Made by a program: the position numbers and the translations under genes
NCBI RefSeq assembly: GCF_003987185.1
Contig: NZ_PIPS01000001.1
Coordinates: forward strand, 1,178,001-1,242,000
Reading direction: 5' to 3'
Length of the DNA: 64,000 nucleotides
From: Idiomarina aquatica
GTDB taxonomy: Bacteria > Pseudomonadota > Gammaproteobacteria > Enterobacterales > Alteromonadaceae
Notes under the pieces: model-generated
Seen by the model: the letters and a program-made list of their open reading frames with translations, nothing else
What the model was told of the DNA's origin: nothing
Databases searched by the model: none
In this document: positions 1-64,000 of the stretch, piece by piece
Position numbering within the stretch: the stretch's first letter is position 1
Layout: every line of letters starts with the position of its first letter

Positions 1-214
1 CCGCAAGCGACTGTTCCGTCTGTCGCTCAGGAAGTGTCGTCTCACGAATGAACATGGTTTTTATTTGCTTGGCAACCAGCTGCGTGATCTGCTCAACCGA
101 GGGTTTGACGACGTAGTTGCTCACCATCAGATAGGACACGACCTGATTCAGTAAGAGCACCAACGCCAACAATCCGACGGTTCGGGCAAACGCTGATTTA
201 GGGAAAAGTGTCAT
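1..214 (-). CDS. envZ: Osmosensor histidine kinase EnvZ, N-terminus only
   Basis: The reading frame starts at an ATG at 214 that directly follows the ompR stop codon, with no bases between, and runs off the left edge of the window, so only about 71 residues are visible. The first residues are hydrophilic (MTLFPKSAFAR), followed by a long hydrophobic segment (TVGLLALVLLLNQVVSYLMV), which is the first membrane helix of EnvZ-type kinases. The periplasmic sensor, HAMP and kinase domains lie outside the window. The call rests on this N-terminus and on the tandem position after ompR, the arrangement known from enterobacteria. EnvZ phosphorylates OmpR in response to osmolarity. Confidence 0.88.
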   Translation of the reverse strand, partial: MTLFPKSAFARTVGLLALVLLLNQVVSYLMVSNYVVKPSVEQITQLVAKQIKTMFIRETTLPERQTEQSLA

Positions 215-940
215 TTAACTTTTTAATCGGCCGTCTGGCACAAACACATAACCCAGACCCCACACCGTCTGAATATAACGGGGCTTGGCAGGGTCCGCTT
301 CCAGCATACGACGCAGACGCGAAACCTGGACATCAATCGACCGCTCGAGTGCACTGTAATCACGACCGCGGGCCAGATTCATGAGTTTGTCCCGTGACAA
401 GGGCTCACGCGGATGAGTGACCAATGCTTTTAGCACCGCAAACTCGCCACTGGTGAGTGGCATTGGCGTATCACCATCAAACATTTCACGTGTTCCGAGG
501 TTGAGGCGATAAGTGCCAAAGGTGACCTCTTCGTCGTCCTGACTGGGTGCTCCCGGAGCCTCATTACCACGACGGCGCAACACGGCACGGATACGGGCCA
601 GTAGTTCTCGGGGATTAAAGGGTTTGGCAAGGTAATCGTCGGCACCGAGTTCGAGCCCGATAATACGATCAACCTCGTCGCCTTTGGCCGTTAACATAAT
701 AACCGGAATGGTATTATTGTTTTGCCGCAAGCGTTTACAGATAGATAGGCCGTCCTCACCCGGTAACATCAGATCCAGCACCATCAGATGGAAATTTTCC
801 CGGGTTAACAGGCGATCCATTTGTTCAGCGTTTTGTGCTACACGAACCTGGAATCCCTGTTCGTTCAAATAGCGTTCTAATAAACTGCGCAGGCGGGCGT
901 CGTCATCTACTACCAGAACCTTTAGGGTTTCTTGTGTCAT
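215..940 (-). CDS. ompR: Two-component response regulator OmpR
   Basis: The 241-residue protein has an N-terminal receiver domain (acidic triad DDD at 12-14, phosphoacceptor Asp56 in VLDLMLPGEDG, Lys in the KPFNPRELLARIRAVLRR region) and a C-terminal winged-helix domain ending in QTVWGLGYVFVPDG. It is nearly identical to enterobacterial OmpR (239 residues), a DNA-binding regulator of porin genes phosphorylated by EnvZ. An in-frame ATG exists 14 codons upstream (982), but the ATG at 940 gives the family length and N-terminus. Its stop codon touches the envZ start, so the two are surely co-transcribed and translationally linked. Confidence 0.97.
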   Translation of the reverse strand: MTQETLKVLVVDDDARLRSLLERYLNEQGFQVRVAQNAEQMDRLLTRENFHLMVLDLMLPGEDGLSICKRLRQNNNTIPVIMLTAKGDEVDRIIGLELGADDYLAKPFNPRELLARIRAVLRRRGNEAPGAPSQDDEEVTFGTYRLNLGTREMFDGDTPMPLTSGEFAVLKALVTHPREPLSRDKLMNLARGRDYSALERSIDVQVSRLRRMLEADPAKPRYIQTVWGLGYVFVPDGRLKS

Positions 941-971
941 GGTATTTTTCTCGGTCTTGGTATTTTGGTTA

Positions 972-1017
972 TTAACATACACTCAGAAAAACGGATTAAG
1001 AAGCCTTTGAGTGTTAA
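972..1017. repeat. Inverted repeat in the ompR upstream region
   Basis: TTAACATACACTCA at 972-985 is repeated in inverse as TGAGTGTTAA at 1008-1017, with a two-base insertion in the left arm. It lies between the end of the channel gene and the ompR start, reading on the minus strand. No T-run follows, so it is not a convincing terminator. It may be part of the ompR promoter or an operator. Confidence 0.35.
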
Positions 1018-1036
1018 CAAATGTGTCCACAGGCTT

Positions 1037-1462
1037 TTATAAATCCGTCCAGTAACGCGTCATTTTTACGTATAAAAAAGACGCCGTCCAGGTAATCAAT
1101 ACCAGCCCGGTCAGGCTTTCAATGCCGGTTAGAAAGCGTAACTCGCCCTGCGGATAAATATCACCGAAACCAACCGTGGTATAAACCGTGAAGGAAAAAT
1201 ACAAACTGTCGAGGAAACTACCGTCAAAAGCACCGTGCAAGGTGCCAAAATCAGGGTGGTGATGCATAAAATAATAAGCCAGTGCAAAAATGGCCGCCTC
1301 ACAACTGTGGACGATAAGTGCCAGCAACACGGCGATGCCGATGCGAAACTGCGCCAACACCCGCCACTTGTGAAAGACCAAACCAATTTGCCGTAGCGCT
1401 TCATAGTGAAACGCCACGACCAGCAACACCACCAGACTGTTGGCAAGAAACGATATGATCAC
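1037..1462 (-). CDS. Two-TM potassium-type ion channel (Ion_trans_2)
   Basis: This 141-residue membrane protein carries the potassium-channel selectivity filter signature TTVGFGD (in FTVYTTVGFGDIYP), preceded by a pore helix (SFLDSLYFSF) and followed by a last membrane helix (LTGLVLITWTASFLYVKM). Two further hydrophobic segments lie upstream of the pore. There is no room for a RCK or cyclic-nucleotide domain, so gating is not evident. The start is a GTG at 1462 that overlaps the stop of the upstream RND pump gene as GTGA, implying translational coupling with the pump. Ion selectivity for K+ is inferred from the filter only. Confidence 0.82.
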   Translation of the reverse strand: MIISFLANSLVVLLVVAFHYEALRQIGLVFHKWRVLAQFRIGIAVLLALIVHSCEAAIFALAYYFMHHHPDFGTLHGAFDGSFLDSLYFSFTVYTTVGFGDIYPQGELRFLTGIESLTGLVLITWTASFLYVKMTRYWTDL

Positions 1463-4400
1463 GAGCGTTTACTGTCCGCTAAAAAGTTGTACAACCCGTA
1501 ATACAATAGAGGAACGACAATCACCGTCAACACCGTTGACGCCGCCAGACCGAAAATCAACGAAATCGCCAGCCCGTTGAAAATCGGATCCGCAAGGATA
1601 AAATAGGCACCAATCATCGCCGATACCGCCGTCAGCACGATCGGTTTTAAGCGCACAGCGCCGGCGAGTACCACGGCATCTTCCAGTGAATAGCCCTCTT
1701 CCATCAGTTGGCGAATAAAGACCACCAACAGTATCGAGTTCCGCACGATAATGCCGGCCAATGCGATCATGCCGATCATTGATGTTGCGGTAAATTCTTT
1801 ACCCAGCAACCAATGGCCGGGCAAAATCCCAACCAAGGTCAGCGGTATTGGCGACATGATGATCAATGGCATCAAATAGGAGCGGAATTGCGCGACCAAC
1901 AACACGAAAATCATGAAAATCCCGACGCTGTAAGCGAGTCCCATATCACGGAACGTCTCGTAGGTAATCTGCCACTCACCATCCCATTTAATCGCCACGG
2001 GCCCGGTTGCCTCAGGCTGATTAATGAAAAACTGTTGCGGTGGATTATCCAGTTCATCAATCAGTGATACCAGTTGGAACATGCCGTAAATCGGAGAATC
2101 GGTCTCGCCCGCCATATTAGCCTGTACATAAGTGACGGGCTTTAAATCCTTATGATAACGGCTGCGTGGCCAGCGATCGGTATCAATACTGGCGATGGTC
2201 GACAACGGGATCATCGACCCATCCTGCGCCCGCACTTGTAACGACAAGATCTGTTGTTGCTGAGCTTTCGCACCGTCATTGAGTTGCACCAGGATGGGTA
2301 CCGCGTACTTTGCGGTATCCTTATGCAGATAACCGGCCGGCTGCGCATTGACCAGCAAACTGAGGGTTTGCGTTACTTGTGACTGTGATACACCCAACTG
2401 CGCCGCTCGTTGCCGGTCAACGGTCAAAAACCAACGTGCTACTTCATCGGTGGTGCTCGAGTCGGCATCAACCAAGCCGTTTACCTGGCCTATTTTTTCC
2501 AGCAGTGTTTCCGCCAGTTCAATTTGCTGTTGACTAGTACCGCCATAGATTTCCGCAACCAACGGCGCCAGTACCGGTGGCCCCGGCGGCACTTCGACCA
2601 CCTTGATACTCGCACCAAAGGGCTCAGCAATCGCGGTTAACTCTGCACGAATAGCCCGGGCAATATCGTGAGACGAACGCGTTCTGCTCTCCTTGTCCTT
2701 TAAGTTGACCTGCAGATCACCCTGATTAGGTTGGCTACGTAAGTAATATTGCCGCACCAGACCATTGAAGTTAATCGGTGATGCGGTGCCGGCATAAGCC
2801 TGCCAGTTCGCAACGTCATCGACGGTCGACAGGTAGTTGCCCATCGCCACCTGTAAGCGCTGGGTCTCCTCCATCGCTGCGTCATCCGGCATATCGACGA
2901 CAATCTGCAGTTCAGATTTATTATCAAAGGGCAGCATTTTCAAAATCACACCCTGTGTGACTGGCAGCAACATCACCAGCAGTAACAGCGCCAGCACGGC
3001 GGCGCCGAATAATGCCCGCCGTAACCGCCGTTGCTGGCCTAACAACGGCCGCAGCAATTTTTCAAACAGCTGCTTTAACGCCGGCGAAGTACCCGCGGCA
3101 GAATCACTGGCATCATCACTGTCTTTGCCCCGCTCACGATTCAACATACGTAGCGCCAGCCAGGGCGCAACAATAAATGCCATCAACTGGGAAAACAGCA
3201 TACCGGCAGAAGCATTAATCGGGATAGGGCTCATATAAGGCCCCATTAAGCCACTGACAAAGGCCATCGGTAGCAACGCCGCAATGATGGTTAAAGTCGC
3301 CATAATGGTCGGTGACCCGACCTCATCCACGGCCCGCGGAATCACCTCCGGCAAGGGTTTGGTGGAATTACGCACGCGCCGGTGAATGTTCTCAGTAATA
3401 ACAATACCGTCGTCCACCAAAATACCGATGGAAAAAATCAACGCAAACAGCGACACACGGTTTAAGGTAAATCCCCAGAACCAGCTGAACACCAGGGTAA
3501 ACAGCAGTGTTACCAGCACCGCGACACCGACAATAACCGCCTGACGCCAGCCCATCGTGAGTAACACCAAAATGATCACCGAGAGGGTGGCAGAAATCAG
3601 GTCGGACACCAGTTGTTCGAACTTTTCCGTCGCCGTTTCGCCATAATCGCGGGTTATGCTCACTTCAACATCGGCCGGCAATAGCTGGTTTTGTAAATCC
3701 ACCAATTTCGCCCGCACGGCATTGGTAATATCAATGGCGTTTTCACCCGGCTTTTTCGCTATCGCAAGGGTCACTGCCGGATAAATAGCTGTGTCGCCGT
3801 CAAGTCCGCCCATCAATACCGACTGTTCGTTGGCGCTGCCACTGTCTTCAATCTCAGCAATATCGGCAAAGAAAATCGGCCTACCCTCAACCGTGCCAAC
3901 CACCAAGTTACGGACGTCTTCGACGCTGGCAAGGAATGCTCCAGCCTGAAATGGAATGGACAGTCCCTGATCGGTAATACGTGACTCGGGCGCTGCAAGA
4001 TTGGCGCTCTCGATCGCCTGTTGAATATCCAGCACCGTCAACCCATAACCGGCCAGCTTACTGGCCTCAAGGCGTGCATTAACGTGCTGCCCGGCAGCAC
4101 CATAGGTTCTAATATCGCGCGTTCCGGGTATCTGTTTAAGAGCTATCTCCAGCCGGTGTGCCAGCGCCGTTAACTGTTCAGCGCTGGTCAGTTGGTCACG
4201 GTTATAAAGCGTTAGCGTCATGATCGGCACATCATCAATGCTACGCGGCTTCACCACCGGTTGCATGACCCCTAACCCCTGCGGAAACCAATCGGCATTC
4301 GATTGGATTTTATTGTACAACCTTACCAGCGCTTGCTGACGTGGAACACCAACCTCAAATTGAACGGTCAGAACAGCCTGCCCGGCTCGCGACACCGAAT

Positions 4401-4671
4401 AAACGTGTTCAATGTCAGACATTTCGCTCAGAATTTGCTCACCAGGAATGGCTATCAGCTGTTCGACCTGCTGCGCCGAGGCACCAGGGAAGCCAACCAA
4501 TACGTCAGCCATAGTGACATCAATTTGTGGTTCTTCTTCCTTCGGCGTGATGATGACCGCGACGATACCCATCACCAGACCCAGTAGACAGATGAGCGGT
4601 GTCAGCTCTGAATGCTGAAAAACTCTCGCGATAATACCGGAGGGGCCAAGCGGCTTTTCTGTATTACTCAT
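1459..4671 (-). CDS. RND efflux transporter permease (AcrB/HAE1-like)
   Basis: The 1070-residue protein has the layout of an inner-membrane RND pump: one N-terminal helix (LTPLICLLGLVMGIVAVI), a large periplasmic loop, a bundle of helices around 355-510, a second loop and a C-terminal bundle. The proton-relay aspartates are present at about residues 420-421 in SIGILVDDGIVITENI. Substrate cannot be predicted; sequence and size fit the drug/solvent-type (HAE1) rather than the metal-type branch. Its start overlaps the adaptor gene stop by 8 bases, and its end overlaps the channel gene by 4 bases, so the three form one operon. No outer-membrane factor is encoded here; TolC or a homologue elsewhere would be needed. 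Confidence 0.93.
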   Translation of the reverse strand: MSNTEKPLGPSGIIARVFQHSELTPLICLLGLVMGIVAVIITPKEEEPQIDVTMADVLVGFPGASAQQVEQLIAIPGEQILSEMSDIEHVYSVSRAGQAVLTVQFEVGVPRQQALVRLYNKIQSNADWFPQGLGVMQPVVKPRSIDDVPIMTLTLYNRDQLTSAEQLTALAHRLEIALKQIPGTRDIRTYGAAGQHVNARLEASKLAGYGLTVLDIQQAIESANLAAPESRITDQGLSIPFQAGAFLASVEDVRNLVVGTVEGRPIFFADIAEIEDSGSANEQSVLMGGLDGDTAIYPAVTLAIAKKPGENAIDITNAVRAKLVDLQNQLLPADVEVSITRDYGETATEKFEQLVSDLISATLSVIILVLLTMGWRQAVIVGVAVLVTLLFTLVFSWFWGFTLNRVSLFALIFSIGILVDDGIVITENIHRRVRNSTKPLPEVIPRAVDEVGSPTIMATLTIIAALLPMAFVSGLMGPYMSPIPINASAGMLFSQLMAFIVAPWLALRMLNRERGKDSDDASDSAAGTSPALKQLFEKLLRPLLGQQRRLRRALFGAAVLALLLLVMLLPVTQGVILKMLPFDNKSELQIVVDMPDDAAMEETQRLQVAMGNYLSTVDDVANWQAYAGTASPINFNGLVRQYYLRSQPNQGDLQVNLKDKESRTRSSHDIARAIRAELTAIAEPFGASIKVVEVPPGPPVLAPLVAEIYGGTSQQQIELAETLLEKIGQVNGLVDADSSTTDEVARWFLTVDRQRAAQLGVSQSQVTQTLSLLVNAQPAGYLHKDTAKYAVPILVQLNDGAKAQQQQILSLQVRAQDGSMIPLSTIASIDTDRWPRSRYHKDLKPVTYVQANMAGETDSPIYGMFQLVSLIDELDNPPQQFFINQPEATGPVAIKWDGEWQITYETFRDMGLAYSVGIFMIFVLLVAQFRSYLMPLIIMSPIPLTLVGILPGHWLLGKEFTATSMIGMIALAGIIVRNSILLVVFIRQLMEEGYSLEDAVVLAGAVRLKPIVLTAVSAMIGAYFILADPIFNGLAISLIFGLAASTVLTVIVVPLLYYGLYNFLADSKRS

Positions 4672-5701
4672 TCAGTAACGCCTCCGCCTGCACTGCAATC
4701 TGCTCACCGGCATTTAAGCCCGCCAGGATTTCAACCTCACCATTGTGTTGGCGTCCCAGCCGCACTTGCCGAAGCTGTGCTTGCCCTTGCTCATTTTTCA
4801 CATAGACTGCCCGCAGTTCGCCGCGTATGAGCACTGCTGAGGAGGGAATCAGTAATGCGGACTTCTCGCCGACGGCCACTCTCACCGTCACCAGCATACC
4901 CGGGAACAGGGTGCCGTTAGGATCCGTCAGGTTGAGCCGCAACCGGAAAGTATGCGACGCCTCATCGGCGTAGGGGTAGAAAATCATCGACGCAATCCCC
5001 AGTGCGCGACCGTCGTCGGTAATGACTTCCGCGCCGCGATTGTCGCGAACGTACTGAGCATATCGTTGTGGTAAGTCAGTAATCACTCGCAAGTGCTCGA
5101 GGGATAATCCGCTGATGAGGGGTTGTCCCGGCTGTACCGACTCGCCAAGCTCAACAAAACGTTCGGTGACAATACCGGCATAAGGCGCACGCACTTCGGT
5201 ATAGCTCAGTTGTTTGCTGGCTTCTTCGGCAACGGCCTGCGCTTCGGCGACCGCCGCCTCGGCCGTTTCTAACTGAGTCTGGGCATCATCCAGTTCGGAC
5301 TGAGAGGCTACTTCCTGTTCATAGAGATCTCGTATCCGGTTAAACCGACGACGAGCGTCATTAAGCGTTGCCTCGGCACTCTCTAAATTCGCTTCGGCAC
5401 GATGTAAGCGAGCTTGTTGCTCGGTATCGTCAAGTCGTACAATCAACTCGTTCGCCTGCACCGCATCGTCCACATCCACCGGTAGCTCAATCACCGTACC
5501 GGCGGTCTGAGCCGAAACCGTGCTCTGCTGCACTGCCTCAATTTTCCCATCAAGCGCTAAGGTCTCGGTTATCTGCCGGTGCTCAGCGGTTATCCACTGC
5601 TGCGCCAATAGCGAGGGAGACGCGATAAACGAGAAAACAATCAGTAAAACCTGAAACCCGGAGTGAAGTCGATTTGAACAACCAAAAGCCGTCGTATCCA
5701 T
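4664..5701 (-). CDS. RND pump periplasmic adaptor (membrane fusion protein)
   Basis: The 345-residue protein starts with a hydrophobic export segment (about residues 15-33, ending SLLAQQ), then a lipoyl half-motif, a long alpha-helical hairpin rich in Ala, Glu and Gln (about 90-165, typical of adaptors that contact TolC), the second lipoyl half (VRAPYAGIVTERFVELGESV) and a beta-barrel domain with LFPGMLVTVRV. It is the first gene of the operon with the RND pump and channel. It should link the pump to an outer-membrane channel in the periplasm. The ATG at 5701 is the first usable start. Confidence 0.92.
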   Translation of the reverse strand: MDTTAFGCSNRLHSGFQVLLIVFSFIASPSLLAQQWITAEHRQITETLALDGKIEAVQQSTVSAQTAGTVIELPVDVDDAVQANELIVRLDDTEQQARLHRAEANLESAEATLNDARRRFNRIRDLYEQEVASQSELDDAQTQLETAEAAVAEAQAVAEEASKQLSYTEVRAPYAGIVTERFVELGESVQPGQPLISGLSLEHLRVITDLPQRYAQYVRDNRGAEVITDDGRALGIASMIFYPYADEASHTFRLRLNLTDPNGTLFPGMLVTVRVAVGEKSALLIPSSAVLIRGELRAVYVKNEQGQAQLRQVRLGRQHNGEVEILAGLNAGEQIAVQAEALLNE

Positions 5702-5856
5702 GGTGTTTGCCCTAACAATATGCTTTAAACTTAATTAATGATATCACCGCTTCCAATCGTGTGCCATTGCAATGTTTTGGTAACCCAATTGCACTAAGTA
5801 TGGTTCAGATACAGCTAAGACGTGAAAAAAATGCACTCAATGGCAATTAATGTGGC

Positions 5857-7116
5857 TTAAGTTGATTCACCACACATGACGACCTGATTTCTGCCATCCC
5901 GTTTGCCGACGTAAAGCAGGTTATCAGCGTGCGCTATCAGGTCATCGAGATCATCTTCAGGGGTAGCAATTGCAACACCGATGGTGACACTCAGTTGTAC
6001 CCCGGCAAGTTCACCGGATAACGCAATTGCCGCAACGTTTTGCTTCAAGCGCTCGGCGACGGCATAGGCGTCATCGGGCAGCGTATGTGGAAGCCCCACC
6101 ACAAACTCCTCGCCGCCAAAACGGCCGATGATATCCGATGGTCGCAACGACTGCTGACAAACCGATGCAATGGTGCTGAGAATAAGATCCCCGCGAGTGT
6201 GGCCCCACGTGTCATTAATGCGCTTAAAGTGATCAACGTCTATCATAAAAAAGCAAAACGGTGTTTGCTCCAGGCGCGAGCGCTGCAATAACGCCTTAGC
6301 CCGTTTCATAAAATGTCTGCGACTGTCAACACCGGTCAGATCGTCATGCTCGGCGACCATCCGTAACTGCGCCTCCAGTGATTTTCGGTGTTTAATTTCG
6401 CTCAGCAATACGCGGTTTTGGCTCCGCTCTTCATTCAATAGCAGATATTGCTTACGTTGCAGTCTCTCTAGCCGCCGCAATGCTGAATACCCAACAATGT
6501 TGCTCATGATCAGTAACAGTCCCAAACGGACCACATCGCCCGCTGAAATGCCTGCGTAGATATAGGCGGCAACCAAAAAGCCACTACTCAAAAAGAGGCT
6601 CGCCAGAGCGGCGATGGTGAGTAGGTTGGGTATCAACAGATAGAACGCCATAATAGCGACCACAATAGCGGTGATTTGAGTGGACAAACTCTCGGGACGC
6701 AACGGCACAATCAGAATAGTACCAGCGGCCAGTATCCACAGCGGTAATGCGTGCAACCACGGCGTACTGGCATAGCCGCCGCGGCGACCGATGATGAAAG
6801 CCAACAGCAGACAGGTACCAACCACAGTGATGCGCATGCTTAGCAACCAATAATAGTCGGTGGTTGTGCCCAGCAGGTTATAGTCGGTGATGCCAAACAT
6901 GGCAAACACGACGGAAACCAGCAACAGCGCAAGCCGCGAATCCGATCGAACGCCTGATTCAATCGCACGCCGGTACTCTGACTCTTTACTCTGATCGCGA
7001 AACTGCCCTGTTAACCAGTGTATGTCGTATTGTTTTTGTTGTGACAACACTCTGTCCCTTATAAGCGCTAATTGGGTAAATCGAGGAGACCCTGAGTTTG
7101 CTCCTTTTTTCACCAC
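5857..7116 (-). CDS. Membrane-bound diguanylate cyclase (GGDEF)
   Basis: The N-terminal half (about residues 60-215) has six or so hydrophobic helices, followed by a short coiled linker (218-250) and a GGDEF domain. The active site is GGEEF at 334-338, and the allosteric inhibitory site RxxD is present as RPSD at 325-328, exactly five residues before it, so the enzyme should be active and product-inhibited. It makes cyclic di-GMP from two GTP. Two consecutive GTG codons (7116, 7113) are possible starts and neither has a clear ribosome site, so the N-terminus is uncertain. No EAL domain is present. It is a single gene downstream of nothing obvious and is not coupled to the pump operon. Confidence 0.92.
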   Translation of the reverse strand: MVKKGANSGSPRFTQLALIRDRVLSQQKQYDIHWLTGQFRDQSKESEYRRAIESGVRSDSRLALLLVSVVFAMFGITDYNLLGTTTDYYWLLSMRITVVGTCLLLAFIIGRRGGYASTPWLHALPLWILAAGTILIVPLRPESLSTQITAIVVAIMAFYLLIPNLLTIAALASLFLSSGFLVAAYIYAGISAGDVVRLGLLLIMSNIVGYSALRRLERLQRKQYLLLNEERSQNRVLLSEIKHRKSLEAQLRMVAEHDDLTGVDSRRHFMKRAKALLQRSRLEQTPFCFFMIDVDHFKRINDTWGHTRGDLILSTIASVCQQSLRPSDIIGRFGGEEFVVGLPHTLPDDAYAVAERLKQNVAAIALSGELAGVQLSVTIGVAIATPEDDLDDLIAHADNLLYVGKRDGRNQVVMCGEST

Positions 7117-7159
7117 TTTGCAGTAGTTTTTTTAACGGAACGGCCAACCCTCTATCGGC

Positions 7160-7543
7160 TTAATTTACCTGCACCAGAACAAACTTGTTTCCATACAAAT
7201 CAGAAAAGTGCGCCGAAACGGCTCCGTCCGCCGCCAATGGCTCGCCAAGAAACTCAACGCTGGCGTTTTTCAGGCGCTCAAATTCCCTATCAAAATTGTC
7301 CGTATAAATAACTACGATGGGCTGATCTCCTGCTTGCTGTCCTATTGCCTCCCGATCTTTTTCGGTCTCCGCCTGTAAAAGCCACAGTCCGGCATTCGGC
7401 TGATCCGGGAAGGTTAAATGAACAAAACGGCGCTCGCCAGCATCAATATCGGTCGCCAGCGTCAAGCCAAGCTTATCAACATAGAATTTGAGCGCGCGTT
7501 CGTAATTGTCTACCAGAATAACGGTTCGTCCGAAAGAGAGCAT
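7160..7543 (-). CDS. VOC (glyoxalase/dioxygenase fold) family protein
   Basis: The 127-residue protein fits the vicinal oxygen chelate fold, with the usual N-terminal pattern FGRTVILVDNYERALKFYVDKLGL and C-terminal FSDLYGNKFVLVQV. The ATG at 7543 is chosen over one 15 codons upstream because GGAGG lies just before it. Members include glyoxalases and antibiotic-binding proteins; the function here cannot be told from the sequence. Confidence 0.8.
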   Translation of the reverse strand: MLSFGRTVILVDNYERALKFYVDKLGLTLATDIDAGERRFVHLTFPDQPNAGLWLLQAETEKDREAIGQQAGDQPIVVIYTDNFDREFERLKNASVEFLGEPLAADGAVSAHFSDLYGNKFVLVQVN

Positions 7544-7646
7544 AGAGCCTCCATTGAGTGTTTCGTTGGCTGTACTGCAAACAAGCATACCGATAGCGTT
7601 TATTCATGTTAACGCCTTAACCAACCCGAAAAGTCGTCGGCCGCCG

Positions 7647-7994
7647 CTAGTCGCCCGCTTTGCTTACATTCAGCGTTATTTTTTCGGAACCTATTTCGAT
7701 GGTTGCTTCTTTGTCGTAGGCAAGAGTTACTGTGGGATTGAGCGTCTGACCTTTGATGGAAACGGCGGTAATGACATCTGCGGTTTCATCGTGGTTCGGT
7801 TTGACCGTTAAACGGTAACTAAAGTCTTCACCGATTGTTATTGACGACATTTTGTCTGCTTCTACAACCATAACCGGTGACGCGACCCACTCGCCGTTTG
7901 AATAGACCGAGGTTGAAACTTGATAGGTATCAGCGGCAACGCTCGATACCGAGCCGAGTAACGACGTGATGCATAGTATGGTTTTAATCTTCAT
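7647..7994 (-). CDS. Small exported protein of unknown function
   Basis: The 115-residue protein has a clear signal peptide (MKIKTILCITSLLGSVSSVAA, cut before DTYQVS) and a mature part rich in beta-strand-forming residues with no cysteines after the signal. The start at 7994 has AAGGAG in front of it. I do not recognise a family; the pattern (ASPVMVVEADKMSSITIG ... LTVKPNHDE) recalls small periplasmic proteins with an immunoglobulin-like or lipocalin-like sandwich, but this is a guess. Confidence 0.6.
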   Translation of the reverse strand: MKIKTILCITSLLGSVSSVAADTYQVSTSVYSNGEWVASPVMVVEADKMSSITIGEDFSYRLTVKPNHDETADVITAVSIKGQTLNPTVTLAYDKEATIEIGSEKITLNVSKAGD

Positions 7995-8159
7995 TGTAAT
8001 CTCCTTTTCACAATTGAGCGCAATAAGTAAGTCATTTACAGTTATAGAGCATACGGCTATAAGTTGCACGCGTCCGGATTATTGTCACAAGCATTCCTTT
8101 CAAAACGAGAACCCAGTAAAATCGGCTCATCATTCAACGCCGGTACAACCCTTCAGCGT

Positions 8160-8639
8160 ATGAAAACCAATTTAATCACCCGCTCGGGTTACGAGCGGTT
8201 ACAACAAGAGCTGCAACACCTTTGGCGGGTGGAGCGTCGTGAAACCGTAGAGAAGGTGTCCTGGGCGGCGAGCCTTGGTGACCGCTCAGAGAACGCGGAC
8301 TACAAATACAATAAACAGAAATTGCGTAAAATTGACAGCCGCATCCGTTACTTAACCAAACGTATCGAACAGGTAAAGGTTGTGGACTACTCACCACAAC
8401 AGGATGGCAAAGTATTTTTCGGTGCCTGGGTGGAAATTGAGGATGAAGACGGCCATGTTCGTGCGTTTCAGATTGTCGGCCCCGATGAAATTTATGATCG
8501 CAAAGATGCGGTGTCGATTGATTCACCGATGGCACGTGCGCTGCTTAAAAAACAAGTCGATGATGAAGCCGAGGTTCGCACACCACAAGGCACTAAGGTC
8601 TGGTTAATTAATAAGATAAGTTACCAACAGCCCGCGTAG
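8160..8639 (+). CDS. greB: Transcript cleavage factor GreB
   Basis: The 159-residue protein matches GreB throughout (E. coli 158): an N-terminal coiled coil with the catalytic acidic tip (ASLGDRSENADY at about 40-51), then the C-terminal globular domain with VDYSPQQDGKVFFGAWVEIE and IDSPMARALL. GreB binds the secondary channel of RNA polymerase and promotes cleavage of backtracked transcripts. The frame is open further upstream, but the family start is the ATG at 8160. The gene sits beside tex as in enterobacteria, where it is also next to ompR-envZ; here about 7 kb of other genes lie in between. Confidence 0.96.
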   Translation: MKTNLITRSGYERLQQELQHLWRVERRETVEKVSWAASLGDRSENADYKYNKQKLRKIDSRIRYLTKRIEQVKVVDYSPQQDGKVFFGAWVEIEDEDGHVRAFQIVGPDEIYDRKDAVSIDSPMARALLKKQVDDEAEVRTPQGTKVWLINKISYQQPA

Positions 8640-8702
8640 CCAATTCGTGATAGTATTCGTCCCCATTATTTGTCGTAACGTTTTAAAACCAAGAGATGTC
8701 CT

Positions 8703-11039
8703 ATGAGCCAGATACCGCAAATACTTGCTAATGAACTGAAGGTGGATCAGCGCCAGATCGCAGCCGTTATCCAGTTGCTGGATGAAGGCTCAACGGTGCC
8801 ATTTATCGCCCGTTACCGAAAAGAGGTGACGGGTGGACTAGACGATACCCAGTTACGTCAGTTGCATCAGCGCCTGAACTACCTGCGCGAGCTGGACGAC
8901 CGCCGTCAGGTCATCCTCAAGTCAATTGACGAGCAAGGTAAACTGACCGACGAGCTGGCTCAGCGTATTAAGGCTGCCGACTCAAAAACCGAGCTTGAAG
9001 ACTTATACCTACCCTATAAGCCTAAACGCCGTACCAAAGGCCAAATTGCTATCGAAGCCGGTATTGAACCGCTGGCCGACCTGCTTTGGAATGATCCCAC
9101 GCAACAGCCGGAACAGGCCGCGGCAGATTATATTGACGCTGACAAAGGCTTTGCCGACAGCAAAGCGGTACTGGACGGCGCCCGCGCTATTTTAATGGAG
9201 CGCTTTGCCGAGCAAGCTGAACTGTTGAAGCGGCTACGCTCGCATTTGTGGCAGACGGCCCATTTAACCAGTACCGTTGCGCCGGGCAAAGAAAAGGAAG
9301 GCGCTAAATTCCGCGATTATTTCGAGTTTTCTGAGCTGTTCAAAACCATTCCGTCGCATCGCACTCTGGCGTTGTTACGGGGACGTAACGAAGGCTTCCT
9401 GCAATTATCAATGGACGCCGATCCCGGTGAGGACGACAAAACCGCCGGCTCACACTGCGAAGTCATTATTGCGGATTTCCTGAACTTTGAACATCAGGGG
9501 CGTGCTGCGGACGACTGGCTACGACAGGTGATTCAATGGACCTGGCGAGTAAAACTGTCGTTGCACATGGAAACCGAATTGATGGCTAAAGTGCGGGAGC
9601 GCGCTGAAGAAGCCGCCATTCAAGTGTTTGCCAGTAACTTAAAAGATCTACTGATGGCGGCACCGGCCGGCGCCAAAGCCACCATGGGTTTAGATCCGGG
9701 TGTTCGCACCGGGGTTAAAGTTGCGGTGGTGGACGAAACCGGCAAGGTGCTTGCTACTAATACGGTATTCCCGTTCCAGCCGCAGAATCAAATGGATAAG
9801 GCCATGCGAACACTGGCAATGTTGTGTAAACAGTACAAAGTGGAACTGATCAGCATTGGTAACGGCACCCACTCACGTGAAACCGACAAAATGGTTGGTG
9901 ACATGCTCAAGCAGCACAGTGAGATCAAGGCAAGTAAGGTGATTGTTAACGAAGCCGGTGCCTCCGTTTACTCCGCTTCTGAACAGGCGGCGCTGGAATT
10001 TCCGGACATGGACGTATCCCTGCGTGGGGCGGTATCAATTGCCCGGCGCTTACAGGATCCGCTGGCGGAGCTGGTTAAAATTGAACCTAAGTCCATCGGT
10101 GTTGGCCAATACCAGCACGACGTCAGTCAGTCACAACTGGCTCAGAGCCTCGATGCGGTGGTTGAGGATTGTGTGAACGCTGTTGGGGTAGATGCGAACA
10201 TGGCTTCAGCGGCGCTGTTGCAACGCGTATCCGGTCTATCAAAGACATTGGCCAAGAACATTGTCGACTACCGTGACAATAACGGCGCTTTTGCCAACCG
10301 CAAACAGTTGTTGGAGGTGCCGCGGATGGGACCCAAAGCCTTTGAACAAGCGGCGGGCTTCCTCCGCATCAACAAGGGTGAGCAGCCGCTGGATGCCTCT
10401 GCGGTTCACCCGGAAGCTTACACGGTGGTGGAGCGTATCGCCGCCGCAAATAATGTGCCGGTACAAGAACTGATAGGCAACCAGTCATTGATCAAAGGGC
10501 TCAATGCCGCGGACTATACCGATGAGCGTTTTGGGTTACCGACAGTAACCGATATCCTCGCCGAACTGGAAAAGCCGGGGCGAGATCCACGTCCTGAATT
10601 CAAAACCGCGAATTTTAAAGACGGTGTGGATAAAGTCAGCGATCTGAAGCCAGGTATGACGCTCGAAGGCGTCGTAACCAATGTCGCCAACTTCGGCGCG
10701 TTCGTCGATATCGGCGTGCATCAAGACGGTTTAGTGCATATCTCGGCGTTGTCGAACAAGTTCGTCAGTGATCCACGCGAAGTCGTTAAAGCCGGCCAAA
10801 TTGTTAAGGTGAAAGTGGTTGAAGTGGATCTCGAACGCAATCGTATTGGCCTGACCATGCGCCTTGACGATGAAATCGCCGCAACGTCCACCAGCACCAA
10901 ACCGACAGCCAAAAAAGGCAGTGGCAAAGCGGGTGGTAAATCCAGTGGTACGGGTAAAGCCAAGTCACGCCCGCAACCGGCTAATTCGGCAATGGGTAAT
11001 GCCCTGGCGGATGCCTTTGCAAAGGCTAAGAAGGGATAA
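8703..11039 (+). CDS. tex: Transcription accessory protein Tex (YhgF)
   Basis: At 778 residues this is full-length Tex: N-terminal helical domain, a YqgF/RNase H-like domain ([18 protein letters not shown]), helix-hairpin-helix repeats ([21 protein letters not shown]) and an S1 RNA-binding domain near residues 650-720 ([18 protein letters not shown]). The last 50 residues are a basic Lys/Ser/Gly-rich tail. Tex is a conserved nucleic-acid-binding protein linked to transcription; its exact role is not settled. It follows greB by 63 bases on the same strand. Confidence 0.95.
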
Positions 11040-11048
11040 TAATCCGGT

Positions 11049-11909
11049 TTAGGCGGTCGCGCTGAAGCCCGTTTCTGACGGGCTCACGCGGCGGCTATAA
11101 AAATCAGCAATCAGCGTACCGCGTTCAGCAGCGGAAAGCGTCTTTCGCTGTGTTCCGGCAAGCTCACCAGCACTGCCGACGGAAGAGCTGTCGTTGCCCT
11201 CACCTTCGAGCGATTTGCGCACGGGACCCTGAATACGACTGCCGTCTCCGGCATCATTACGGCCTTGCGACGATTTAGTCTCTTCCCCATCAGTAGCTTC
11301 TGCCGCCTTAGAGGCACCCGGAGCGTCGCTTTTAGCCAGTTCGGCACGGGCTTCCGCTGCCTTTACCGAGGCTTCTGCAGCAATCGAGCGGTCAGCAGAA
11401 GAGGGTTCCGCCGGGGCCAATGCCGCACGCCGAACCACCTGCATTTTCTGGATGGTTGCCTGGGGATCGCCGGGAACGACGCTGACGTCGATTTGTACTT
11501 CACCGCCCACGGCATAGGATTTACCATCCGGGCCGCGTTCATATTCATAGCTGGGACTACCGGCATACTGACCACCCACAGCGGCGTGTGCCTGCTCGTG
11601 CGTGCGCACTTCCGCATCACGGTTTTTTAGTTCCCGGACTTCCTCTTGGATTTCACGCTGTTCTTCGGGAGTACGCTCGGATTCACGCTTATCTTCCGCT
11701 TTGCGACCGTCGGCTTTGGTGGACTCAGAAGCGCTCTGTTGCTCTTTTTTGCCGTCTGTCTTACGCGCTTGTTTATCGGTTGATGTGCCAGCCTGGGGGG
11801 AGGATGCAGGCTCTTTAATGGCTGCACGTTGCTGGTTTTCACGGCCAACAGCATCCGACGCCGGCATCGGTGCCGGAGGAATCGTCGGAAGTGCGGTTGT
11901 GATATTCAT
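11049..11909 (-). CDS. Putative metalloprotease of the SprA-related family (HExxH)
   Basis: The 286-residue protein has a long low-complexity, charged N-terminal half (residues 20-90) and then the conserved core RDAEVRTHEQAHAAVGGQYAG, in which HEQAH (104-108) fits the zinc-protease pattern HExxH. Next comes YEYERGPDGKSYAVGGEVQIDV, also characteristic of the SprA-related family. The C-terminal third is again Ala/Glu-rich. There is no signal peptide. Catalytic activity is not shown by the sequence; only the motif is. It lies downstream of a small protein on the same strand (gap of 31 bases) and converges with tex. Confidence 0.75.
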   Translation of the reverse strand: MNITTALPTIPPAPMPASDAVGRENQQRAAIKEPASSPQAGTSTDKQARKTDGKKEQQSASESTKADGRKAEDKRESERTPEEQREIQEEVRELKNRDAEVRTHEQAHAAVGGQYAGSPSYEYERGPDGKSYAVGGEVQIDVSVVPGDPQATIQKMQVVRRAALAPAEPSSADRSIAAEASVKAAEARAELAKSDAPGASKAAEATDGEETKSSQGRNDAGDGSRIQGPVRKSLEGEGNDSSSVGSAGELAGTQRKTLSAAERGTLIADFYSRRVSPSETGFSATA

Positions 11910-11940
11910 GGCCGTTACATACGCGAGTTTATCTTGAGCC

Positions 11941-12252
11941 TTACGCGCTGGTATCGATTAACGTACCGAGTACTTCATCGGCCGTTTCGACGGTGCGGGT
12001 ATTGGCTTCGAAATTAGTCTCGCCTTGCTGTAAAGACACCAGTCCGTCAGTGGCGTTATTTGCGCTTACCGACTGACTGGTTTCGCTGGCCGACTCCGTC
12101 GCAGCGTTAACGCCGCTTGACTGTGCATTGCTTTGTTGTTGCACATCATTACGTGCACCCGCATTTGCAATTTCTGCACTGGCTTCGTTAACTTGCTGGC
12201 TGGCTCGTTGCAAGCCTTGCAGGCCTGCGTTCATTGCACCATTGATTTCCAT
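11941..12252 (-). CDS. Small protein with a flagellar-axial-like N-terminus
   Basis: The 103-residue protein starts at an ATG at 12252 preceded by GGAGGCA. Its first 30 residues (INGAMNAGLQGLQRASQQV, then NEASAEIANAG) look like the D0 helix of flagellar rod/hook proteins, which have the pattern N-x-A-x-x-G-L-x-x-x-x-x-x-x-x-x-x-x-x-N-I-A-N. The rest is rich in Ser, Ala, Asn and Gln with no cysteine, ending TVETADEVLGTLIDTSA. I do not recognise a named family. The flagellar resemblance is an observation from the N-terminus only. It is followed by the HExxH gene, with which it may form an operon. Confidence 0.6.
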   Translation of the reverse strand: MEINGAMNAGLQGLQRASQQVNEASAEIANAGARNDVQQQSNAQSSGVNAATESASETSQSVSANNATDGLVSLQQGETNFEANTRTVETADEVLGTLIDTSA

Positions 12253-12339
12253 AGCTGCCTCCAATGACTGCGGCAAAATGTTGCCACCAGTATTGTATAA
12301 AAAGCAGGCAAATGCAAGCCAGCGTCAGCGTTCTTTACG

Positions 12340-13473
12340 TTAAGCGTGCTGCTTAATCTGTGACACCAGTTCTTTCCAGTGACGGCGCTGTTGCTCTAGC
12401 GACGCTTTAAGCTCGTCGACCTGGGCTTTCAGTGCATCCATGTTCACTTGCTCGCGCAAGTGTTTGGCTTTACTGTCCAACAGCTTTTTTCGCGCCTGGT
12501 AGTATTGACGTAACTGAACCGCCATATCGTCATAATGCTGTTGGGCCATTTCGAGCAACGTATGCGGTGCAGACTTCGCTTTCTTCTGTAACCGCTGTAA
12601 CTGCATCTGCAGACGCGCTTTTTCGACCTGATAACCTGAGCTGCGCTTAAGGTTAGAGGCTAATCCTACCCAGGATAATGCGCGAATCAGCCACTTAGTT
12701 GGATCAAACTGATACCAGCGAATGCCGTTACGGTAGTCGGCCGAGAAAATGTGATGGTAGTTGTGGTAGCCTTCACCAAAGGTCAGGAACGCCAGTACGC
12801 CGTTGTCACGCGCGGTATTTTTATCGGTATAAGGTTGTTTGCCCCAAACATGCGCCAACGAATTGATGAAAAACGTGGTGTGATGATTAAGTACCAGACG
12901 TAAAACACCAACAACCAACAGTGCAGCCCACACATCGCCCACCATCAGACCCACCAGAATTGGCCAGCCGAAGTTGGTCAATAATGTCAGCGCCAGATAG
13001 TGACGATGCTGCCACATAACGATGGGATCTTTCTGCAAATCCTTAACATTGTCGTAATCCGAATAACGACTGGCCTGATACTCACGTAACATCCAGCCAA
13101 TGTGCGAATACCAGAAGCCACGTTTTGCCGAATAAGGGTCTTTATCATTATCGTCGACGTGGGTGTGGTGAACGCGGTGATCCGACGACCAGTGCAAGGC
13201 ACTGTTCTGTAACGCCAGTGCACCACCGATAGCAAACAGAAAACGCACGACGGGATTGGCATCATAAGTTTTGTGCGACCACAGACGGTGGTAGCCGGCG
13301 GTAATGGAAATGCCTGCAAAACAAATTGTACCCAGCATAATCCACCATAATGCACTATCAATACCAACAAGATAGCCATACAGCGGCACGCCGACGGCAG
13401 CAATCACGAAGGTTGATAAAAAGACAATGGTGTTAAGCCAGATAATTGGGGGTTTGGTATTTAATTCGGTCAT
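12340..13473 (-). CDS. Acyl-CoA (delta-9 type) fatty acid desaturase
   Basis: The 377-residue membrane protein has the three histidine boxes of membrane desaturases: HRLWSH at 62-67, HRVHH at 99-103 and HNYHH at 237-241, which bind the di-iron centre, plus four hydrophobic segments. It should introduce a cis double bond into saturated acyl chains. The last 90 residues (about 285-377) form a predicted Gln/Lys-rich coiled coil that goes beyond the catalytic core. The gene diverges from fabR, and a FabR-type operator lies 48 bases upstream of the start, so FabR repression in response to unsaturated acyl pools is likely. Confidence 0.92.
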   Translation of the reverse strand: MTELNTKPPIIWLNTIVFLSTFVIAAVGVPLYGYLVGIDSALWWIMLGTICFAGISITAGYHRLWSHKTYDANPVVRFLFAIGGALALQNSALHWSSDHRVHHTHVDDNDKDPYSAKRGFWYSHIGWMLREYQASRYSDYDNVKDLQKDPIVMWQHRHYLALTLLTNFGWPILVGLMVGDVWAALLVVGVLRLVLNHHTTFFINSLAHVWGKQPYTDKNTARDNGVLAFLTFGEGYHNYHHIFSADYRNGIRWYQFDPTKWLIRALSWVGLASNLKRSSGYQVEKARLQMQLQRLQKKAKSAPHTLLEMAQQHYDDMAVQLRQYYQARKKLLDSKAKHLREQVNMDALKAQVDELKASLEQQRRHWKELVSQIKQHA

Positions 13474-13520
13474 TCAAATTCTTGCCATGTAACTGCGAGT
13501 AAAACGGTGCAAACCAAAAT

Positions 13521-13538
13521 AGCGTACACGTGTTCGCT
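13521..13538. promoter_or_regulatory. FabR operator
   Basis: AGCGTACACGTGTTCGCT is an 18-bp dyad with one mismatched pair. It is almost the same as the FabR site known upstream of fabB in E. coli (AGCGTACACGTGTTAGCT). It lies between the divergent desaturase and fabR genes, 48 bases from the desaturase start and 110 bases from the fabR start, so it may control one or both. Confidence 0.85.
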
Positions 13539-13647
13539 GAATTTACGGGTTTTTGCTTCAGAATACAAGCAATAATTGTGTAAAATCCTGTGATACTATG
13601 ACCGTTTAATGGGCAAAACGTTTACTCAAACATAAAGTGAGAGCACA

Positions 13648-14277
13648 GTGGCAAAGCAAGCGACGAACGGTATCAGAGCGCAACAAAAAGAAAAAACCCG
13701 GCGAGCTTTAATTGATGCGGCGATGAATCAGCTCAGCGCCGAGACCGGCTTTTCCAGCCTGAGCCTGCGTGAAGTGGCCCGCGAAGCAAATATTGCCCCA
13801 ACCTCGTTTTATCGTCATTTTCGTAATATGGACGAACTGGGATTAACCCTCGTCGACGAGTGTGGTCTGACGCTCAGACAACTACTGCGGCAGGCCCGCC
13901 AGCGTATCGAAAAAGGCGGTTCCATCATCCGCGTTTCGATAGAAACCTTTATGCAATACGTTGCCAGTAACACCGCCATCTTTCGGTTATTACTGCAGGA
14001 GCGCACCGGTTGCTCAAGGGAGTTTCGCAGTGCCGTGGAGCGTGAGCTTGAACATTTTAAGGCGGAACTGGAAGAATATCTGGTGATGGAACAGGGCTTT
14101 ACCCACGAGCTGGCGTCACTGCAATCCGATGCCATTGTAAAAATCGTATTTAGCGCAGGCGCTGACTGTTTTGACGTCAGCGACGACGAACGCCGCCAGA
14201 TCACCGAGGCGACCATTCAGCAAGTGCGTCTGGTCGCACGTGGCGCCGAAGCAACGCGCCGGCTTGCACAGACATAA
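13648..14277 (+). CDS. fabR: Unsaturated fatty acid biosynthesis repressor FabR (TetR family)
   Basis: The 209-residue protein matches FabR: after a short basic lead ([18 protein letters not shown]) comes the TetR helix-turn-helix ([32 protein letters not shown]), then the ligand-binding domain with [19 protein letters not shown] and [12 protein letters not shown]. FabR senses long-chain unsaturated acyl thioesters and represses unsaturated fatty acid genes. The start is a GTG at 13648; the conserved region begins 10 residues later, so the start is reasonable but not forced. It is transcribed away from the desaturase it probably controls. Confidence 0.93.
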
Positions 14278-14324
14278 GACCGTTTTACAATCAACAGAAA
14301 ATCACAATAAACCAGGAGAATCCG

Positions 14325-16352
14325 ATGTTATTCAGAACCCTTGGCACAGTCAGTTTACTGACCCTTGCGGTGACCGGACAAGCTCGCGAAATGACGCTGA
14401 TGGAAACGGTAACAGCTCAGTCTGTTGCCAGCGTCGATTTATCGCCAAATGGCCAGTATACCGCGGTGTTAAAATACATCCCGCGTACGCCGTATAAAGA
14501 CGACGACGGTAGCGGTTTTACCGAGCTCGTATTAATCGACGCGCAAGGTAACGAAACCGTCTATTTTAATCGCGACGATGAGTTCTCGCAGGTGTCCTTT
14601 GGTCCAAACAGTGAATACCTGTATTTCACCGCTAAGCGCGACGATGACAAATACAACGAACTGTACCGCCTGCCGATTAACGGTGGCGCGGTACAGTCAT
14701 TTTATGAGTTTGAAGGTCATATCGGCGCTTATGACATCAGTGATGAGGGTCAGTCTCTGATTTTTACGTCACGCGGTAAACCGGATGCGGATGAACAGAA
14801 GCTGGCTAAGAAAGGCTTTAAAGCTGAGGTTTACGAAGAAGACCTTGATTACACGCATTTGTATCACGTTGACCTAAGCGCCGAACAAAAACAGGCGACT
14901 CAGGTATCGGCGGACGACCAACATATTTTGTCGGCTGAGTTCCACCCCGACAACACCCACATCCTGGTGCGTACTGCGCCAACGCCGCTGATCGATGATA
15001 ACTACATGAGCAGCCAATATCAGCTCATCAATAAAGCCGGCGAACTGCAACAAGCGTTCGAAACTGCCGGCAAGCTAGGACAAGCAAGCTTCTCTCCGGA
15101 CGGCCGTTATCTGGCGATGATCTCGGCGGCCAATTACAACGACCCGTCGGCGGGTACCCTGCTCGTCTGGGACTCGCAAACGGAAGAGTTGCGCAACGTC
15201 TTACCCGATTACCAAGGCTCTATCCGTGATTTCGCTTGGCGTACCGACCAGGAACTGGTTTGGTTAGGTCATCGTGGTACCGAATCCGAAGTACAGGCAC
15301 TGACGTTAAAGTTCCTCGAAAACCGTATGCTGGTGGAGCCAGGCGAAGCGATTTTCAGCAGTCTTGACGGTGAATCCGGAATTGGACAAATTGCGTTGCG
15401 CGGTAACCGCCCCGAACATCCAAACGAAGCCTTCCTGCTGGACGACAGCGGCTTAGAGCGGTTAACGGTTTCCAATCCGTGGCTGGATGAAATCACCATG
15501 CCGCGTCAGGAAAGCATCACCTACGAAGCTCGTGACGGTTTGCAATTGGAAGGCATTCTGGTTTATCCAACGGACTATCAGGAAGGCCAAAGCTATCCTA
15601 CCGTAATGGTCATCCATGGCGGTCCTGAGTCACATTACAGCAACGGTTGGCTGGATCGCTATTCCGCACCGGTTAAACACGCTGCTGCCAACGGCTATGC
15701 GTTGTTCTTCCCGAATTATCGGGGCAGCACTGGTCGCGGCGTAGAGTTCTCAATGCTGAGCCAAAACGATTATGCCGGTAAAGAGTTCGACGATATCGTT
15801 GACGCCAAACAACACCTGGTAGAAATGGGCATCACAGACCCTGAGCGTGTCGGTATCACCGGCGGTTCTTACGGTGGTTATGCCTCAGCCTGGGGCGCAA
15901 CCAAACAAACTGAGCATTTTGCGGCCAGTGTCATGTTTGTCGGTATCAGCGATAACATCTCTAAGTTCGGCACGACGGACATCGCCAAAGAGATGCACGC
16001 CGTTCACGCTCGTAGCTACCCGTGGGAAAAGTGGCAGTGGTACTTAGAACGCAGTCCTATTTACTATGCTGAGCAGGCTCGTACGCCGATCTTAATCATG
16101 CACGGTAAAGAAGATACCCGTGTTCATCCGTCACAGTCGATGGAACTCTACCGCTACCTGAAAACTCACGGTAATGTGCCGGTACGACTGGTTCTTTATC
16201 CGGGCGAAGGCCACGGGAACCGGAAAATGGCAGCGCAGCTGGATTACGGTATGCGGATGATGCGCTGGATGGACACCTTCCTGGTAGAAAAAGCGGAAAC
16301 CAAACCTCCGTTTGAGCTACCACATGTTGAGCATATGCAAGCAGACGACTAA
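14325..16352 (+). CDS. S9 family serine peptidase (prolyl oligopeptidase/acylaminoacyl type)
   Basis: The 675-residue protein begins with a signal peptide (MLFRTLGTVSLLTLAVTGQA), followed by a beta-propeller region with repeated SPNGQY/SPDGRY motifs (about 30-380) and a C-terminal alpha/beta hydrolase domain. The catalytic triad is visible: Ser515 in GGSYGG, Asp597 in HGKEDTRVH and His630 in GEGHGNR. It should be a periplasmic or secreted oligopeptidase. A ribosome site CCAGGAG lies before the ATG. It is monocistronic, ending at a strong terminator. Confidence 0.92.
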   Translation: MLFRTLGTVSLLTLAVTGQAREMTLMETVTAQSVASVDLSPNGQYTAVLKYIPRTPYKDDDGSGFTELVLIDAQGNETVYFNRDDEFSQVSFGPNSEYLYFTAKRDDDKYNELYRLPINGGAVQSFYEFEGHIGAYDISDEGQSLIFTSRGKPDADEQKLAKKGFKAEVYEEDLDYTHLYHVDLSAEQKQATQVSADDQHILSAEFHPDNTHILVRTAPTPLIDDNYMSSQYQLINKAGELQQAFETAGKLGQASFSPDGRYLAMISAANYNDPSAGTLLVWDSQTEELRNVLPDYQGSIRDFAWRTDQELVWLGHRGTESEVQALTLKFLENRMLVEPGEAIFSSLDGESGIGQIALRGNRPEHPNEAFLLDDSGLERLTVSNPWLDEITMPRQESITYEARDGLQLEGILVYPTDYQEGQSYPTVMVIHGGPESHYSNGWLDRYSAPVKHAAANGYALFFPNYRGSTGRGVEFSMLSQNDYAGKEFDDIVDAKQHLVEMGITDPERVGITGGSYGGYASAWGATKQTEHFAASVMFVGISDNISKFGTTDIAKEMHAVHARSYPWEKWQWYLERSPIYYAEQARTPILIMHGKEDTRVHPSQSMELYRYLKTHGNVPVRLVLYPGEGHGNRKMAAQLDYGMRMMRWMDTFLVEKAETKPPFELPHVEHMQADD

Positions 16353-16364
16353 TGCTGCGAATAC

Positions 16365-16395
16365 AAAAAGGCCGGCTCACAAGCCGGCCTTTTTT
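16365..16395. terminator. Bidirectional rho-independent terminator
   Basis: AAAAAGGCCGGCT at 16365-16377 pairs with AGCCGGCCTTTTT starting at 16382, around a four-base loop. T-runs occur on both strands, so it can end the S9 peptidase transcript (plus) and the ABC exporter operon (minus). Confidence 0.92.
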
Positions 16396-16406
16396 AATGG
16401 CAGTTG

Positions 16407-17606
16407 TTACCCCTTAATGGCATTCCAGATGTCTTTCCAACTGGGTTCTTTGCCGTAGAACTGAATACCCATCGCAAACAACCGGCCGGCTACGTTGCGC
16501 ATCCAAATCACGAACACCACCAGCAGCGCCAGACTAAGCAACTGTTGCCACCAGGTGACGTCAGTTTGTAACAACCGCACCGGCATCATCACAAACGACG
16601 AAATGGGTAAAATGCTCATCACCTGAGCCAATCCACCGTCTGGATTATCGATGATGCTAAACGACAGAAATACCGGCAGTAAAGGCAACAGCATCACCGA
16701 GCTGCGTGACGAGTGATTGGGGTCATCGATGGTGGCCGAAAAACCGGCCAACATCGCATTGATCAACACCAGTCCCAGCAACACGAACACGACCGATAAC
16801 ACAGCACCGTAGTAGCGGTCGAAGCTGACACTGCTGTCGCCGCCACTGAACATCGAGGCCACCAGTCCAATACCGGTAAAAAATAAGCCCAGGAACACCA
16901 TCGACTTGATGCTGTGCAAGGTAATACCAAGAATTTTACCGTCCATCCACTGTGTTGGCGATATGATGGTTAACAGCTGCTCAGTAACCCGTTGCTGTTT
17001 TTCTGCGGTAATCGACATCATCATCAAACCAAAGCCAGTGAAAACACCCACCGTAATCGCCACGGTGACCAGCATTGGCAAAGCTTCACTAAAACCACCT
17101 TCATCCTCATCTTGCGCACTGACATCGGTACTTTGCACCGTTGTCGTGATTGCCGGTGGTTCATTGATGACCTGCCGCTGTTGGTCGCTCAACGTTAGCT
17201 GTTTGATGCGCTGCTGTTGCAGTTGTTGCTCCAACGCCTTAACCAAGCCATCTTGCCAGTCGTCTTTCTCCCGTACTACCAGCTCAGCTTCTAACGACGG
17301 TGAAATGACCACCAGCACATCCAAATCGTCCGGTAATTGCTGTTGCCATTGCTGCACTTCCATCGACCCTGCAGCACGCAATGGCACATCGTCTGGTGCC
17401 TCGAAACGCCAGCTTTGCTCGGCTTTGTTTTGGTAAAAAATCGCGCCCTGATGTTGCTCGGAGAACACTTCCGTGATGACGCCCCAACCGGCACTGACCA
17501 GAAAGATAATCGCCAGCAACGCAATCGAGATAAGTTCCTGTTTCCATTTAAAGAAACGTTTAAATTCCCACCAAGCGATGGTCTTCAATTGTTGCGAACG
17601 GTTCAT
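16407..17606 (-). CDS. ABC-2 type transporter permease (NatB-like)
   Basis: The 399-residue protein has one N-terminal membrane helix (about 25-45), a long extracytoplasmic region rich in Gln (about 60-175), then five or so helices from 180 to 385 (PMLVTVAITVGVFTGFGLMM onwards). This is the topology of NatB/ABC-2 permeases, which export Na+, drugs or other substrates; the substrate is unknown. The start overlaps the stop of the ATPase gene by 4 bases, so the two are translationally coupled. Confidence 0.87.
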   Translation of the reverse strand: MNRSQQLKTIAWWEFKRFFKWKQELISIALLAIIFLVSAGWGVITEVFSEQHQGAIFYQNKAEQSWRFEAPDDVPLRAAGSMEVQQWQQQLPDDLDVLVVISPSLEAELVVREKDDWQDGLVKALEQQLQQQRIKQLTLSDQQRQVINEPPAITTTVQSTDVSAQDEDEGGFSEALPMLVTVAITVGVFTGFGLMMMSITAEKQQRVTEQLLTIISPTQWMDGKILGITLHSIKSMVFLGLFFTGIGLVASMFSGGDSSVSFDRYYGAVLSVVFVLLGLVLINAMLAGFSATIDDPNHSSRSSVMLLPLLPVFLSFSIIDNPDGGLAQVMSILPISSFVMMPVRLLQTDVTWWQQLLSLALLVVFVIWMRNVAGRLFAMGIQFYGKEPSWKDIWNAIKG

Positions 17607-18535
17607 GCGGCATCTCCCTGTGCTTGTGAGCGTCCGATGGTGTCCAGATACAGTTCGTGCAATCCGGGTTTGCGCAATGCAAATGACTCAATCGCACAAC
17701 GTTCGGCTAACCGAGGCCATAACATGGATGCGTCAACATCGGCTCCAAGCGTGAGTTCCAGCTCATTTTTGTCGATCGGGTGGAGGCGCTCGATTTCGCT
17801 AAAATCTGACCAGGCACTCTGTGCCGCAATGGCATCACAGTGCACACGATAGAGTCGTTGCGGCTGCAATGTCGCGCGAATTTCTTCCAGAGATCCCTGC
17901 GCCAGGGCTTTACCATGAGACATCAGTAACATTTTATCCGCCAAACGCTCGACCAGCGCCATCTGGTGGGCGCTCAACAACACGGTTTTACCTTGTTCTT
18001 TCAAATCGCTCAGCACCTTTAGCACGTGCTCCTGATTAACCGGATCAAGGCCAGAAAAAGGTTCATCAAGAATCACCAGGTCGGGATCGTGCAACAAAGT
18101 AGAAATTAACTGCACTTTTTGCTGATTACCTTTCGACAACTGCCGCATTGGCTCTTGTTTGCGATCGGTCAGATCAAAATGTGCCAACCACTTGTCAATG
18201 CGCGGTAAATACACACTCTGCTCGAGTCCTCGTAGCCTTGCTACGTATGACAGGTTATCGAGAATCGAACGATCCTGATAGAGACCGCGGTCTTCAGGGA
18301 GGTAAGCAAAATGCTGTGGACGCAGCTGAATATCGGCACCCCCCAGGTCTGTTATCTGAATCCGGCCACTGTCAGGTTGTGTTAAACCGACCAGCATCCG
18401 AACCAAGGAAGATTTACCGGCACCATTTGGCCCGAGTAAGGCGTAAATTTGCCCAGAACGCACATCCAAAGATATTGCGTCGACGGCTGTCACTGTCTTG
18501 TAACGTTTCGTTACCGTATCTATTGTTATATTCAT
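17603..18535 (-). CDS. ABC transporter ATPase (NatA-like)
   Basis: The 310-residue protein has a Walker A (GPNGAGKS, about 36-43), an ABC signature in the form LSKGNQQKV, and Walker B (LVILDEPFSGLDP), followed by an H-loop (LLSAHQM) and a 90-residue C-terminal extension usual for ATPases paired with ABC-2 permeases. It energises the permease encoded just downstream. A promoter should lie in the short gap after the pckA terminator. Confidence 0.9.
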   Translation of the reverse strand: MNITIDTVTKRYKTVTAVDAISLDVRSGQIYALLGPNGAGKSSLVRMLVGLTQPDSGRIQITDLGGADIQLRPQHFAYLPEDRGLYQDRSILDNLSYVARLRGLEQSVYLPRIDKWLAHFDLTDRKQEPMRQLSKGNQQKVQLISTLLHDPDLVILDEPFSGLDPVNQEHVLKVLSDLKEQGKTVLLSAHQMALVERLADKMLLMSHGKALAQGSLEEIRATLQPQRLYRVHCDAIAAQSAWSDFSEIERLHPIDKNELELTLGADVDASMLWPRLAERCAIESFALRKPGLHELYLDTIGRSQAQGDAA

Positions 18536-18576
18536 GTTGCCAGACTGTTATGAGATCTGACGCTATGATAGCGAAC

Positions 18577-18612
18577 GAAAAAGGCCTGTAACAGATGGTT
18601 ACAGGCCTTTTA
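18577..18612 (-). terminator. Rho-independent terminator of pckA
   Basis: AAGGCCTGTAAC (18581-18592) pairs perfectly with GTTACAGGCCTT (18598-18609) around a five-base loop. On the minus strand the stem is followed by TTTTT, placing it 40-75 bases after the pckA stop. Confidence 0.93.
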
Positions 18613-18651
18613 TTGTTTCAAAATGTGACGTCAATAACGATAAGTTTGACG

Positions 18652-20253
18652 TTAAAGCTTAGGACCCGCGTCAACCAACGCTTTACCGTTATCGGTATCG
18701 GTAAACTTCTCGAAGTTAGCAACGAAACGTTTCGCCAGATCGCGCGCACGCAGATCCCACTCTTCCTTATCGTCATAAGTATTACGAGGATCCAGAATGT
18801 CGCTGTCTTCAACACCGGTTAATGCGGTTGGCATCGCCAGGTTAAAGTACGGTAGCTGAACAAACTCGGCGTCTTCAATCGAACCGTCCAAAATGGCGTC
18901 AATGATCGCACGCGTCGCTTTAATCGAAATGCGCTTACCGGTACCGTTCCAGCCGGTGTTCACCAAATAAGCTTCCGCGCCAGCGGCTTCCATACGCTTG
19001 ACCAATACTTCAGCGTACTGGGTTGGATGCAAACTTAAGAAGGCCGCCCCAAAACAACTGGAGAATGTTGGTGTGGGCTCGGTTACGCCACGTTCGGTAC
19101 CTGCGAGTTTCGCCGTGAAACCGGACAGGAAGTGGTACTGGGCCTGTTCTTTGGTCAACTTAGAAACTGGTGGTAACACCCCAAAAGCATCCGCGGTTAA
19201 GAAGATAACTTTTTTCGCGTGGCCTGCTTTGGAAACCGGCTTAACAATATTGTCGATGTGATAAATCGGGTAAGACACGCGAGTATTTTCTGTCTTCGAG
19301 TTATCATCAAAATCGACCGAACCGTCTTCGCGTACGGTGACGTTTTCAAGCAATGCGTCACGGCGGATGGCATTATAAATATCCGGCTCCGCTTCTTTCG
19401 ACAGGTTAATGGTCTTCGCGTAACAACCACCCTCGAAGTTAAACACGCCATCGTCATCCCAACCGTGCTCGTCGTCACCAATCAACGCCCGTTTAGGATC
19501 CGTAGACAGCGTCGTTTTACCGGTGCCTGACAAGCCAAAGAAAATTGCTACATCGCCGTCTTTGCCGACGTTTGCTGAGCAGTGCATTGACGCAATACCT
19601 TGCAGTGGCAGGAAGTAGTTCATCATCGAGAACATACCCTTTTTCATTTCCCCGCCGTACCAGGTACCGCCAATTAACTGAATCTTTTCCGTTAAGTTAA
19701 AGGCGACAAAGTTTTCCGAGTTCAGACCCTGCTCTTGCCAGTTTGGGTTGATGCATTTAGCACCATTCATTACCACAAAGTCCGGCTCGAACGTTTCCAG
19801 TTCTTCTGCGCTCGGGCGGATAAACATGTTTTTTACGAAGTGAGCCTGCCATGCGACTTCGGTAATGAAACGAACGGCCAAACGAGTATCCTCGTTAGCA
19901 CCGCAATAGGTATCGACAACAAACAAACGTTTGTTGGAAAGCTGTTCGGTAACAAGACCTTTTAGGCTTGACCAGGTTTCTTCCGACATCGGTTTGTTAT
20001 CGTTTTTGCCTTGATCTGACCACCACACCGTATCGCGAGTGGTGTCATCACGCACAATGTACTTATCTTTTGGTGAGCGACCGGTGAAAATTCCGGTATC
20101 AACAGCAACAGCGCCCAAATCGGTCACGGTTCCTTTCTCAAACCCATGTAAGTCGTCACGAGTTTCTTCGGCAAATAACACATCGTAAGACGGGTTGTGG
20201 ACAATTTCCTGGACGTTATTGATGCCATAGCGGCTCAAATCCAAATTTGGCAT
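18652..20253 (-). CDS. pckA: Phosphoenolpyruvate carboxykinase (ATP)
   Basis: The 533-residue protein has the ATP-type PEPCK signature [11 protein letters not shown] (P-loop) and the metal/oxaloacetate site region [10 protein letters not shown], and keeps family length. It converts oxaloacetate and ATP to PEP and CO2, the first step of gluconeogenesis, which suits a bacterium living on amino acids. The ATG at 20253 is preceded by AGGAG and gives the family N-terminus ([10 protein letters not shown]); an ATG 21 codons upstream is less likely. In enterobacteria pckA sits next to envZ; here it is 18 kb away. Confidence 0.96.
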
Positions 20254-20284
20254 GACGTAAGGCTCCTGAGAATACGGTCTTTGC

Positions 20285-20296
20285 GTTAACGTTAAC
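20285..20296. promoter_or_regulatory. Perfect 12-bp palindrome upstream of pckA
   Basis: GTTAACGTTAAC is a perfect dyad 32-43 bases before the pckA start, in the region shared with the divergent symporter gene. It may be an operator; no regulator can be named from it. Confidence 0.3.
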
Positions 20297-20456
20297 TTAC
20301 TAGTGCGCGCAGCCATCCTGGTAGCGCTGATCTTGATTAAAATTCGGACGCGAATGTTACCGTTTATTGGCTAAAAAAGATAGGGCAAAATTCTCTCAGT
20401 TCGTTAGAATGCGCGCTCTGTCTTTTAATTTTTATACAAGTAGTAAGTGAGCAAGT

Positions 20457-21773
20457 ATGCGCGAATCCTTCCACACCCGACTTGGCTTTATCCTAGCGGC
20501 CGCCGGCTCTGCAGTAGGTCTTGGAAACATTTGGGGCTTTCCTACTCAAGTGGCCAATCACGGGGGAGGCGCGTTCTTATTGGTCTACCTCATCGTCATT
20601 TTCATACTGGCCATACCAGCGTTGTATAGCGAAATGTTAATCGGCCATCATGGCCGCGCCAACCCGGTTCGGTCACTCGCCAAGCTCAGTGAAGGCCGTG
20701 CACAACCCGTTGGCGCCACCATGGGCTTTTTGAATGTTATCGGCTCGTGCCTGATGCTCAGCTTTTACCATATCGTGGCGGGCTGGATGGTTGTACATGC
20801 GTTGGGCTACGTGGCCGGCTGGCTCGGGCTGGCGGCCGTTGCCGAGTTTTTAATGAACAGCTCGTTAACGCGTGACCTTATGTTTACCGCACTGTTTTTG
20901 TGCACCACCGGCTGGGTGGTATTGCAAGGCATCGAAAACGGCATCGAACGCTGGTCGAAACGGTTGATGCCAACCTTGGTGTTACTGCTGGTGGGTTTGA
21001 TCATCTACATGGGCACCCTGGCCGGCGCCAGTGACGGCTTCACCGTTTATCTGGTACCGGATTTTTCTCAACTGAGCGATCCATCGATTTACCTGGCTGC
21101 CATGGGGCAAGCGTTTTTCTCGCTGTCGATCGGCTTAGGCGGCATGATGATTTACGGTTCCTACTTGCTGCCGGGCGCCAAACTGGGGAAACTCAGTCTG
21201 TCCGTGGCGGGCCTTGATACCCTCATCGCATTTCTCGCTGGCTTACTGATCATTCCTGCGCTGTATGCCGGTATCGAGCTTGGCGTCACCGTCACCAACG
21301 GCGATGAACTGATCGGTGAAGGTCAGCTTATTTTCGCCGTCTTACCACAGCTATTTGCCAGCATGGGTGCAGTTGGTCCATTTGTCGGCTTTGCATTCTT
21401 CACCCTGCTCAGCATCGCCGCGCTCACCTCGACCATCGCTCAGGCAGAAGTGCCGGTTTCGTACCTGATTGAAGAAAAAAACCTGAACCGTAAAAAAGCC
21501 ACGTTGCTGGCACTGGCAACCATCGCCGTATTAGCCTTCAGTCTAGTGATCTTTTTTGAGCCTCTGTTCGGTTGGGTAGTGACAGCAGTAACCCAGTTCC
21601 AGTTACCGATTTCGGGCATCTTCTATCTGCTCGTGGTCGGCTGGCTATGGCGGAAAAGTAACCACTTACACACCATCGCGCAGGGCAGCTTCTGGCTGAC
21701 CGCTTTGCGCTGGCATTTGCGCTATATCTGTCCTGTGTTGATGACGTTGGTGTTTATAAATACGGCTTTTTAG
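20457..21773 (+). CDS. Sodium-dependent amino acid symporter (NSS/SNF family)
   Basis: The 438-residue protein opens with the family hallmark FILAAAGSAVGLGNIWGFPTQ, which lines the Na+ and substrate sites of the LeuT/MhsT fold, and has about eleven membrane helices. Bacterial members of this length are often eleven-helix amino acid importers driven by Na+. The exact substrate is unknown. The start ATG at 20457 follows GTGAGC; no strong Shine-Dalgarno is visible. It diverges from pckA, and importing amino acids would fit the gluconeogenic role of that neighbour. Confidence 0.92.
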   Translation: MRESFHTRLGFILAAAGSAVGLGNIWGFPTQVANHGGGAFLLVYLIVIFILAIPALYSEMLIGHHGRANPVRSLAKLSEGRAQPVGATMGFLNVIGSCLMLSFYHIVAGWMVVHALGYVAGWLGLAAVAEFLMNSSLTRDLMFTALFLCTTGWVVLQGIENGIERWSKRLMPTLVLLLVGLIIYMGTLAGASDGFTVYLVPDFSQLSDPSIYLAAMGQAFFSLSIGLGGMMIYGSYLLPGAKLGKLSLSVAGLDTLIAFLAGLLIIPALYAGIELGVTVTNGDELIGEGQLIFAVLPQLFASMGAVGPFVGFAFFTLLSIAALTSTIAQAEVPVSYLIEEKNLNRKKATLLALATIAVLAFSLVIFFEPLFGWVVTAVTQFQLPISGIFYLLVVGWLWRKSNHLHTIAQGSFWLTALRWHLRYICPVLMTLVFINTAF

Positions 21774-21798
21774 CGTCTATCGGCGCTGGCTGTTAGTA

Positions 21799-21871
21799 GC
21801 TTCGCCACGGCTGTTTGCCGACTCGCTTCGGGTGTCGGCGGCTCTTGAGCGCAAAAAAGCCATGGCGAAGC
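21799..21871. repeat. Hairpin-forming inverted repeat between converging genes
   Basis: GCTTCGCCACGGCT (21799-21812) pairs with AGCCATGGCGAAGC (21858-21871). The one non-Watson-Crick position is a G.U wobble on minus-strand RNA and C.A on plus-strand RNA. Inside the loop a second stem, GCCGAC/GTCGGC, spans 21817-21839. It lies between the 3' ends of the symporter gene and coaD and may end transcription, though no clean T-run follows. Confidence 0.5.
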
Positions 21872-21887
21872 CACAAATAGCTTGCTG

Positions 21888-22388
<501 letters not shown>

Positions 22389-22525
22389 TCACGTAATTTT
22401 CGCTAAAGAGTACACCTTATTGAACGGCTGACTCAAACGCTAATTCAAAATTAAGGGTGCGAACACACCATAACATCAGTAAAATAGAGCATAAATTTGC
22501 CACTATCGGACGATATGGAGCATCC

Positions 22526-23716
22526 ATGAATTCAGCATTTTATCAGCAGTTAAGCGAACAGCTCGAAGCCACCCGCAACGAGGGACTGTATAAGAAAGAA
22601 CGTATCATTACCTCTGATCAAAGTTCAGAGATTACCGTTAACGGACAGCAAGTATTGAACTTCTGTGCCAACAACTATCTGGGTCTGGCCAATCACCCGG
22701 ATCTCATTGCAGCCGCTAAGAAAGGTCTGGATGAGCACGGTTTTGGTACCGCGTCAGTACGATTCATCTGCGGTACGCAGGATATTCATAAAGAACTCGA
22801 ACAGAAACTGAGTCACTTCCTGGGCACTGAAGACACCATCCTTTACTCATCTTGCTTCGACGCTAACGGCGGTTTGTTTGAAACGCTAATGGGACCTGAA
22901 GACGCCATTATCAGTGACGAATTAAACCACGCCAGCATCATCGACGGTATCCGCCTCAGCAAAGCTAAGCGTTATCGCTACAAAAATAACGACCTGGCCA
23001 GCCTTGAAGAACAGTTAAAACAGGCCGACGCTGATGGCGCACGATTTAAGTTGATCGCGACTGACGGCGTATTCTCTATGGATGGCGTTATCGCCGACCT
23101 TAAAGGCATTTGCGACCTCGCCGACAAGTACGACGCGCTGGTGATGATGGACGACTGCCACGCAACCGGTTTCTTAGGTGAAAACGGCAAAGGAACTCAC
23201 GAATATTGCGACGTCATTGGTCGCGTTGACATTATTACCGGTACTCTGGGTAAGGCATTGGGTGGCGCGTCTGGTGGTTACACGTCCGGCAAGAAGGAAG
23301 TCATCGACTGGTTACGCCAACGTTCACGCCCTTACTTGTTCTCAAACTCGGTTGCGCCGGCTATCGTACAAGCGTCTATCAAAGTTCTGGATATGCTCGC
23401 GGACGGTCACGAGTTACGCAGTAAACTGTGGGACAATGCTCGTTATTTCCGTGAGCAAATGACCGCTGCGGGCTTTACCTTAAGCGGCGCTGATCATGCC
23501 ATTATCCCAGTGATGATCGGTGATGCGCGACTGGCTTCTGAAATGGCGGACCGGTTGTTGGAAGAAGGCATTTACGTGATCGGTTTCTCCTTCCCGGTAG
23601 TACCTAAAGGCAAGGCCCGTATCCGTACCCAGATGTCTGCTGCACACACACGTGCACAGCTGGATCGCACCATTGAAGCCTTTACACGTATCGGTAAGGA
23701 CCTCGGCATTATTTAA
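22526..23716 (+). CDS. kbl: 2-amino-3-ketobutyrate CoA ligase
   Basis: The 396-residue PLP enzyme matches Kbl (E. coli 398), with the cofactor lysine in [10 protein letters not shown] and substrate motifs [17 protein letters not shown]. It splits 2-amino-3-ketobutyrate with CoA into glycine and acetyl-CoA. The ATG at 22526 is chosen over one 23 codons upstream because it gives the family start MNSAFYQQL. It is followed 20 bases later by tdh, its partner enzyme, in one operon. Confidence 0.96.
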
Positions 23717-23736
23717 TGCCGGGCCAAGGAGAAGTT

Positions 23737-24762
23737 ATGAAAGCGTTAGCGAAGCTGCACGATAAACCCGGCATCTGGATGACCGACGTTGATAAACCGG
23801 AATACGGTTACAACGACATCCTGATTAAAATTAAGAAAACTGCGATTTGCGGTACCGACGTGCACATCTATAAGTGGGATGAGTGGTCACAGAAGACCAT
23901 TCCGGTGCCGATGGTCGTTGGCCACGAATACGTTGGCGAAGTAGCAGCCATGGGTGAAGGCGTGCGTGGTTTTGAAATTGGCGACCGCGTCTCCGGTGAA
24001 GGTCATATTACCTGCGGCCATTGCCGTAACTGCCGTGCCGGCCGCCGCCACTTATGTCGCAATACCTACGGCGTAGGTGTAAATCGTCCCGGCGCATTTG
24101 CTGAGTACCTGGTGATTCCGGCTGATAATGCCTTTAAACTGCCTGACGATGTCAGCGATGACATGGCCGCCATCATGGACCCCTTCGGGAACGCCGTGCA
24201 CACTGCGTTGGCGTTTGATCTGGTGGGTGAGGACGTGCTGATTACCGGTGCTGGTCCTATCGGTATCATGGCGGCAGCTGTCGCTCGTCACGTTGGCGCA
24301 CGCCATGTCGTCATCACCGACGTTAATGAGTTTCGTCTGGACCTTGCCCGTAAAATGGGCGTTACCCGAGCGGTTAATGTGTCTGAGCAAAAGCTCACCG
24401 ACGTGATGGACGAACTGGGCATGAAAGAAGGTTTCGATGTCGGGCTGGAAATGTCAGGGGTACCGTCGGCGTTTTCACAAATGTTGGCGACCATGAACCA
24501 CGGCGGCAAAATTGCCATGTTGGGTATACCGCCGGAGAATGTCGCCATTGACTGGAACCAGGTTATTTTTAAAGGCTTGGTGATCAAAGGCATTTACGGA
24601 CGCGAAATGTTTGAGACCTGGTATAAAATGGCGAGCCTGCTACAGTCAGGTTTAGATATTTCACCGATTTTGACACACCAGATGCACGTCGATGACTATG
24701 AACAAGGCTTCGAAACCATGATCAGCGGTCATTCCGGCAAAGTGATTTTAAACTGGGATTAA
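23737..24762 (+). CDS. tdh: L-threonine 3-dehydrogenase
   Basis: At 341 residues this equals the E. coli enzyme. It is a zinc alcohol-dehydrogenase-family protein with catalytic Zn ligands in CGTDVH and GHEYVGE, a structural Zn cluster [15 protein letters not shown] and a Rossmann motif [10 protein letters not shown]. It oxidises threonine with NAD+ to 2-amino-3-ketobutyrate, the Kbl substrate. AAGGAG sits just before the ATG. Together kbl-tdh turn threonine into glycine and acetyl-CoA. Confidence 0.97.
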
Positions 24763-24783
24763 GCGACGCCTGCAGGAGGCTTT

Positions 24784-25104
24784 TTGGCACAAGAAATCAG
24801 TTTACTCGACGCCCATCAATTATGGGCGTCAGAGCAACCACCGGTATTTGTCGATATCCGCGACGGGCAGTCCTTTGCGCTCGGTCATATACCGGGTGCA
24901 CAGCCGCTTAATAACGACAATGTCGCCGAGTTTATCGATCAAACTGACGCCGATACCACGGTCATCGTTGTTTGCTATCACGGCATCAGCAGCCAACAGG
25001 CGGCCGATGTATTGCAGCAACACGGCCTCAACAAGGTGTTGAGTATGCAGGGAGGCTTCACCGCCTGGCAAACTCAGTTCACCACCGATATCGAGACGAG
25101 CTAA
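24784..25104 (+). CDS. glpE: Thiosulfate sulfurtransferase GlpE (rhodanese)
   Basis: The 106-residue single-domain rhodanese has the GlpE active-site loop CYHGISSQQAA, with the persulfide-forming cysteine. It moves sulfane sulfur from thiosulfate to an acceptor. The start is a TTG at 24784 with AGGAGG four bases upstream; no ATG fits. It follows tdh by 21 bases and precedes glpG by 5 bases, so the run kbl-tdh-glpE-glpG may be one transcript. Confidence 0.9.
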   Translation: MAQEISLLDAHQLWASEQPPVFVDIRDGQSFALGHIPGAQPLNNDNVAEFIDQTDADTTVIVVCYHGISSQQAADVLQQHGLNKVLSMQGGFTAWQTQFTTDIETS

Positions 25105-25109
25105 CGCCC

Positions 25110-25925
25110 ATGCGCAGATTACTGACCTCTACCGACAGTGAATTCATCGGTCAGCTGTACCAGTATCTGCGCCAGCACGGCATCCCCGTCAGTGTTACTG
25201 AGCAAGGTCAGCAATTAGAACTCTGGCTGCACCAAAGTAGCTACGAAGCCGCAGCCAAAGAACTGATTCAGACCTTCAAAAATAACCCGCCAACGTCACA
25301 GACAACGCCATCACAAGGTCAGATACGCTCATCATTATTGTCGGATCTGTTGCGCAATACCGGCTGGCTGACCCGTGTCACGGCGGGTATCGCGGTACTG
25401 ATGTTCTTGCTGCTCAATATGGCACCGGAAGCGATACTCGGAAGCCTCCGCATCAGTCATTATTACGATGCCTACCCGTTTGCGCAGCCGTGGCGATTTT
25501 TAACACCGGTACTGTTGCACTTTTCCTTGATGCACTTGGTATTCAATGTGTTCTGGTGGTGGTATCTAGGCGGCCGCATTGAGCGCTACCTGGGAACCTC
25601 CTGGCTACTGGCCTTATTGCTGTTCAGTGGTGTTACCGCTAACGTCGCACAATACGCCGTCAGTGGTCCCAACTTTGGTGGCTTATCTGGCGTGGTCTAT
25701 GGGCTGCTCGGGTTCTGTTGGATATACAGCTTCGGACGCCGCACTGCCCTGTGGCTCCCGCCCGGGTTAATCGTTTTTATGATCGGCTGGTTGTTGTTAG
25801 GGTATACCGGTGTGCTCTGGGTCAATATTGCCAACGAAGCACACCTGGCGGGTCTGCTCTCGGGCTGCCTCGCCGGTTTTGTCGTGCGGGTACTCAATCC
25901 GACACCAAAGCAGCCGCTTTACTGA
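25110..25925 (+). CDS. glpG: Rhomboid intramembrane serine protease GlpG
   Basis: The 271-residue protein has a cytoplasmic N-terminal domain (1-85) and a six-helix rhomboid core. The catalytic serine is in GGLSGVVYGLLGF and the histidine in ANEAHLAGLLSG; the oxyanion helix motif HLVFNVFWWWYLGG is also present. It cleaves membrane-embedded segments of substrates. The neighbours glpD and glpR of the E. coli locus are not here. Its 3' end overlaps the opposite FliL-like gene by 7 bases. Confidence 0.95.
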   Translation: MRRLLTSTDSEFIGQLYQYLRQHGIPVSVTEQGQQLELWLHQSSYEAAAKELIQTFKNNPPTSQTTPSQGQIRSSLLSDLLRNTGWLTRVTAGIAVLMFLLLNMAPEAILGSLRISHYYDAYPFAQPWRFLTPVLLHFSLMHLVFNVFWWWYLGGRIERYLGTSWLLALLLFSGVTANVAQYAVSGPNFGGLSGVVYGLLGFCWIYSFGRRTALWLPPGLIVFMIGWLLLGYTGVLWVNIANEAHLAGLLSGCLAGFVVRVLNPTPKQPLY

Positions 25926-26320
25926 TAAATATATTTGGTGAAGAGCACTTCCTGTATTACCGGGTTACCGGTCTCTTCGCGCATCAGTTCCTGCGCTTTT
26001 TCCAGACACTTTAAACGCAGTTGATCGCGTCCGGTCATGGTTTTTATCTGCCGCTCCGGTGCCGAGCTTAAAATGCGAATAAACGCATCACGCAGCAGTG
26101 GTGCATGATGCTCAACAACCCCCACATATTGGGGATCGGGCACCATGACTTCGATAGCGACACGAATAAAGCCAAGCCGGTAGTCATTACCTTCTTTAAT
26201 AAAATTGGTGGTGATATCCGGTTCAAAGCCATAATAGGACACATTACTCTGCCAGGCTTTTACCGGTGCCGTCATCATCAGCATGAGGGAAACGGCCACT
26301 GCTATCCCTAGTTTTCTCAT
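25919..26320 (-). CDS. FliL-like exported protein
   Basis: The 133-residue protein has an N-terminal hydrophobic segment ending in a signal-peptidase-like site (MMTAPVKAWQS) and a C-terminal region matching FliL (LGFIRVAIEVMVPD ... VEHHAPLLRDAFIRILS ... KCLEKAQELMREETGNPVIQEVLFTKYIYQ). FliL binds the flagellar stator and MS ring. This copy stands alone, away from flagellar genes, next to ubiC, and may be a periplasmic relative rather than the flagellar FliL. The function is therefore uncertain. Confidence 0.78.
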   Translation of the reverse strand: MRKLGIAVAVSLMLMMTAPVKAWQSNVSYYGFEPDITTNFIKEGNDYRLGFIRVAIEVMVPDPQYVGVVEHHAPLLRDAFIRILSSAPERQIKTMTGRDQLRLKCLEKAQELMREETGNPVIQEVLFTKYIYQ

Positions 26321-26417
26321 TCGCTGTTATCGCCTCTCATCTTGGTGCTGTTATGCTACTGCGTATCGCCTGTAGCTTTGCTATGATACTGACAGGACTT
26401 AATTAATTAAAACCCAT

Positions 26418-27005
26418 ATGGATCTTCAATTCCCTGTTGCTCAGCCATGCCAGTGGACTCGCCCTGATCGTCTGAGCATCCCCGCTGCGGCGAAAGAATG
26501 GCTCCTCGAGGAAGGTTCGCTAACACAAAAGCTGAAACAACACTGTCAGCAGTTTACCGTCGAGCTCATTGGCCAGCAAGCAGCGCCCATTTTTGACAGC
26601 GAGTTTGAACTGTTTCGCCGGCATCATACCCGTGTCCCTTTCGAAGCCACGGTACGCGAAGTGCTGCTGTGCTGTGACGGCAAGCCCTGGGTGTTTGCCC
26701 GCAGTCTTTTCCCTGTATCGGCACTGCAGCATAAAAACCTAAATTTATCCTCGCTGGGCTGCTCGTCACTCGGGCAGTCGTTATTTGATCAAGCGGATCT
26801 GTTACGCAGCCCTTTCGATGTGACACGGCTGGACAGCTCGCATCCGCTCGCTAAACTTAATCAGACACTACACGGAAAAGCACATTCGTTATGGGGACGC
26901 CGCAGCCTTTTTCTTACCGCAGGACAACGCGTGCTGGTCAGCGAACTGTTTTTGTCGCCTTTGCCCTTTTATGGTCGGCAGAATAACGGGAGTCAAGATG
27001 AATAA
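26418..27005 (+). CDS. ubiC: Chorismate pyruvate-lyase
   Basis: The 195-residue protein fits UbiC (about 165-200 residues), with REVLLCCDGKPWVFARSLFP and the C-terminal LWGRRSLFLTAGQRVLVSELFL. It removes pyruvate from chorismate to give 4-hydroxybenzoate, the first committed step of ubiquinone synthesis. No good Shine-Dalgarno precedes the ATG; the leader holds TTAATTAATTAA. The stop overlaps the ubiA start by 8 bases, so the two are coupled. Confidence 0.93.
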   Translation: MDLQFPVAQPCQWTRPDRLSIPAAAKEWLLEEGSLTQKLKQHCQQFTVELIGQQAAPIFDSEFELFRRHHTRVPFEATVREVLLCCDGKPWVFARSLFPVSALQHKNLNLSSLGCSSLGQSLFDQADLLRSPFDVTRLDSSHPLAKLNQTLHGKAHSLWGRRSLFLTAGQRVLVSELFLSPLPFYGRQNNGSQDE

Positions 27006-27852
27006 ATTGGATGCCTATTGGCGCTTAATGCGGGCAGACCGCCCTATCGGTACCTATTTATTAGCGTGGCCTACCGTCTGGGCATTACTGATAGCCGCCG
27101 ATGGCTACCCGTCACTGAAAGTATTTGTACTGTTTATGGTGGGTACGTTTTTAATGCGCTCGGCCGGTTGTGTCATCAACGATTTTGCGGATCGCAATCT
27201 CGACGGCCATGTACGTCGTACGCATCAACGACCATTGCCGGCCGGCGAAGTGACTCCGACCGAAGCCGTGTTGGTGTTTGCGTTACTGCTATTTGCCGCG
27301 TTCATCATCGTGTTGCAATTTAACACCCAAACCGTGATGTTAAGCTTTTTTGCCGCCGGCGTTGCCGCCTTGTATCCGTTCTGCAAGCGCTGGACGCACC
27401 TGCCACAAGTGGTACTGGGGATAGCCTTTAGCTTTGGTATCCTGATGGCATTCAGCGCGCAGGACGCGAATCAATGGTTTATCGCCGGCGTCTTATTCAT
27501 CGCCAACGTCATCTGGACGGTGATGTATGACACCGAGTACGCGATGGCCGATCGAGAGGACGATCTGCAAATCGGTATTCGCAGCACGGCAATACTGTTT
27601 GGCCGCCACGATAAACTGATCATAGGCCTGTTACAGCTCATCACGCTGTTGTTGCTCGCTTATGTCACTCATTGGTTCGACTGGAGCTGGCCTATTGTGC
27701 TGGCGTTGCTGATTATCGTCGGATTATTCGGCTATCAGCAGTGGCTGATAAAAGAGCGCGAACCCAGCAAGTGTTTTCGCGCTTTTCTCCACAATCATTA
27801 TGTCGGCATGAGTTTCGCCATCGGTCTTGCCTGGCACTACTGGTTTATTTAG
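26998..27852 (+). CDS. ubiA: 4-hydroxybenzoate octaprenyltransferase
   Basis: The 284-residue membrane protein has the two Asp-rich motifs of UbiA prenyltransferases, NDFADRNLDGH and DTEYAMADREDD, and about eight helices. It attaches the octaprenyl tail to 4-hydroxybenzoate made by UbiC. The ATG at 26998 lies within the end of ubiC. The 3' end overlaps plsB on the other strand by 8 bases. Confidence 0.96.
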   Translation: MNKLDAYWRLMRADRPIGTYLLAWPTVWALLIAADGYPSLKVFVLFMVGTFLMRSAGCVINDFADRNLDGHVRRTHQRPLPAGEVTPTEAVLVFALLLFAAFIIVLQFNTQTVMLSFFAAGVAALYPFCKRWTHLPQVVLGIAFSFGILMAFSAQDANQWFIAGVLFIANVIWTVMYDTEYAMADREDDLQIGIRSTAILFGRHDKLIIGLLQLITLLLLAYVTHWFDWSWPIVLALLIIVGLFGYQQWLIKEREPSKCFRAFLHNHYVGMSFAIGLAWHYWFI

Positions 27853-30313
27853 TATTATCGGTCTTACCGGTTTCCACCAGCAGTTGTTGTACCGACTGAC
27901 GAATGGTTTGTAACACCGGTGGATCGATAAGTTCATCAATAGCGTCACTCAGCTCACCAATGGCTGGAGCCGCTATTTGCTGACCGTCATCATTCACCTG
28001 TAATAGTTCCTGCGCCTTGAGGCTGGCGATGAAGGTGGTCATCACCTTCTTATCGTAAAACTCCGGTGCGTTAATGCCGTGAATGGCGCTTAGCCGCTCG
28101 GCCAGAGTAATCGAATGGCGTTCCAGTTCAGCCCGCTGAATCGGTTGTGCCTGCTGCAACAATTCCAACACAATACTGTAGCGTTGCAGCGTTTCGCTGG
28201 CACTGCGCGCCAGCAATTGCAGTTGCATCCACTGTGCCGATTCGCGCGACGCCATATGCCAGGTTTCGCCGTTTTGTGTAACGAGATCCTGACGCTGAAG
28301 TTCTTCGATAACAGCAGCAACCCAGAGCGGCACATCGTCAATTTCATGGGATAAAAACAGTTCTTTTTGCAGCATCGGATAAATTTGCTGCACGCGCTCT
28401 GCCAACTGCGCCGTCGTCTGCTGCTTTTTGGCCACCATAATCGTCGCAACGATACCGGGAATGATCATTAAATGCAGAATATTATTACGATAATAGGTCA
28501 TCGCTATCGCATTAACGTCCTGTAGCGAGATAACCTGCCCCATAGTATCGTCTTGAACGCTAAACTTACCGGTCCGCTGTGCCTGTTGCCATAACGCTTC
28601 CGCACTGTCCGAGGGCACGTTAACTTCGCTGGTATAAGGCACTTCACGTAATACACCCTGATAAACTGACAATTGTTGCAGTAGCTCTTCCTTCGTCAAG
28701 GCATGATGCTCAGAACTCAAAATCGCCAGCGCTGTCAGGTTGACACTGTTGGCGGCTGCAGCGTCATTGATTCCACGCATAACAGTCTCTGCCAGGCGGT
28801 TCACGGTCGGCGTGAGCCAGTTCGGACGCTCAGGTTCTTCCGCGCCACGGGTTATCGATGCCTGCCAATCGGTCACCTCCTCATCCAAAAAGTTTTTCAG
28901 GTCAATTGGCTTGCCAAAGGTGACGTAACCCTGGCCGAAGTTGCGCAGTTTACGCAACGAACCAAGTACCTGCCACATGGATTCCTTTTCTTTGCTTTTT
29001 CCTTTCAGCTCTTTCAGGTACGTGGCAACTTCCATAATGTGCTCGTAACCGAGGTAAACAGGAACCAACGAAATGGGGCGTTGCTGGCCACGTAACATAC
29101 CCTGCACCGTCATCGCTAACATACCGGTTTTTGGCGGCAGCAGGCGGCCGGTACGTGAGCGCCCACCTTCGCTGAAATACTCAACCGGATAGCCTTTTTG
29201 AAACAGCCAACATAGGTATTCACGGAAGACCGCGGAATACAATTTATTGCCGCGGAAGCTGCGCCGGATGAAGAACGCACCACCACGGCGGAATATGCCA
29301 CCCACCGGGAAGAAATTCAGGTTAACACCGGCCGCGATGTGAGGTGGCACCAGGCCTTCTTTATAAATCACATAGCTCAGTAATAAGTAGTCCATATGGC
29401 TACGATGGCAAGGCACGTAAATAACTTCGTGCCCCTGCTGCGCCAGCTTACGAATTCGGTCACCGCCGCGCACATCAATACCGTTATAAATTCGGCTCCA
29501 CATCCAGGTCATGAATCGATCCAGCACCCGCACCAGAGTTGAGCTGTAATTTGCCGCGATCTCATTGATGTAGCTGAGCGCCTTTTTGCGCGCTTCCTGC
29601 TCAGACACTTTATTGCTGCGCTGCTCATCGGCAATGGCTTTTTTTAATGCCGGCGAATGGATCAGCTCCTGCATCAATTGGTTGCGGTCACTGAGCTTAG
29701 GTCCGGCCACCGCGTGTCGCATACGAACAAAATGAACCCGCGCCACGCGCGCCAATTTATGCGCTATCTTAAAATCACTGCCACTTTGCCGCGCCATGGT
29801 GCCGAGGCTGACACTGCGTGAGAAGCGGCACAACACCTGCCGGCCGGAAAACAGTACCAACCAGAACTTGCGCAGATGTCCCGGATTGTCCAGATCACCG
29901 GTCATCGCCGAACCTGCTCGTGCCTCCTGACCCGGTTTGCGTCCCCAGAAGATACCGACCGGCAATAGCTGAATGTCCAGCTCTGGATCGGCTTGGTGAG
30001 CTTCGAGCAGTTCCTGAAACTGTCCTATCGCTCGTTGAGAAGAATCAGAATGGGTTTCTTCCAGATACATCACCCGCGCAAATGACTTACCGTTAATGGT
30101 TAGTGGCTGCTGCGGATCCGGTAGCGACTTACTGGCTGCGGCCCGTTGCAAAATGGAAAAATCAGCGCGTGAGGTTGAGCGCATCACATAAACGATGGGC
30201 TTATCCTTTACGCTCGCGTCACCAGCCTCTGCCTCATCGGCGATCGCAATAAAACGCGTTAGCCAGCGTAAAGGGTGTTTTATAACTGCATAAATCCAAC
30301 TCTGATTAGCCAT
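27845..30313 (-). CDS. plsB: Glycerol-3-phosphate acyltransferase
   Basis: The 822-residue protein matches PlsB (E. coli 807), with the acyltransferase motif HRSHMDY, then GGIFRRGGAFFIRRSF, YFSEGGRSRTGRLLPPKTGM and VPVYLGYEHIME. It makes 1-acyl-glycerol-3-phosphate at the inner membrane, the first step in phospholipid synthesis. The ATG at 30313 gives the family N-terminus (MANQSWIYAV); the frame stays open 41 codons further up. That longer start would run through a LexA box and is rejected. plsB diverges from lexA, as ubiA-plsB do near lexA in E. coli, but dgkA is absent. Confidence 0.95.
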   Translation of the reverse strand: MANQSWIYAVIKHPLRWLTRFIAIADEAEAGDASVKDKPIVYVMRSTSRADFSILQRAAASKSLPDPQQPLTINGKSFARVMYLEETHSDSSQRAIGQFQELLEAHQADPELDIQLLPVGIFWGRKPGQEARAGSAMTGDLDNPGHLRKFWLVLFSGRQVLCRFSRSVSLGTMARQSGSDFKIAHKLARVARVHFVRMRHAVAGPKLSDRNQLMQELIHSPALKKAIADEQRSNKVSEQEARKKALSYINEIAANYSSTLVRVLDRFMTWMWSRIYNGIDVRGGDRIRKLAQQGHEVIYVPCHRSHMDYLLLSYVIYKEGLVPPHIAAGVNLNFFPVGGIFRRGGAFFIRRSFRGNKLYSAVFREYLCWLFQKGYPVEYFSEGGRSRTGRLLPPKTGMLAMTVQGMLRGQQRPISLVPVYLGYEHIMEVATYLKELKGKSKEKESMWQVLGSLRKLRNFGQGYVTFGKPIDLKNFLDEEVTDWQASITRGAEEPERPNWLTPTVNRLAETVMRGINDAAAANSVNLTALAILSSEHHALTKEELLQQLSVYQGVLREVPYTSEVNVPSDSAEALWQQAQRTGKFSVQDDTMGQVISLQDVNAIAMTYYRNNILHLMIIPGIVATIMVAKKQQTTAQLAERVQQIYPMLQKELFLSHEIDDVPLWVAAVIEELQRQDLVTQNGETWHMASRESAQWMQLQLLARSASETLQRYSIVLELLQQAQPIQRAELERHSITLAERLSAIHGINAPEFYDKKVMTTFIASLKAQELLQVNDDGQQIAAPAIGELSDAIDELIDPPVLQTIRQSVQQLLVETGKTDNTK

Positions 30314-30422
30314 TCGATTCCCGAGCGTAAAGCGTTTAAAACAGTAGTGAACGGTAGAGTATACAGGATCTTGGGCAACGACAAAAAACACACAAAGAAA
30401 AATTCTTGCCAAATAAAAATAC

Positions 30423-30438
30423 CTGTATATACTCACAG
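30423..30438. promoter_or_regulatory. LexA binding site (SOS box 1)
   Basis: CTGTATATACTCACAG fits the SOS consensus CTG-N10-CAG and equals the first LexA box of E. coli lexA. It lies 29 bases before the lexA start. Confidence 0.95.
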
Positions 30439-30442
30439 TATA

Positions 30443-30458
30443 CTGTACGAATAAACAG
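30443..30458. promoter_or_regulatory. LexA binding site (SOS box 2)
   Basis: CTGTACGAATAAACAG is a second CTG-N10-CAG box, starting 20 bases after the first and ending 9 bases before the lexA start. The paired layout repeats that of E. coli lexA and shows autoregulation of the lexA-sulA operon. Confidence 0.92.
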
Positions 30459-30466
30459 GTACTCTT

Positions 30467-31084
30467 ATGCGACCATTAACACCACGACAATCCGAGATCC
30501 TTGAATTAATTAAGGACAATTTGCAGGCGACTGGCATGCCCCCTACGCGCGCCGAAATCGCAGCGAAATTAGGATTTCGCTCAGCTAATGCCGCAGAGGA
30601 GCACCTCAAGGCGCTGGCTCGTAAGGGCGTCATTGAAATACTGCCAGGCATGTCACGCGGTATTCGTTTGGTGGCCGACGATTTTGAAATTGAAGAGGGT
30701 CTGCCGCTCATCGGGCAAGTGGCAGCCGGTTCGCCGATTCTCGCGCAAGAGCATATCGAAGGCCACTTTAAGGTCGATGAAAATATGTTCTATCCCGCTG
30801 CCAACTTTCTGTTGAAAGTGAACGGCATGAGTATGCGTAATATTGGCATTCTGGACGGCGACTTGTTAGCGGTTCACAAAACCGAACAAGCACGAAACGG
30901 GCAGGTGGTTGTCGCCCGTGTCGAGGATGAAGTTACGGTTAAACGATTTGAGCAAAAAGGTCGAAAAGTGCTACTTCATCCAGAAAATGAGGAATTCTCG
31001 ACCATTATTGTCGATTTATCCTCTCAAGTTTTTGCCATCGAGGGCTTAGCTGTCGGTGTTATTCGTAATGGAGCATCACTATGA
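30467..31084 (+). CDS. lexA: SOS repressor LexA
   Basis: The 205-residue protein has the N-terminal winged helix ([19 protein letters not shown]), a self-cleavage site Ala87-Gly88 in QVAAGSP, and the catalytic pair Ser122 ([10 protein letters not shown]) and Lys159 (EVTVKRFE). RecA filaments trigger autocleavage, which opens the SOS regulon. Two LexA boxes sit upstream. The stop overlaps the next gene start as ATGA. Confidence 0.98.
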
Positions 31085-31533
31085 AGTTTCAGCATACAAC
31101 CAAAATACATCACCCCGGCCTGTGGCAAAGTGCCGGTCAAACAGCCTCCCAACAGGCGGCGGTTTCATCGGTCATCGCATCCGAAGCTACCTTTAATCCG
31201 ACTAACGACCAGCACGCGGAAGTTGTTGCTGCCTGTGTAAACGGCGAGTCTGAGAAATGGATAACCATCGTGGGCGGCAGCCGTGAATTTATTGCAGAAC
31301 TGCTCGCGGCCGGCATTCCAAAACAGCGCATTCGCTGGTTGCGCACAGGCGATCACACACAGCGTGAATGGGCGCTTGAGCAAGCCACGCTTGCAGGCAC
31401 CAGCGCGGTGATTGTTGGCTGGTTGGACGGACTGGAGCAACGCTTTTGTCAACGTATTAAAATGGCCTGCCGCCTTAGTCAGACAAAAAGCTTCCTGTTT
31501 GAAGAAGATACATTATTCCCTCACCTTCACTGA
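31081..31533 (+). CDS. sulA: SulA-like cell division inhibitor
   Basis: The 150-residue protein resembles SulA in its core: [20 protein letters not shown] aligns with the WQLWLTPQQ region and [15 protein letters not shown] with YSVVIGWL of the E. coli protein; the ends are divergent. SulA binds FtsZ and halts division during the SOS response. The ATGA overlap with lexA and shared SOS boxes give the lexA-sulA operon seen in pseudomonads. Sequence similarity is modest, so the name rests partly on context. Confidence 0.8.
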
Positions 31534-31572
31534 GCCCCATCTCAGTATCCCCACCATTGGATAATGTATCTA

Positions 31573-31598
31573 GGCTACCCTCGGGTAGCCTTTTTTTT
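31573..31598 (+). terminator. Rho-independent terminator of lexA-sulA
   Basis: GGCTACC (31573-31579) pairs with GGTAGCC (31584-31590) around a CTCG loop and is followed by eight T. It ends the SOS operon 40 bases after the sulA stop. Confidence 0.95.
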
Positions 31599-31843
31599 AC
31601 AATTTTGATTATTTTTCAAGCAATCGGTAAGATTGATCTGGATCTTTGTGTGTAAATTCGTTAATAAATGATACTACCCAACTATATAAATTAATATAAC
31701 AACGAAACTACAACAAAGAGTTGGTAGAGAAAGTGATTTCTGGGGAGAAGCTGTTCCTTTTTCTGCTTACCTCTTTGTTCTTCATCGCCCGCACGTGTTT
31801 TTACAAAAAGCCGTGCTAGAAGAAGAATAAGAGGAGAAGTCAC
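31599..31843 (+). promoter_or_regulatory. Upstream region of the cox operon
   Basis: This AT-rich 245-base stretch must hold the promoter of the oxidase operon. No single promoter stands out. A hairpin GCACG/CGTGC with inner TTTTT/AAAAA pairs lies at 31791-31816, 28 bases before the coxB start. The ribosome site GAGGAG is at 31831-31836. Confidence 0.4.
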
Positions 31844-32971
31844 GTGAAAATGAAGCCGCTGTTGGCACTACTGGCTTTGTTTGGGTTTTCTGCGCAAGCC
31901 CAAAATCGCCTCAATCTGACGGAAGGTGTCACCGACGTCAGTAACCGTGTCTATGACCTCCACATGACCATTTTTTATATATGTTGTGTCATTGGAGTTA
32001 TTGTCTTCGGCCTGATGTTCATTTCTATGATTCGTCACCGCAAGTCAAAAGGACGAGAGCCTGCCAAGTTCCACGAAAGTGTGAAGGTCGAAATTGCCTG
32101 GACCATCATCCCCTTCCTTATTTTGGTCGGCATGGCAATACCGGCGACATCTACCCTGATCGCGATGGAAGATACCAGCGACGCCGATGTCACTGTACAA
32201 ATTACCGGCTCGCAATGGAAATGGCATTACAAGTACTTCGAACATGAAGTTGAGTTTTTCAGCCGCCTCGCGACGCAACAGGAACAAATTCAAAATAAAT
32301 TTGAGAAAAGCGAAAACTACCTGCTTGAGGTGGATAATCCGCTGGTCATCCCTACCGGTAAGAAAGTTCGCTTTCTGGTCACGTCTGACGACGTGATTCA
32401 CAGTTGGTGGGTGCCGGATTTTGCGGTCAAAAAGGACGCCAACCCCGGTTTTATTAACGAAGCCTGGACGCGTGTCGAGGAGCCCGGAATCTATCGCGGT
32501 CAATGTGCTGAGCTTTGTGGTAAAGATCATGGCTTTATGCCTGTTGTTGTCATCGCCAAAGAGCCCGCTGAGTATCAGAAATGGGTTGAAGAAACCGAAG
32601 CCGAACAAATTGCCGCACGCGAGCGTGAGCAAGAGTTACTGGACATGGAAATGTCAATGGATGAGCTGATGGCCATGGGTGAAAAAATCTACAACAGTAC
32701 CTGTGCAGCCTGTCACCAGGCAAATGGCCAGGGTATTCCAGGCACTTTCCCGGCACTCGCCGGCTCCGGCGTTTCAGTCGATCCGGAAGCTCGCGATCAA
32801 CACATTGATATCGTTGTCAACGGTGTCCAGGGTACTGCCATGCAGGCGTTTGGCCAGCAGTTGAGCATGCAGGAACTGGCAGCGGTTATTACCTATGAGC
32901 GTAACGCTTGGGGTAACGACACCGGCGACACCGTGCAAGCGGCAGATATCAACGCAGTAATGAACCAATAA
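31844..32971 (+). CDS. coxB: Cytochrome c oxidase subunit II with fused cytochrome c (caa3 type)
   Basis: The 375-residue protein has a signal peptide (cut near FSAQA-QNR), two membrane helices (about 38-60 and 80-105), a CuA domain with ligands in DVIHSWWVPDF and GQCAELCGKDHGFM, and a C-terminal cytochrome c domain with heme motif CAACH at about residues 287-291 and a methionine in TAMQAFG. It receives electrons from cytochrome c and passes them to subunit I. GTG at 31844 is preferred to the ATG two codons on because GAGGAG is then seven bases away. First gene of the oxidase operon. Confidence 0.96.
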   Translation: MKMKPLLALLALFGFSAQAQNRLNLTEGVTDVSNRVYDLHMTIFYICCVIGVIVFGLMFISMIRHRKSKGREPAKFHESVKVEIAWTIIPFLILVGMAIPATSTLIAMEDTSDADVTVQITGSQWKWHYKYFEHEVEFFSRLATQQEQIQNKFEKSENYLLEVDNPLVIPTGKKVRFLVTSDDVIHSWWVPDFAVKKDANPGFINEAWTRVEEPGIYRGQCAELCGKDHGFMPVVVIAKEPAEYQKWVEETEAEQIAAREREQELLDMEMSMDELMAMGEKIYNSTCAACHQANGQGIPGTFPALAGSGVSVDPEARDQHIDIVVNGVQGTAMQAFGQQLSMQELAAVITYERNAWGNDTGDTVQAADINAVMNQ

Positions 32972-32981
32972 GGAGACGGTG

Positions 32982-34568
32982 ATGAGTACAGTTGTGGACG
33001 ATATCCATCACGAAGAACACCACGATCACAAGCCGTCGGGCATTACTCGTTGGCTGTTCACCACTAACCACAAAGACATCGGTTCGTTGTATCTGTGGTT
33101 TAGTTTAATCATGTTTTTCATTGGCGGCGCGATGGCCATGGTCATCCGTGCAGAGCTGTTCCAGCCTGGTTTGCAATTGGTTGAACCCAATTTCTTTAAC
33201 CAGATGACCACCGTGCATGGCCTGATCATGGTCTTTGGCGCGGTCATGCCGGCCTTCACTGGACTGGCAAACTGGATGATTCCAATGATGATTGGTGCGC
33301 CGGATATGGCGCTGCCGCGAATGAACAACTGGAGTTTCTGGATCCTGCCATTTGGCTTTGCGATTCTGCTGTCTTCGTTGTTCCTGGAAGGCGGTGGTCC
33401 TAACTTTGGCTGGACATTCTACGCACCGTTATCAACCACCTACAGCAACGATTCAACAGCGCTGTTTGTGTTTTCCATGCACATTTTGGGTATTTCATCC
33501 ATCATGGGCGCAATTAACGTTATCGTTACCATCATGAACATGCGCGCGCCCGGCATGAACTACATGAAAATGCCGTTGTTCGTCTGGACCTGGCTGATTA
33601 CCGCCTTCCTGCTGATCGCAGTGATGCCGGTGCTGGCCGGGGCAGTCACCATGGTGTTAACGGATAAATACTTTGGTACCAGCTTCTTTGATGCGGCAGG
33701 AGGCGGTGATCCGGTCATGTTCCAGCATATTTTCTGGTTCTTCGGTCACCCTGAAGTGTACATCATGATTTTGCCGTCTTTTGGTATCATTTCGGCCATC
33801 ATCCCTGCCTTTACCCGTAAACGACTATTCGGTTATGCGTCGATGGTTTATGCCACCGCATCCATTGCCATTCTGTCGTTCCTGGTTTGGGCACACCACA
33901 TGTTTACCACCGGTATGCCGGTGTTCGCCGAGCTCTTCTTCATGTACTGCACCATGCTGATCGCCGTGCCGACCGGGGTTAAAGTGTTTAACTGGGTGGC
34001 GACCATGTGGCGCGGAGCAATGACCTTCGAAACACCGATGTTATTTGCGCTGGCGTTTGTCATTCTGTTTACCATCGGTGGTTTCTCGGGTCTGATGCTG
34101 GCCATTACGCCAGTTGACTTTCAGTACCATGACACCTACTTCGTGGTGGCCCATTTCCATTATGTGCTGGTTACCGGAGCCGTCTTCTCGATCATGGCGG
34201 CGGCCTACTACTGGTTACCGAAGTGGACCGGCCATATGTACGATGAAACCCTCGCCAAACTGCACTTCTGGACCTCGCTGATCTCGGTTAATGTGCTGTT
34301 CTTCCCAATGCACTTTGCCGGCCTGGCGGGCATGCCTCGGCGGATTCCGGACTACTCGGTGCAGTTTGCCGATGTTAACCAAATCACCAGTATTGGCGGC
34401 TTTGCCTTTGGTTTATCGCAACTGATCTTCCTGTGGTTGGCGATCAAATGTGTTCGTGGTGGCGAGAAGGCGGCGGCTAAGCCCTGGGAAGGTGCTGAAG
34501 GGCTTGAATGGACGGTGCCTTCACCAGCGCCTTACCACACGTTCGAAAAGCCACCTAAAGTGGAGTAA
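32982..34568 (+). CDS. coxA: Cytochrome c oxidase subunit I
   Basis: The 528-residue protein has twelve membrane helices and the heme-copper oxidase ligands: low-spin heme His in TTVHGLIMVFG, CuB His in WFFGHPEVYIM (with the cross-linked Tyr of A-type enzymes), the HH pair in WAHHMFTTG, and the heme ligands in VAHFHYVLVTG. It reduces O2 to water and pumps protons. The GHPEVY motif puts it in the A family. AAGGAG precedes the ATG at 32982; a GTG one codon upstream is less likely. Confidence 0.98.
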   Translation: MSTVVDDIHHEEHHDHKPSGITRWLFTTNHKDIGSLYLWFSLIMFFIGGAMAMVIRAELFQPGLQLVEPNFFNQMTTVHGLIMVFGAVMPAFTGLANWMIPMMIGAPDMALPRMNNWSFWILPFGFAILLSSLFLEGGGPNFGWTFYAPLSTTYSNDSTALFVFSMHILGISSIMGAINVIVTIMNMRAPGMNYMKMPLFVWTWLITAFLLIAVMPVLAGAVTMVLTDKYFGTSFFDAAGGGDPVMFQHIFWFFGHPEVYIMILPSFGIISAIIPAFTRKRLFGYASMVYATASIAILSFLVWAHHMFTTGMPVFAELFFMYCTMLIAVPTGVKVFNWVATMWRGAMTFETPMLFALAFVILFTIGGFSGLMLAITPVDFQYHDTYFVVAHFHYVLVTGAVFSIMAAAYYWLPKWTGHMYDETLAKLHFWTSLISVNVLFFPMHFAGLAGMPRRIPDYSVQFADVNQITSIGGFAFGLSQLIFLWLAIKCVRGGEKAAAKPWEGAEGLEWTVPSPAPYHTFEKPPKVE

Positions 34569-34573
34569 CAGCC

Positions 34574-35149
34574 ATGTCTGACTCGCAACAACGTGCAAAC
34601 AACGCGACCATCGTTAAACGGCTGCTACTGACCGTTGCCGGGATGTTCGCTTTCGGTTTCGCACTGGTCCCTCTGTATGACGTGTTTTGCGAGGTAACCG
34701 GCTTTAACGGACGTACAAAGAACGAAGCGGTCGCGGCTGTCCACCAAGAGGTGGACACGTCGCGAACCGTGACCGTGCAGTTCATTACTCGCAACGCGAA
34801 AGGCATTCCCTGGAAATTTGAACCCTCGGTGAAGCAAGTCAAAGTACACCCCGGTGAAGTCCGTGTGGTTAACTTTTTGGCGGGCAACCCTACCGGTGGA
34901 GACATGGTGGCTCAGGCGATTCCATCGGTAGCCCCGGCGGAGGCATCGTTGTACCTCAATAAAGTGGAATGTTTCTGTTTTAATCAACAGCCGCTTGCAG
35001 CCGGTGACGACACCGAAATGCCAATGCAATTTTATCTCGACCCGGAAATTCCGGCTCACATCACTACATTAACACTGTCATACACGCTGTATGATATGAC
35101 AGCCGATGCGACGGCTGAGACATTAGCTCAGCTACAATCATCAGAATAA
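34574..35149 (+). CDS. ctaG: Cytochrome c oxidase assembly protein CtaG (Cox11)
   Basis: The 191-residue protein has one N-terminal membrane helix (about 18-38) and a periplasmic immunoglobulin-like domain with the copper-binding motif VECFCFNQQPL. It delivers copper to the CuB site of subunit I. It lies five bases after coxA and twelve before coxC, as in many proteobacterial aa3/caa3 operons. Confidence 0.96.
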   Translation: MSDSQQRANNATIVKRLLLTVAGMFAFGFALVPLYDVFCEVTGFNGRTKNEAVAAVHQEVDTSRTVTVQFITRNAKGIPWKFEPSVKQVKVHPGEVRVVNFLAGNPTGGDMVAQAIPSVAPAEASLYLNKVECFCFNQQPLAAGDDTEMPMQFYLDPEIPAHITTLTLSYTLYDMTADATAETLAQLQSSE

Positions 35150-35161
35150 GGAAACGTCGTT

Positions 35162-36037
35162 ATGGCAGAGAATCAAAGTTATTATGTTCCTGCTTCCAGC
35201 CCCTGGCCCATTATTGGCGCCATCGGCTTAGGGCTTATCGCCTGGGGTGCAGGAAACACCGTTATAGACATGACCAATGAACAAGATGGTTATGGTAGCA
35301 CCGTGCTTATCGCGGGCATTATCGTTATGGCCGTAATGCTGTTTGGCTGGTTCCGGGATCAAATCAATGAATCCATGCAGGGCCTGTACAACGAGCAGCT
35401 TGGTAATTCTTATAAACAAGGCATGAGTTGGTTTATCTTTTCCGAAGTCATGTTCTTTGCGGCGTTTTTTGGCGCCTTATTCTATGCCCGGGTAATCGCT
35501 GTACCATGGCTTGATGGCGCCAGCAATAATGCCATGACCGCCGAGGTATTATGGCCGCAGTTTGTTGCTCAGTGGCCATTGACGAAAACCCCCGGAGGTA
35601 CTGAAACCGAAGCGATGGGTTGGTACGGTCTACCGTTGATTAACACCGTCATTCTGGTGGTTAGCTCGGTCACCTGCCACTTGGCGCACGTTGGCCTGGA
35701 AAAAGACAACCGTAAGCAACTGACCGCCTGGCTGGCCATCACCATCATCCTTGGTTGCATCTTCCTGTACTTCCAGGGAGCCGAGTACATTCACGCGTAC
35801 GAGCAGCTTGGTTTAACCTTGCAGTCCGGTATTTACGGTAACACCTTCTACCTGCTGACGGGCTTCCACGGCATGCACGTAACACTTGGCACACTGATGT
35901 TGATCATCATGTTCCTGCGTGTGCTAAAAGGTCATTTTACACCCGACAATCACTTTGCCTTTCAGGCGACCAGTTGGTACTGGCATTTCGTCGATGTGGT
36001 GTGGATTTGTTTGTTTGTTGTGGTTTATGTGATTTAA
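35162..36037 (+). CDS. coxC: Cytochrome c oxidase subunit III
   Basis: The 291-residue protein has seven membrane helices and subunit III motifs: SWFIFSEVMFFAAFFGALFYAR, FYLLTGFHGMHVTLG and TSWYWHFVDVVWICLFVVVY. It stabilises subunit I and keeps its proton uptake active. It ends the core-subunit set of the operon. Confidence 0.97.
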   Translation: MAENQSYYVPASSPWPIIGAIGLGLIAWGAGNTVIDMTNEQDGYGSTVLIAGIIVMAVMLFGWFRDQINESMQGLYNEQLGNSYKQGMSWFIFSEVMFFAAFFGALFYARVIAVPWLDGASNNAMTAEVLWPQFVAQWPLTKTPGGTETEAMGWYGLPLINTVILVVSSVTCHLAHVGLEKDNRKQLTAWLAITIILGCIFLYFQGAEYIHAYEQLGLTLQSGIYGNTFYLLTGFHGMHVTLGTLMLIIMFLRVLKGHFTPDNHFAFQATSWYWHFVDVVWICLFVVVYVI

Positions 36038-36057
36038 CCGTAAACAACTCGCGCCTC

Positions 36058-36273
36058 TTAATAGGGGCGCGGGTTAAGCGGTAATAGCCCGCTGTAAGCA
36101 GCGATGATTAAGACCAAGAGAACCAAGGCTGCAATTCCTACCCGTTTACCCAGGTAATGCGTCATCGGTGGTTTGTTGGGGTCGTTTCGAAGCATGACAA
36201 ACAGTGCCCGAAACAGGTTAAACACCATATAGAGCAGTAGCGCAACGATAATGAGCTTAAAAATTGCTAACAT
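36058..36273 (-). CDS. Twin-TM protein of the DUF2909 type
   Basis: The 71-residue protein consists of two membrane helices (LAIFKLIIVALLLYMVFNLF and GIAALVLLVLIIAAYSGLL) joined by a short basic loop (LRNDPNKPPMTHYLGKR). It matches the small DUF2909 proteins found in cox operons, usually on the opposite strand as here. AGGAA lies before the ATG at 36273. Its 5' end overlaps the start of the surf1 gene by 23 bases. A role in oxidase assembly is inferred from position only. Confidence 0.8.
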   Translation of the reverse strand: MLAIFKLIIVALLLYMVFNLFRALFVMLRNDPNKPPMTHYLGKRVGIAALVLLVLIIAAYSGLLPLNPRPY

Positions 36274-36994
36274 AAAAATTCCTGTAATTGCCGGAACTCT
36301 TACTGTGCTAGCTGTGGCAGTAATGGTCAAGTTAGGATTTTGGCAGCTCGAACGTGCCGCCGAGAAAGCAGCCCTGTTTAACGACTATCAAGCGTATGCC
36401 GAGCACAGTGAGTCTCGACCGGCTGCCAACCTCAATTTACTGGAGCGACAGCCAGAACGGTTTGAAGCCGTTACGGTCAGCGGCGAATTCGACCCACAAC
36501 GCTACTTTCTTATCGACAACCAACTGCACCAAGGGACACCCGGTTATCATGTGGTTGGCTTGCTGAACATCGCTAATCAGGAGCAGCAGGTGGCGGTAAA
36601 CCTTGGCTGGATAGAGGCACCTACATTGCGTTCCGAACTACCCGATATTCGTCTGCCTTCCGGAACCGTGTCATTCACGGCATTAACACAATATCCGCAG
36701 GAAAACGTGTTTATTAATGATGTTCAGGAACAACCTCTGGGTATTTGGCCACAGCGTATACCGGAATTTGTGCCGTCAGCTGTTGCTGACAACTTTCAGC
36801 TCGACATCGCGCCCTTTCTATTGCTGCTGAGTAAGAACGCCTCATTTGGCTATCTTCGCGACTGGAAACCCAATGTGATGCCACCTGAAAAGCATCAGGC
36901 CTATGCATTGCAATGGTTCAGTTTAGCGGTTGCAGCGTTGGTGATTTTTACAATTGCTGTTATAAGAATAAATAAACAAAAACAAGAGGAGTAA
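36251..36994 (+). CDS. SURF1 family cytochrome oxidase biogenesis protein
   Basis: The 247-residue protein has the SURF1 layout: N-terminal helix followed by LGFWQLERAAEK, a periplasmic domain with VTVSGEFDPQRYFLIDNQ and GYHVVGLL, and a C-terminal helix preceded by HQAYALQWFSLAVAALVIF. SURF1 proteins help insert heme A into subunit I. The ATG at 36251 has no clear ribosome site and lies inside the opposite DUF2909 reading frame. Confidence 0.92.
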   Translation: MSLKIANIKIPVIAGTLTVLAVAVMVKLGFWQLERAAEKAALFNDYQAYAEHSESRPAANLNLLERQPERFEAVTVSGEFDPQRYFLIDNQLHQGTPGYHVVGLLNIANQEQQVAVNLGWIEAPTLRSELPDIRLPSGTVSFTALTQYPQENVFINDVQEQPLGIWPQRIPEFVPSAVADNFQLDIAPFLLLLSKNASFGYLRDWKPNVMPPEKHQAYALQWFSLAVAALVIFTIAVIRINKQKQEE

Positions 36995-36996
36995 TC

Positions 36997-37539
36997 ATGA
37001 GCTCCCTCAATCGCTCACGACGAACACTGATCATAGTCCTGATAGCCTTCCTGTTGCCGGTTATTATCGCCTGGATCATTCTCGACCAACATTGGTATCA
37101 AGCCGGCACCAATAAAGGCACTCTATTAGCTGAGCCGGTTACCCTGAGCCAGGCCGATGAGCTGCCCGATGGCTGGAAGTTGGCTTATATTGCGCCCGAA
37201 CAGTGTCAGGAGCGCTGTCAAAATGTGCTCTTTGTGATGAATCAGATTGACGTTGCCCTGGGCAAAGACACCGACCGTGTCACGCCGGTGGTACTGACCA
37301 ATTCAGCGGCAGCCGACGTACGAGAATTTCACTCCGAGTTTCATTTCACACAACTGCAACAACCACAGCTCATCGACCAGCTGAACGGTTTACCGGCCGG
37401 CTCTTTGTTTATTATCGACCCGTTGAACAACGTCATGCTTTATTACCCTTCACATGACGATCAGCAAACCATGATTCTGGAAGGCAAGAACGTCCTCGCC
37501 GACCTGAGAAAATTATTAAAACTATCGAGAATAGGATAA
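36997..37539 (+). CDS. Membrane-anchored Sco-like CX3C protein
   Basis: The 180-residue protein has one N-terminal helix (about 10-30) and a periplasmic domain with a thioredoxin-fold look. A CX3C motif, CQERC, lies where Sco proteins have CPxxC, and GSLFIIDPLNNVMLYYP lines up with the C-terminal part of Sco. The third Sco copper ligand, a His before this strand, is not seen. It may reduce the CuA cysteines or bind copper transiently. It lies two bases after surf1 in the oxidase operon. Confidence 0.7.
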   Translation: MSSLNRSRRTLIIVLIAFLLPVIIAWIILDQHWYQAGTNKGTLLAEPVTLSQADELPDGWKLAYIAPEQCQERCQNVLFVMNQIDVALGKDTDRVTPVVLTNSAAADVREFHSEFHFTQLQQPQLIDQLNGLPAGSLFIIDPLNNVMLYYPSHDDQQTMILEGKNVLADLRKLLKLSRIG

Positions 37540-37544
37540 AGGGT

Positions 37545-38534
37545 ATGCGTACACTTGTAAGAATCAGTGTGGTTCTGGCGTTCTGCGTTATCGTACTCGG
37601 CTCGTTTACGCGCTTAACGGAAGCTGGACTCGGCTGTCCTGACTGGCCCGGCTGCTATGGCTTTTTATCTGTGCCTTCAAAAGCAGAACATATCGCGCAG
37701 GCAGAAGCATTGTATCCCGATGCACCGGTGGAAAAGGACAAAGCCTGGAACGAAATGATCCATCGCTATTTTGCCGGCGCGCTGGGTTTGATGATTTTAC
37801 TTATTGCTGTCAGCGCGTGGTTTAAAAAACGCGTGCCGAGCCAAAAGCCGACGCCGGTCAAGTTACCAACGTTATTATTGGGGCTGGTTATTTTTCAGGC
37901 GGCACTGGGCATGTGGACGGTTACCATGAATCTGCAGCCGCTGATTGTGATGGGACATTTACTGGGCGGTTTTTCCATACTGTCGCTGCTGTACTTGCTG
38001 AAGCTGAGGTTAGAACCCTACCGGGTTGGCGGCGGCGATCCCGAGTTACGACGTTACCGCGGCTTGGCGCTGTTCACTCTGTTTGTGGTGCTGGGTCAAA
38101 TTGCGCTGGGTGGCTGGGTGGCAGCCAACTATGCCGCGGTTGCCTGCACCGAGCTACCATTTTGTGAAGGCAACTGGACCGCTAACCTCGATTTCAGCGG
38201 TGCATTCAGTATTCCTGAAGCCTCCACTTATCAATTTGGCGCACATGACTACGATGACCGCATGACCATGCACATTGTCCACCGCTTTGGTGCGATCGTA
38301 ACGACGTTAGTCGTCGGGTGGTTGCTGTTTAAATGTTGGCGCAAAGCGGTTTCTGGCTTTTTCCGCCAATCGCTGGTTGTTATCGGATTGTTATTAATTT
38401 TGCAAATTGCGCTCGGTGTGAGTAACGTAGTCTTTAGCTTACCGCTTTGGGTAGCTGTATCCCATAATGCTGTGGGAGCACTGTTATTGCTGTCTCTGGT
38501 CGCACTTAATTACAACTTGTCCAGAAAGGCTTGA
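37545..38534 (+). CDS. ctaA: Heme A synthase
   Basis: The 329-residue protein has eight membrane helices in two four-helix halves and the CtaA motifs [52 protein letters not shown] and [12 protein letters not shown]. It oxidises the methyl group of heme O to give heme A. It lies between the Sco-like gene and ctaB and supplies the cofactor of the oxidase encoded upstream. Confidence 0.96.
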
Positions 38535-38545
38535 AGGAGTTCACT

Positions 38546-39442
38546 ATGCCAGCTTACGTTGCATCAAAAAAACTACAACAACGCAGCGCGCCATGGCGAG
38601 ATTATCTCGAATTAACCAAGCCGCGGGTGGTCGCGTTACTTTTATTAACCGCGGTTGTCGGCATGGCTCTGGCGCAGACCGAATGGGTGGCGTTGAGTGT
38701 GCTGATACCGGCGTTGACAGGCATTGGCCTGATGTCGGCAGCCGCTGCCGCCATCAACCACCTGGTAGACCGTCATATCGATGCGAAAATGGCTCGCACG
38801 TTGCGTCGACCGTTGCCTCAGGGCAACCTGTCGCCATTTAAGGTATCGACCTTTGCCAGCATCATCGGGTTACTGGGTTTTGCCACGCTGTACGTTTGGG
38901 TCAATGCCTTAACAGCCTGGCTGACTTTTGCCAGTATGGTTGGCTATGCGGTCGTTTACACGATGTTTTTAAAGCGCGCCACACCACAAAATATCGTTAT
39001 CGGAGGTCTCGCTGGGGCAGCCCCTCCGCTGTTAGGCTGGACCGCCGTTACTAATGATATTCACGCCCATGCCATTTTATTGGTGATGATCATATTTACC
39101 TGGACGCCACCGCATTTCTGGGCCTTGGCCGTACACCGTGAACGGGACTATGCACGAGCCAAGGTGCCAATGCTACCGGTCACTCACGGCATAGAGTTCA
39201 CTAAGACCTGCATCCTGCTGTATACGGTATTGCTCAGTGTGGTTTGCTTTTTGCCCTATTTGGTTGGTATGTCCGGCGTGATTTATTTGGTTGGCGTGAG
39301 TGTGCTTAATGCCATTTTCCTCGGCTACGCCTGGAAGCTCAAGTACGCACCCAATAAGAAAACCGCATATAATATGTTTGCCTTCTCTATTTGGCACCTA
39401 ATGCTGCTGTTCGTCATCCTATTGGTCGATCATTACGTTTAG
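38546..39442 (+). CDS. ctaB: Heme O synthase (protoheme IX farnesyltransferase)
   Basis: The 298-residue membrane protein belongs to the UbiA superfamily, with the Asp-rich site [21 protein letters not shown] and [26 protein letters not shown]. It adds a farnesyl group to heme B. AAGGAG ends seven bases before the ATG at 38546; an in-frame TTG at 38531 is rejected. With CtaA it makes heme A for the oxidase. Confidence 0.96.
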
Positions 39443-39462
39443 CCACAACGAGAGAGCCGTTT

Positions 39463-40080
39463 ATGCAAAAAGCATTGATCGTGATTGCCGCCATTATCGC
39501 CGCTGCGGTAGGCATTGCCACTTATCAATTCTGGCCTCAACCGCAGCCAGAGGCGTTGGTATACAACCCTCCGCGTGCGCTGGCGCCGTTCCAGATTGAG
39601 TCAACGGCAACCCAGCAAACCATCGATAATGACGCTTTAAAAGGCCAATGGACCTTGCTGTTTACCGGCTACACCTTTTGTCCGGATATTTGCCCGACCA
39701 CACTATCCGACTTACAACGTATCCTGCCGGAATTGCAGCAACACACCGACCAACCGGTTAAAGTCTGGCTTATCTCAGTCGATCCTAAACGAGACTCACT
39801 GGAACGCCTGACTCAGTATACCGGCTATTTTGGTGACGCTTTTGTTGGTGTCCGCGCAGAGCACCCACAACTGTTTCCGTTCGTGCGGGATCTCGGTTTA
39901 ATGTACTCGATACCGGAAGAGGACGAAGAGAATTATCTGGTTAATCACAGTGCAGCGATCATTCTTGTCGACCCTGATGGTAATCGTAAAGCAATATTCA
40001 ATGCCGACCATAAGCCGGGCGAAATTCCCGTTGTTGACATGCAACAGTTAAAACGAGACTTCGCCATTATTGCCGATTAA
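39463..40080 (+). CDS. SCO1/SenC-type copper chaperone
   Basis: The 205-residue protein has an N-terminal membrane anchor and a thioredoxin fold with the copper motif FCPDICPTTL and the third ligand His in LVNHSAAIILVDPDG. It loads CuA of subunit II. It closes the oxidase operon 20 bases after ctaB, and, unlike the upstream Sco-like protein, keeps all copper ligands. Confidence 0.95.
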   Translation: MQKALIVIAAIIAAAVGIATYQFWPQPQPEALVYNPPRALAPFQIESTATQQTIDNDALKGQWTLLFTGYTFCPDICPTTLSDLQRILPELQQHTDQPVKVWLISVDPKRDSLERLTQYTGYFGDAFVGVRAEHPQLFPFVRDLGLMYSIPEEDEENYLVNHSAAIILVDPDGNRKAIFNADHKPGEIPVVDMQQLKRDFAIIAD

Positions 40081-40086
40081 GTGTGA

Positions 40087-41178
40087 TCAGTCCGGCCAAC
40101 TGCCATTGCTGTCCGGGCGAATAAAGGCCGCCGAAAACCAATAGTATGCCTGACCGGTTTTATTGGGCGCAGTGCAGTTGATGCGCGAACGGCCAATAGC
40201 TAGGTCAGCACTCGGCGTCACCGAAAACACCCGCTCTGACAACCACTCGGGTTTTAGCACGTGTGACCCTTGATAGCACTGCAGGGCGTGTTTTTGCAGT
40301 GTACTCACTGAGCTCAACGTGACCGTTAATTCGGGGCGCGTTTGTTGATGCTCAAGCAATGGCTCCTGCGGTGAGTACTCTGCCACCGGCATTGCCAGGC
40401 TATTGAGCTTGGGCGCCAGCGTCTTCAGGTTCGCGTAAATACCTGAGGCCGGAAACCGGGTGATTGCGGTTGGGTCACTGTAAGGACTCCACGGTCCGCT
40501 ATGCTGAGCAAAACCCAGGAAGCCCCACTCATCCAGCAATGCCTGCAAATCTGCATCGTATTCACCAAACGGGTAAGCAAAATATTTCGGCTGCGGCCCT
40601 AATTTCTCGTCGATGGCTTGCTGTGCGCTCAGGACATCGTAGCTCATGCGCTCACGCCATTCTGTTTCACTTTCCCCGTCCTTACGGCGGATCAAGTGAG
40701 CGTGTGTCTGGCCATGGTTAACGATGGTTGCGCCTTGCTCCTGAATGGTTCTGAGCTGCTCCCAGCTCATATAGGCGGAAGGACTTTGTTGCATTAAATC
40801 GGGATTAACAAATACCGCGTAGGGCATATCGTATTGTTTTAGCAGAGGTGCCGCGTTGTCATAGACGTTGTCGTATCCGTCATCAAAGGTGATCACCACC
40901 GCTTTTGCCGGAAACGACTCGCCGCTCTCAATGCGTTGATGAGCTTCTTCTATCGGCAGCACGACAAAATTATTGTCTTTTAAATACTTGAGGTGCTCTT
41001 CAAAACGCTCAGGAGCAATTGACGTTACCGCGGGCGTGTCTTCAGCCACATGATGATACTGGAGTATCGCGATACTGTTATCGGTCATCTTATCGCTGTT
41101 TGCAACGGACTCCTGAGAAGCCGTATCCCCGCAGGCCGAAACCAATGCTGTGGCCAGCACCAGTGATTTAAATTTCAT
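40087..41178 (-). CDS. Polysaccharide deacetylase lipoprotein (PgaB N-domain-like)
   Basis: The 363-residue protein has a lipoprotein signal (lipobox VSAC, cysteine 16) and a NodB-type carbohydrate esterase 4 domain: ILQYHHV, the metal and base residues in ITFDDGYDN, and the metal His pair in NHGQTHAHL. The pattern, with LKYLKDNNFVVLPIEE, is closest to the deacetylase domain of PgaB, which deacetylates poly-N-acetylglucosamine in the periplasm; the usual C-terminal hydrolase domain is replaced by about 120 residues I do not recognise. No pga synthase genes lie nearby. Confidence 0.85.
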   Translation of the reverse strand: MKFKSLVLATALVSACGDTASQESVANSDKMTDNSIAILQYHHVAEDTPAVTSIAPERFEEHLKYLKDNNFVVLPIEEAHQRIESGESFPAKAVVITFDDGYDNVYDNAAPLLKQYDMPYAVFVNPDLMQQSPSAYMSWEQLRTIQEQGATIVNHGQTHAHLIRRKDGESETEWRERMSYDVLSAQQAIDEKLGPQPKYFAYPFGEYDADLQALLDEWGFLGFAQHSGPWSPYSDPTAITRFPASGIYANLKTLAPKLNSLAMPVAEYSPQEPLLEHQQTRPELTVTLSSVSTLQKHALQCYQGSHVLKPEWLSERVFSVTPSADLAIGRSRINCTAPNKTGQAYYWFSAAFIRPDSNGSWPD

Positions 41179-41215
41179 GCTACACTCCAGATTTTGCTGT
41201 CAATGGGGTAATACC

Positions 41216-42532
41216 TTGTCGTCAACGTTGCTGCGCTTTCCACTTGCCGATCACAAGAAAGTTTTCGCCATCGCCCTGCCGATGATTTTATCGAACATCG
41301 CGGCCCCCATGCTTGGCTTGGTTGACACCGCTATCATAGGGCATTTACCCGACGCTATCTACCTGTCGGCCGTTGCGATTGGCGCTATGGTGGTGAGCTT
41401 TATTTTCCTGTTAGCCGTGTTTTTGCGCATGGCGACCACCGGCTATATCGCCCAGTCGTTCGGCGCAAATGATCGAGCGGCGCAACGTCAGCACTTTAAC
41501 CACGGGCTGTTGCTGGCGGTGCTTCTGGGTAGCGCTATTGGCCTCGGCTCCCCCTGGATCATTGATTTTGCCATGTGGATAGTGCAACCCGACACTCAGT
41601 TGATCCCGCTCGCCAGCGACTATATCGGTATTCGTTTATGGTCGGCGCCGGCGGCGCTGATTACCCTCATTACGCTCGGTGTGCTACTCGGACGGCAGCA
41701 AAGCGGACGGGCGATGTGGCTGGCGATCATTACCAACGGCGTCAATGTGGTGATGGATGTGATATTGATTCTTGGACTGGGTATGAATGTTAAAGGCGCC
41801 GCCTGGGCTTCCTTCAGCGCCGACTATGTGACCGCAGCGGTTGGCCTTTATTGGTGCGCGCGAGCGCTCAACTGGTCGCCTACCAGCATTCACATCAAAT
41901 TTAACGCCTTACGTCAGTATGCCAGTGTCAACGGCAACATCTTTATTCGAAGCCTGGTGCTGCAGCTGTGCATGGCGACGATGACAGGTTATGCCGCCCG
42001 CTATGGTTCTACCGTCGTCGCCGTGAATGCCGTGCTGATGCAGTTTCTGATGCTGATTTCGCTGGGACTCGACGGTATTGCCTATGCTGTTGAGGCGCTC
42101 ACAGGAGCCGCTAAAGGCCAACGTAATCCGCACAAAGTGGCCTATTGGTGCCGGCTTACACTGCTCTGGTCGTGTATTTTCGCGATTGCTTACACACTGC
42201 TGTTCTGGCTGTTCGGGCCAGCCATCATTGGCCTCATCACAGATATACCCGAGGTGATTACCACCGCGGCTCAATACCTGCCGTGGATTGTGCTGCTACC
42301 GTTGATCGGTCATTGGAGCTACTGGTTTGACGGTGTGTTTATCGGTTTATCGCTCAGTAAAGGCATGCGCAATACCATGATTTTGGCAGCGGCGTTTGGC
42401 TTTTTACCGTTATGGTGGCTTGGGTTGCCGCTACAGAACCATGGTTTGTGGATGGCTCTGAGCGGCTTTTTACTCATGCGTGGGGTATTTCAGGCCCTGT
42501 GGTTACGGCTGCGCTGGCGCCAAATCATCTAA
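41216..42532 (+). CDS. dinF: MATE family efflux transporter DinF
   Basis: The 438-residue protein has twelve helices and DinF-branch motifs: IALPMILSNIAAPMLGLVDTAIIGHL, LRMATTGYIAQSFGA and AVNAVLMQFL. Members export drugs or organic cations using Na+ or H+. The best start is a TTG at 41216 after GGGG; the first in-frame ATG (41150) would overlap the diverging deacetylase gene. In E. coli dinF follows lexA under SOS control; here it is 10 kb away and I see no LexA box before it. Its end overlaps the DUF4397 gene by 30 bases. Confidence 0.88.
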   Translation: MSSTLLRFPLADHKKVFAIALPMILSNIAAPMLGLVDTAIIGHLPDAIYLSAVAIGAMVVSFIFLLAVFLRMATTGYIAQSFGANDRAAQRQHFNHGLLLAVLLGSAIGLGSPWIIDFAMWIVQPDTQLIPLASDYIGIRLWSAPAALITLITLGVLLGRQQSGRAMWLAIITNGVNVVMDVILILGLGMNVKGAAWASFSADYVTAAVGLYWCARALNWSPTSIHIKFNALRQYASVNGNIFIRSLVLQLCMATMTGYAARYGSTVVAVNAVLMQFLMLISLGLDGIAYAVEALTGAAKGQRNPHKVAYWCRLTLLWSCIFAIAYTLLFWLFGPAIIGLITDIPEVITTAAQYLPWIVLLPLIGHWSYWFDGVFIGLSLSKGMRNTMILAAAFGFLPLWWLGLPLQNHGLWMALSGFLLMRGVFQALWLRLRWRQII

Positions 42533-43900
42533 CAAGATGACCTGCGGAGGTAAACCACCACCGGCTGAATCGGTTGCCACTATGGTGTAAATACCTTCTG
42601 CAGACAACGTCAGTGCCACCGGACCAATGGCGGCGTCTTTCGTACCCGTTGCGGTAACGGTTGCAAAGTAGTCGCCCGGCGTGACCTGAACATTACCGGT
42701 ACTGACTAACGCATCCGCATCAAAGGGCACATCGCTGAATACCGGCTCCGCGTCACTGATGTCATCGGTTTCGGTCAGGTAGATATCAACATTACCCGCT
42801 GACGGCGATGCGTGCACGATTTGCAACTGTGCCGCAGTCGCAATCCGGCGACGCTCTTCAGTCAACACCTGCAGATTAATGTTTTCCAGCGCGCCCATCG
42901 CATAAACACTGTAGCTGGTGGCTAAGGCTAATGGCAGCTCAACATCATCAAACACCACTGGCGAACCACCTGCAGCGGCCACATCGACTAAGTAATCGCC
43001 GGCCTCAACATTCAAATAGCCCGCTACCGAACCAAAGGCTAAATCTTGAATTTGTGCTTCACTGGCATTATTCAACGTCACATCGACGTTTGGCGCGTCA
43101 GCCGAGGCGTGCACGACACGTACGTCACTGCCGGCATTCGCATCAGGCACCACGAGGGTTTCCTCACCGGTTGAAATTTGCAGCGTCACTGGTGAGTTAC
43201 CGGTACTGACATTATTCGTCGCCGCGATGATATAGTCGCCGCCATCTGCCAGACTCACGCTACCAGAGTCGTAAACCACCGTCGTTTCACCGGCCGGTGT
43301 TAAGCGCACACGGTAATCGCCGGCAGGGACTTCTACCTGGCCACTGTCGTCCGCGTATTCCAGGGTCACTGCCGGTGATGCACTGGCCAACTCTTCGTCA
43401 GGAGCCGTCAGATAAACATCAACCGTTGGCGCACCATAAGCCGCGTGTACAACTTGAATGCGGCTTTCGCCATCAGCTACTGCAGTGACTGGGTTTGACA
43501 GCACCAGGGGTTCAAGCGTCTCGTCACTGACATCACCGATGGCAAAGATTTCGTAGCGGGTATCCGCGGCAAATTCAAGATCCGCCGGGCCAATCACATC
43601 CGCCGTACTTTGATCCGGTAAAATACCTTGTACCGTGATGGAGTAAGTCCCCTCATCAAGTTCCAGTACATTGGATGACGCATGGTAAGGCACATCTTCT
43701 AGAACCGCGTTACCGTCCGCCAAAACATTAACATTGGGCGCGTCAGCAGAAGTGTGGTGCACGCGCACATAGGTTGACTGAACCTCGGGCTCAGGCGGTG
43801 GCGTAACGGTGGTAGTATCATTGTCATCATCATCCAGCCAACAACCTGACAAGACAACAAGGGATAAAGAGAGTACACTGAGTTTTGTGATTCCTCGCAT
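42503..43900 (-). CDS. DUF4397 domain lipoprotein with four tandem modules
   Basis: The 465-residue protein has a lipoprotein signal (LVVLSGC, cysteine 20), an acidic and Thr/Pro-rich linker (WLDDDDNDTTTVTPPPEPE), and four repeated modules, each opening with a VVHxSADAPNVDVYL-like motif at about residues 46, 150, 260 and 360. This is the DUF4397 repeat, found in surface or periplasmic proteins of unknown function. The protein is strongly acidic, with few basic residues. GAGGAA precedes the ATG at 43900. The function is not known. Confidence 0.88.
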   Translation of the reverse strand: MRGITKLSVLSLSLVVLSGCWLDDDDNDTTTVTPPPEPEVQSTYVRVHHTSADAPNVNVLADGNAVLEDVPYHASSNVLELDEGTYSITVQGILPDQSTADVIGPADLEFAADTRYEIFAIGDVSDETLEPLVLSNPVTAVADGESRIQVVHAAYGAPTVDVYLTAPDEELASASPAVTLEYADDSGQVEVPAGDYRVRLTPAGETTVVYDSGSVSLADGGDYIIAATNNVSTGNSPVTLQISTGEETLVVPDANAGSDVRVVHASADAPNVDVTLNNASEAQIQDLAFGSVAGYLNVEAGDYLVDVAAAGGSPVVFDDVELPLALATSYSVYAMGALENINLQVLTEERRRIATAAQLQIVHASPSAGNVDIYLTETDDISDAEPVFSDVPFDADALVSTGNVQVTPGDYFATVTATGTKDAAIGPVALTLSAEGIYTIVATDSAGGGLPPQVILLDDLAPAQP

Positions 43901-44017
43901 AATAATTTCCTCGTAATGATTAGGGCAAATATCACTACGCAGGAGATATGTGCGAGGGATCACATTATTTTAACATCAAAAAATCGAACAAAACATCAAG
44001 TTGTATAGCGCCAAACT

Positions 44018-44596
44018 CTAGTAATAAGAATGTTCGCCACGCTCATGTTCAGTGATATCGCGCACCCCGGTGATTTCATTCGGAAAACGCTCTTTCAGCT
44101 CTTTTTCAATGCCGTTCTTAACCGTGACATCAATCATGCTGCAACCATTACAGCCGCCGCCAAACTGTAGAATTGCTAAACCGTCGTCAGTAATGTCATT
44201 GACCATGACGTGACCACCGTGGTTGGCTAACTGCGGGTTAATTTCCGCCTGAATCACGTACTCAACACGCTCAATTAACGGCGCGTCATCAGCAACTTTT
44301 TTCGCTTTAGCGTTTGGTGCTTTCAGCGTCAGCTGTGAACCCAGCTCCTGCTCTTCAAAGTCAATCACGGCATCTTCTAAAAACGGTGCACTGCCGGAGT
44401 CAACGATGGCGTCAAAGCCATTAAAGGGTAACCGCTCATCATCCGCTTCGACCGAATCCGGCGGGCAATAAGATACACCACACTCGGCATTCGGTGACCC
44501 TGGGTTAACCACAAACACACGAATGCCTGTGCCTTCGGGTTGTTCCGCCAGGAGCTTACCAAAATGTTGTTGTGCCGCTTCGGTAATACGAATCAT
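44018..44596 (-). CDS. nfuA: Fe-S biogenesis protein NfuA
   Basis: The 192-residue protein has an N-terminal degenerate A-type domain (1-100) and a C-terminal Nfu domain with the cluster-binding motif GCNGCSMID. It carries a 4Fe-4S cluster to target apoproteins, mainly under oxidative stress or iron shortage. The order nfuA-comF next to diverging bioH is the same as in E. coli. Confidence 0.97.
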
Positions 44597-44664
44597 TCTG
44601 CTCGCCTCTTGCTATACCTGAGTAAATTACTAGGGTATAGTCTACCTGAATATCATCGATGTGG

Positions 44665-45354
44665 CTAGTCACCCTGGTTGTAGATCAGCGCCCACCCGTC
44701 AACCGTTTTGGCGCCCTGTTTTCGCAACGCTCGAGCGGCCGCCGTCAGCGTCGCTCCCGAGCTGATCAAGTCATCAAGCACAGCAACTCTCAGTCCGCTC
44801 GTATCAACCGTGCAATGCAGACTCTTAGCATGCTGTCGCCAACGCTGCTGGCGCCCGAGTTGCTTCTGTTTGGCTAGCGGCCGAATAACGCGCAATACAC
44901 CAGCCTGATAAGGGATCTTCAGATAGCTTGCCAATTGTTGCGCCAGCAAACCCGTATGATGAAAACCCCGTTGTTGCCACACCTTCGCCGTCGTCGGTAC
45001 AACCACCAGTACGTCCGGCCAGGATTGCTGCTCGTTTCGGTAACAATGGATCAGGTGTGCCGCCAGCCAGGCCGCAAAGGCGCCCGCCAAGTGCACCTGG
45101 CCACCCGTTTTATAGCGATAAATTAACGATTGAGTGAGCAGTGTCCAGCGTAGGGGAGCAAACCAATGTGCGGTCAACTCACGTTCCTGCAATGAGGGAA
45201 AATGAGCCAAATGTTTCACACTGCGCGGGTACCATCGTGGCAGCGCAACCGCACAATCATCGCAGATACCATGCTCGAGTACGCTGTGCATACGACAGAG
45301 AATACAGGCATTGGCACCGATTCTATTGGCGAAGCCGCTGATTGACGCTAGCAT
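44665..45354 (-). CDS. ComF family phosphoribosyltransferase-like protein (GntX)
   Basis: The 229-residue protein has an N-terminal four-cysteine cluster (CILCRMHSVLEHGICDDC, likely zinc) and a C-terminal phosphoribosyltransferase fold with the PRPP loop VAVLDDLISSGATLTAA. Relatives are ComF, needed for DNA uptake, and GntX/YhgH, which supports growth on DNA as a carbon source. It lies between nfuA and the diverging bioH, as in E. coli. Confidence 0.9.
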   Translation of the reverse strand: MLASISGFANRIGANACILCRMHSVLEHGICDDCAVALPRWYPRSVKHLAHFPSLQERELTAHWFAPLRWTLLTQSLIYRYKTGGQVHLAGAFAAWLAAHLIHCYRNEQQSWPDVLVVVPTTAKVWQQRGFHHTGLLAQQLASYLKIPYQAGVLRVIRPLAKQKQLGRQQRWRQHAKSLHCTVDTSGLRVAVLDDLISSGATLTAAARALRKQGAKTVDGWALIYNQGD

Positions 45355-45390
45355 AGCACCCCTATAACTCGGACAAGACAGGCGACTATA

Positions 45391-46158
45391 GTGAGTATTT
45401 GGACTTCAACACAAGGTACAGGCACGGATATTGTTGTCATCCATGGCTGGGGAATGAATGCGAATGTTTGGCAACCACTGCTGCCGGAACTGACCTCACA
45501 GTTCAGGGTTACCCAAATTGATTTACCAGGTTTCGGGGATAGCCATTCGTTAACCCTAAGTCCGTCGCTGGAGGATATCTGTCATGACATTCTGCCATCA
45601 CTACCGCAACAATTTCATGTTCTAGGGTGGTCATTAGGGGGACTGGTGGCCACGCAACTCGCCGTCCAATGCCCGCAGCGTGTGCTGTCTTTAGCAACGG
45701 TTGCCTCGTCACCTTATTTCATCGCAAACGACGACTGGCCCGGCATTAAACCGGTGCTGCTACAGCAATTTCAACGTTCACTGAGATCCGACTTCAAAGC
45801 CACCATTGAACGATTCATGGCCGTGCAGGCAATGGGTAGCCCGCATGCCAAGCAACTGATCAAACAGGTTCGTCATTGGGTATTTGAAAAACCGATGGCC
45901 AATACGGAGAGCTTAAAAAACGGTCTGTCATTGCTGCAACAAGCCGATCTAAGGACTCAGTTAGCTGACATCCAACAACCATTTATGCGCTTTTACGGCC
46001 GACTTGATAGCTTAGTTCCGGTTGCCGTTAGTGACTTGGTGCAGGCGCTGGCACCGCAGTCTCAACAACACGTGTTTAACCACTGCGCCCATACGCCATT
46101 CGTATCCGCCAGCATACCGTTTGCCGAACGCTATCGCCAATTCCTGAGCGCTGTCTAG
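45391..46158 (+). CDS. bioH: Pimeloyl-ACP methyl ester carboxylesterase BioH
   Basis: The 255-residue alpha/beta hydrolase has the N-terminal [14 protein letters not shown], the nucleophile in GWSLGGLVA, an aspartate in YGRLDSLVP and the histidine in [10 protein letters not shown]. BioH frees pimeloyl-ACP from its methyl ester, ending the early stage of biotin synthesis. The start is a GTG at 45391. The remaining bio genes are not in the window. Its end overlaps mutM by 4 bases. Confidence 0.94.
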
Positions 46159-46967
46159 CGCTGACACCGGGTGCAATAAACGGTACTGCGTTGGCCCAGA
46201 CGGATTTCTTTCAGCGTTGCCTGACAAACCATGCAACGCTTGCCACCCCGCCCGTACACCATCAGTTGTTGCGCGAAATAACCGGGCGAGCCATCAACGT
46301 TGGTAAAATCCCGTAACGTTGTGCCCCCTTGTGCGATAGCATCTTGCAAGGTTTGCTTAATCAGCGGCACCAATTTTTGATAACGCGCCCGGCTGACCTG
46401 ACCCGCCTGTCGCTTCGGGTTAATACCCGCTTTAAACAACGCCTCATTGGCGTAAATATTACCAACCCCGACCACCACATGATTGTCCATGATGAAGGTC
46501 TTAATCGCCTGTTTACGCCCCCGCGATGCTGCAAACAAGTAATCGGCCGTAAATGCCTCCGTCAGCGGCTCCGGCCCCAGCCGCGCCAACAGTTCGTGCG
46601 AACTGACATCGTCAGCACAAAACAGTAAGGCGCCAAAGCGGCGCGGATCATTCAGCCTCAGTACCTGCCCATCTTCGAACTCAATCTCGATATGATCGTG
46701 TTTTTTCAACGAGGTGGTATTCGGCACTACCCGCAACTTACCGGACATCCCGAGGTGCAATAACAAAGTGCCGACAGCAGTCTTCAACAATAAGTACTTG
46801 GCTCTGCGGGTCACCGCTTCCAGCTGCTGACCGCTGACCCGCTGAACCGTCTCCGGCACCGGCCAACGCAACCGCGCATCGTGCACTCTAACCTGTGTTA
46901 TCAACTTGCCCTCAATATGAGGGCTGATGCCTAACCGACTGACTTCAACTTCTGGTAACTCCGGCAT
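46155..46967 (-). CDS. mutM: Formamidopyrimidine-DNA glycosylase
   Basis: The 270-residue protein starts MPELPEVEV, giving the catalytic N-terminal Pro2 and Glu3, and ends with the zinc finger [25 protein letters not shown]. Lys in the [12 protein letters not shown] loop is also present. It removes 8-oxoguanine and ring-opened purines and nicks the strand. It lies in the conserved group with rpmG, rpmB, radC and coaBC. Confidence 0.98.
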
Positions 46968-46976
46968 ACTTAGTTC

Positions 46977-47471
46977 CTAACGTCCTAATAAAGCCTCTAC
47001 AGCAACATCGACCGGCTCAAACACCCGATCCTGTTGCGGCAATTTAATTAATAGTTTGGGCTCTGAATACAGCTCGATTCGCGCCTGCTGGTCACCCTCA
47101 AAATACAAATAAACGTCGACAATCTTCGCTTCCGGCTGCAACGAGGAAGGTATCATCCGCAAGGACTGCCACGTCTCAGCCAACGCCGCAGCCCGTTGTT
47201 TGGAAATCGCGCACACAGGAACACACACCCAACCGTCCGGCTGACGCTCAATCACCTGATCATCGATATGAATACTCAATAACCTCATTTCAGCAGGAAT
47301 CAACCCAACCACCTCAACGCTCGCCGGGCTTTCGGTCAATGCCTGCCGGTTGCCGGGGAGCACGAAATAGAGCAGAAACATGATCAACAACACAACATAA
47401 ACCAGCACGTTGTTCCACGCCCGTTTACTCATCGTAACGCCGAAAAAGGTACGTTTTTGTTCTCGTCTCAT
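46977..47471 (-). CDS. Membrane-anchored protein of unknown function next to mutM
   Basis: The 164-residue protein has a basic start, one membrane helix (NNVLVYVVLLIMFLLYFVL) and an extracytoplasmic region of about 110 residues with two cysteines in VCVPVCAIS. The start at 47471 has GGGTG before it and avoids overlap with the opposite oxygenase gene. I do not recognise a named family. The gap to mutM is ten bases, so they may be co-transcribed. Confidence 0.65.
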   Translation of the reverse strand: MRREQKRTFFGVTMSKRAWNNVLVYVVLLIMFLLYFVLPGNRQALTESPASVEVVGLIPAEMRLLSIHIDDQVIERQPDGWVCVPVCAISKQRAAALAETWQSLRMIPSSLQPEAKIVDVYLYFEGDQQARIELYSEPKLLIKLPQQDRVFEPVDVAVEALLGR

Positions 47472-47556
47472 GAAACACCCATAAAGCGCTTGTCGATATC
47501 GCCAGAATAACCTATATTTCGGCTCCCGTAAGCGTCCGTGATATTGGTAATCTGAT

Positions 47557-48186
47557 ATGTCCGCCATCCCTCAGCTTGATCACATCTTAGATAGCCTCAG
47601 TGACAAAGGCTATTGCATCGTGCCAAATTTTTTAGCGGAATCCCTATCACAACAATTGTATCAGCACGCCCAGGCAATACCAGAACAGTACTGGAATACC
47701 GCTGCCATCGGCCGCGCCACACAGCAGACCGTTAATACGATGGTACGTAACGACCGGATCTTGTGGCTATCCGCCGAACAAGCCATCGAAAACACCTATC
47801 TTAAGCTGATGGATGAGTTACGCACCGAACTCAATCGCCAGCTGTTTCTCGGTCTATTCGACTATGAATGTCATTTTGCCCATTACCCCAAAGGGGCATT
47901 TTACAAGAAACATCTGGACGCCTTTAAAGGACGCAGCAACCGACGCCTGACGACAGTGATGTATTTAAACGAAGACTGGCAGGAGCAACACGGTGGTCAA
48001 CTGGTGATCTACGGCGATCGCGGCGAGATCCTGGAGCAAGTGACTCCGGAGCGAGGCACCCTGGTGGTGTTTCTTAGCGAGAAGTTTGTTCACGAAGTAT
48101 TGCCCTCCCACCGCGACCGCCTCAGCATCACCGGTTGGTTCCGTATCAACGCCAGCATCTCAGGCATTGTCGACCCACCGCGCTAA
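47557..48186 (+). CDS. 2OG-Fe(II) oxygenase
   Basis: The 209-residue protein has the double-stranded beta-helix motifs of Fe(II)/2-oxoglutarate oxygenases: HxD as HLD in YKKHLDAF, the distal His in KFVHEVLPS and the 2-oxoglutarate Arg in DRLSITGWFR. It is similar to proline hydroxylase-like enzymes of the prolyl 4-hydroxylase superfamily. The substrate is unknown. Its 3' end is bounded by a bidirectional terminator shared with rpmG. Confidence 0.9.
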   Translation: MSAIPQLDHILDSLSDKGYCIVPNFLAESLSQQLYQHAQAIPEQYWNTAAIGRATQQTVNTMVRNDRILWLSAEQAIENTYLKLMDELRTELNRQLFLGLFDYECHFAHYPKGAFYKKHLDAFKGRSNRRLTTVMYLNEDWQEQHGGQLVIYGDRGEILEQVTPERGTLVVFLSEKFVHEVLPSHRDRLSITGWFRINASISGIVDPPR

Positions 48187-48203
48187 GCACAATTTTCAGG
48201 CAC

Positions 48204-48232
48204 AAAAAAACCGGCCAGAAGCCGGTTTTTAA
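48204..48232. terminator. Bidirectional rho-independent terminator
   Basis: AAAAACCGGC (48206-48215) pairs with GCCGGTTTTT (48221-48230) around CAGAA. It ends the oxygenase gene on plus and rpmB-rpmG on minus. Confidence 0.93.
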
Positions 48233-48252
48233 TTTTCTGTTGGAAGCCTAAA

Positions 48253-48408
48253 TTACTTGATTTTAGCTTCTTTGAAGATCACGTGCTTACGAACCACTGG
48301 GTCGTACTTTTTGATCTCCATTTTTTCTGGCATGGTACGCTTATTTTTATCTGTGGTGTAGAAATAACCAGTACCAGCAGATGACACCAAACGAATCTTA
48401 TCGCGCAT
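48253..48408 (-). CDS. rpmG: Ribosomal protein bL33
   Basis: The 51-residue reading frame encodes a full bL33: [19 protein letters not shown] at the start and [14 protein letters not shown] at the end. It is part of the 50S subunit. The variant lacks the zinc cysteines found in other bL33 forms. It follows rpmB by 12 bases in one operon. Confidence 0.98.
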
Positions 48409-48420
48409 AATATCTGTTCC

Positions 48421-48657
48421 TTACACCTTGATACCACGGCCGCGGAGATCCGCTAATACCGAGTCGATACCATTTTTATCGATGATACGCATACCTTTAG
48501 TAGAAATGCGCAGCTTAACCCAACGCTTCTCGCTTTCTACCCAGAAGCGGTGAGATTGTAAGTTTGGTAAAAAGCGACGCTTAGTCGCATTGCGTGCGTG
48601 CGAGCGGTTGTTACCGACTACCGGACGCTTACCTGTAACTTGGCATACTTGTGACAT
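48421..48657 (-). CDS. rpmB: Ribosomal protein bL28
   Basis: The 78-residue protein starts [20 protein letters not shown] and has [14 protein letters not shown], typical of bL28 of the large ribosomal subunit. The ATG at 48657 is the family start; the frame is open further up. It heads the rpmB-rpmG operon. The ubiquitous order radC-rpmB-rpmG-mutM holds, though with two extra genes before mutM. Confidence 0.98.
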
Positions 48658-48855
48658 GTCTTTACTCCAAAATTGCTGCAAGCTCGCCTGTCGCCCAATT
48701 TGACCTTGCCTAGAAATCCGAGGGCGCATTTTATACAGCAAACAGGCCCGCTAATCAAGCTAAAACGGCGGTTTTTTGATCCTTTCCGATCATTCGCGGC
48801 GAATTCTACGCTAAATCCGCTCAATCTTCCAGCGCTTTCTTTGGTTAGTGAGAAA

Positions 48856-49016
48856 CAAGGTGGTGAAGCAGTAACGCTCTTATCAGCTTGAAGGGGGGCT
48901 GAGCCAGGAACCGCTTCAAGCACGTCCGTGTGGCTTGTGTCCGGGCATCCATGCCCTCCCACATTCCTGCCTCAGCCCCCCTTCAAACTGCTACGCGTTA
49001 CTACTCGACCACCTTG
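48856..49016. repeat. Long imperfect inverted repeat enclosing structured element copy 1
   Basis: CAAGGTGGTGAAGCAGTAACGC at the left (48856-48877) matches in inverse the right end (48995-49016) with three differences. After a short unpaired spacer the arms resume as a perfect 16-bp stem, 48888-48903 with 48971-48986 (TTGAAGGGGGGCTGAG and its complement). The whole could fold into a hairpin of about 160 nt with the element core in the middle. Confidence 0.85.
48893..48981 (+). repeat. Structured 89-nt element, copy 1
   Basis: This 89-nt unit has a G6/C6-ended outer stem, an internal 20-nt block (48919-48938) shared exactly with copy 2, and an inner hairpin GGGCAT-CC-ATGCCC (48943-48956). Aligned without gaps to the reverse complement of copy 2, I count 68 of 89 identical positions; several of the differences keep base pairing. 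Confidence 0.85.
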
Positions 49017-49042
49017 GCTCTAACTGCCCGGAAGCCTAGAGC
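49017..49042. repeat. Small hairpin between the two element copies
   Basis: GCTCTA (49017-49022) pairs with TAGAGC (49037-49042) around a 14-base loop. It fills much of the spacer between the two copies and may be part of the same composite element. Confidence 0.4.
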
Positions 49043-49071
49043 AAGGAATGGAAACATGCGTGTTGGGTTGT

Positions 49072-49160
49072 GGGGGCGCTGCTCGGGAATGTTGGAGGCC
49101 ATGGATGGCCGGAAACAAGCCACACGGACGTGCTCGCAGCGGTTTCTGAGGCGCGCCCCC
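49072..49160 (-). repeat. Structured 89-nt element, copy 2 (inverted)
   Basis: Same length and layout as copy 1 but on the opposite strand. The outer stem is GGGGGCGC/GCGCCCCC and the inner hairpin GGCCAT-CC-ATGGCC. The exact 20-nt block lies at 49115-49134. It starts 40 bases after the radC stop codon. Confidence 0.85.
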
Positions 49161-49199
49161 AAAGTTCAGAACAAAGCACAACCGACCTGCCTGAATCTC

Positions 49200-49874
49200 C
49201 TACAACAGCCCGCGTTCGGCGAACGAGACAGGGTCGCCGCTGCCGATGATAAAGTGATCGAGTAAGGCGACGTCGACGAGGCTGAGGGCTTTTTTCAGGC
49301 GTTCGGTGACGCGTTGGTCGGCTTGGCTGGGTTCGGCGACACCGGAGGGGTGATTGTGGGCAAGGATAACCGCGGCGGCGTTGTGCTGCATGACCATTTT
49401 CAATACTTCCCTTGGGTATACCGGTGCGGCGTTAATGGTGCCGTGAAACATTTCCTCGTAGCGCAGCAGGCGATGTTGGCTGTCCAGTAGCAGGACCACG
49501 AACACCTCGCGTGATTGGTGGCGTAGCTGGGTAGTCAGGTAATCTTTCACCATGGCGGGCTCGGTGAAACCATCGCCACGCTTCAATTGCCATTGGAGAT
49601 AGCGTCTCGATAGCTCTAACACAACTTGCAGCTGATTGACTCTGGCCGGGCCGATGCCGTGATATTTGAGTAATTTCTCCGCCGGCGCGCACAGCAAGGG
49701 TCCGACGCCATCAAAGGTTGCCAATAATTGCCGTGAATAAGACACCACGTCTACCCCTTTTTGTCCGCTACCGAGTAAAATCGCAATCAGTTCAGCATCA
49801 CTCAGTGCCGCCGCTCCCAATTGCTGTAGCTTCTCCCTTGGGCGCTCTGTTTCCGGCCACTCCTTCAATTTCAT
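49200..49874 (-). CDS. radC: RadC family JAB-domain protein
   Basis: The 224-residue protein has an N-terminal helix-hairpin-helix part (LLKYHGIGPARVNQLQVVLEL) and a C-terminal JAB/MPN metal site HNHPSGVAEPSQAD. It was named for DNA repair, but that role is doubtful; the biochemical activity is not firmly known. It diverges from coaBC, as in most gammaproteobacteria. Confidence 0.95.
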   Translation of the reverse strand: MKLKEWPETERPREKLQQLGAAALSDAELIAILLGSGQKGVDVVSYSRQLLATFDGVGPLLCAPAEKLLKYHGIGPARVNQLQVVLELSRRYLQWQLKRGDGFTEPAMVKDYLTTQLRHQSREVFVVLLLDSQHRLLRYEEMFHGTINAAPVYPREVLKMVMQHNAAAVILAHNHPSGVAEPSQADQRVTERLKKALSLVDVALLDHFIIGSGDPVSFAERGLL

Positions 49875-49989
49875 CCACCTGACTCCTGTTACCGATCAAA
49901 CCTCCAGTATAGTCTGGCTCTACCCTGTTACTCGGGAGCATGTTATCTTTACAACTCTTTACCCAAACAATGGCGAGTTCGTTTTGGCG

Positions 49990-51204
49990 ATGCAAACCCT
50001 GCACAATAAAAATATTTTGCTTGGCATTTCTGGTGGTATTGCTGCCTACAAAACACCCGATCTTGTAAGGCGTTTAAAAGAAGTGGGCGCTAACGTACGT
50101 GTTGTTCTGACGCGGGGCGGCGAAGCCTTTGTAACGCCTTTGAGCTTACAGGCTGTGTCGGCAAATCCGGTCAGTAGCGACTTACTTGATCCTACAGCCG
50201 AAGCCGCGATGGGCCATATTGAATTGGCGAAATGGGCCGATCTGGTATTAGTGGCTCCGGCCAGTGCTAACGTTATCGCGCGGCTGGCAAATGGCTTTGC
50301 CGATGACTTATTGACGACCCTGGCACTGGCAACGCCGGCGCCGATTGCCATCGCACCGGCGATGAATCAGCAAATGTGGGCAGCACAAGTGGTGGCAGAG
50401 AACGTGCAACGCCTTAATGACCGTGGCGTGCATATCTGGGGACCGGCCAGCGGTTCACAGGCCTGCGGAGATGTCGGCGCCGGGCGCATGCTCGAACCGC
50501 TGCAACTGCGCGATCGGGTCGTTGAACTGTTTGACACCCATCGCACCAATGTTTGGCAAGGCACCCGGATAACCATTACCGCCGGACCAACCCGCGAAGC
50601 CATTGATCCGGTTCGCTACATCAGCAACCACAGTTCCGGTAAAATGGGCTATGCGCTTGCCGCGGCAGCACAGCAATTAGGCGCTGAGGTTACGCTGATT
50701 TCCGGTCCGGTGACTTTGCCATCCCCACCAGGGGTTAACGTCATTCACGTTGAATCCGCCGAGCAGATGCTTGCAGCGGCTCAAGCGCAGACGATGGATG
50801 TCTTTGTCAGTTGTGCAGCCGTTGCGGACTATCGCCCTGCGGAAGTTTCACAGCAAAAGATCAAGAAAGAGCAAAAGGGTGATGACGCACAACTGACGTT
50901 GGTAAAAAATCCGGATATTTTGAAGACCATTGCAACGCAACCACAACCGCCGTTTTGTATTGGTTTTGCCGCAGAAACCGAAAAAGTCAGGCAACATGCG
51001 CTCGATAAACTGCAACGAAAGCAGCTTCAACTGATTGTCGCCAATGACGTCAGTGACAAGCAGATTGGTTTTAACAGCGATAATAACGCCGTTACGGTCT
51101 ATTGGCAGGATGGTGAACAATCCTTTGCGGCGCAGAGTAAACAGAATTTAGCTAACGCTCTGAATGAGCTGTTCGCGCAACATTACTTTAAGAACAAACC
51201 GTAA
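49990..51204 (+). CDS. coaBC: Bifunctional phosphopantothenoylcysteine decarboxylase/synthetase
   Basis: The 404-residue protein has an N-terminal flavoprotein CoaC domain (LLGISGGIAAYKTPDLVRRL, APAMNQQMW) to about 190 and a C-terminal CoaB domain (ITAGPTREAIDPVRYISNHSSGKMGYALA, FAAETE). It makes phosphopantothenoylcysteine and decarboxylates it, supplying the CoaD substrate. ATG at 49990 is preferred over a TTG two codons upstream. Confidence 0.96.
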   Translation: MQTLHNKNILLGISGGIAAYKTPDLVRRLKEVGANVRVVLTRGGEAFVTPLSLQAVSANPVSSDLLDPTAEAAMGHIELAKWADLVLVAPASANVIARLANGFADDLLTTLALATPAPIAIAPAMNQQMWAAQVVAENVQRLNDRGVHIWGPASGSQACGDVGAGRMLEPLQLRDRVVELFDTHRTNVWQGTRITITAGPTREAIDPVRYISNHSSGKMGYALAAAAQQLGAEVTLISGPVTLPSPPGVNVIHVESAEQMLAAAQAQTMDVFVSCAAVADYRPAEVSQQKIKKEQKGDDAQLTLVKNPDILKTIATQPQPPFCIGFAAETEKVRQHALDKLQRKQLQLIVANDVSDKQIGFNSDNNAVTVYWQDGEQSFAAQSKQNLANALNELFAQHYFKNKP

Positions 51205-51222
51205 GAATAACGAGGAATGTGA

Positions 51223-51813
51223 ATGGCACAGCAAAAGCGTAATCGTCGTGAGGAAATTTTACAGGCGCTTGCCGCCATGTTGGAAACCAGTCCCGGTCAA
51301 CGCATTACAACCGCAAAACTGGCGGCCAGCCTAGGCGTTTCGGAGGCGGCTTTGTATCGCCATTTTCCCTCGAAAGCCCGTATGTTTGAGGGTTTAATTG
51401 AGTTTGTTGAAGATACCTTGTTAACTCGCATCAATTTGATCATGTCTGAGGAAAAAGACACGCTGGTGCGCTGTCAGGCGATTTTACAGCTATTGTTGAC
51501 TTTTGCCGAGCGTAATCCGGGCATCACCCGGGTCATGACCGGTGATGCATTGATGGGCGAACACGATCGCTTACGCGGCCGCATCGACGACTTATTCAAT
51601 CGTATCGAGGCACAACTTAAACAGGTGCTACGAGAAAAAGCATTGCGTGAAAAGCAGAAGTTTACTATCGACGAAGGTGTGTTGGCGAATATGCTGCTGA
51701 GCTTTGCCGATGGCAAAATTGCCCAGTTTGTAAGGTCTAACTTTAAACGCCTGCCTACTGAGCACTTCAGTACCCAGTGGCAGTCAATTGCACAGCAATT
51801 ATCGTTAAGTTAA
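51223..51813 (+). CDS. slmA: Nucleoid occlusion factor SlmA
   Basis: The 196-residue TetR-family protein matches Slm[15 protein letters not shown], helix-turn-helix [37 protein letters not shown], and the FtsZ-binding C-domain with [21 protein letters not shown]. When bound to DNA it blocks FtsZ ring formation over the nucleoid. It follows coaBC by 18 bases. The end overlaps gpsA by 4 bases. Confidence 0.97.
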
Positions 51814-52817
51814 TCGCTCTCGGTTTTCCGGCTTCTACTTAACAGGTCAATCGCCGCCTGCCGCGGCGATTTGCCGGCGTAGAGCACTTTGTAGATTTGT
51901 TCACAGATCGGCATTTCGACGCCACTGCGCTTTGCCAGGGCAACCACTTCGCGGGTGTTGCGATAACCCTCTACTGCCTGACCGATTGACGCTAACGCTT
52001 CGTCCACCGATTTACCCTGACCTAACGCCAGACCAAAACGACGATTACGCGATTGGTTATCGGTACAGGTCAGGATCAGATCGCCTAACCCGGCCATACC
52101 GGTAAAGGTTTCGCTTTTAGCGCCTAAGGTGAGACCCAGTCGGGTTAATTCAGCCAGTCCACGAGTTATTAGCGCGGTCCGCGCATTTGCCCCAAAGCCA
52201 ATGCCATCCGCCATGCCGGCACCTATCGCAATGACATTTTTTACGGCACCGCCTAACTGTACACCGATGAAGTCATCATTGGTGTAAACCCGGAAGGATC
52301 GTTCGCAGTGGAGCATTTCCGAAAGTTCATCGACAAACTGCTCATCGGTCGATGACATTGAAATTGCGGTCGGCAGGCCTTTTGCCATTTCGATGGCAAA
52401 CGTTGGCCCGGACAGCACGGCCAGCGGATGATCAGTACCGAGCTCTTCCTCAGCTACTTCATAGAGTAAGCGGCCGGTTTCGGGCTCAAGTCCTTTCGTT
52501 GCCCAGGCGACCCGGGCATGATCCGCTAACAGCGGCTTGATGTTGCGAAGCATCTCGGCAAACGCGTGACTGGGTACCACCACCAATACGTTGCGCACGC
52601 CTTTTACCGCCGCGGCTAAATCATCCGTTACCTGCAACGATTCAGGAAACGGACACCCCGGTAGGTAATGGGCGTTTTCATGCGCCTCGCGCATCGCCGC
52701 AACCTGAGTTTTATCCCGCCCCCAAAGCGTTGTCGTAATGCCTTTACGGGCAAAACAAATAGCAAGGGCGGTCCCATAAGAGCCCGCCCCTAATATTACA
52801 ACGTCTGCTTGTTTCAT
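51810..52817 (-). CDS. gpsA: Glycerol-3-phosphate dehydrogenase [NAD(P)+]
   Basis: The 335-residue protein has the Rossmann motif [20 protein letters not shown] and the catalytic-lysine regions AGATKGLEP-like ([12 protein letters not shown]) and [17 protein letters not shown]. It reduces dihydroxyacetone phosphate to glycerol-3-phosphate, the PlsB substrate. It follows secB by 20 bases on the minus strand. Confidence 0.97.
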
Positions 52818-52837
52818 GAACGTCTTAAGCGCGGCGC

Positions 52838-53338
52838 TTACGCGTCCGCTTGAGCTTGGTTTTGCTCAGCTTGTTGCTGCATGTGACGAGCAAAGATAGC
52901 GTCAAAGTTAACCGGTGCAAGGTTCAGTTGTGGGAAAGTCGCACGGTTAACCAGGCTAGAAACACACTCACGAGCGTAAGGGAACAAGATGTTCGGGCAG
53001 AACGAACCCAGCATGTGAGCCAACTGGCCGTCTTGTACTTCTTCACCGATAGTAAAGATACCAGCCTGGTGAACTTCACACAGGAACGCCACTTCATCTT
53101 CAACCTTGTTGGTTGCCGTCAACGTCAGTACGACTTCGTAAACACGATCTTCGATTTTCTCGTGCTTTACGTTCAGGTCAAGTTTCAGGTCTGGTTTCCA
53201 CTCTTTACGGAAAATCGCAGGTGAATTCGGTGCTTCAAAAGAAACGTCTTTGGTATAAACACGTTGGATAGCAAACTGCACTTGTGGTTGTTGTTCGTTT
53301 TGGGCAGCTGCGCCATTTGCTTGCTGTTCTTCAGCCAT
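52838..53338 (-). CDS. secB: Protein-export chaperone SecB
   Basis: The 166-residue protein fits Sec[20 protein letters not shown], then [32 protein letters not shown], with Gln/Ala-rich ends. As a tetramer it keeps preproteins unfolded and passes them to SecA. In E. coli grxC lies between yibN and secB; here only 78 bases separate them, so grxC is missing from this locus. Confidence 0.97.
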
Positions 53339-53416
53339 GATGTTACTTCCTATTACTTAATGAACTTATAATGTCGGGTTACGTCGTCAGACTGTACCGA
53401 ATTTTTTTAACAAAAA

Positions 53417-53848
53417 CTACTTTCCGGATGCCACAGGCAACTTCTCGTTGCGCCAGGCGTTCATACCACCCGCTAACACAGCTACCTTTGTAAAGCCTTG
53501 CTGCGAAAGTTGCGATGCCGCTCCACGAGCGGTCGCACCTGAGTTGCATACAACTACAATGGGGGCATCTTTATACTTTTCAATCGCCGTCACGCTTTTT
53601 TGCTTAATTTGATTCGCCGGTAACGACTTAGCACCGTGGATATGCGCTTTACGAAACTCATCCTGGCTACGAATATCAACAAAGACACCGTTCTCTTTGT
53701 TAACCCATATGGTTGCCTGATGCGTTGACAAGTCTTTAACCGGTGAAGATTTTGAGCGAATCCAGGTAACGATAAGTGCCACCAATAGAACCACCCAAAG
53801 ACCGCTCATAAAAGCGTTTTGACGAGCAAACTCAAGAATTTCCTGCAT
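53417..53848 (-). CDS. Membrane-anchored rhodanese (YibN)
   Basis: The 143-residue protein has one N-terminal helix (GLWVVLLVALIVTWI) and a rhodanese domain with the active-site loop VVCNSGATARGAAS. It matches YibN, found beside secB and gpsA in many gammaproteobacteria. It may move sulfur or act near the translocon; the role is not settled. It diverges from gpmI. Confidence 0.92.
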   Translation of the reverse strand: MQEILEFARQNAFMSGLWVVLLVALIVTWIRSKSSPVKDLSTHQATIWVNKENGVFVDIRSQDEFRKAHIHGAKSLPANQIKQKSVTAIEKYKDAPIVVVCNSGATARGAASQLSQQGFTKVAVLAGGMNAWRNEKLPVASGK

Positions 53849-54012
53849 AATATAAATTGCTTTCTGTTGAGGTGTGCGAATTTCAATAAGGCTCCAAAGT
53901 ATACCTGTACAAATTTCAGTTGCCAGTAAAATCTTAAACGGATGCGAACACCCTCAAAATCGCGTAAACTAACAGGCTCGAGTTGTTCCAAACGCGACAA
54001 AGGATGAATTTC

Positions 54013-55548
54013 ATGAGCCAAGGCAAAAAACCGTTAGTTTTGATGATTTTAGATGGTTGGGGTTATCGCGAAGCCGCTCCCGACAACGCCATTACAACGG
54101 CTAATACTCCAGTCATGGATAAGCTTTGGCAAAACTACCCCCACTGTCTGGTTGATGGCTCTGGTGGTGCCGTAGGTCTGCCTGCCGGTCAAATGGGCAA
54201 CTCCGAAGTCGGTCACGTTAACCTGGGTGCCGGGCGCGTAGTTTTTCAAGATTTCACTCGTATCTCAAAAAGTATTCAGGATGGCGATTTCTTCCGTAAT
54301 CCGACCTTGGTCGACACCGTAACCGCCGCCGTTGCTGCCAACGGTGCCGTACATATCATGGGTTTGCTTTCCCCGGGTGGTGTTCACAGCCACGAAGACC
54401 ACATCATGGCAATGATCGAACTGGCCGCACAAAAAGGCGCGAAAGCGATATACCTGCACGCATTCCTGGACGGTCGCGATACACCGCCAAAGTCGGCTCG
54501 ACCGTCCATTGAACGTATCGAAGCCCTGTTTGAGCGTCTGGGCGTGGGTCGGTTTGCCAGCCTTAGCGGACGCTTCTATGCGATGGACCGCGACAATCGC
54601 TGGGAGCGTATCGAACAATCTTATAACGCTATCTATCATGGGCACGCGGCCTATTCTGCCGTAAACCCGTTGGAAGCTCTGGCCGCAGCCTACGAACGCG
54701 ATGAGAGCGATGAGTTTGTCAGCCCGGTCACCATCGGCGAGCCGGTCGCGATCAACGATGGCGATGCGGTTTTCTTCATGAACTTCCGCGCTGATCGGGC
54801 CCGCGAAATGACCCGCGCTTTTACCGACGACAATTTGGACACCTTCGAACGTGGCGTGCGTAAGAAGCTCAGTGGCTTTGTTATGCTGACGGAATATTCT
54901 GATGACTTAAACGCGGCCGTAGCCTTTCCTCCTGAGCCGCTGAATAACGTGTTTGGCGAATGGCTGGCCAAGCATAATAAAACCCAGTTACGCATTTCAG
55001 AAACGGAAAAATACGCCCATGTCACCTTCTTCTTTAGCGGTGGCCGGGAGCAGGAGTTCGACGGCGAACAACGTGTGCTAATTCCCTCACCCAAGGTCAA
55101 AACCTACGATCTACAACCTGAAATGAGTTCGGAGGCACTCACCGACGAGCTCATCAACGCCATCGAAAGCGGTGAATTTGATGCCATCATTTGCAACTAC
55201 CCGAATGGTGATATGGTGGGTCATACCGGCAACTTTGATGCGGCGGTCAAAGCCTGCGAAGCCGTCGACCGTTCTGTCGGCCGTGTCATCGATGCGCTGC
55301 AACGGGTTGGTGGCGAAGCCCTGATTACCGCAGACCACGGTAACGCTGAGCAGATGAGCGACCCCAACACCGGGCAGGCACATACCGCTCATACCAGTGA
55401 ACTGGTGCCGTTTATCTATGTCGGCCGCGAAGCAACAGCACGCGACGGTATTTTGTCGGATGTGGCACCAACCATGTTGCACCTGATGGGCATGGAGCAA
55501 CCCGAGGAAATGACTGGCAAGACCTTAATGCAACTCAAGAGCGACTAG
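54013..55548 (+). CDS. gpmI: 2,3-bisphosphoglycerate-independent phosphoglycerate mutase
   Basis: The 511-residue protein matches GpmI (E. coli 514), with [11 protein letters not shown], the catalytic serine in [29 protein letters not shown] and the metal site [10 protein letters not shown]. It interconverts 3- and 2-phosphoglycerate with two Mn2+. ATG at 54013 is preferred because AAAGGA lies eight bases before it; ATGs at 53983 and 54004 are possible. Confidence 0.97.
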
Positions 55549-55554
55549 GCCATC

Positions 55555-56715
55555 ATGCGTTTGCCCCGCAACCTACTTGGCTGTCTTGCGTCGGTATCGC
55601 TGTGGCTGATATCGACCGGGGCAAACGCTTGGCTACAATCCACGCCGAGCGAAGCAGAGAAAGAACGCAAACAGGCCGAATTAAACGCGATTCAGGAGCA
55701 AATAGCGGAGCGTCTGGATACGCTGAAACAGCGGCAACAACAACTCACTCGTAGCGAACGTGAGCTGCAGGAACTTGAACAAAAGACCGCACAATTGGCC
55801 AGACGCCTGCAACAGACACGTCGCGAACAAGCCGAGTTACAACAGCGCATTGATGCAAATCTAAGCCGACAAAGCGAACTGCAACAACAGCAGAAGCAGC
55901 AGGCCGATGCGCTCGAGCAACAGGTCGCCAATGCCTACACCAACGGCGAACACGACTTTTTAAAACTACTGCTGAATCAGCAGAATCCCGCCGATATCGA
56001 GCGTATGCTCAGTTACTATCACTATTTTAACCAAGCTCGTATTGAACAAATCGAACGCTTAAAAGCGGTCACGCGGGAACTGAGTGCGCTGCAGCAAACT
56101 CTGGAACAACAACACGAGGCATTAGCCAGTCTGGCGGAGCAACAACAGCAGCAACGAACCGCGTTACAGCAACAGCAGGCGGAACAGGAAACGCTGTTGG
56201 CCAAGCTGCAACAACGACAGCGTTCTGATCAGGCTCGCTTGCAGCAATTAGAGCAAAGCCGGGAGCAATTGGAACAAGTCATTGAAGCGATTGAACAGGC
56301 GCTCAAGGCTGATGTCCGTCTGGTCGGTTTAGAGCCGGTTAAATCTCGCTTACAATGGCCAACGCAAGGCCGCGTGAGAAAACTCTTTGGCCAGTCCCGT
56401 GAGGGGCCACTGCGCTGGAAAGGCGTGATGATCGAAGGCGCAAACGGACAGGCCGTTCGCACCATCGCCGACGGCCGGGTATTATTTGCCAACTGGCTGC
56501 GCGGCTTTGGCTTAGTCACCGTCATTGACCACGGTGAAGGTTATATGAGCCTCTATGGGCACAACCAAACGTTATTAAAAGACGTTGGTGATGAAGTTAA
56601 GATGGGTGAGGAAATTGCGCTAATGGGTCAGTCCGGAGGTCGCTCGGATGCAGCGCTTTACTTCGAAATCCGATACCGGGGCAATGCACAAAACCCAACT
56701 CGATGGATTAACTAG
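55555..56715 (+). CDS. envC: Murein hydrolase activator EnvC
   Basis: The 386-residue protein has a signal peptide (ending GANAWL), a long Gln/Glu-rich coiled coil (about 30-255) and a C-terminal LytM domain (about 275-386). The LytM domain lacks the zinc ligands of active endopeptidases (IEGANGQAV, DHGEGYMSLYGHN), as in EnvC, which activates the amidases AmiA and AmiB at the septum together with FtsEX. It follows gpmI by six bases and is followed by yibQ, as in E. coli. ftsE and ftsX, its partners, are also in this window. Confidence 0.95.
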   Translation: MRLPRNLLGCLASVSLWLISTGANAWLQSTPSEAEKERKQAELNAIQEQIAERLDTLKQRQQQLTRSERELQELEQKTAQLARRLQQTRREQAELQQRIDANLSRQSELQQQQKQQADALEQQVANAYTNGEHDFLKLLLNQQNPADIERMLSYYHYFNQARIEQIERLKAVTRELSALQQTLEQQHEALASLAEQQQQQRTALQQQQAEQETLLAKLQQRQRSDQARLQQLEQSREQLEQVIEAIEQALKADVRLVGLEPVKSRLQWPTQGRVRKLFGQSREGPLRWKGVMIEGANGQAVRTIADGRVLFANWLRGFGLVTVIDHGEGYMSLYGHNQTLLKDVGDEVKMGEEIALMGQSGGRSDAALYFEIRYRGNAQNPTRWIN

Positions 56716-56716
56716 T

Positions 56717-57493
56717 ATGCGACTCGGTTGGTTATTGCTGTCTATCCTCGCTTTAATCGTGCTCTTTTCGGCAACAGTCGAGGCCGCTAAACAACCGGCT
56801 AAAATTGCCATCATCATTGATGACATGGGCAACAGTCGTGCCGATCTTGACGCCGCGCTGTTACCCGGCCGATTAACCTTTGCGGTGTTGCCTTTTACCC
56901 CTCATGGCCGCGCCTTTGCCTTGCGCGCCCACCATCAGGGTAAGCAAATTATGCTGCACGCACCGATGCAGGCCGTTCGGGGCAACCGTCTAGGCCCTGG
57001 TGCGTTAACCACCGAAATGTCGCTGCCAGAGATCAAACTTGAGTTGCAACGGGCGTTAGACGATATCCCCTATGTAGCGGGCGTCAATAATCATATGGGT
57101 AGCTACTTTACTCAGGTTGAAGACGCCATGCAGGCGGTTATGGAGACGTTGCAACACCGGCAACTGTTCTTTATCGACAGTCGCACCTCTGAGTTCAGTG
57201 TCGCCGAGCAAACCGCCCTGGACTTTGGTGTCCCAACCGCACACCGGCACGTTTTTCTGGATAATGACATCACTCCGGAGTACCTCGAACAGCAATGGCA
57301 ATTACTGCTGGATGCGGCACTGAGTCAAGGGCACGCGGTGGGCATCGGGCATCCCTACCCCGAAACGTTGGCGTTTCTAAAACAGCAGATTCCGCGCTTG
57401 AAACAGCAAGGGATAGAGCTGGTGTTTGCCAGTGAGCTGGCCACCGAACAACCGGGGTTATTACCCCGTCGCGTCTTCCAGGTCAGTGAGTAA
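56717..57493 (+). CDS. Divergent polysaccharide deacetylase (YibQ)
   Basis: The 258-residue protein has a signal peptide ([19 protein letters not shown]) and a divergent NodB-fold domain: [37 protein letters not shown] and FIDSRTS. It is the YibQ/DUF610 type that follows envC in many gammaproteobacteria. It is probably a periplasmic carbohydrate deacetylase, but no substrate is known. The start lies one base after the envC stop. Confidence 0.92.
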
Positions 57494-57712
57494 GATCAAC
57501 GCCTGATCACGATCATCGCCACACACCTCACGGTCTGCAGCAAACTGTTCACAGACAGCCGGACGATCCGGGTGACCAAAGAGTTTGCATAGGTTGTTCT
57601 CATCCAATTGCACGCAGCGCACACCGGCCGGCTTGCCCGCGGGCATGCCGGGAATGGGTGAGCTTATCGACGGAGCAATACAGCATGCGCCACAGCCCAT
57701 TCGGCATTGCAT
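57461..57712 (-). CDS. YkgJ-type cysteine cluster protein
   Basis: The 83-residue protein has the N-terminal cluster CRMGCGACC and further cysteines in [16 protein letters not shown] and PAVCEQF, the CxxxCxxCC pattern of the YkgJ family, thought to bind zinc or an Fe-S cluster. Its 3' end overlaps yibQ by 33 bases on the opposite strand. The rpoH terminator lies just upstream. Confidence 0.85.
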
Positions 57713-57735
57713 AGGAACTCCTTACTGCAGATATG

Positions 57736-57764
57736 AAAAAGGCGCTGACAATGCAGCGCCTTTT
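57736..57764 (-). terminator. Rho-independent terminator of rpoH
   Basis: GGCGCTG (57741-57747) pairs with CAGCGCC (57754-57760), flanked by AAAAA and TTTT. On the minus strand it ends in a T-run shortly after the rpoH stop. Confidence 0.9.
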
Positions 57765-57781
57765 AACAATACGTTTAGTGA

Positions 57782-58642
57782 TTACGCCATTGCTGTGCGT
57801 AGCTTCTTCATCGCATTTTGTTCAAGCTGACGGACACGTTCCGCCGATACCTGATATTTGGCGGCTAAATCGTGCAAGGTGGCTTTATTGTCCGTTAACC
57901 AACGTGACTGCACGATGTCCTGACTGCGTTCGTCCAACTGACTCATCGCCGTAAACAGCTTTTTCTGAGTATGAGCTTCGTAATCTTCCGCTTCAATTTC
58001 TTCTGCCAGATCAGAACGTTTGTCTTCAAGATACATGGCCGGCGTATAATTACTGCCTTCTTTCGCATCATCGTCGTCAGAGCTCAACTCAAATGCCTGG
58101 TCATGAGCGCTCATTCGAGCTTCCATTTCCATGACTTCTTTGGTTGATACGCCCAGTTCTTCCGCCACTGTTTCCACTTCTTTCTGGCTGAACCAACCCA
58201 GACGTTTCTTCATTTTACGAAGATTAAAGAATAATTTACGTTGCGCCTTGGTGGTTGCCACTTTAACAACGCGCCAGTTGCGCAACACGTATTCATGAAT
58301 CTCTGCTTTTATCCAATGCACAGCAAAAGATACTAAGCGAACCCCAACTTCAGGGTTAAAACGTTTTACCGCTTTCATTAAGCCGATATTACCTTCTTGA
58401 ATCAAATCAGCTTGCGGTAAACCATAGCCAGAATAGCCGCGGGCAATATGCACCACAAAACGCAGGTGCGACATGATCAGCTCTCGCGCTGAATCCAGAT
58501 CGCCCTCGTGATACAACCGAGTTGCCAACTCTTTCTCTTTTTCCGCAGTCAACATCGGAATGCGGTTTACAGCCTGAATGTAACCGTCAAGACCGCCCCC
58601 CTGTGGGACTGACAACGCCATGGTTTGTAATTCAGTGCTCAT
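57782..58642 (-). CDS. rpoH: Heat-shock sigma factor RpoH (sigma 32)
   Basis: The 286-residue protein has sigma region 2 ([41 protein letters not shown]), the RpoH box ([27 protein letters not shown]) and region 4 with a helix-turn-helix ([26 protein letters not shown]). It directs RNA polymerase to heat-shock promoters. It lies downstream of ftsX on the same strand, with a 155-base gap that must hold its own promoters, as in E. coli. Confidence 0.98.
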
Positions 58643-58797
58643 CGACTACCTCTATGCTAAAACTTCGGTATAAAGACGCTTATAGCTACTTTAACTGCCC
58701 TTTATGACCCTTTTTTGACAGAAAAGTTCCGTTTTTCGGCGCACTTCTTTGTGCTCGCCAAAAATTTAGTATATCTAAGATCAGTACGATCGCAACC

Positions 58798-59787
58798 CTA
58801 TTGCGGTTCAATACTTCGAATATGACGGCGCACCGCCAAATACGAGCCGGCTAATCCCAACACCACCGCAATAAGCCAAACGAACAACATTTCATTGAAG
58901 CTTAGGCCAGCCAGTTGAAACTGCGTGTCATAAAGTTCGGTGACCGTTAACACCGACGACTCAACCCACCATATGAGTAGGGCCGTTGCCAGCCAGGCCA
59001 ATATGCCTCCAACAAATCCGTACCATACACCGGTGTATAAAAACGGCCGTTGAATAAAGGCATTGGTGGCGCCCACCAGCTTCATGACGACGATCGCCTC
59101 ACGTTGGCTGAGGATATTTAAGCGAATGGTATTACCAACAATCAGTACCACCGACAAACACAACAGCAGGCCAAGGCCGCCCAAAATATCTTTCGCCAGA
59201 TTCAGCAACGCCTGTAATCGCTCCAGCCACTGCACGTCCAGCTTGCCAAACTCAACCTCGCGGGCACCTTCTAATTCCGCCAACAACGATTCCGCTTTTT
59301 CCGGCGCACGAAAGCTTTCCGCCGGAATCACCAACAAAACGTCCGGCAATGGGTTATTTTCAAGATAATCCAGCGTTTCGCCGAAGCCGGAACGCTGTCT
59401 GAACTCGGCTAAACCTTGTTCTTTGGTAATCAACGTCACCTCATCAATACGAGGATCTAATTCCCATTGTGTTTTTAACGTTTGCCGCGTTTGCTCATCC
59501 AGGTCTTTGCGTAAAAACAGCGACATTTGTGACGCTTGTTGCCATTCACCGGATATCGCTGAGGTATTCTTAACCAGCACATAAAGCGCTGACGGTAAAG
59601 TCAGACTTAAACCGAGCACGGCCATGGTCAGTAACGACGCAAAGGGGTTACGCCACAGTTCACCAAGGCTGGCGACGGCCTGTTGCAGATGATGCACCGG
59701 CACCATTAACGCGCGCCGGTACCACGCCAGCTTTTGCCGTTGTTGCGCGCCCGCCGCGCTTTCCCGGTTACCGAACAACAGACTCAT
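58798..59787 (-). CDS. ftsX: Cell division protein FtsX
   Basis: The 329-residue protein has four membrane helices, one near 45-65 and three after 190, and a large periplasmic loop (about 75-180), the FtsX topology. Together with FtsE it transmits a signal across the membrane to EnvC and the amidases. Its start overlaps ftsE by 4 bases. Confidence 0.95.
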
Positions 59788-60464
59788 GCCAATGGCTCCT
59801 CTTCCAGTCCGTCATTGATCAACCGACCTTCTTTGAGCGTCAGCGTACGGTATTTCAAGCGAGCTATCAGTCCCAGATCATGGGTCGCGATAAGCACCGC
59901 GACACCCACTTTGTTAAAGGATTCAAACAAGCGGATGATTTCCATCGATAACTTCGGATCGAGGTTGCCGGTTGGTTCATCGGCCAATAACAACGGTGGT
60001 TTATTGACTATAGCGCGAGCAATGCCGACACGCTGTTGTTCGCCGCCTGAAAGCATTTGCGGGTAATGCCGGTACTTATCCGCCAGACCGACTTTTTCCA
60101 GCGCAGCCAACACCCGTTTGCGTGCCTCTTGCACGCTATAGCCTTCGATAATTAACGGCAGCGCGACATTGTCAAACACCGACTTATCCATCAGCAAGCG
60201 ATGATCTTGAAAGATCATGCCGATATCACGACGTACAAACGGCACCTGTGATGACTTAATTTTGCGTAAATCATGACCGTTTATCAGAACCCGCCCGGCG
60301 GTGGGTCGTTCCATGATACTGATAAGTTTTAGTAAGGTACTTTTGCCCGCTCCGGAATGCCCCGTCAGGAACGCCATTTCACCCGGTTTTATGTGAAAAT
60401 CAACGTGACTCAGCGCCTGATGGCCGCCGGGATAGGTTTTACTGACCTGCTCAAAGCGAATCAT
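59784..60464 (-). CDS. ftsE: Cell division ATPase FtsE
   Basis: The 226-residue ABC ATPase has Walker A (GHSGAGKST), signature ([17 protein letters not shown]) and Walker B ([12 protein letters not shown]). It pairs with FtsX and drives septal peptidoglycan hydrolysis through EnvC. It starts three bases after the ftsY stop. Confidence 0.97.
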
Positions 60465-60467
60465 GGT

Positions 60468-61685
60468 TTACTCAGTTGTGTTATCCGATTCAGACTCTAG
60501 CTTACGGTCAAACAATGCCTGGATAAAGTCTTTCGCCACAAAAGGGCGTAAATCGTCTAATTGCTCGCCCACTCCAATGTAGCGAATCGGTATCGCAAAT
60601 TGATCAGCAACCGCAAAGATAACACCGCCTTTCGCGGTACCGTCCAGTTTGGTCATCACAATTCCGGATACGCCAACCGCCTCGGTAAACAGTTTTGCCT
60701 GACTGATGGCGTTTTGGCCGGTGCCGGCATCAAGGGTTAGCATGACTTCATGTGGCGCATTGGGATCGAGCTTCTTCATTACCCGCACGATCTTTTTCAG
60801 TTCTTCCATCAGGTTTGCTTTATTCTGCAAACGTCCGGCGGTGTCCGCGATCAACACATCAATGTTACGCGCTTTGGCCGCCTGCAGTGCATCAAACAGC
60901 ACCGATGCACTGTCCGAGCCGGTTTGTTGGGCGATCACCGGAATATCGTTTCGTTCACCCCATATTTCCAACTGCTCTACCGCCGCAGCGCGGAAGGTGT
61001 CACCGGCCGCCAGCATCACCGATTTGCCTTCGTTTTTGAACTGCTTGGCCAGTTTGCCAATGGTGGTGGTCTTACCCACGCCGTTAACGCCGGTCATCAA
61101 GATCACAAACGGGCTGTCCGATGGCGGAATCTCTAACGGCTTATCAACCGGTTTTAGGAGCTCCGCCAGTTGCTCTTGCAACAGCTCATACAGCGCTTCG
61201 GCATCATTCAGTTGCTTTCGATCCGCCTGCTGAGTCAGATTGTCGATGATTTTGGTAGTGGTACTGACCCCCAAATCGGCCATTAATAACTGTGTTTCAA
61301 GCTCTTCAAATAACTCATCATCGATTTTCTTACCGCGGAAAATGCCGAACAAGCCAGAACCGATAGAGCCGGAGGTTTTTTTAAGACCTTGCGTTAACCG
61401 TTGCCAAAACCCTTTTTTCTTCTCCGGTTTGGGCGGTTCCCCCGCCTTGGGCTCAGCCGCAGAGTGCGCTTTCGGAGCTTCCGGTTCAACCGCTGGCAAG
61501 CCCTTACCGGCGGCCGAGTCTGCCGTCACCTGTGCGCAATCGTCCACAGCGGATGGCGTGTCCGCACTTTTCAGCGGCGTATGCCGAGGCTGTGTATCCT
61601 GCTCGGCAGCGCTTTGCGGAGTTTCTTGCTCAGCAGTTTTCTTGTGCTTTTTCTTAAAAATCGAGAACAACGAACCTTTTGCCAT
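60468..61685 (-). CDS. ftsY: Signal recognition particle receptor FtsY
   Basis: The 405-residue protein has a variable charged N-domain rich in Ala, Glu, Lys and Pro (1-95), then the N and G domains of SRP GTPases: GVNGVGKTTTIGKLA (P-loop), DTAGRLQNKANLMEEL and TKLDGTAKGG. It docks ribosome-SRP complexes at the membrane. It leads the ftsY-ftsE-ftsX operon and diverges from rsmD, as in E. coli. Confidence 0.98.
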   Translation of the reverse strand: MAKGSLFSIFKKKHKKTAEQETPQSAAEQDTQPRHTPLKSADTPSAVDDCAQVTADSAAGKGLPAVEPEAPKAHSAAEPKAGEPPKPEKKKGFWQRLTQGLKKTSGSIGSGLFGIFRGKKIDDELFEELETQLLMADLGVSTTTKIIDNLTQQADRKQLNDAEALYELLQEQLAELLKPVDKPLEIPPSDSPFVILMTGVNGVGKTTTIGKLAKQFKNEGKSVMLAAGDTFRAAAVEQLEIWGERNDIPVIAQQTGSDSASVLFDALQAAKARNIDVLIADTAGRLQNKANLMEELKKIVRVMKKLDPNAPHEVMLTLDAGTGQNAISQAKLFTEAVGVSGIVMTKLDGTAKGGVIFAVADQFAIPIRYIGVGEQLDDLRPFVAKDFIQALFDRKLESESDNTTE

Positions 61686-61819
61686 AATTGCTTAACCTTG
61701 GAATTTCTTTGTCCTGGCTGTTTGCCTTGGAACAACGGCGCCGTAACGAGTAAACTATGCGCTAAGTTTACCACGCTCTTTCTTAACTGACGATGGAGTG
61801 AATACCCGGAGAGGTCAAA

Positions 61820-62386
61820 TTGCGCAAAAATGCTGGACAATTAAGGGTCATTGGCGGCCAATGGCGAGGACGGAAATTGCCCATACTCGATAGCGACGGA
61901 TTGCGTCCAACCACAGATCGAGTGCGCGAAACGCTGTTTAACTGGCTTCAGTTTGATGTGGCTGACGCGGTTGTAGTGGATCTGTTCGCCGGTGCCGGGG
62001 GGCTTGGCCTGGAAGCCGCTTCCCGCGGTGCAGCAGAGGTTCTTCTTATCGAACGGGATAAACGGGTCGCGACGCAACTCAGCGAGAACCTGAACACACT
62101 CAAGGCAACCAACGCCCGAGTACTTGTGGCTGATGCACTGGCATTGTTGCAATCGCCTTCCTCATTGCCACCACATTGGGATATCGTCTTCGTCGATCCG
62201 CCCTTCGCCCAAGGCTTGGCCGATCAGACCCTCGAACGCCTGCTAAACTGCCCACAAGTGAACACTGACACACTGATCTATTTAGAAACCGAACACGGCT
62301 TTTCGCCCAGCAACGCAACGCGTTGGCAGGTAATCAAGGAAAAACGCCATGGTGCGGTGCAATTCTGTCTATTACAAAAAAGGTAA
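61820..62386 (+). CDS. rsmD: 16S rRNA m2G966 methyltransferase RsmD
   Basis: The 188-residue SAM enzyme has VIGGQWRGRKLP at the start, a SAM-binding loop VVDLFAGAGGLGLEAASRGA and the catalytic motif VFVDPPFAQG. It methylates G966 of 16S rRNA. The start is a TTG at 61820 with GGAGAGG before it. Confidence 0.95.
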   Translation: MRKNAGQLRVIGGQWRGRKLPILDSDGLRPTTDRVRETLFNWLQFDVADAVVVDLFAGAGGLGLEAASRGAAEVLLIERDKRVATQLSENLNTLKATNARVLVADALALLQSPSSLPPHWDIVFVDPPFAQGLADQTLERLLNCPQVNTDTLIYLETEHGFSPSNATRWQVIKEKRHGAVQFCLLQKR

Positions 62387-62390
62387 CCTA

Positions 62391-62684
62391 ATGAAAACTG
62401 CAATTATTATCGGAAAATGCGTCTTTGCGGTGATTTGGCTGGCATTGTTTGCTGTATTAGCCGGATTTGCCGGCGACATCGGCTCGCAGACCTACGCTCT
62501 GGTCGCGCTACTATTGGCCGTTATGGTGATCATGCACTTACTGTTACTTGGTACCTTCGTCGCCATCATGAAGCCACAAATGCTGTGGAAAAAAGGCGAC
62601 AGTTGGCAGATTCTGGCGTTTGGTATTTTTGCCTGGCTGGCCATTTTCAAGCGCACCAATGACCATCAGTCTTCCTCTAACTGA
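62391..62684 (+). CDS. DUF1145 (YhhL-like) membrane protein
   Basis: The 97-residue protein has about three hydrophobic helices (GKCVFAVIWLALFAVLAGF, YALVALLLAVMVIMHLLLLGTFVAIM, LAFGIFAWLAIF). Position right after rsmD and layout match E. coli YhhL (DUF1145). The function is unknown. Its end overlaps the next, opposite gene by 19 bases. Confidence 0.82.
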   Translation: MKTAIIIGKCVFAVIWLALFAVLAGFAGDIGSQTYALVALLLAVMVIMHLLLLGTFVAIMKPQMLWKKGDSWQILAFGIFAWLAIFKRTNDHQSSSN

Positions 62685-63271
62685 AGCCCCAGATTCGACA
62701 CACCTTCATCAATGACCATCTGCCGTACTTGTTTAATCAGTGCGGCACTGACGGCCGGTTGGCTCTCTAAAAAGCTCACCATCGCCTGTTGCATGGCAAT
62801 CTCATATTGATACAACTCATGTTCATCAACATGCTGTTGCAGTTCGTCGGCGGGAACTTGTTCGGCATCATTCAGCTCGATAAATTTCACCACGCTGGCT
62901 TGCGACACTTTGGCAACATCCAGCAAATTACCGGCATTTTTATCCAGTAAGCCCTGCAACAAGATGCTGATTGCAGTACACGCATCCATCGCCGGATAGA
63001 CACCGAGCATATCGTGGCCATGCTCGCTTGGGGTCACTTCATCCACTTTTTCCTGCCAGCGGCCAAAGTTGACTTTGACCTGCTTCGGTTGTGCAACATG
63101 ATCCCAACACGCATTCAGCGCGCCGCGCAACGGCTTAGCGTCACCAAATTGCGTGATGTGGCAGAAGAATTCGTAGTTAGGTACCATGCGTTCGCACAGA
63201 TACAGCGCCAGCACCACTTGATGATCCCAGTCTAAATCACGAATGCGCTGGAAGGTATTTAGCTCAGCCAA
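62666..63271 (-). CDS. DUF416 (YjaG-like) protein
   Basis: The 201-residue protein matches the YjaG family: LDWDHQVVLALYLCERMVPNY near the start and a mostly helical body with YPAMDACTAISILLQGLLD. It is cytosolic, with no known activity. It converges with the yhhL-like gene. Confidence 0.88.
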   Translation of the reverse strand: MAELNTFQRIRDLDWDHQVVLALYLCERMVPNYEFFCHITQFGDAKPLRGALNACWDHVAQPKQVKVNFGRWQEKVDEVTPSEHGHDMLGVYPAMDACTAISILLQGLLDKNAGNLLDVAKVSQASVVKFIELNDAEQVPADELQQHVDEHELYQYEIAMQQAMVSFLESQPAVSAALIKQVRQMVIDEGVSNLGLQLEED

Positions 63272-63283
63272 GGGACATCCTAT

Positions 63284-63706
63284 TTAGGTCGCGAAAATAT
63301 CGTCATCGCTCTTGAAGGTTTTAAACTCCAGGGCGTTACCACAATAATCGTAGAAGAACATGGTGCCCTGTTCGCCCGGTTTTCCTTTGAAGCGAATATA
63401 GGGTTCGATAACAAATTCAATACCCGCGGCACGGACGCGTTCGGCAAGAGCTTCCCAATCATCACGTAACAGCACCACGCCAAAATGCGGTACCGGCACA
63501 GAGTGACCGTCCACGCCATTATGATTTTTCAGACCGGCGACATCCGGAGCCACGTGAGTGACGAATTGGTGCCCGTAGAAATTCCAATCGATCCAGTGAT
63601 CACTGCTACGGCCTTGCTCAAGACCCATGACGTCACCGTAAAAACGGCGGGCATTATCGAGCGAGGTGACTGGAATCGCAAGATGGAAGGGACGTACTGC
63701 GTTCAT
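63284..63706 (-). CDS. VOC family protein (glyoxalase fold)
   Basis: The 140-residue protein has two beta-alpha-beta-beta-beta modules: PFHLAIPVTSLDNARRFYGDVMGLEQG, with a metal-type His, and a C-terminal part with GTMFFYDYCGNALEFKTF, with a metal-type Glu. Similar proteins are often listed as dioxygenase or lactoylglutathione-lyase-like. The true substrate is unknown. It is followed by the yjaG-like gene on the same strand (12-base gap). Confidence 0.88.
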   Translation of the reverse strand: MNAVRPFHLAIPVTSLDNARRFYGDVMGLEQGRSSDHWIDWNFYGHQFVTHVAPDVAGLKNHNGVDGHSVPVPHFGVVLLRDDWEALAERVRAAGIEFVIEPYIRFKGKPGEQGTMFFYDYCGNALEFKTFKSDDDIFAT

Positions 63707-63720
63707 ACCGCCCTCTTAAT

Positions 63721-63957
63721 TTAGTGGCTAAGATGAGTTGTCGCTGAGGTCGAACGGGTTGATGAGGTCTGCGGTGAACGCTTCCACATTCTTACGCCGA
63801 TCGCTGTCATCAGCAGGATCCAATTTAACGGCGGAATAAAACCGGCCGTTAATACGGCTAACAGATTCCAAAGTGGTTTTTGCTGATATTGCCCTACCAA
63901 TCCGTAGAACAACAACGCAGCTACGAGTCCCTGCAATACCAGTAGGCTCAATAGCAT
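63721..63957 (-). CDS. Small membrane protein of unknown function
   Basis: The 78-residue protein has two membrane helices (SLLVLQGLVAALLFYGLVG and LWNLLAVLTAGFIPPLNWILLMTAIGV) and a Ser/Thr-rich tail. AAGGA lies eight bases before the ATG at 63957. It sits 14 bases before the VOC gene on the same strand. No family is recognised. Confidence 0.6.
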   Translation of the reverse strand: MLLSLLVLQGLVAALLFYGLVGQYQQKPLWNLLAVLTAGFIPPLNWILLMTAIGVRMWKRSPQTSSTRSTSATTHLSH

Positions 63958-64000
63958 AGGATGTATCCTTCTTATCTGTGTCTGTTTGCTTTGTTGTTAT

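Follow-up and report, generated by a model that had tools for sequence, protein, structure and literature searches.

A dispersed hairpin family of Gammaproteobacteria with predicted CsrA-binding loops and a probable kinship to TwoAYGGAY

The intergenic gap between two open reading frames of Idiomarina aquatica, presumed to be radC and rpmB, holds an inverted pair of long hairpins (Table 1) that belongs to a dispersed repeat family, and we consider it probable, at roughly two chances in three, that this family is a high-copy relative of the TwoAYGGAY motif built of predicted CsrA-binding hairpins, the copies being landing sites for CsrA and together a possible sponge. The pair lies in a stretch of 64,000 nucleotides that was analysed as a whole (hereafter the window). 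On the strand that bears the GGA motifs, the unit consists of a long stem of strongly variable sequence followed by a tip, some 55 nt long, that forms two small hairpins. The global regulator CsrA has a few sponge RNAs as its main known restraint; if it binds the element, the repeat family would amount to a large uncounted pool of CsrA sites, and a genome repeat would be linked to a regulatory protein. From the sequence we infer that the element would be transcribed, would bind CsrA and would affect the level of free CsrA. The novelty lies in the copy number, the layout and the reach of the family, the motif itself being already known.

The original prediction, made from the sequence of the window, described two inverted copies of an 89-nt structured element. 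On recounting, the gapless alignment of 48893-48981 with the reverse complement of 49072-49160 has 68 identities in 89 positions, and an exact 20-nt block is shared (48919-48938 in copy 1; 49115-49134, reverse-complemented, in copy 2). The compensated pairs that had been pointed out are also there: 6/84, 7/83, 8/82 and 11/79 of the unit are GC, CG, TA and GC in copy 1 and CG, GC, CG and CG in copy 2, and the swap in the inner hairpin (GGGCATCCATGCCC in one copy, GGCCATCCATGGCC in the other) is present in the sequence. The 89-nt core is therefore real, but as the extent of the unit it is too short, since in copy 1 the hairpin continues into an outer stem (48847-48877 / 48995-49025). In the register i+j-1=89 the outer positions form Watson-Crick pairs in 17 of 19 cases for copy 1 and 14 of 19 for copy 2, and the paired changes are absent in the three alternative registers tried. 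The segment 48883-48991 folds at -60.6 and -69.5 kcal/mol for its two strands, with z values against shuffles of -6.5 (plus) and -8.7 (minus) and none of 200 shuffles as good; the fold of copy 2 alone is far weaker (z of -2.6 and -2.7, 2 and 1 of 200 shuffles folding as well).

Table 1. Positions in the window of the inverted element pair, its parts and its two neighbouring genes
Feature	Position	Strand	Basis or remark
Copy 1, whole long hairpin	48847-49025	minus (GGA-bearing RNA)	inverted repeats; covariance model match
Copy 1, outer stem	48847-48877 / 48995-49025		inverted repeat
Copy 1, inner stem	48881-48910 / 48964-48993		inverted repeat; tip in between
Copy 1, 89-nt core	48893-48981	minus	
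Copy 1, first tip hairpin loop	48946-48953	minus	CATGGATG (CANGGANG)
Copy 1, second tip hairpin loop	48923-48930	minus	CACGGACG (CANGGANG)
Copy 2, 89-nt core	49072-49160	plus (GGA-bearing RNA)	
Copy 2, first tip hairpin loop	49100-49107	plus	CATGGATG
Copy 2, second tip hairpin loop	49123-49130	plus	CACGGACG
Insert between radC and rpmB	about 48835-49197	no strand	edges by eye, not base-exact
radC (presumed)	49200-49874	minus	ORF; upstream neighbour of the element pair
rpmB (presumed)	48421-48657	minus	ORF, start set at an internal Met; downstream neighbour

A transcript running on from radC would meet copy 2 first, on its non-GGA strand, before reaching copy 1 on its GGA strand. ORFs of 111 and 114 aa span the element region, and the compensated pair changes together with the variable stems speak against this region coding for protein. 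A simple consensus scan of this one locus found no sigma-70-type promoter-like site in 48700-49250, and a terminator scan unsuited to such long hairpins gave a single terminator-like site at 48760-48746 on the minus strand, outside the element. The plasmid and phage collections had no blastn match to 48880-49170.

A search of the own genome with copy 1 returned nine rows, namely the query itself, copy 2 (E 2.2e-17 in a genome of 2.97 Mb), two self-matches of the palindrome arms and five other places, which include a further inverted pair, at 178485/178662 of contig C3. The resemblance of the two inverted copies is thus neither an accident nor confined to one locus, and the suggestion of a dispersed element is borne out by these and by the copies in relatives. 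The tip of copy 2 used as query matched 14 of 60 genomes, the own one included. From 90 raw matches in overlapping loci, 63 unique copies were retained, drawn from the genus, the family and a single genome in the order, after dropping duplicates, matches shorter than 45 nt and matches without 110 nt of flank (among those dropped are truncated or fused copies, namely L007, L019 and the second matches in L023 and L037). The alignment (A1) holds 62 of these copies on the GGA strand, L006, a degenerate copy of the own genome without the second motif, being left out, and it is the basis of the covariance model R1. A search of the genome and its relatives with such a model had been proposed in the original prediction and gave copies in many genomes. 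With R1, copy 1 scores 98.7 bits (48886-48989, minus) and copy 2 89.7 bits (49064-49167, plus), both being in the building set of the model; 14 matches were found in the own genome and 8-32 each in 14 of the 19 genus genomes, and no copy was found in the other five (G008, G009, G012, G013 and G018). Of 369 Gammaproteobacteria sampled evenly across the class, 71 match, about a fifth. Among 30 genomes picked by hand, most of them for a match in the class sample, 29 match and three have over a hundred copies each (G307 131 of its best 132 candidates, G297 115 and G142 104). It may be noted that the copy counts rest on the best 150 candidates per genome in the genus, the best 132 in the 30 genomes and the best 10 in the class sample. 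A DNA pattern for the second hairpin found at least 119 stretches, 80 of them listed with names, and the genera among the matches listed include Marinobacter, Microbulbifer, Idiomarina, Rheinheimera, Xanthomonas, Stenotrophomonas, Halopseudomonas and Methylomonas. In a sample of the phylum, 32 of 398 genomes match at E 1e-6 (best nine candidates per genome), and none lies outside the class, all 32 being the own genome or members of the same family, order or class.

The tip is the constant part of the family. On one strand both tip loops read CANGGANG in all 62 aligned copies, and C, A, G, G, A and G are invariant in either loop. The N positions of loop 2 are free (C 27, T 18 and G 17 at one; T 30, C 28 and A 4 at the other) and those of loop 1 are almost fixed (first T 55, A 5, G 2; second T 60, A 1, G 1), so that a free N in loop 1 is drawn from the wider pattern set. 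We take the CANGGANG loops to be the recognition motif of CsrA/RsmA, which is a GGA in a hairpin loop within (A/U)CANGGANG(U/A) and for which the SELEX consensus is RUACARGGAUGU; several copies carry GTACAGGGATGT, an exact fit to this consensus. As for the outer A/U and U/A flanks in the window copies, those of loop 2 fit (ACACGGACGT) and those of loop 1, being C...C or C...G, depart from the motif. The strict AYGGAY form is found in both window copies (ATGGAT, ACGGAC) and not in all relatives (e.g. AGGGAC). The loop starts are 23 nt apart in both copies (48923/48946 and 49100/49123), a spacing that suits bridging by one CsrA dimer; judged by sequence, the window copies thus have the motif in their loops and two putatively bridgeable sites, as would be expected of a CsrA site. 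An independent test is offered by the DNA pattern, which spans the second hairpin only and leaves the first hairpin free to lack the motif. Among the matches listed, 130 tips had sufficient sequence upstream; in 102 of these CANGGANG occurs within the 45 nt that precede the pattern, against 2.2% of random 45-nt windows from the same loci, and ANGGA in 114 of 130, against 10.7%; CA(N)GGA occurs there in 118 of the 130 listed tips (a count without control), and the full CANGGANG is missing from the first hairpin in 28 of them. An incidental motif would be absent from the first hairpin, and its presence in most tips therefore argues that it is not incidental.

Covariation across the family is very strong. 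The aligned copies have a covariation score of 0.749, as compared with 0.212 in shuffles and at most 0.230 with the partner slid, which upholds the claim that a fold is under selection; 90.6% of the cells are paired (62.0% in shuffles, 38.9-48.9% with the partner slid), and cells with two-sided changes number 724 against 245. A two-sided change is present in 30 of the 36 pairs, a count which is not decisive since 17 of 500 shuffles also reach it. On comparing hairpins at the same place in the own genome (G000) and in G005 (six comparisons), 29 stem pairs had changed on both sides and were still paired and 4 had changed on both sides and were broken; one-sided changes kept the pairing in 23 cases and broke it in 46, of which 27 fall in the two comparisons with fused copies (L048, L042). 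The best case is L041 against L049, with 13 compensated pairs. In G331 (L300-L313) several copies have closely alike tips and inner stems that are dissimilar yet well paired, for which tip conversion, stem replacement or rapid compensated drift might account. The six copies examined in G307 (L314-L319) have almost identical stems, so stem divergence is not universal.

The strand on which selection acts can be read from the stem mismatches. Under selection at the DNA level, G·T and A·C mismatches should be equally common, as they interconvert on the opposite strand. Two sets of stems were counted, both picked by tip sequence with no part played by stem pairing. In the pattern set, which is from other genera and has usable stems in 101 of the 136 pattern matches among those listed, the GGA strand has 179 G·U against 32 A·C; by copy, 69 have an excess of G·U, 5 an excess of A·C and 27 are ties. 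The 63 copies from the genus, family and order gave 187 G·U against 51 A·C on the GGA strand (51 copies G·U-rich, 3 A·C-rich and 9 ties), and 240 against 117 with another alignment method. Binomial p-values would be too strong here because the copies have common ancestry. With G·U far in excess of A·C on the GGA strand, the RNA of that strand is the form kept, and selection therefore acts on it; of the earlier guesses about the nature of the element, a structured RNA is accordingly the better one. The same counts bear on a functionless palindrome kept perfect by mutation alone, through quasi-palindrome correction or template switching. Such a process might account for stems that are near-perfect despite their variable sequence, and for the G331 copies with alike tips and unlike stems, but we regard it as very improbable, since correction at the DNA level gives no one-strand G·U bias such as that of the pattern set and leaves the constant loops unexplained.

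REP/BIME are short conserved palindromes with GTAG/GGAG and an associated RAYT, and a REP/BIME-like or MITE-like identity was the other guess made from the window. As an explanation of the family, a DNA repeat of REP/BIME type appears unlikely, mobilised by a RAYT (Y1/HUH) transposase which would recognise the hairpin as DNA and have the tip motif as its site. The likeness is one of layout: the copies are multiple, dispersed and palindromic, often form inverted pairs, and when single lie more between convergent than divergent genes. A neighbour within 400 nt was found for 49 of 138 matches, and of 28 such close neighbours 18 are outward-facing (the GGA strands diverge), 4 inward-facing and 6 in the same direction; in an outward pair each strand has one GGA hairpin, behind a complementary one. 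In the own genome, REP-like palindromes (GTAGCTTGCGCC...GGCGCAAG) adjoin the pair L003 as well as the fused copy L007, and the pair L002 is bounded by 25-nt inverted repeats; a six-copy array (L329, see below) alternates with REP-like sequence, and Y1_Tnp is matched in 11 of the 19 genus genomes. These points would favour a RAYT-borne repeat. The pattern of conservation, however, is the opposite of that of REPs, whose stem is conserved: in the element the tip, i.e. the loop region, is constant and the stems differ among copies. The strand-asymmetric tolerance of G·U indicates RNA, and there is no dependence on Y1_Tnp in the genus, which was without match in 7 of the 14 element-bearing genomes (G002, G003, G006, G010, G011, G016 and G017) and matched in 4 of the 5 element-free ones. 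An exact search for four REP-like palindromes found none in the window. The REP/BIME or MITE identity is thus not upheld. The Y1_Tnp distribution leads us to reject a RAYT as the required mover; this rejection does not extend to an occasional carrier.

The orientation survey, made with a simple longest-ORF caller, covered 108 clusters, of which 85 are single matches. Of these, 30 lie between tandem genes, 18 between convergent and 9 between divergent genes, 11 apparently within an ORF and 17 at an edge; the 11 within-ORF cases are perhaps spurious, the DNA being GC-rich, and a single match may have a partner missed by the model. The tandem-gene singles run along the gene direction in 17 cases and against it in 13, with no clear sense preference. 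A bidirectional terminator or 3′-end stabiliser, blocking exonucleases or ending transcripts and with incidental loops, would agree with the very stable fold of copy 1 (energies above) and with the twofold count of convergent over divergent singles. We give it little credence, as no five-T run directly follows either hairpin of the window, the constant CANGGANG loops are unnecessary for a terminator, and 30 of the 57 singles with two called neighbours are flanked by genes of like orientation, the 13 that run against them included.

As to the history of the locus, radC is present with its protein in 19 of 19 genus genomes, and the rpmB protein is found downstream of it at 19 genus loci. The radC-rpmB gap measures 542 bp here and 414 bp in G005; in 17 of the 19 genus genomes the insert is missing and the gap has a length of 180-213 bp. 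From the sizes of the occupied and empty gaps the pair either arrived before the split of G000 and G005 or was lost elsewhere. Seven of the eight loci of the own genome that were compared (L001, L002, L003, L006, L040, L041 and L042, not L007) have a syntenic copy in G005 or G001. Arms of two origins are seen in L042, as compared with the pair L045 at the same place, and in L007, which resembles the pair L003; such mixed-arm copies suggest that copies may be lost by fusion at the tip. At a tRNA-adjacent locus the pair is inverted between G000 (L002) and G005 (L012), with unchanged flanks. A second tip type exists, in which GCGCC...GGCGC encloses the first loop and AAGCCC lies ahead of the second; in L041, L032, L021, L053, L043 and L030 the pair consists of one main-type and one second-type tip, suggesting an old two-part unit.

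If the loops are CsrA sites, the hosts should have the protein. All 19 genus genomes have csrA, and the own genome has three CsrA-family genes (G000:C2:12750, C4:160527 and C2:146025; L320-L322), two of them divergent paralogues; its main CsrA has Leu4 and Arg44, residues of presumed functional importance. In the class sample (369 genomes in the csrA survey and in the element survey, taken as one set), 58 of 59 good genomes with the element have a csrA match, against 222 of 255 good genomes without an element match (Fisher p 0.009, kinship ignored), and in all genomes the counts are 66 of 71 against 247 of 298 (p 0.04, kinship ignored). The association lends weak support; 5 of the 71 element-bearing genomes have no csrA match, one of them (G254) being 98% complete. 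The five element-free genus genomes (listed above) have csrA with 2-3 matches each, so CsrA does not need the element. As genus-mates differ, with many copies in 14 of 19 and none found in 5 of 19, they provide natural controls and the question is directly testable.

The preferred reading, a TwoAYGGAY relative with CsrA-binding hairpins, would work as follows. The long stem, mostly of free sequence, would hold up the two small CANGGANG-loop hairpins at its tip; on read-through from an adjacent gene on the GGA strand the RNA would fold, and one CsrA dimer, to judge from the motif and the spacing, could bind both loops. The element would then be a CsrA landing site within an untranslated tail, and many copies might jointly act as a distributed CsrA sponge or buffer, the outcome being local (protection or decay of the mRNA), global (a sponge) or both. 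A bolder form of this reading, with CsrA decoys that spread through the class, from tens to more than a hundred CsrA sites dispersed over the untranslated regions of a genome, a repeat family that, in place of a single sponge gene, partly sets the level of free CsrA, and inverted pairs that guarantee a GGA hairpin from either strand, is tentative and in our opinion rather doubtful.

The classical sponge RNAs CsrB, CsrC, RsmX, RsmY and RsmZ carry repeated GGA hairpins, and the element is like them in its repeated GGA hairpins (predicted CsrA sites) and in having a six-copy tandem array in one genome; it is unlike them in that a unit has two sites, the loci are many and dispersed where a sponge RNA has a single gene, and the scan gave no promoter. 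The array (G598, L329 888-2252) consists of six tandem copies at a period of 227 bp, with 12 GGA loops, and looks like a CsrB-style multi-site sponge. RsmU of Xanthomonas is an RsmA-binding RNA within a 3′ untranslated region, conserved only in Xanthomonas and with a rho-independent terminator, and RsmA binding persisted when its predicted GGA motifs were altered (PMC7694677, in its available text). Its likeness to the element is by description only, and its confinement to Xanthomonas and its terminator set it apart. The accessible parts of further papers concern CsrA-related RNAs of Alcanivorax, CsrR1 and CsrR2, with no repeat family (PMC9788540), and Csr RNAs of Pseudoalteromonas (PMC9927453, PMC11882849). 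Judged by titles and abstract openings, the openly accessible papers found describe no dispersed repeat with CsrA motifs.

Among the families of Rfam none matches the window at its gathering cut-off. Some miRNA families (MIR5635 at 33.6 bits, mir-3170 at 28.4 and others) appeared far below their cut-offs and were rejected, as probably any long hairpin scores so. TwoAYGGAY (RF01731) matches 48874-49000 on the minus strand at 26.7 bits (E 0.049; cut-off 43) and does not match copy 2. The earlier view that the element falls in no recognised class therefore holds as far as the score goes, which is below the Rfam cut-off, but a relative can be recognised in TwoAYGGAY, which matches on the same strand. 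On alignment to the RF01731 consensus, CAuGGAUG lies opposite the first loop, and the second GGA loop of the model opposite the second. RF01731 was not found at its cut-off in 58 family loci (batches of 20, 20 and 18), nor at E 0.001 in the own genome; at E 0.001 it matches 12 of 60 relatives, 6 of them above the cut-off. Three loci match both models: L059 (RF01731 50.2 bits, R1 49.6 bits), L063 (38.5 and 82.0 bits) and L023 of G038 (RF01731 37.6 bits), the last being in the R1 building set. At E 0.001, R1 found nothing in G045, a genome with five RF01731 matches above the cut-off.

The TwoAYGGAY motif was reportedly introduced by Weinberg and others, and its link to CsrA is said to come from Gardner and Eldai. 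In the available text of the papers, the motif was introduced and listed for human gut, Gammaproteobacteria and Clostridiales (PMC2864571, 2010) and was later proposed to bind CsrA (PMC4333381, 2014). That published prediction, as far as the accessible text states it, would gain many genomes in which it can be tested. The element and TwoAYGGAY are alike in the long imperfect stem, the two-hairpin tip with AYGGAY-type loops and the strand; the element differs in its score below the cut-off, in reaching 131 copies found in one genome (copy numbers of RF01731 being known here for 60 relatives) and in its frequent inverted pairs. We read the element and TwoAYGGAY as two branches of one kind, and file the element beside that family, not as a formal member of it.
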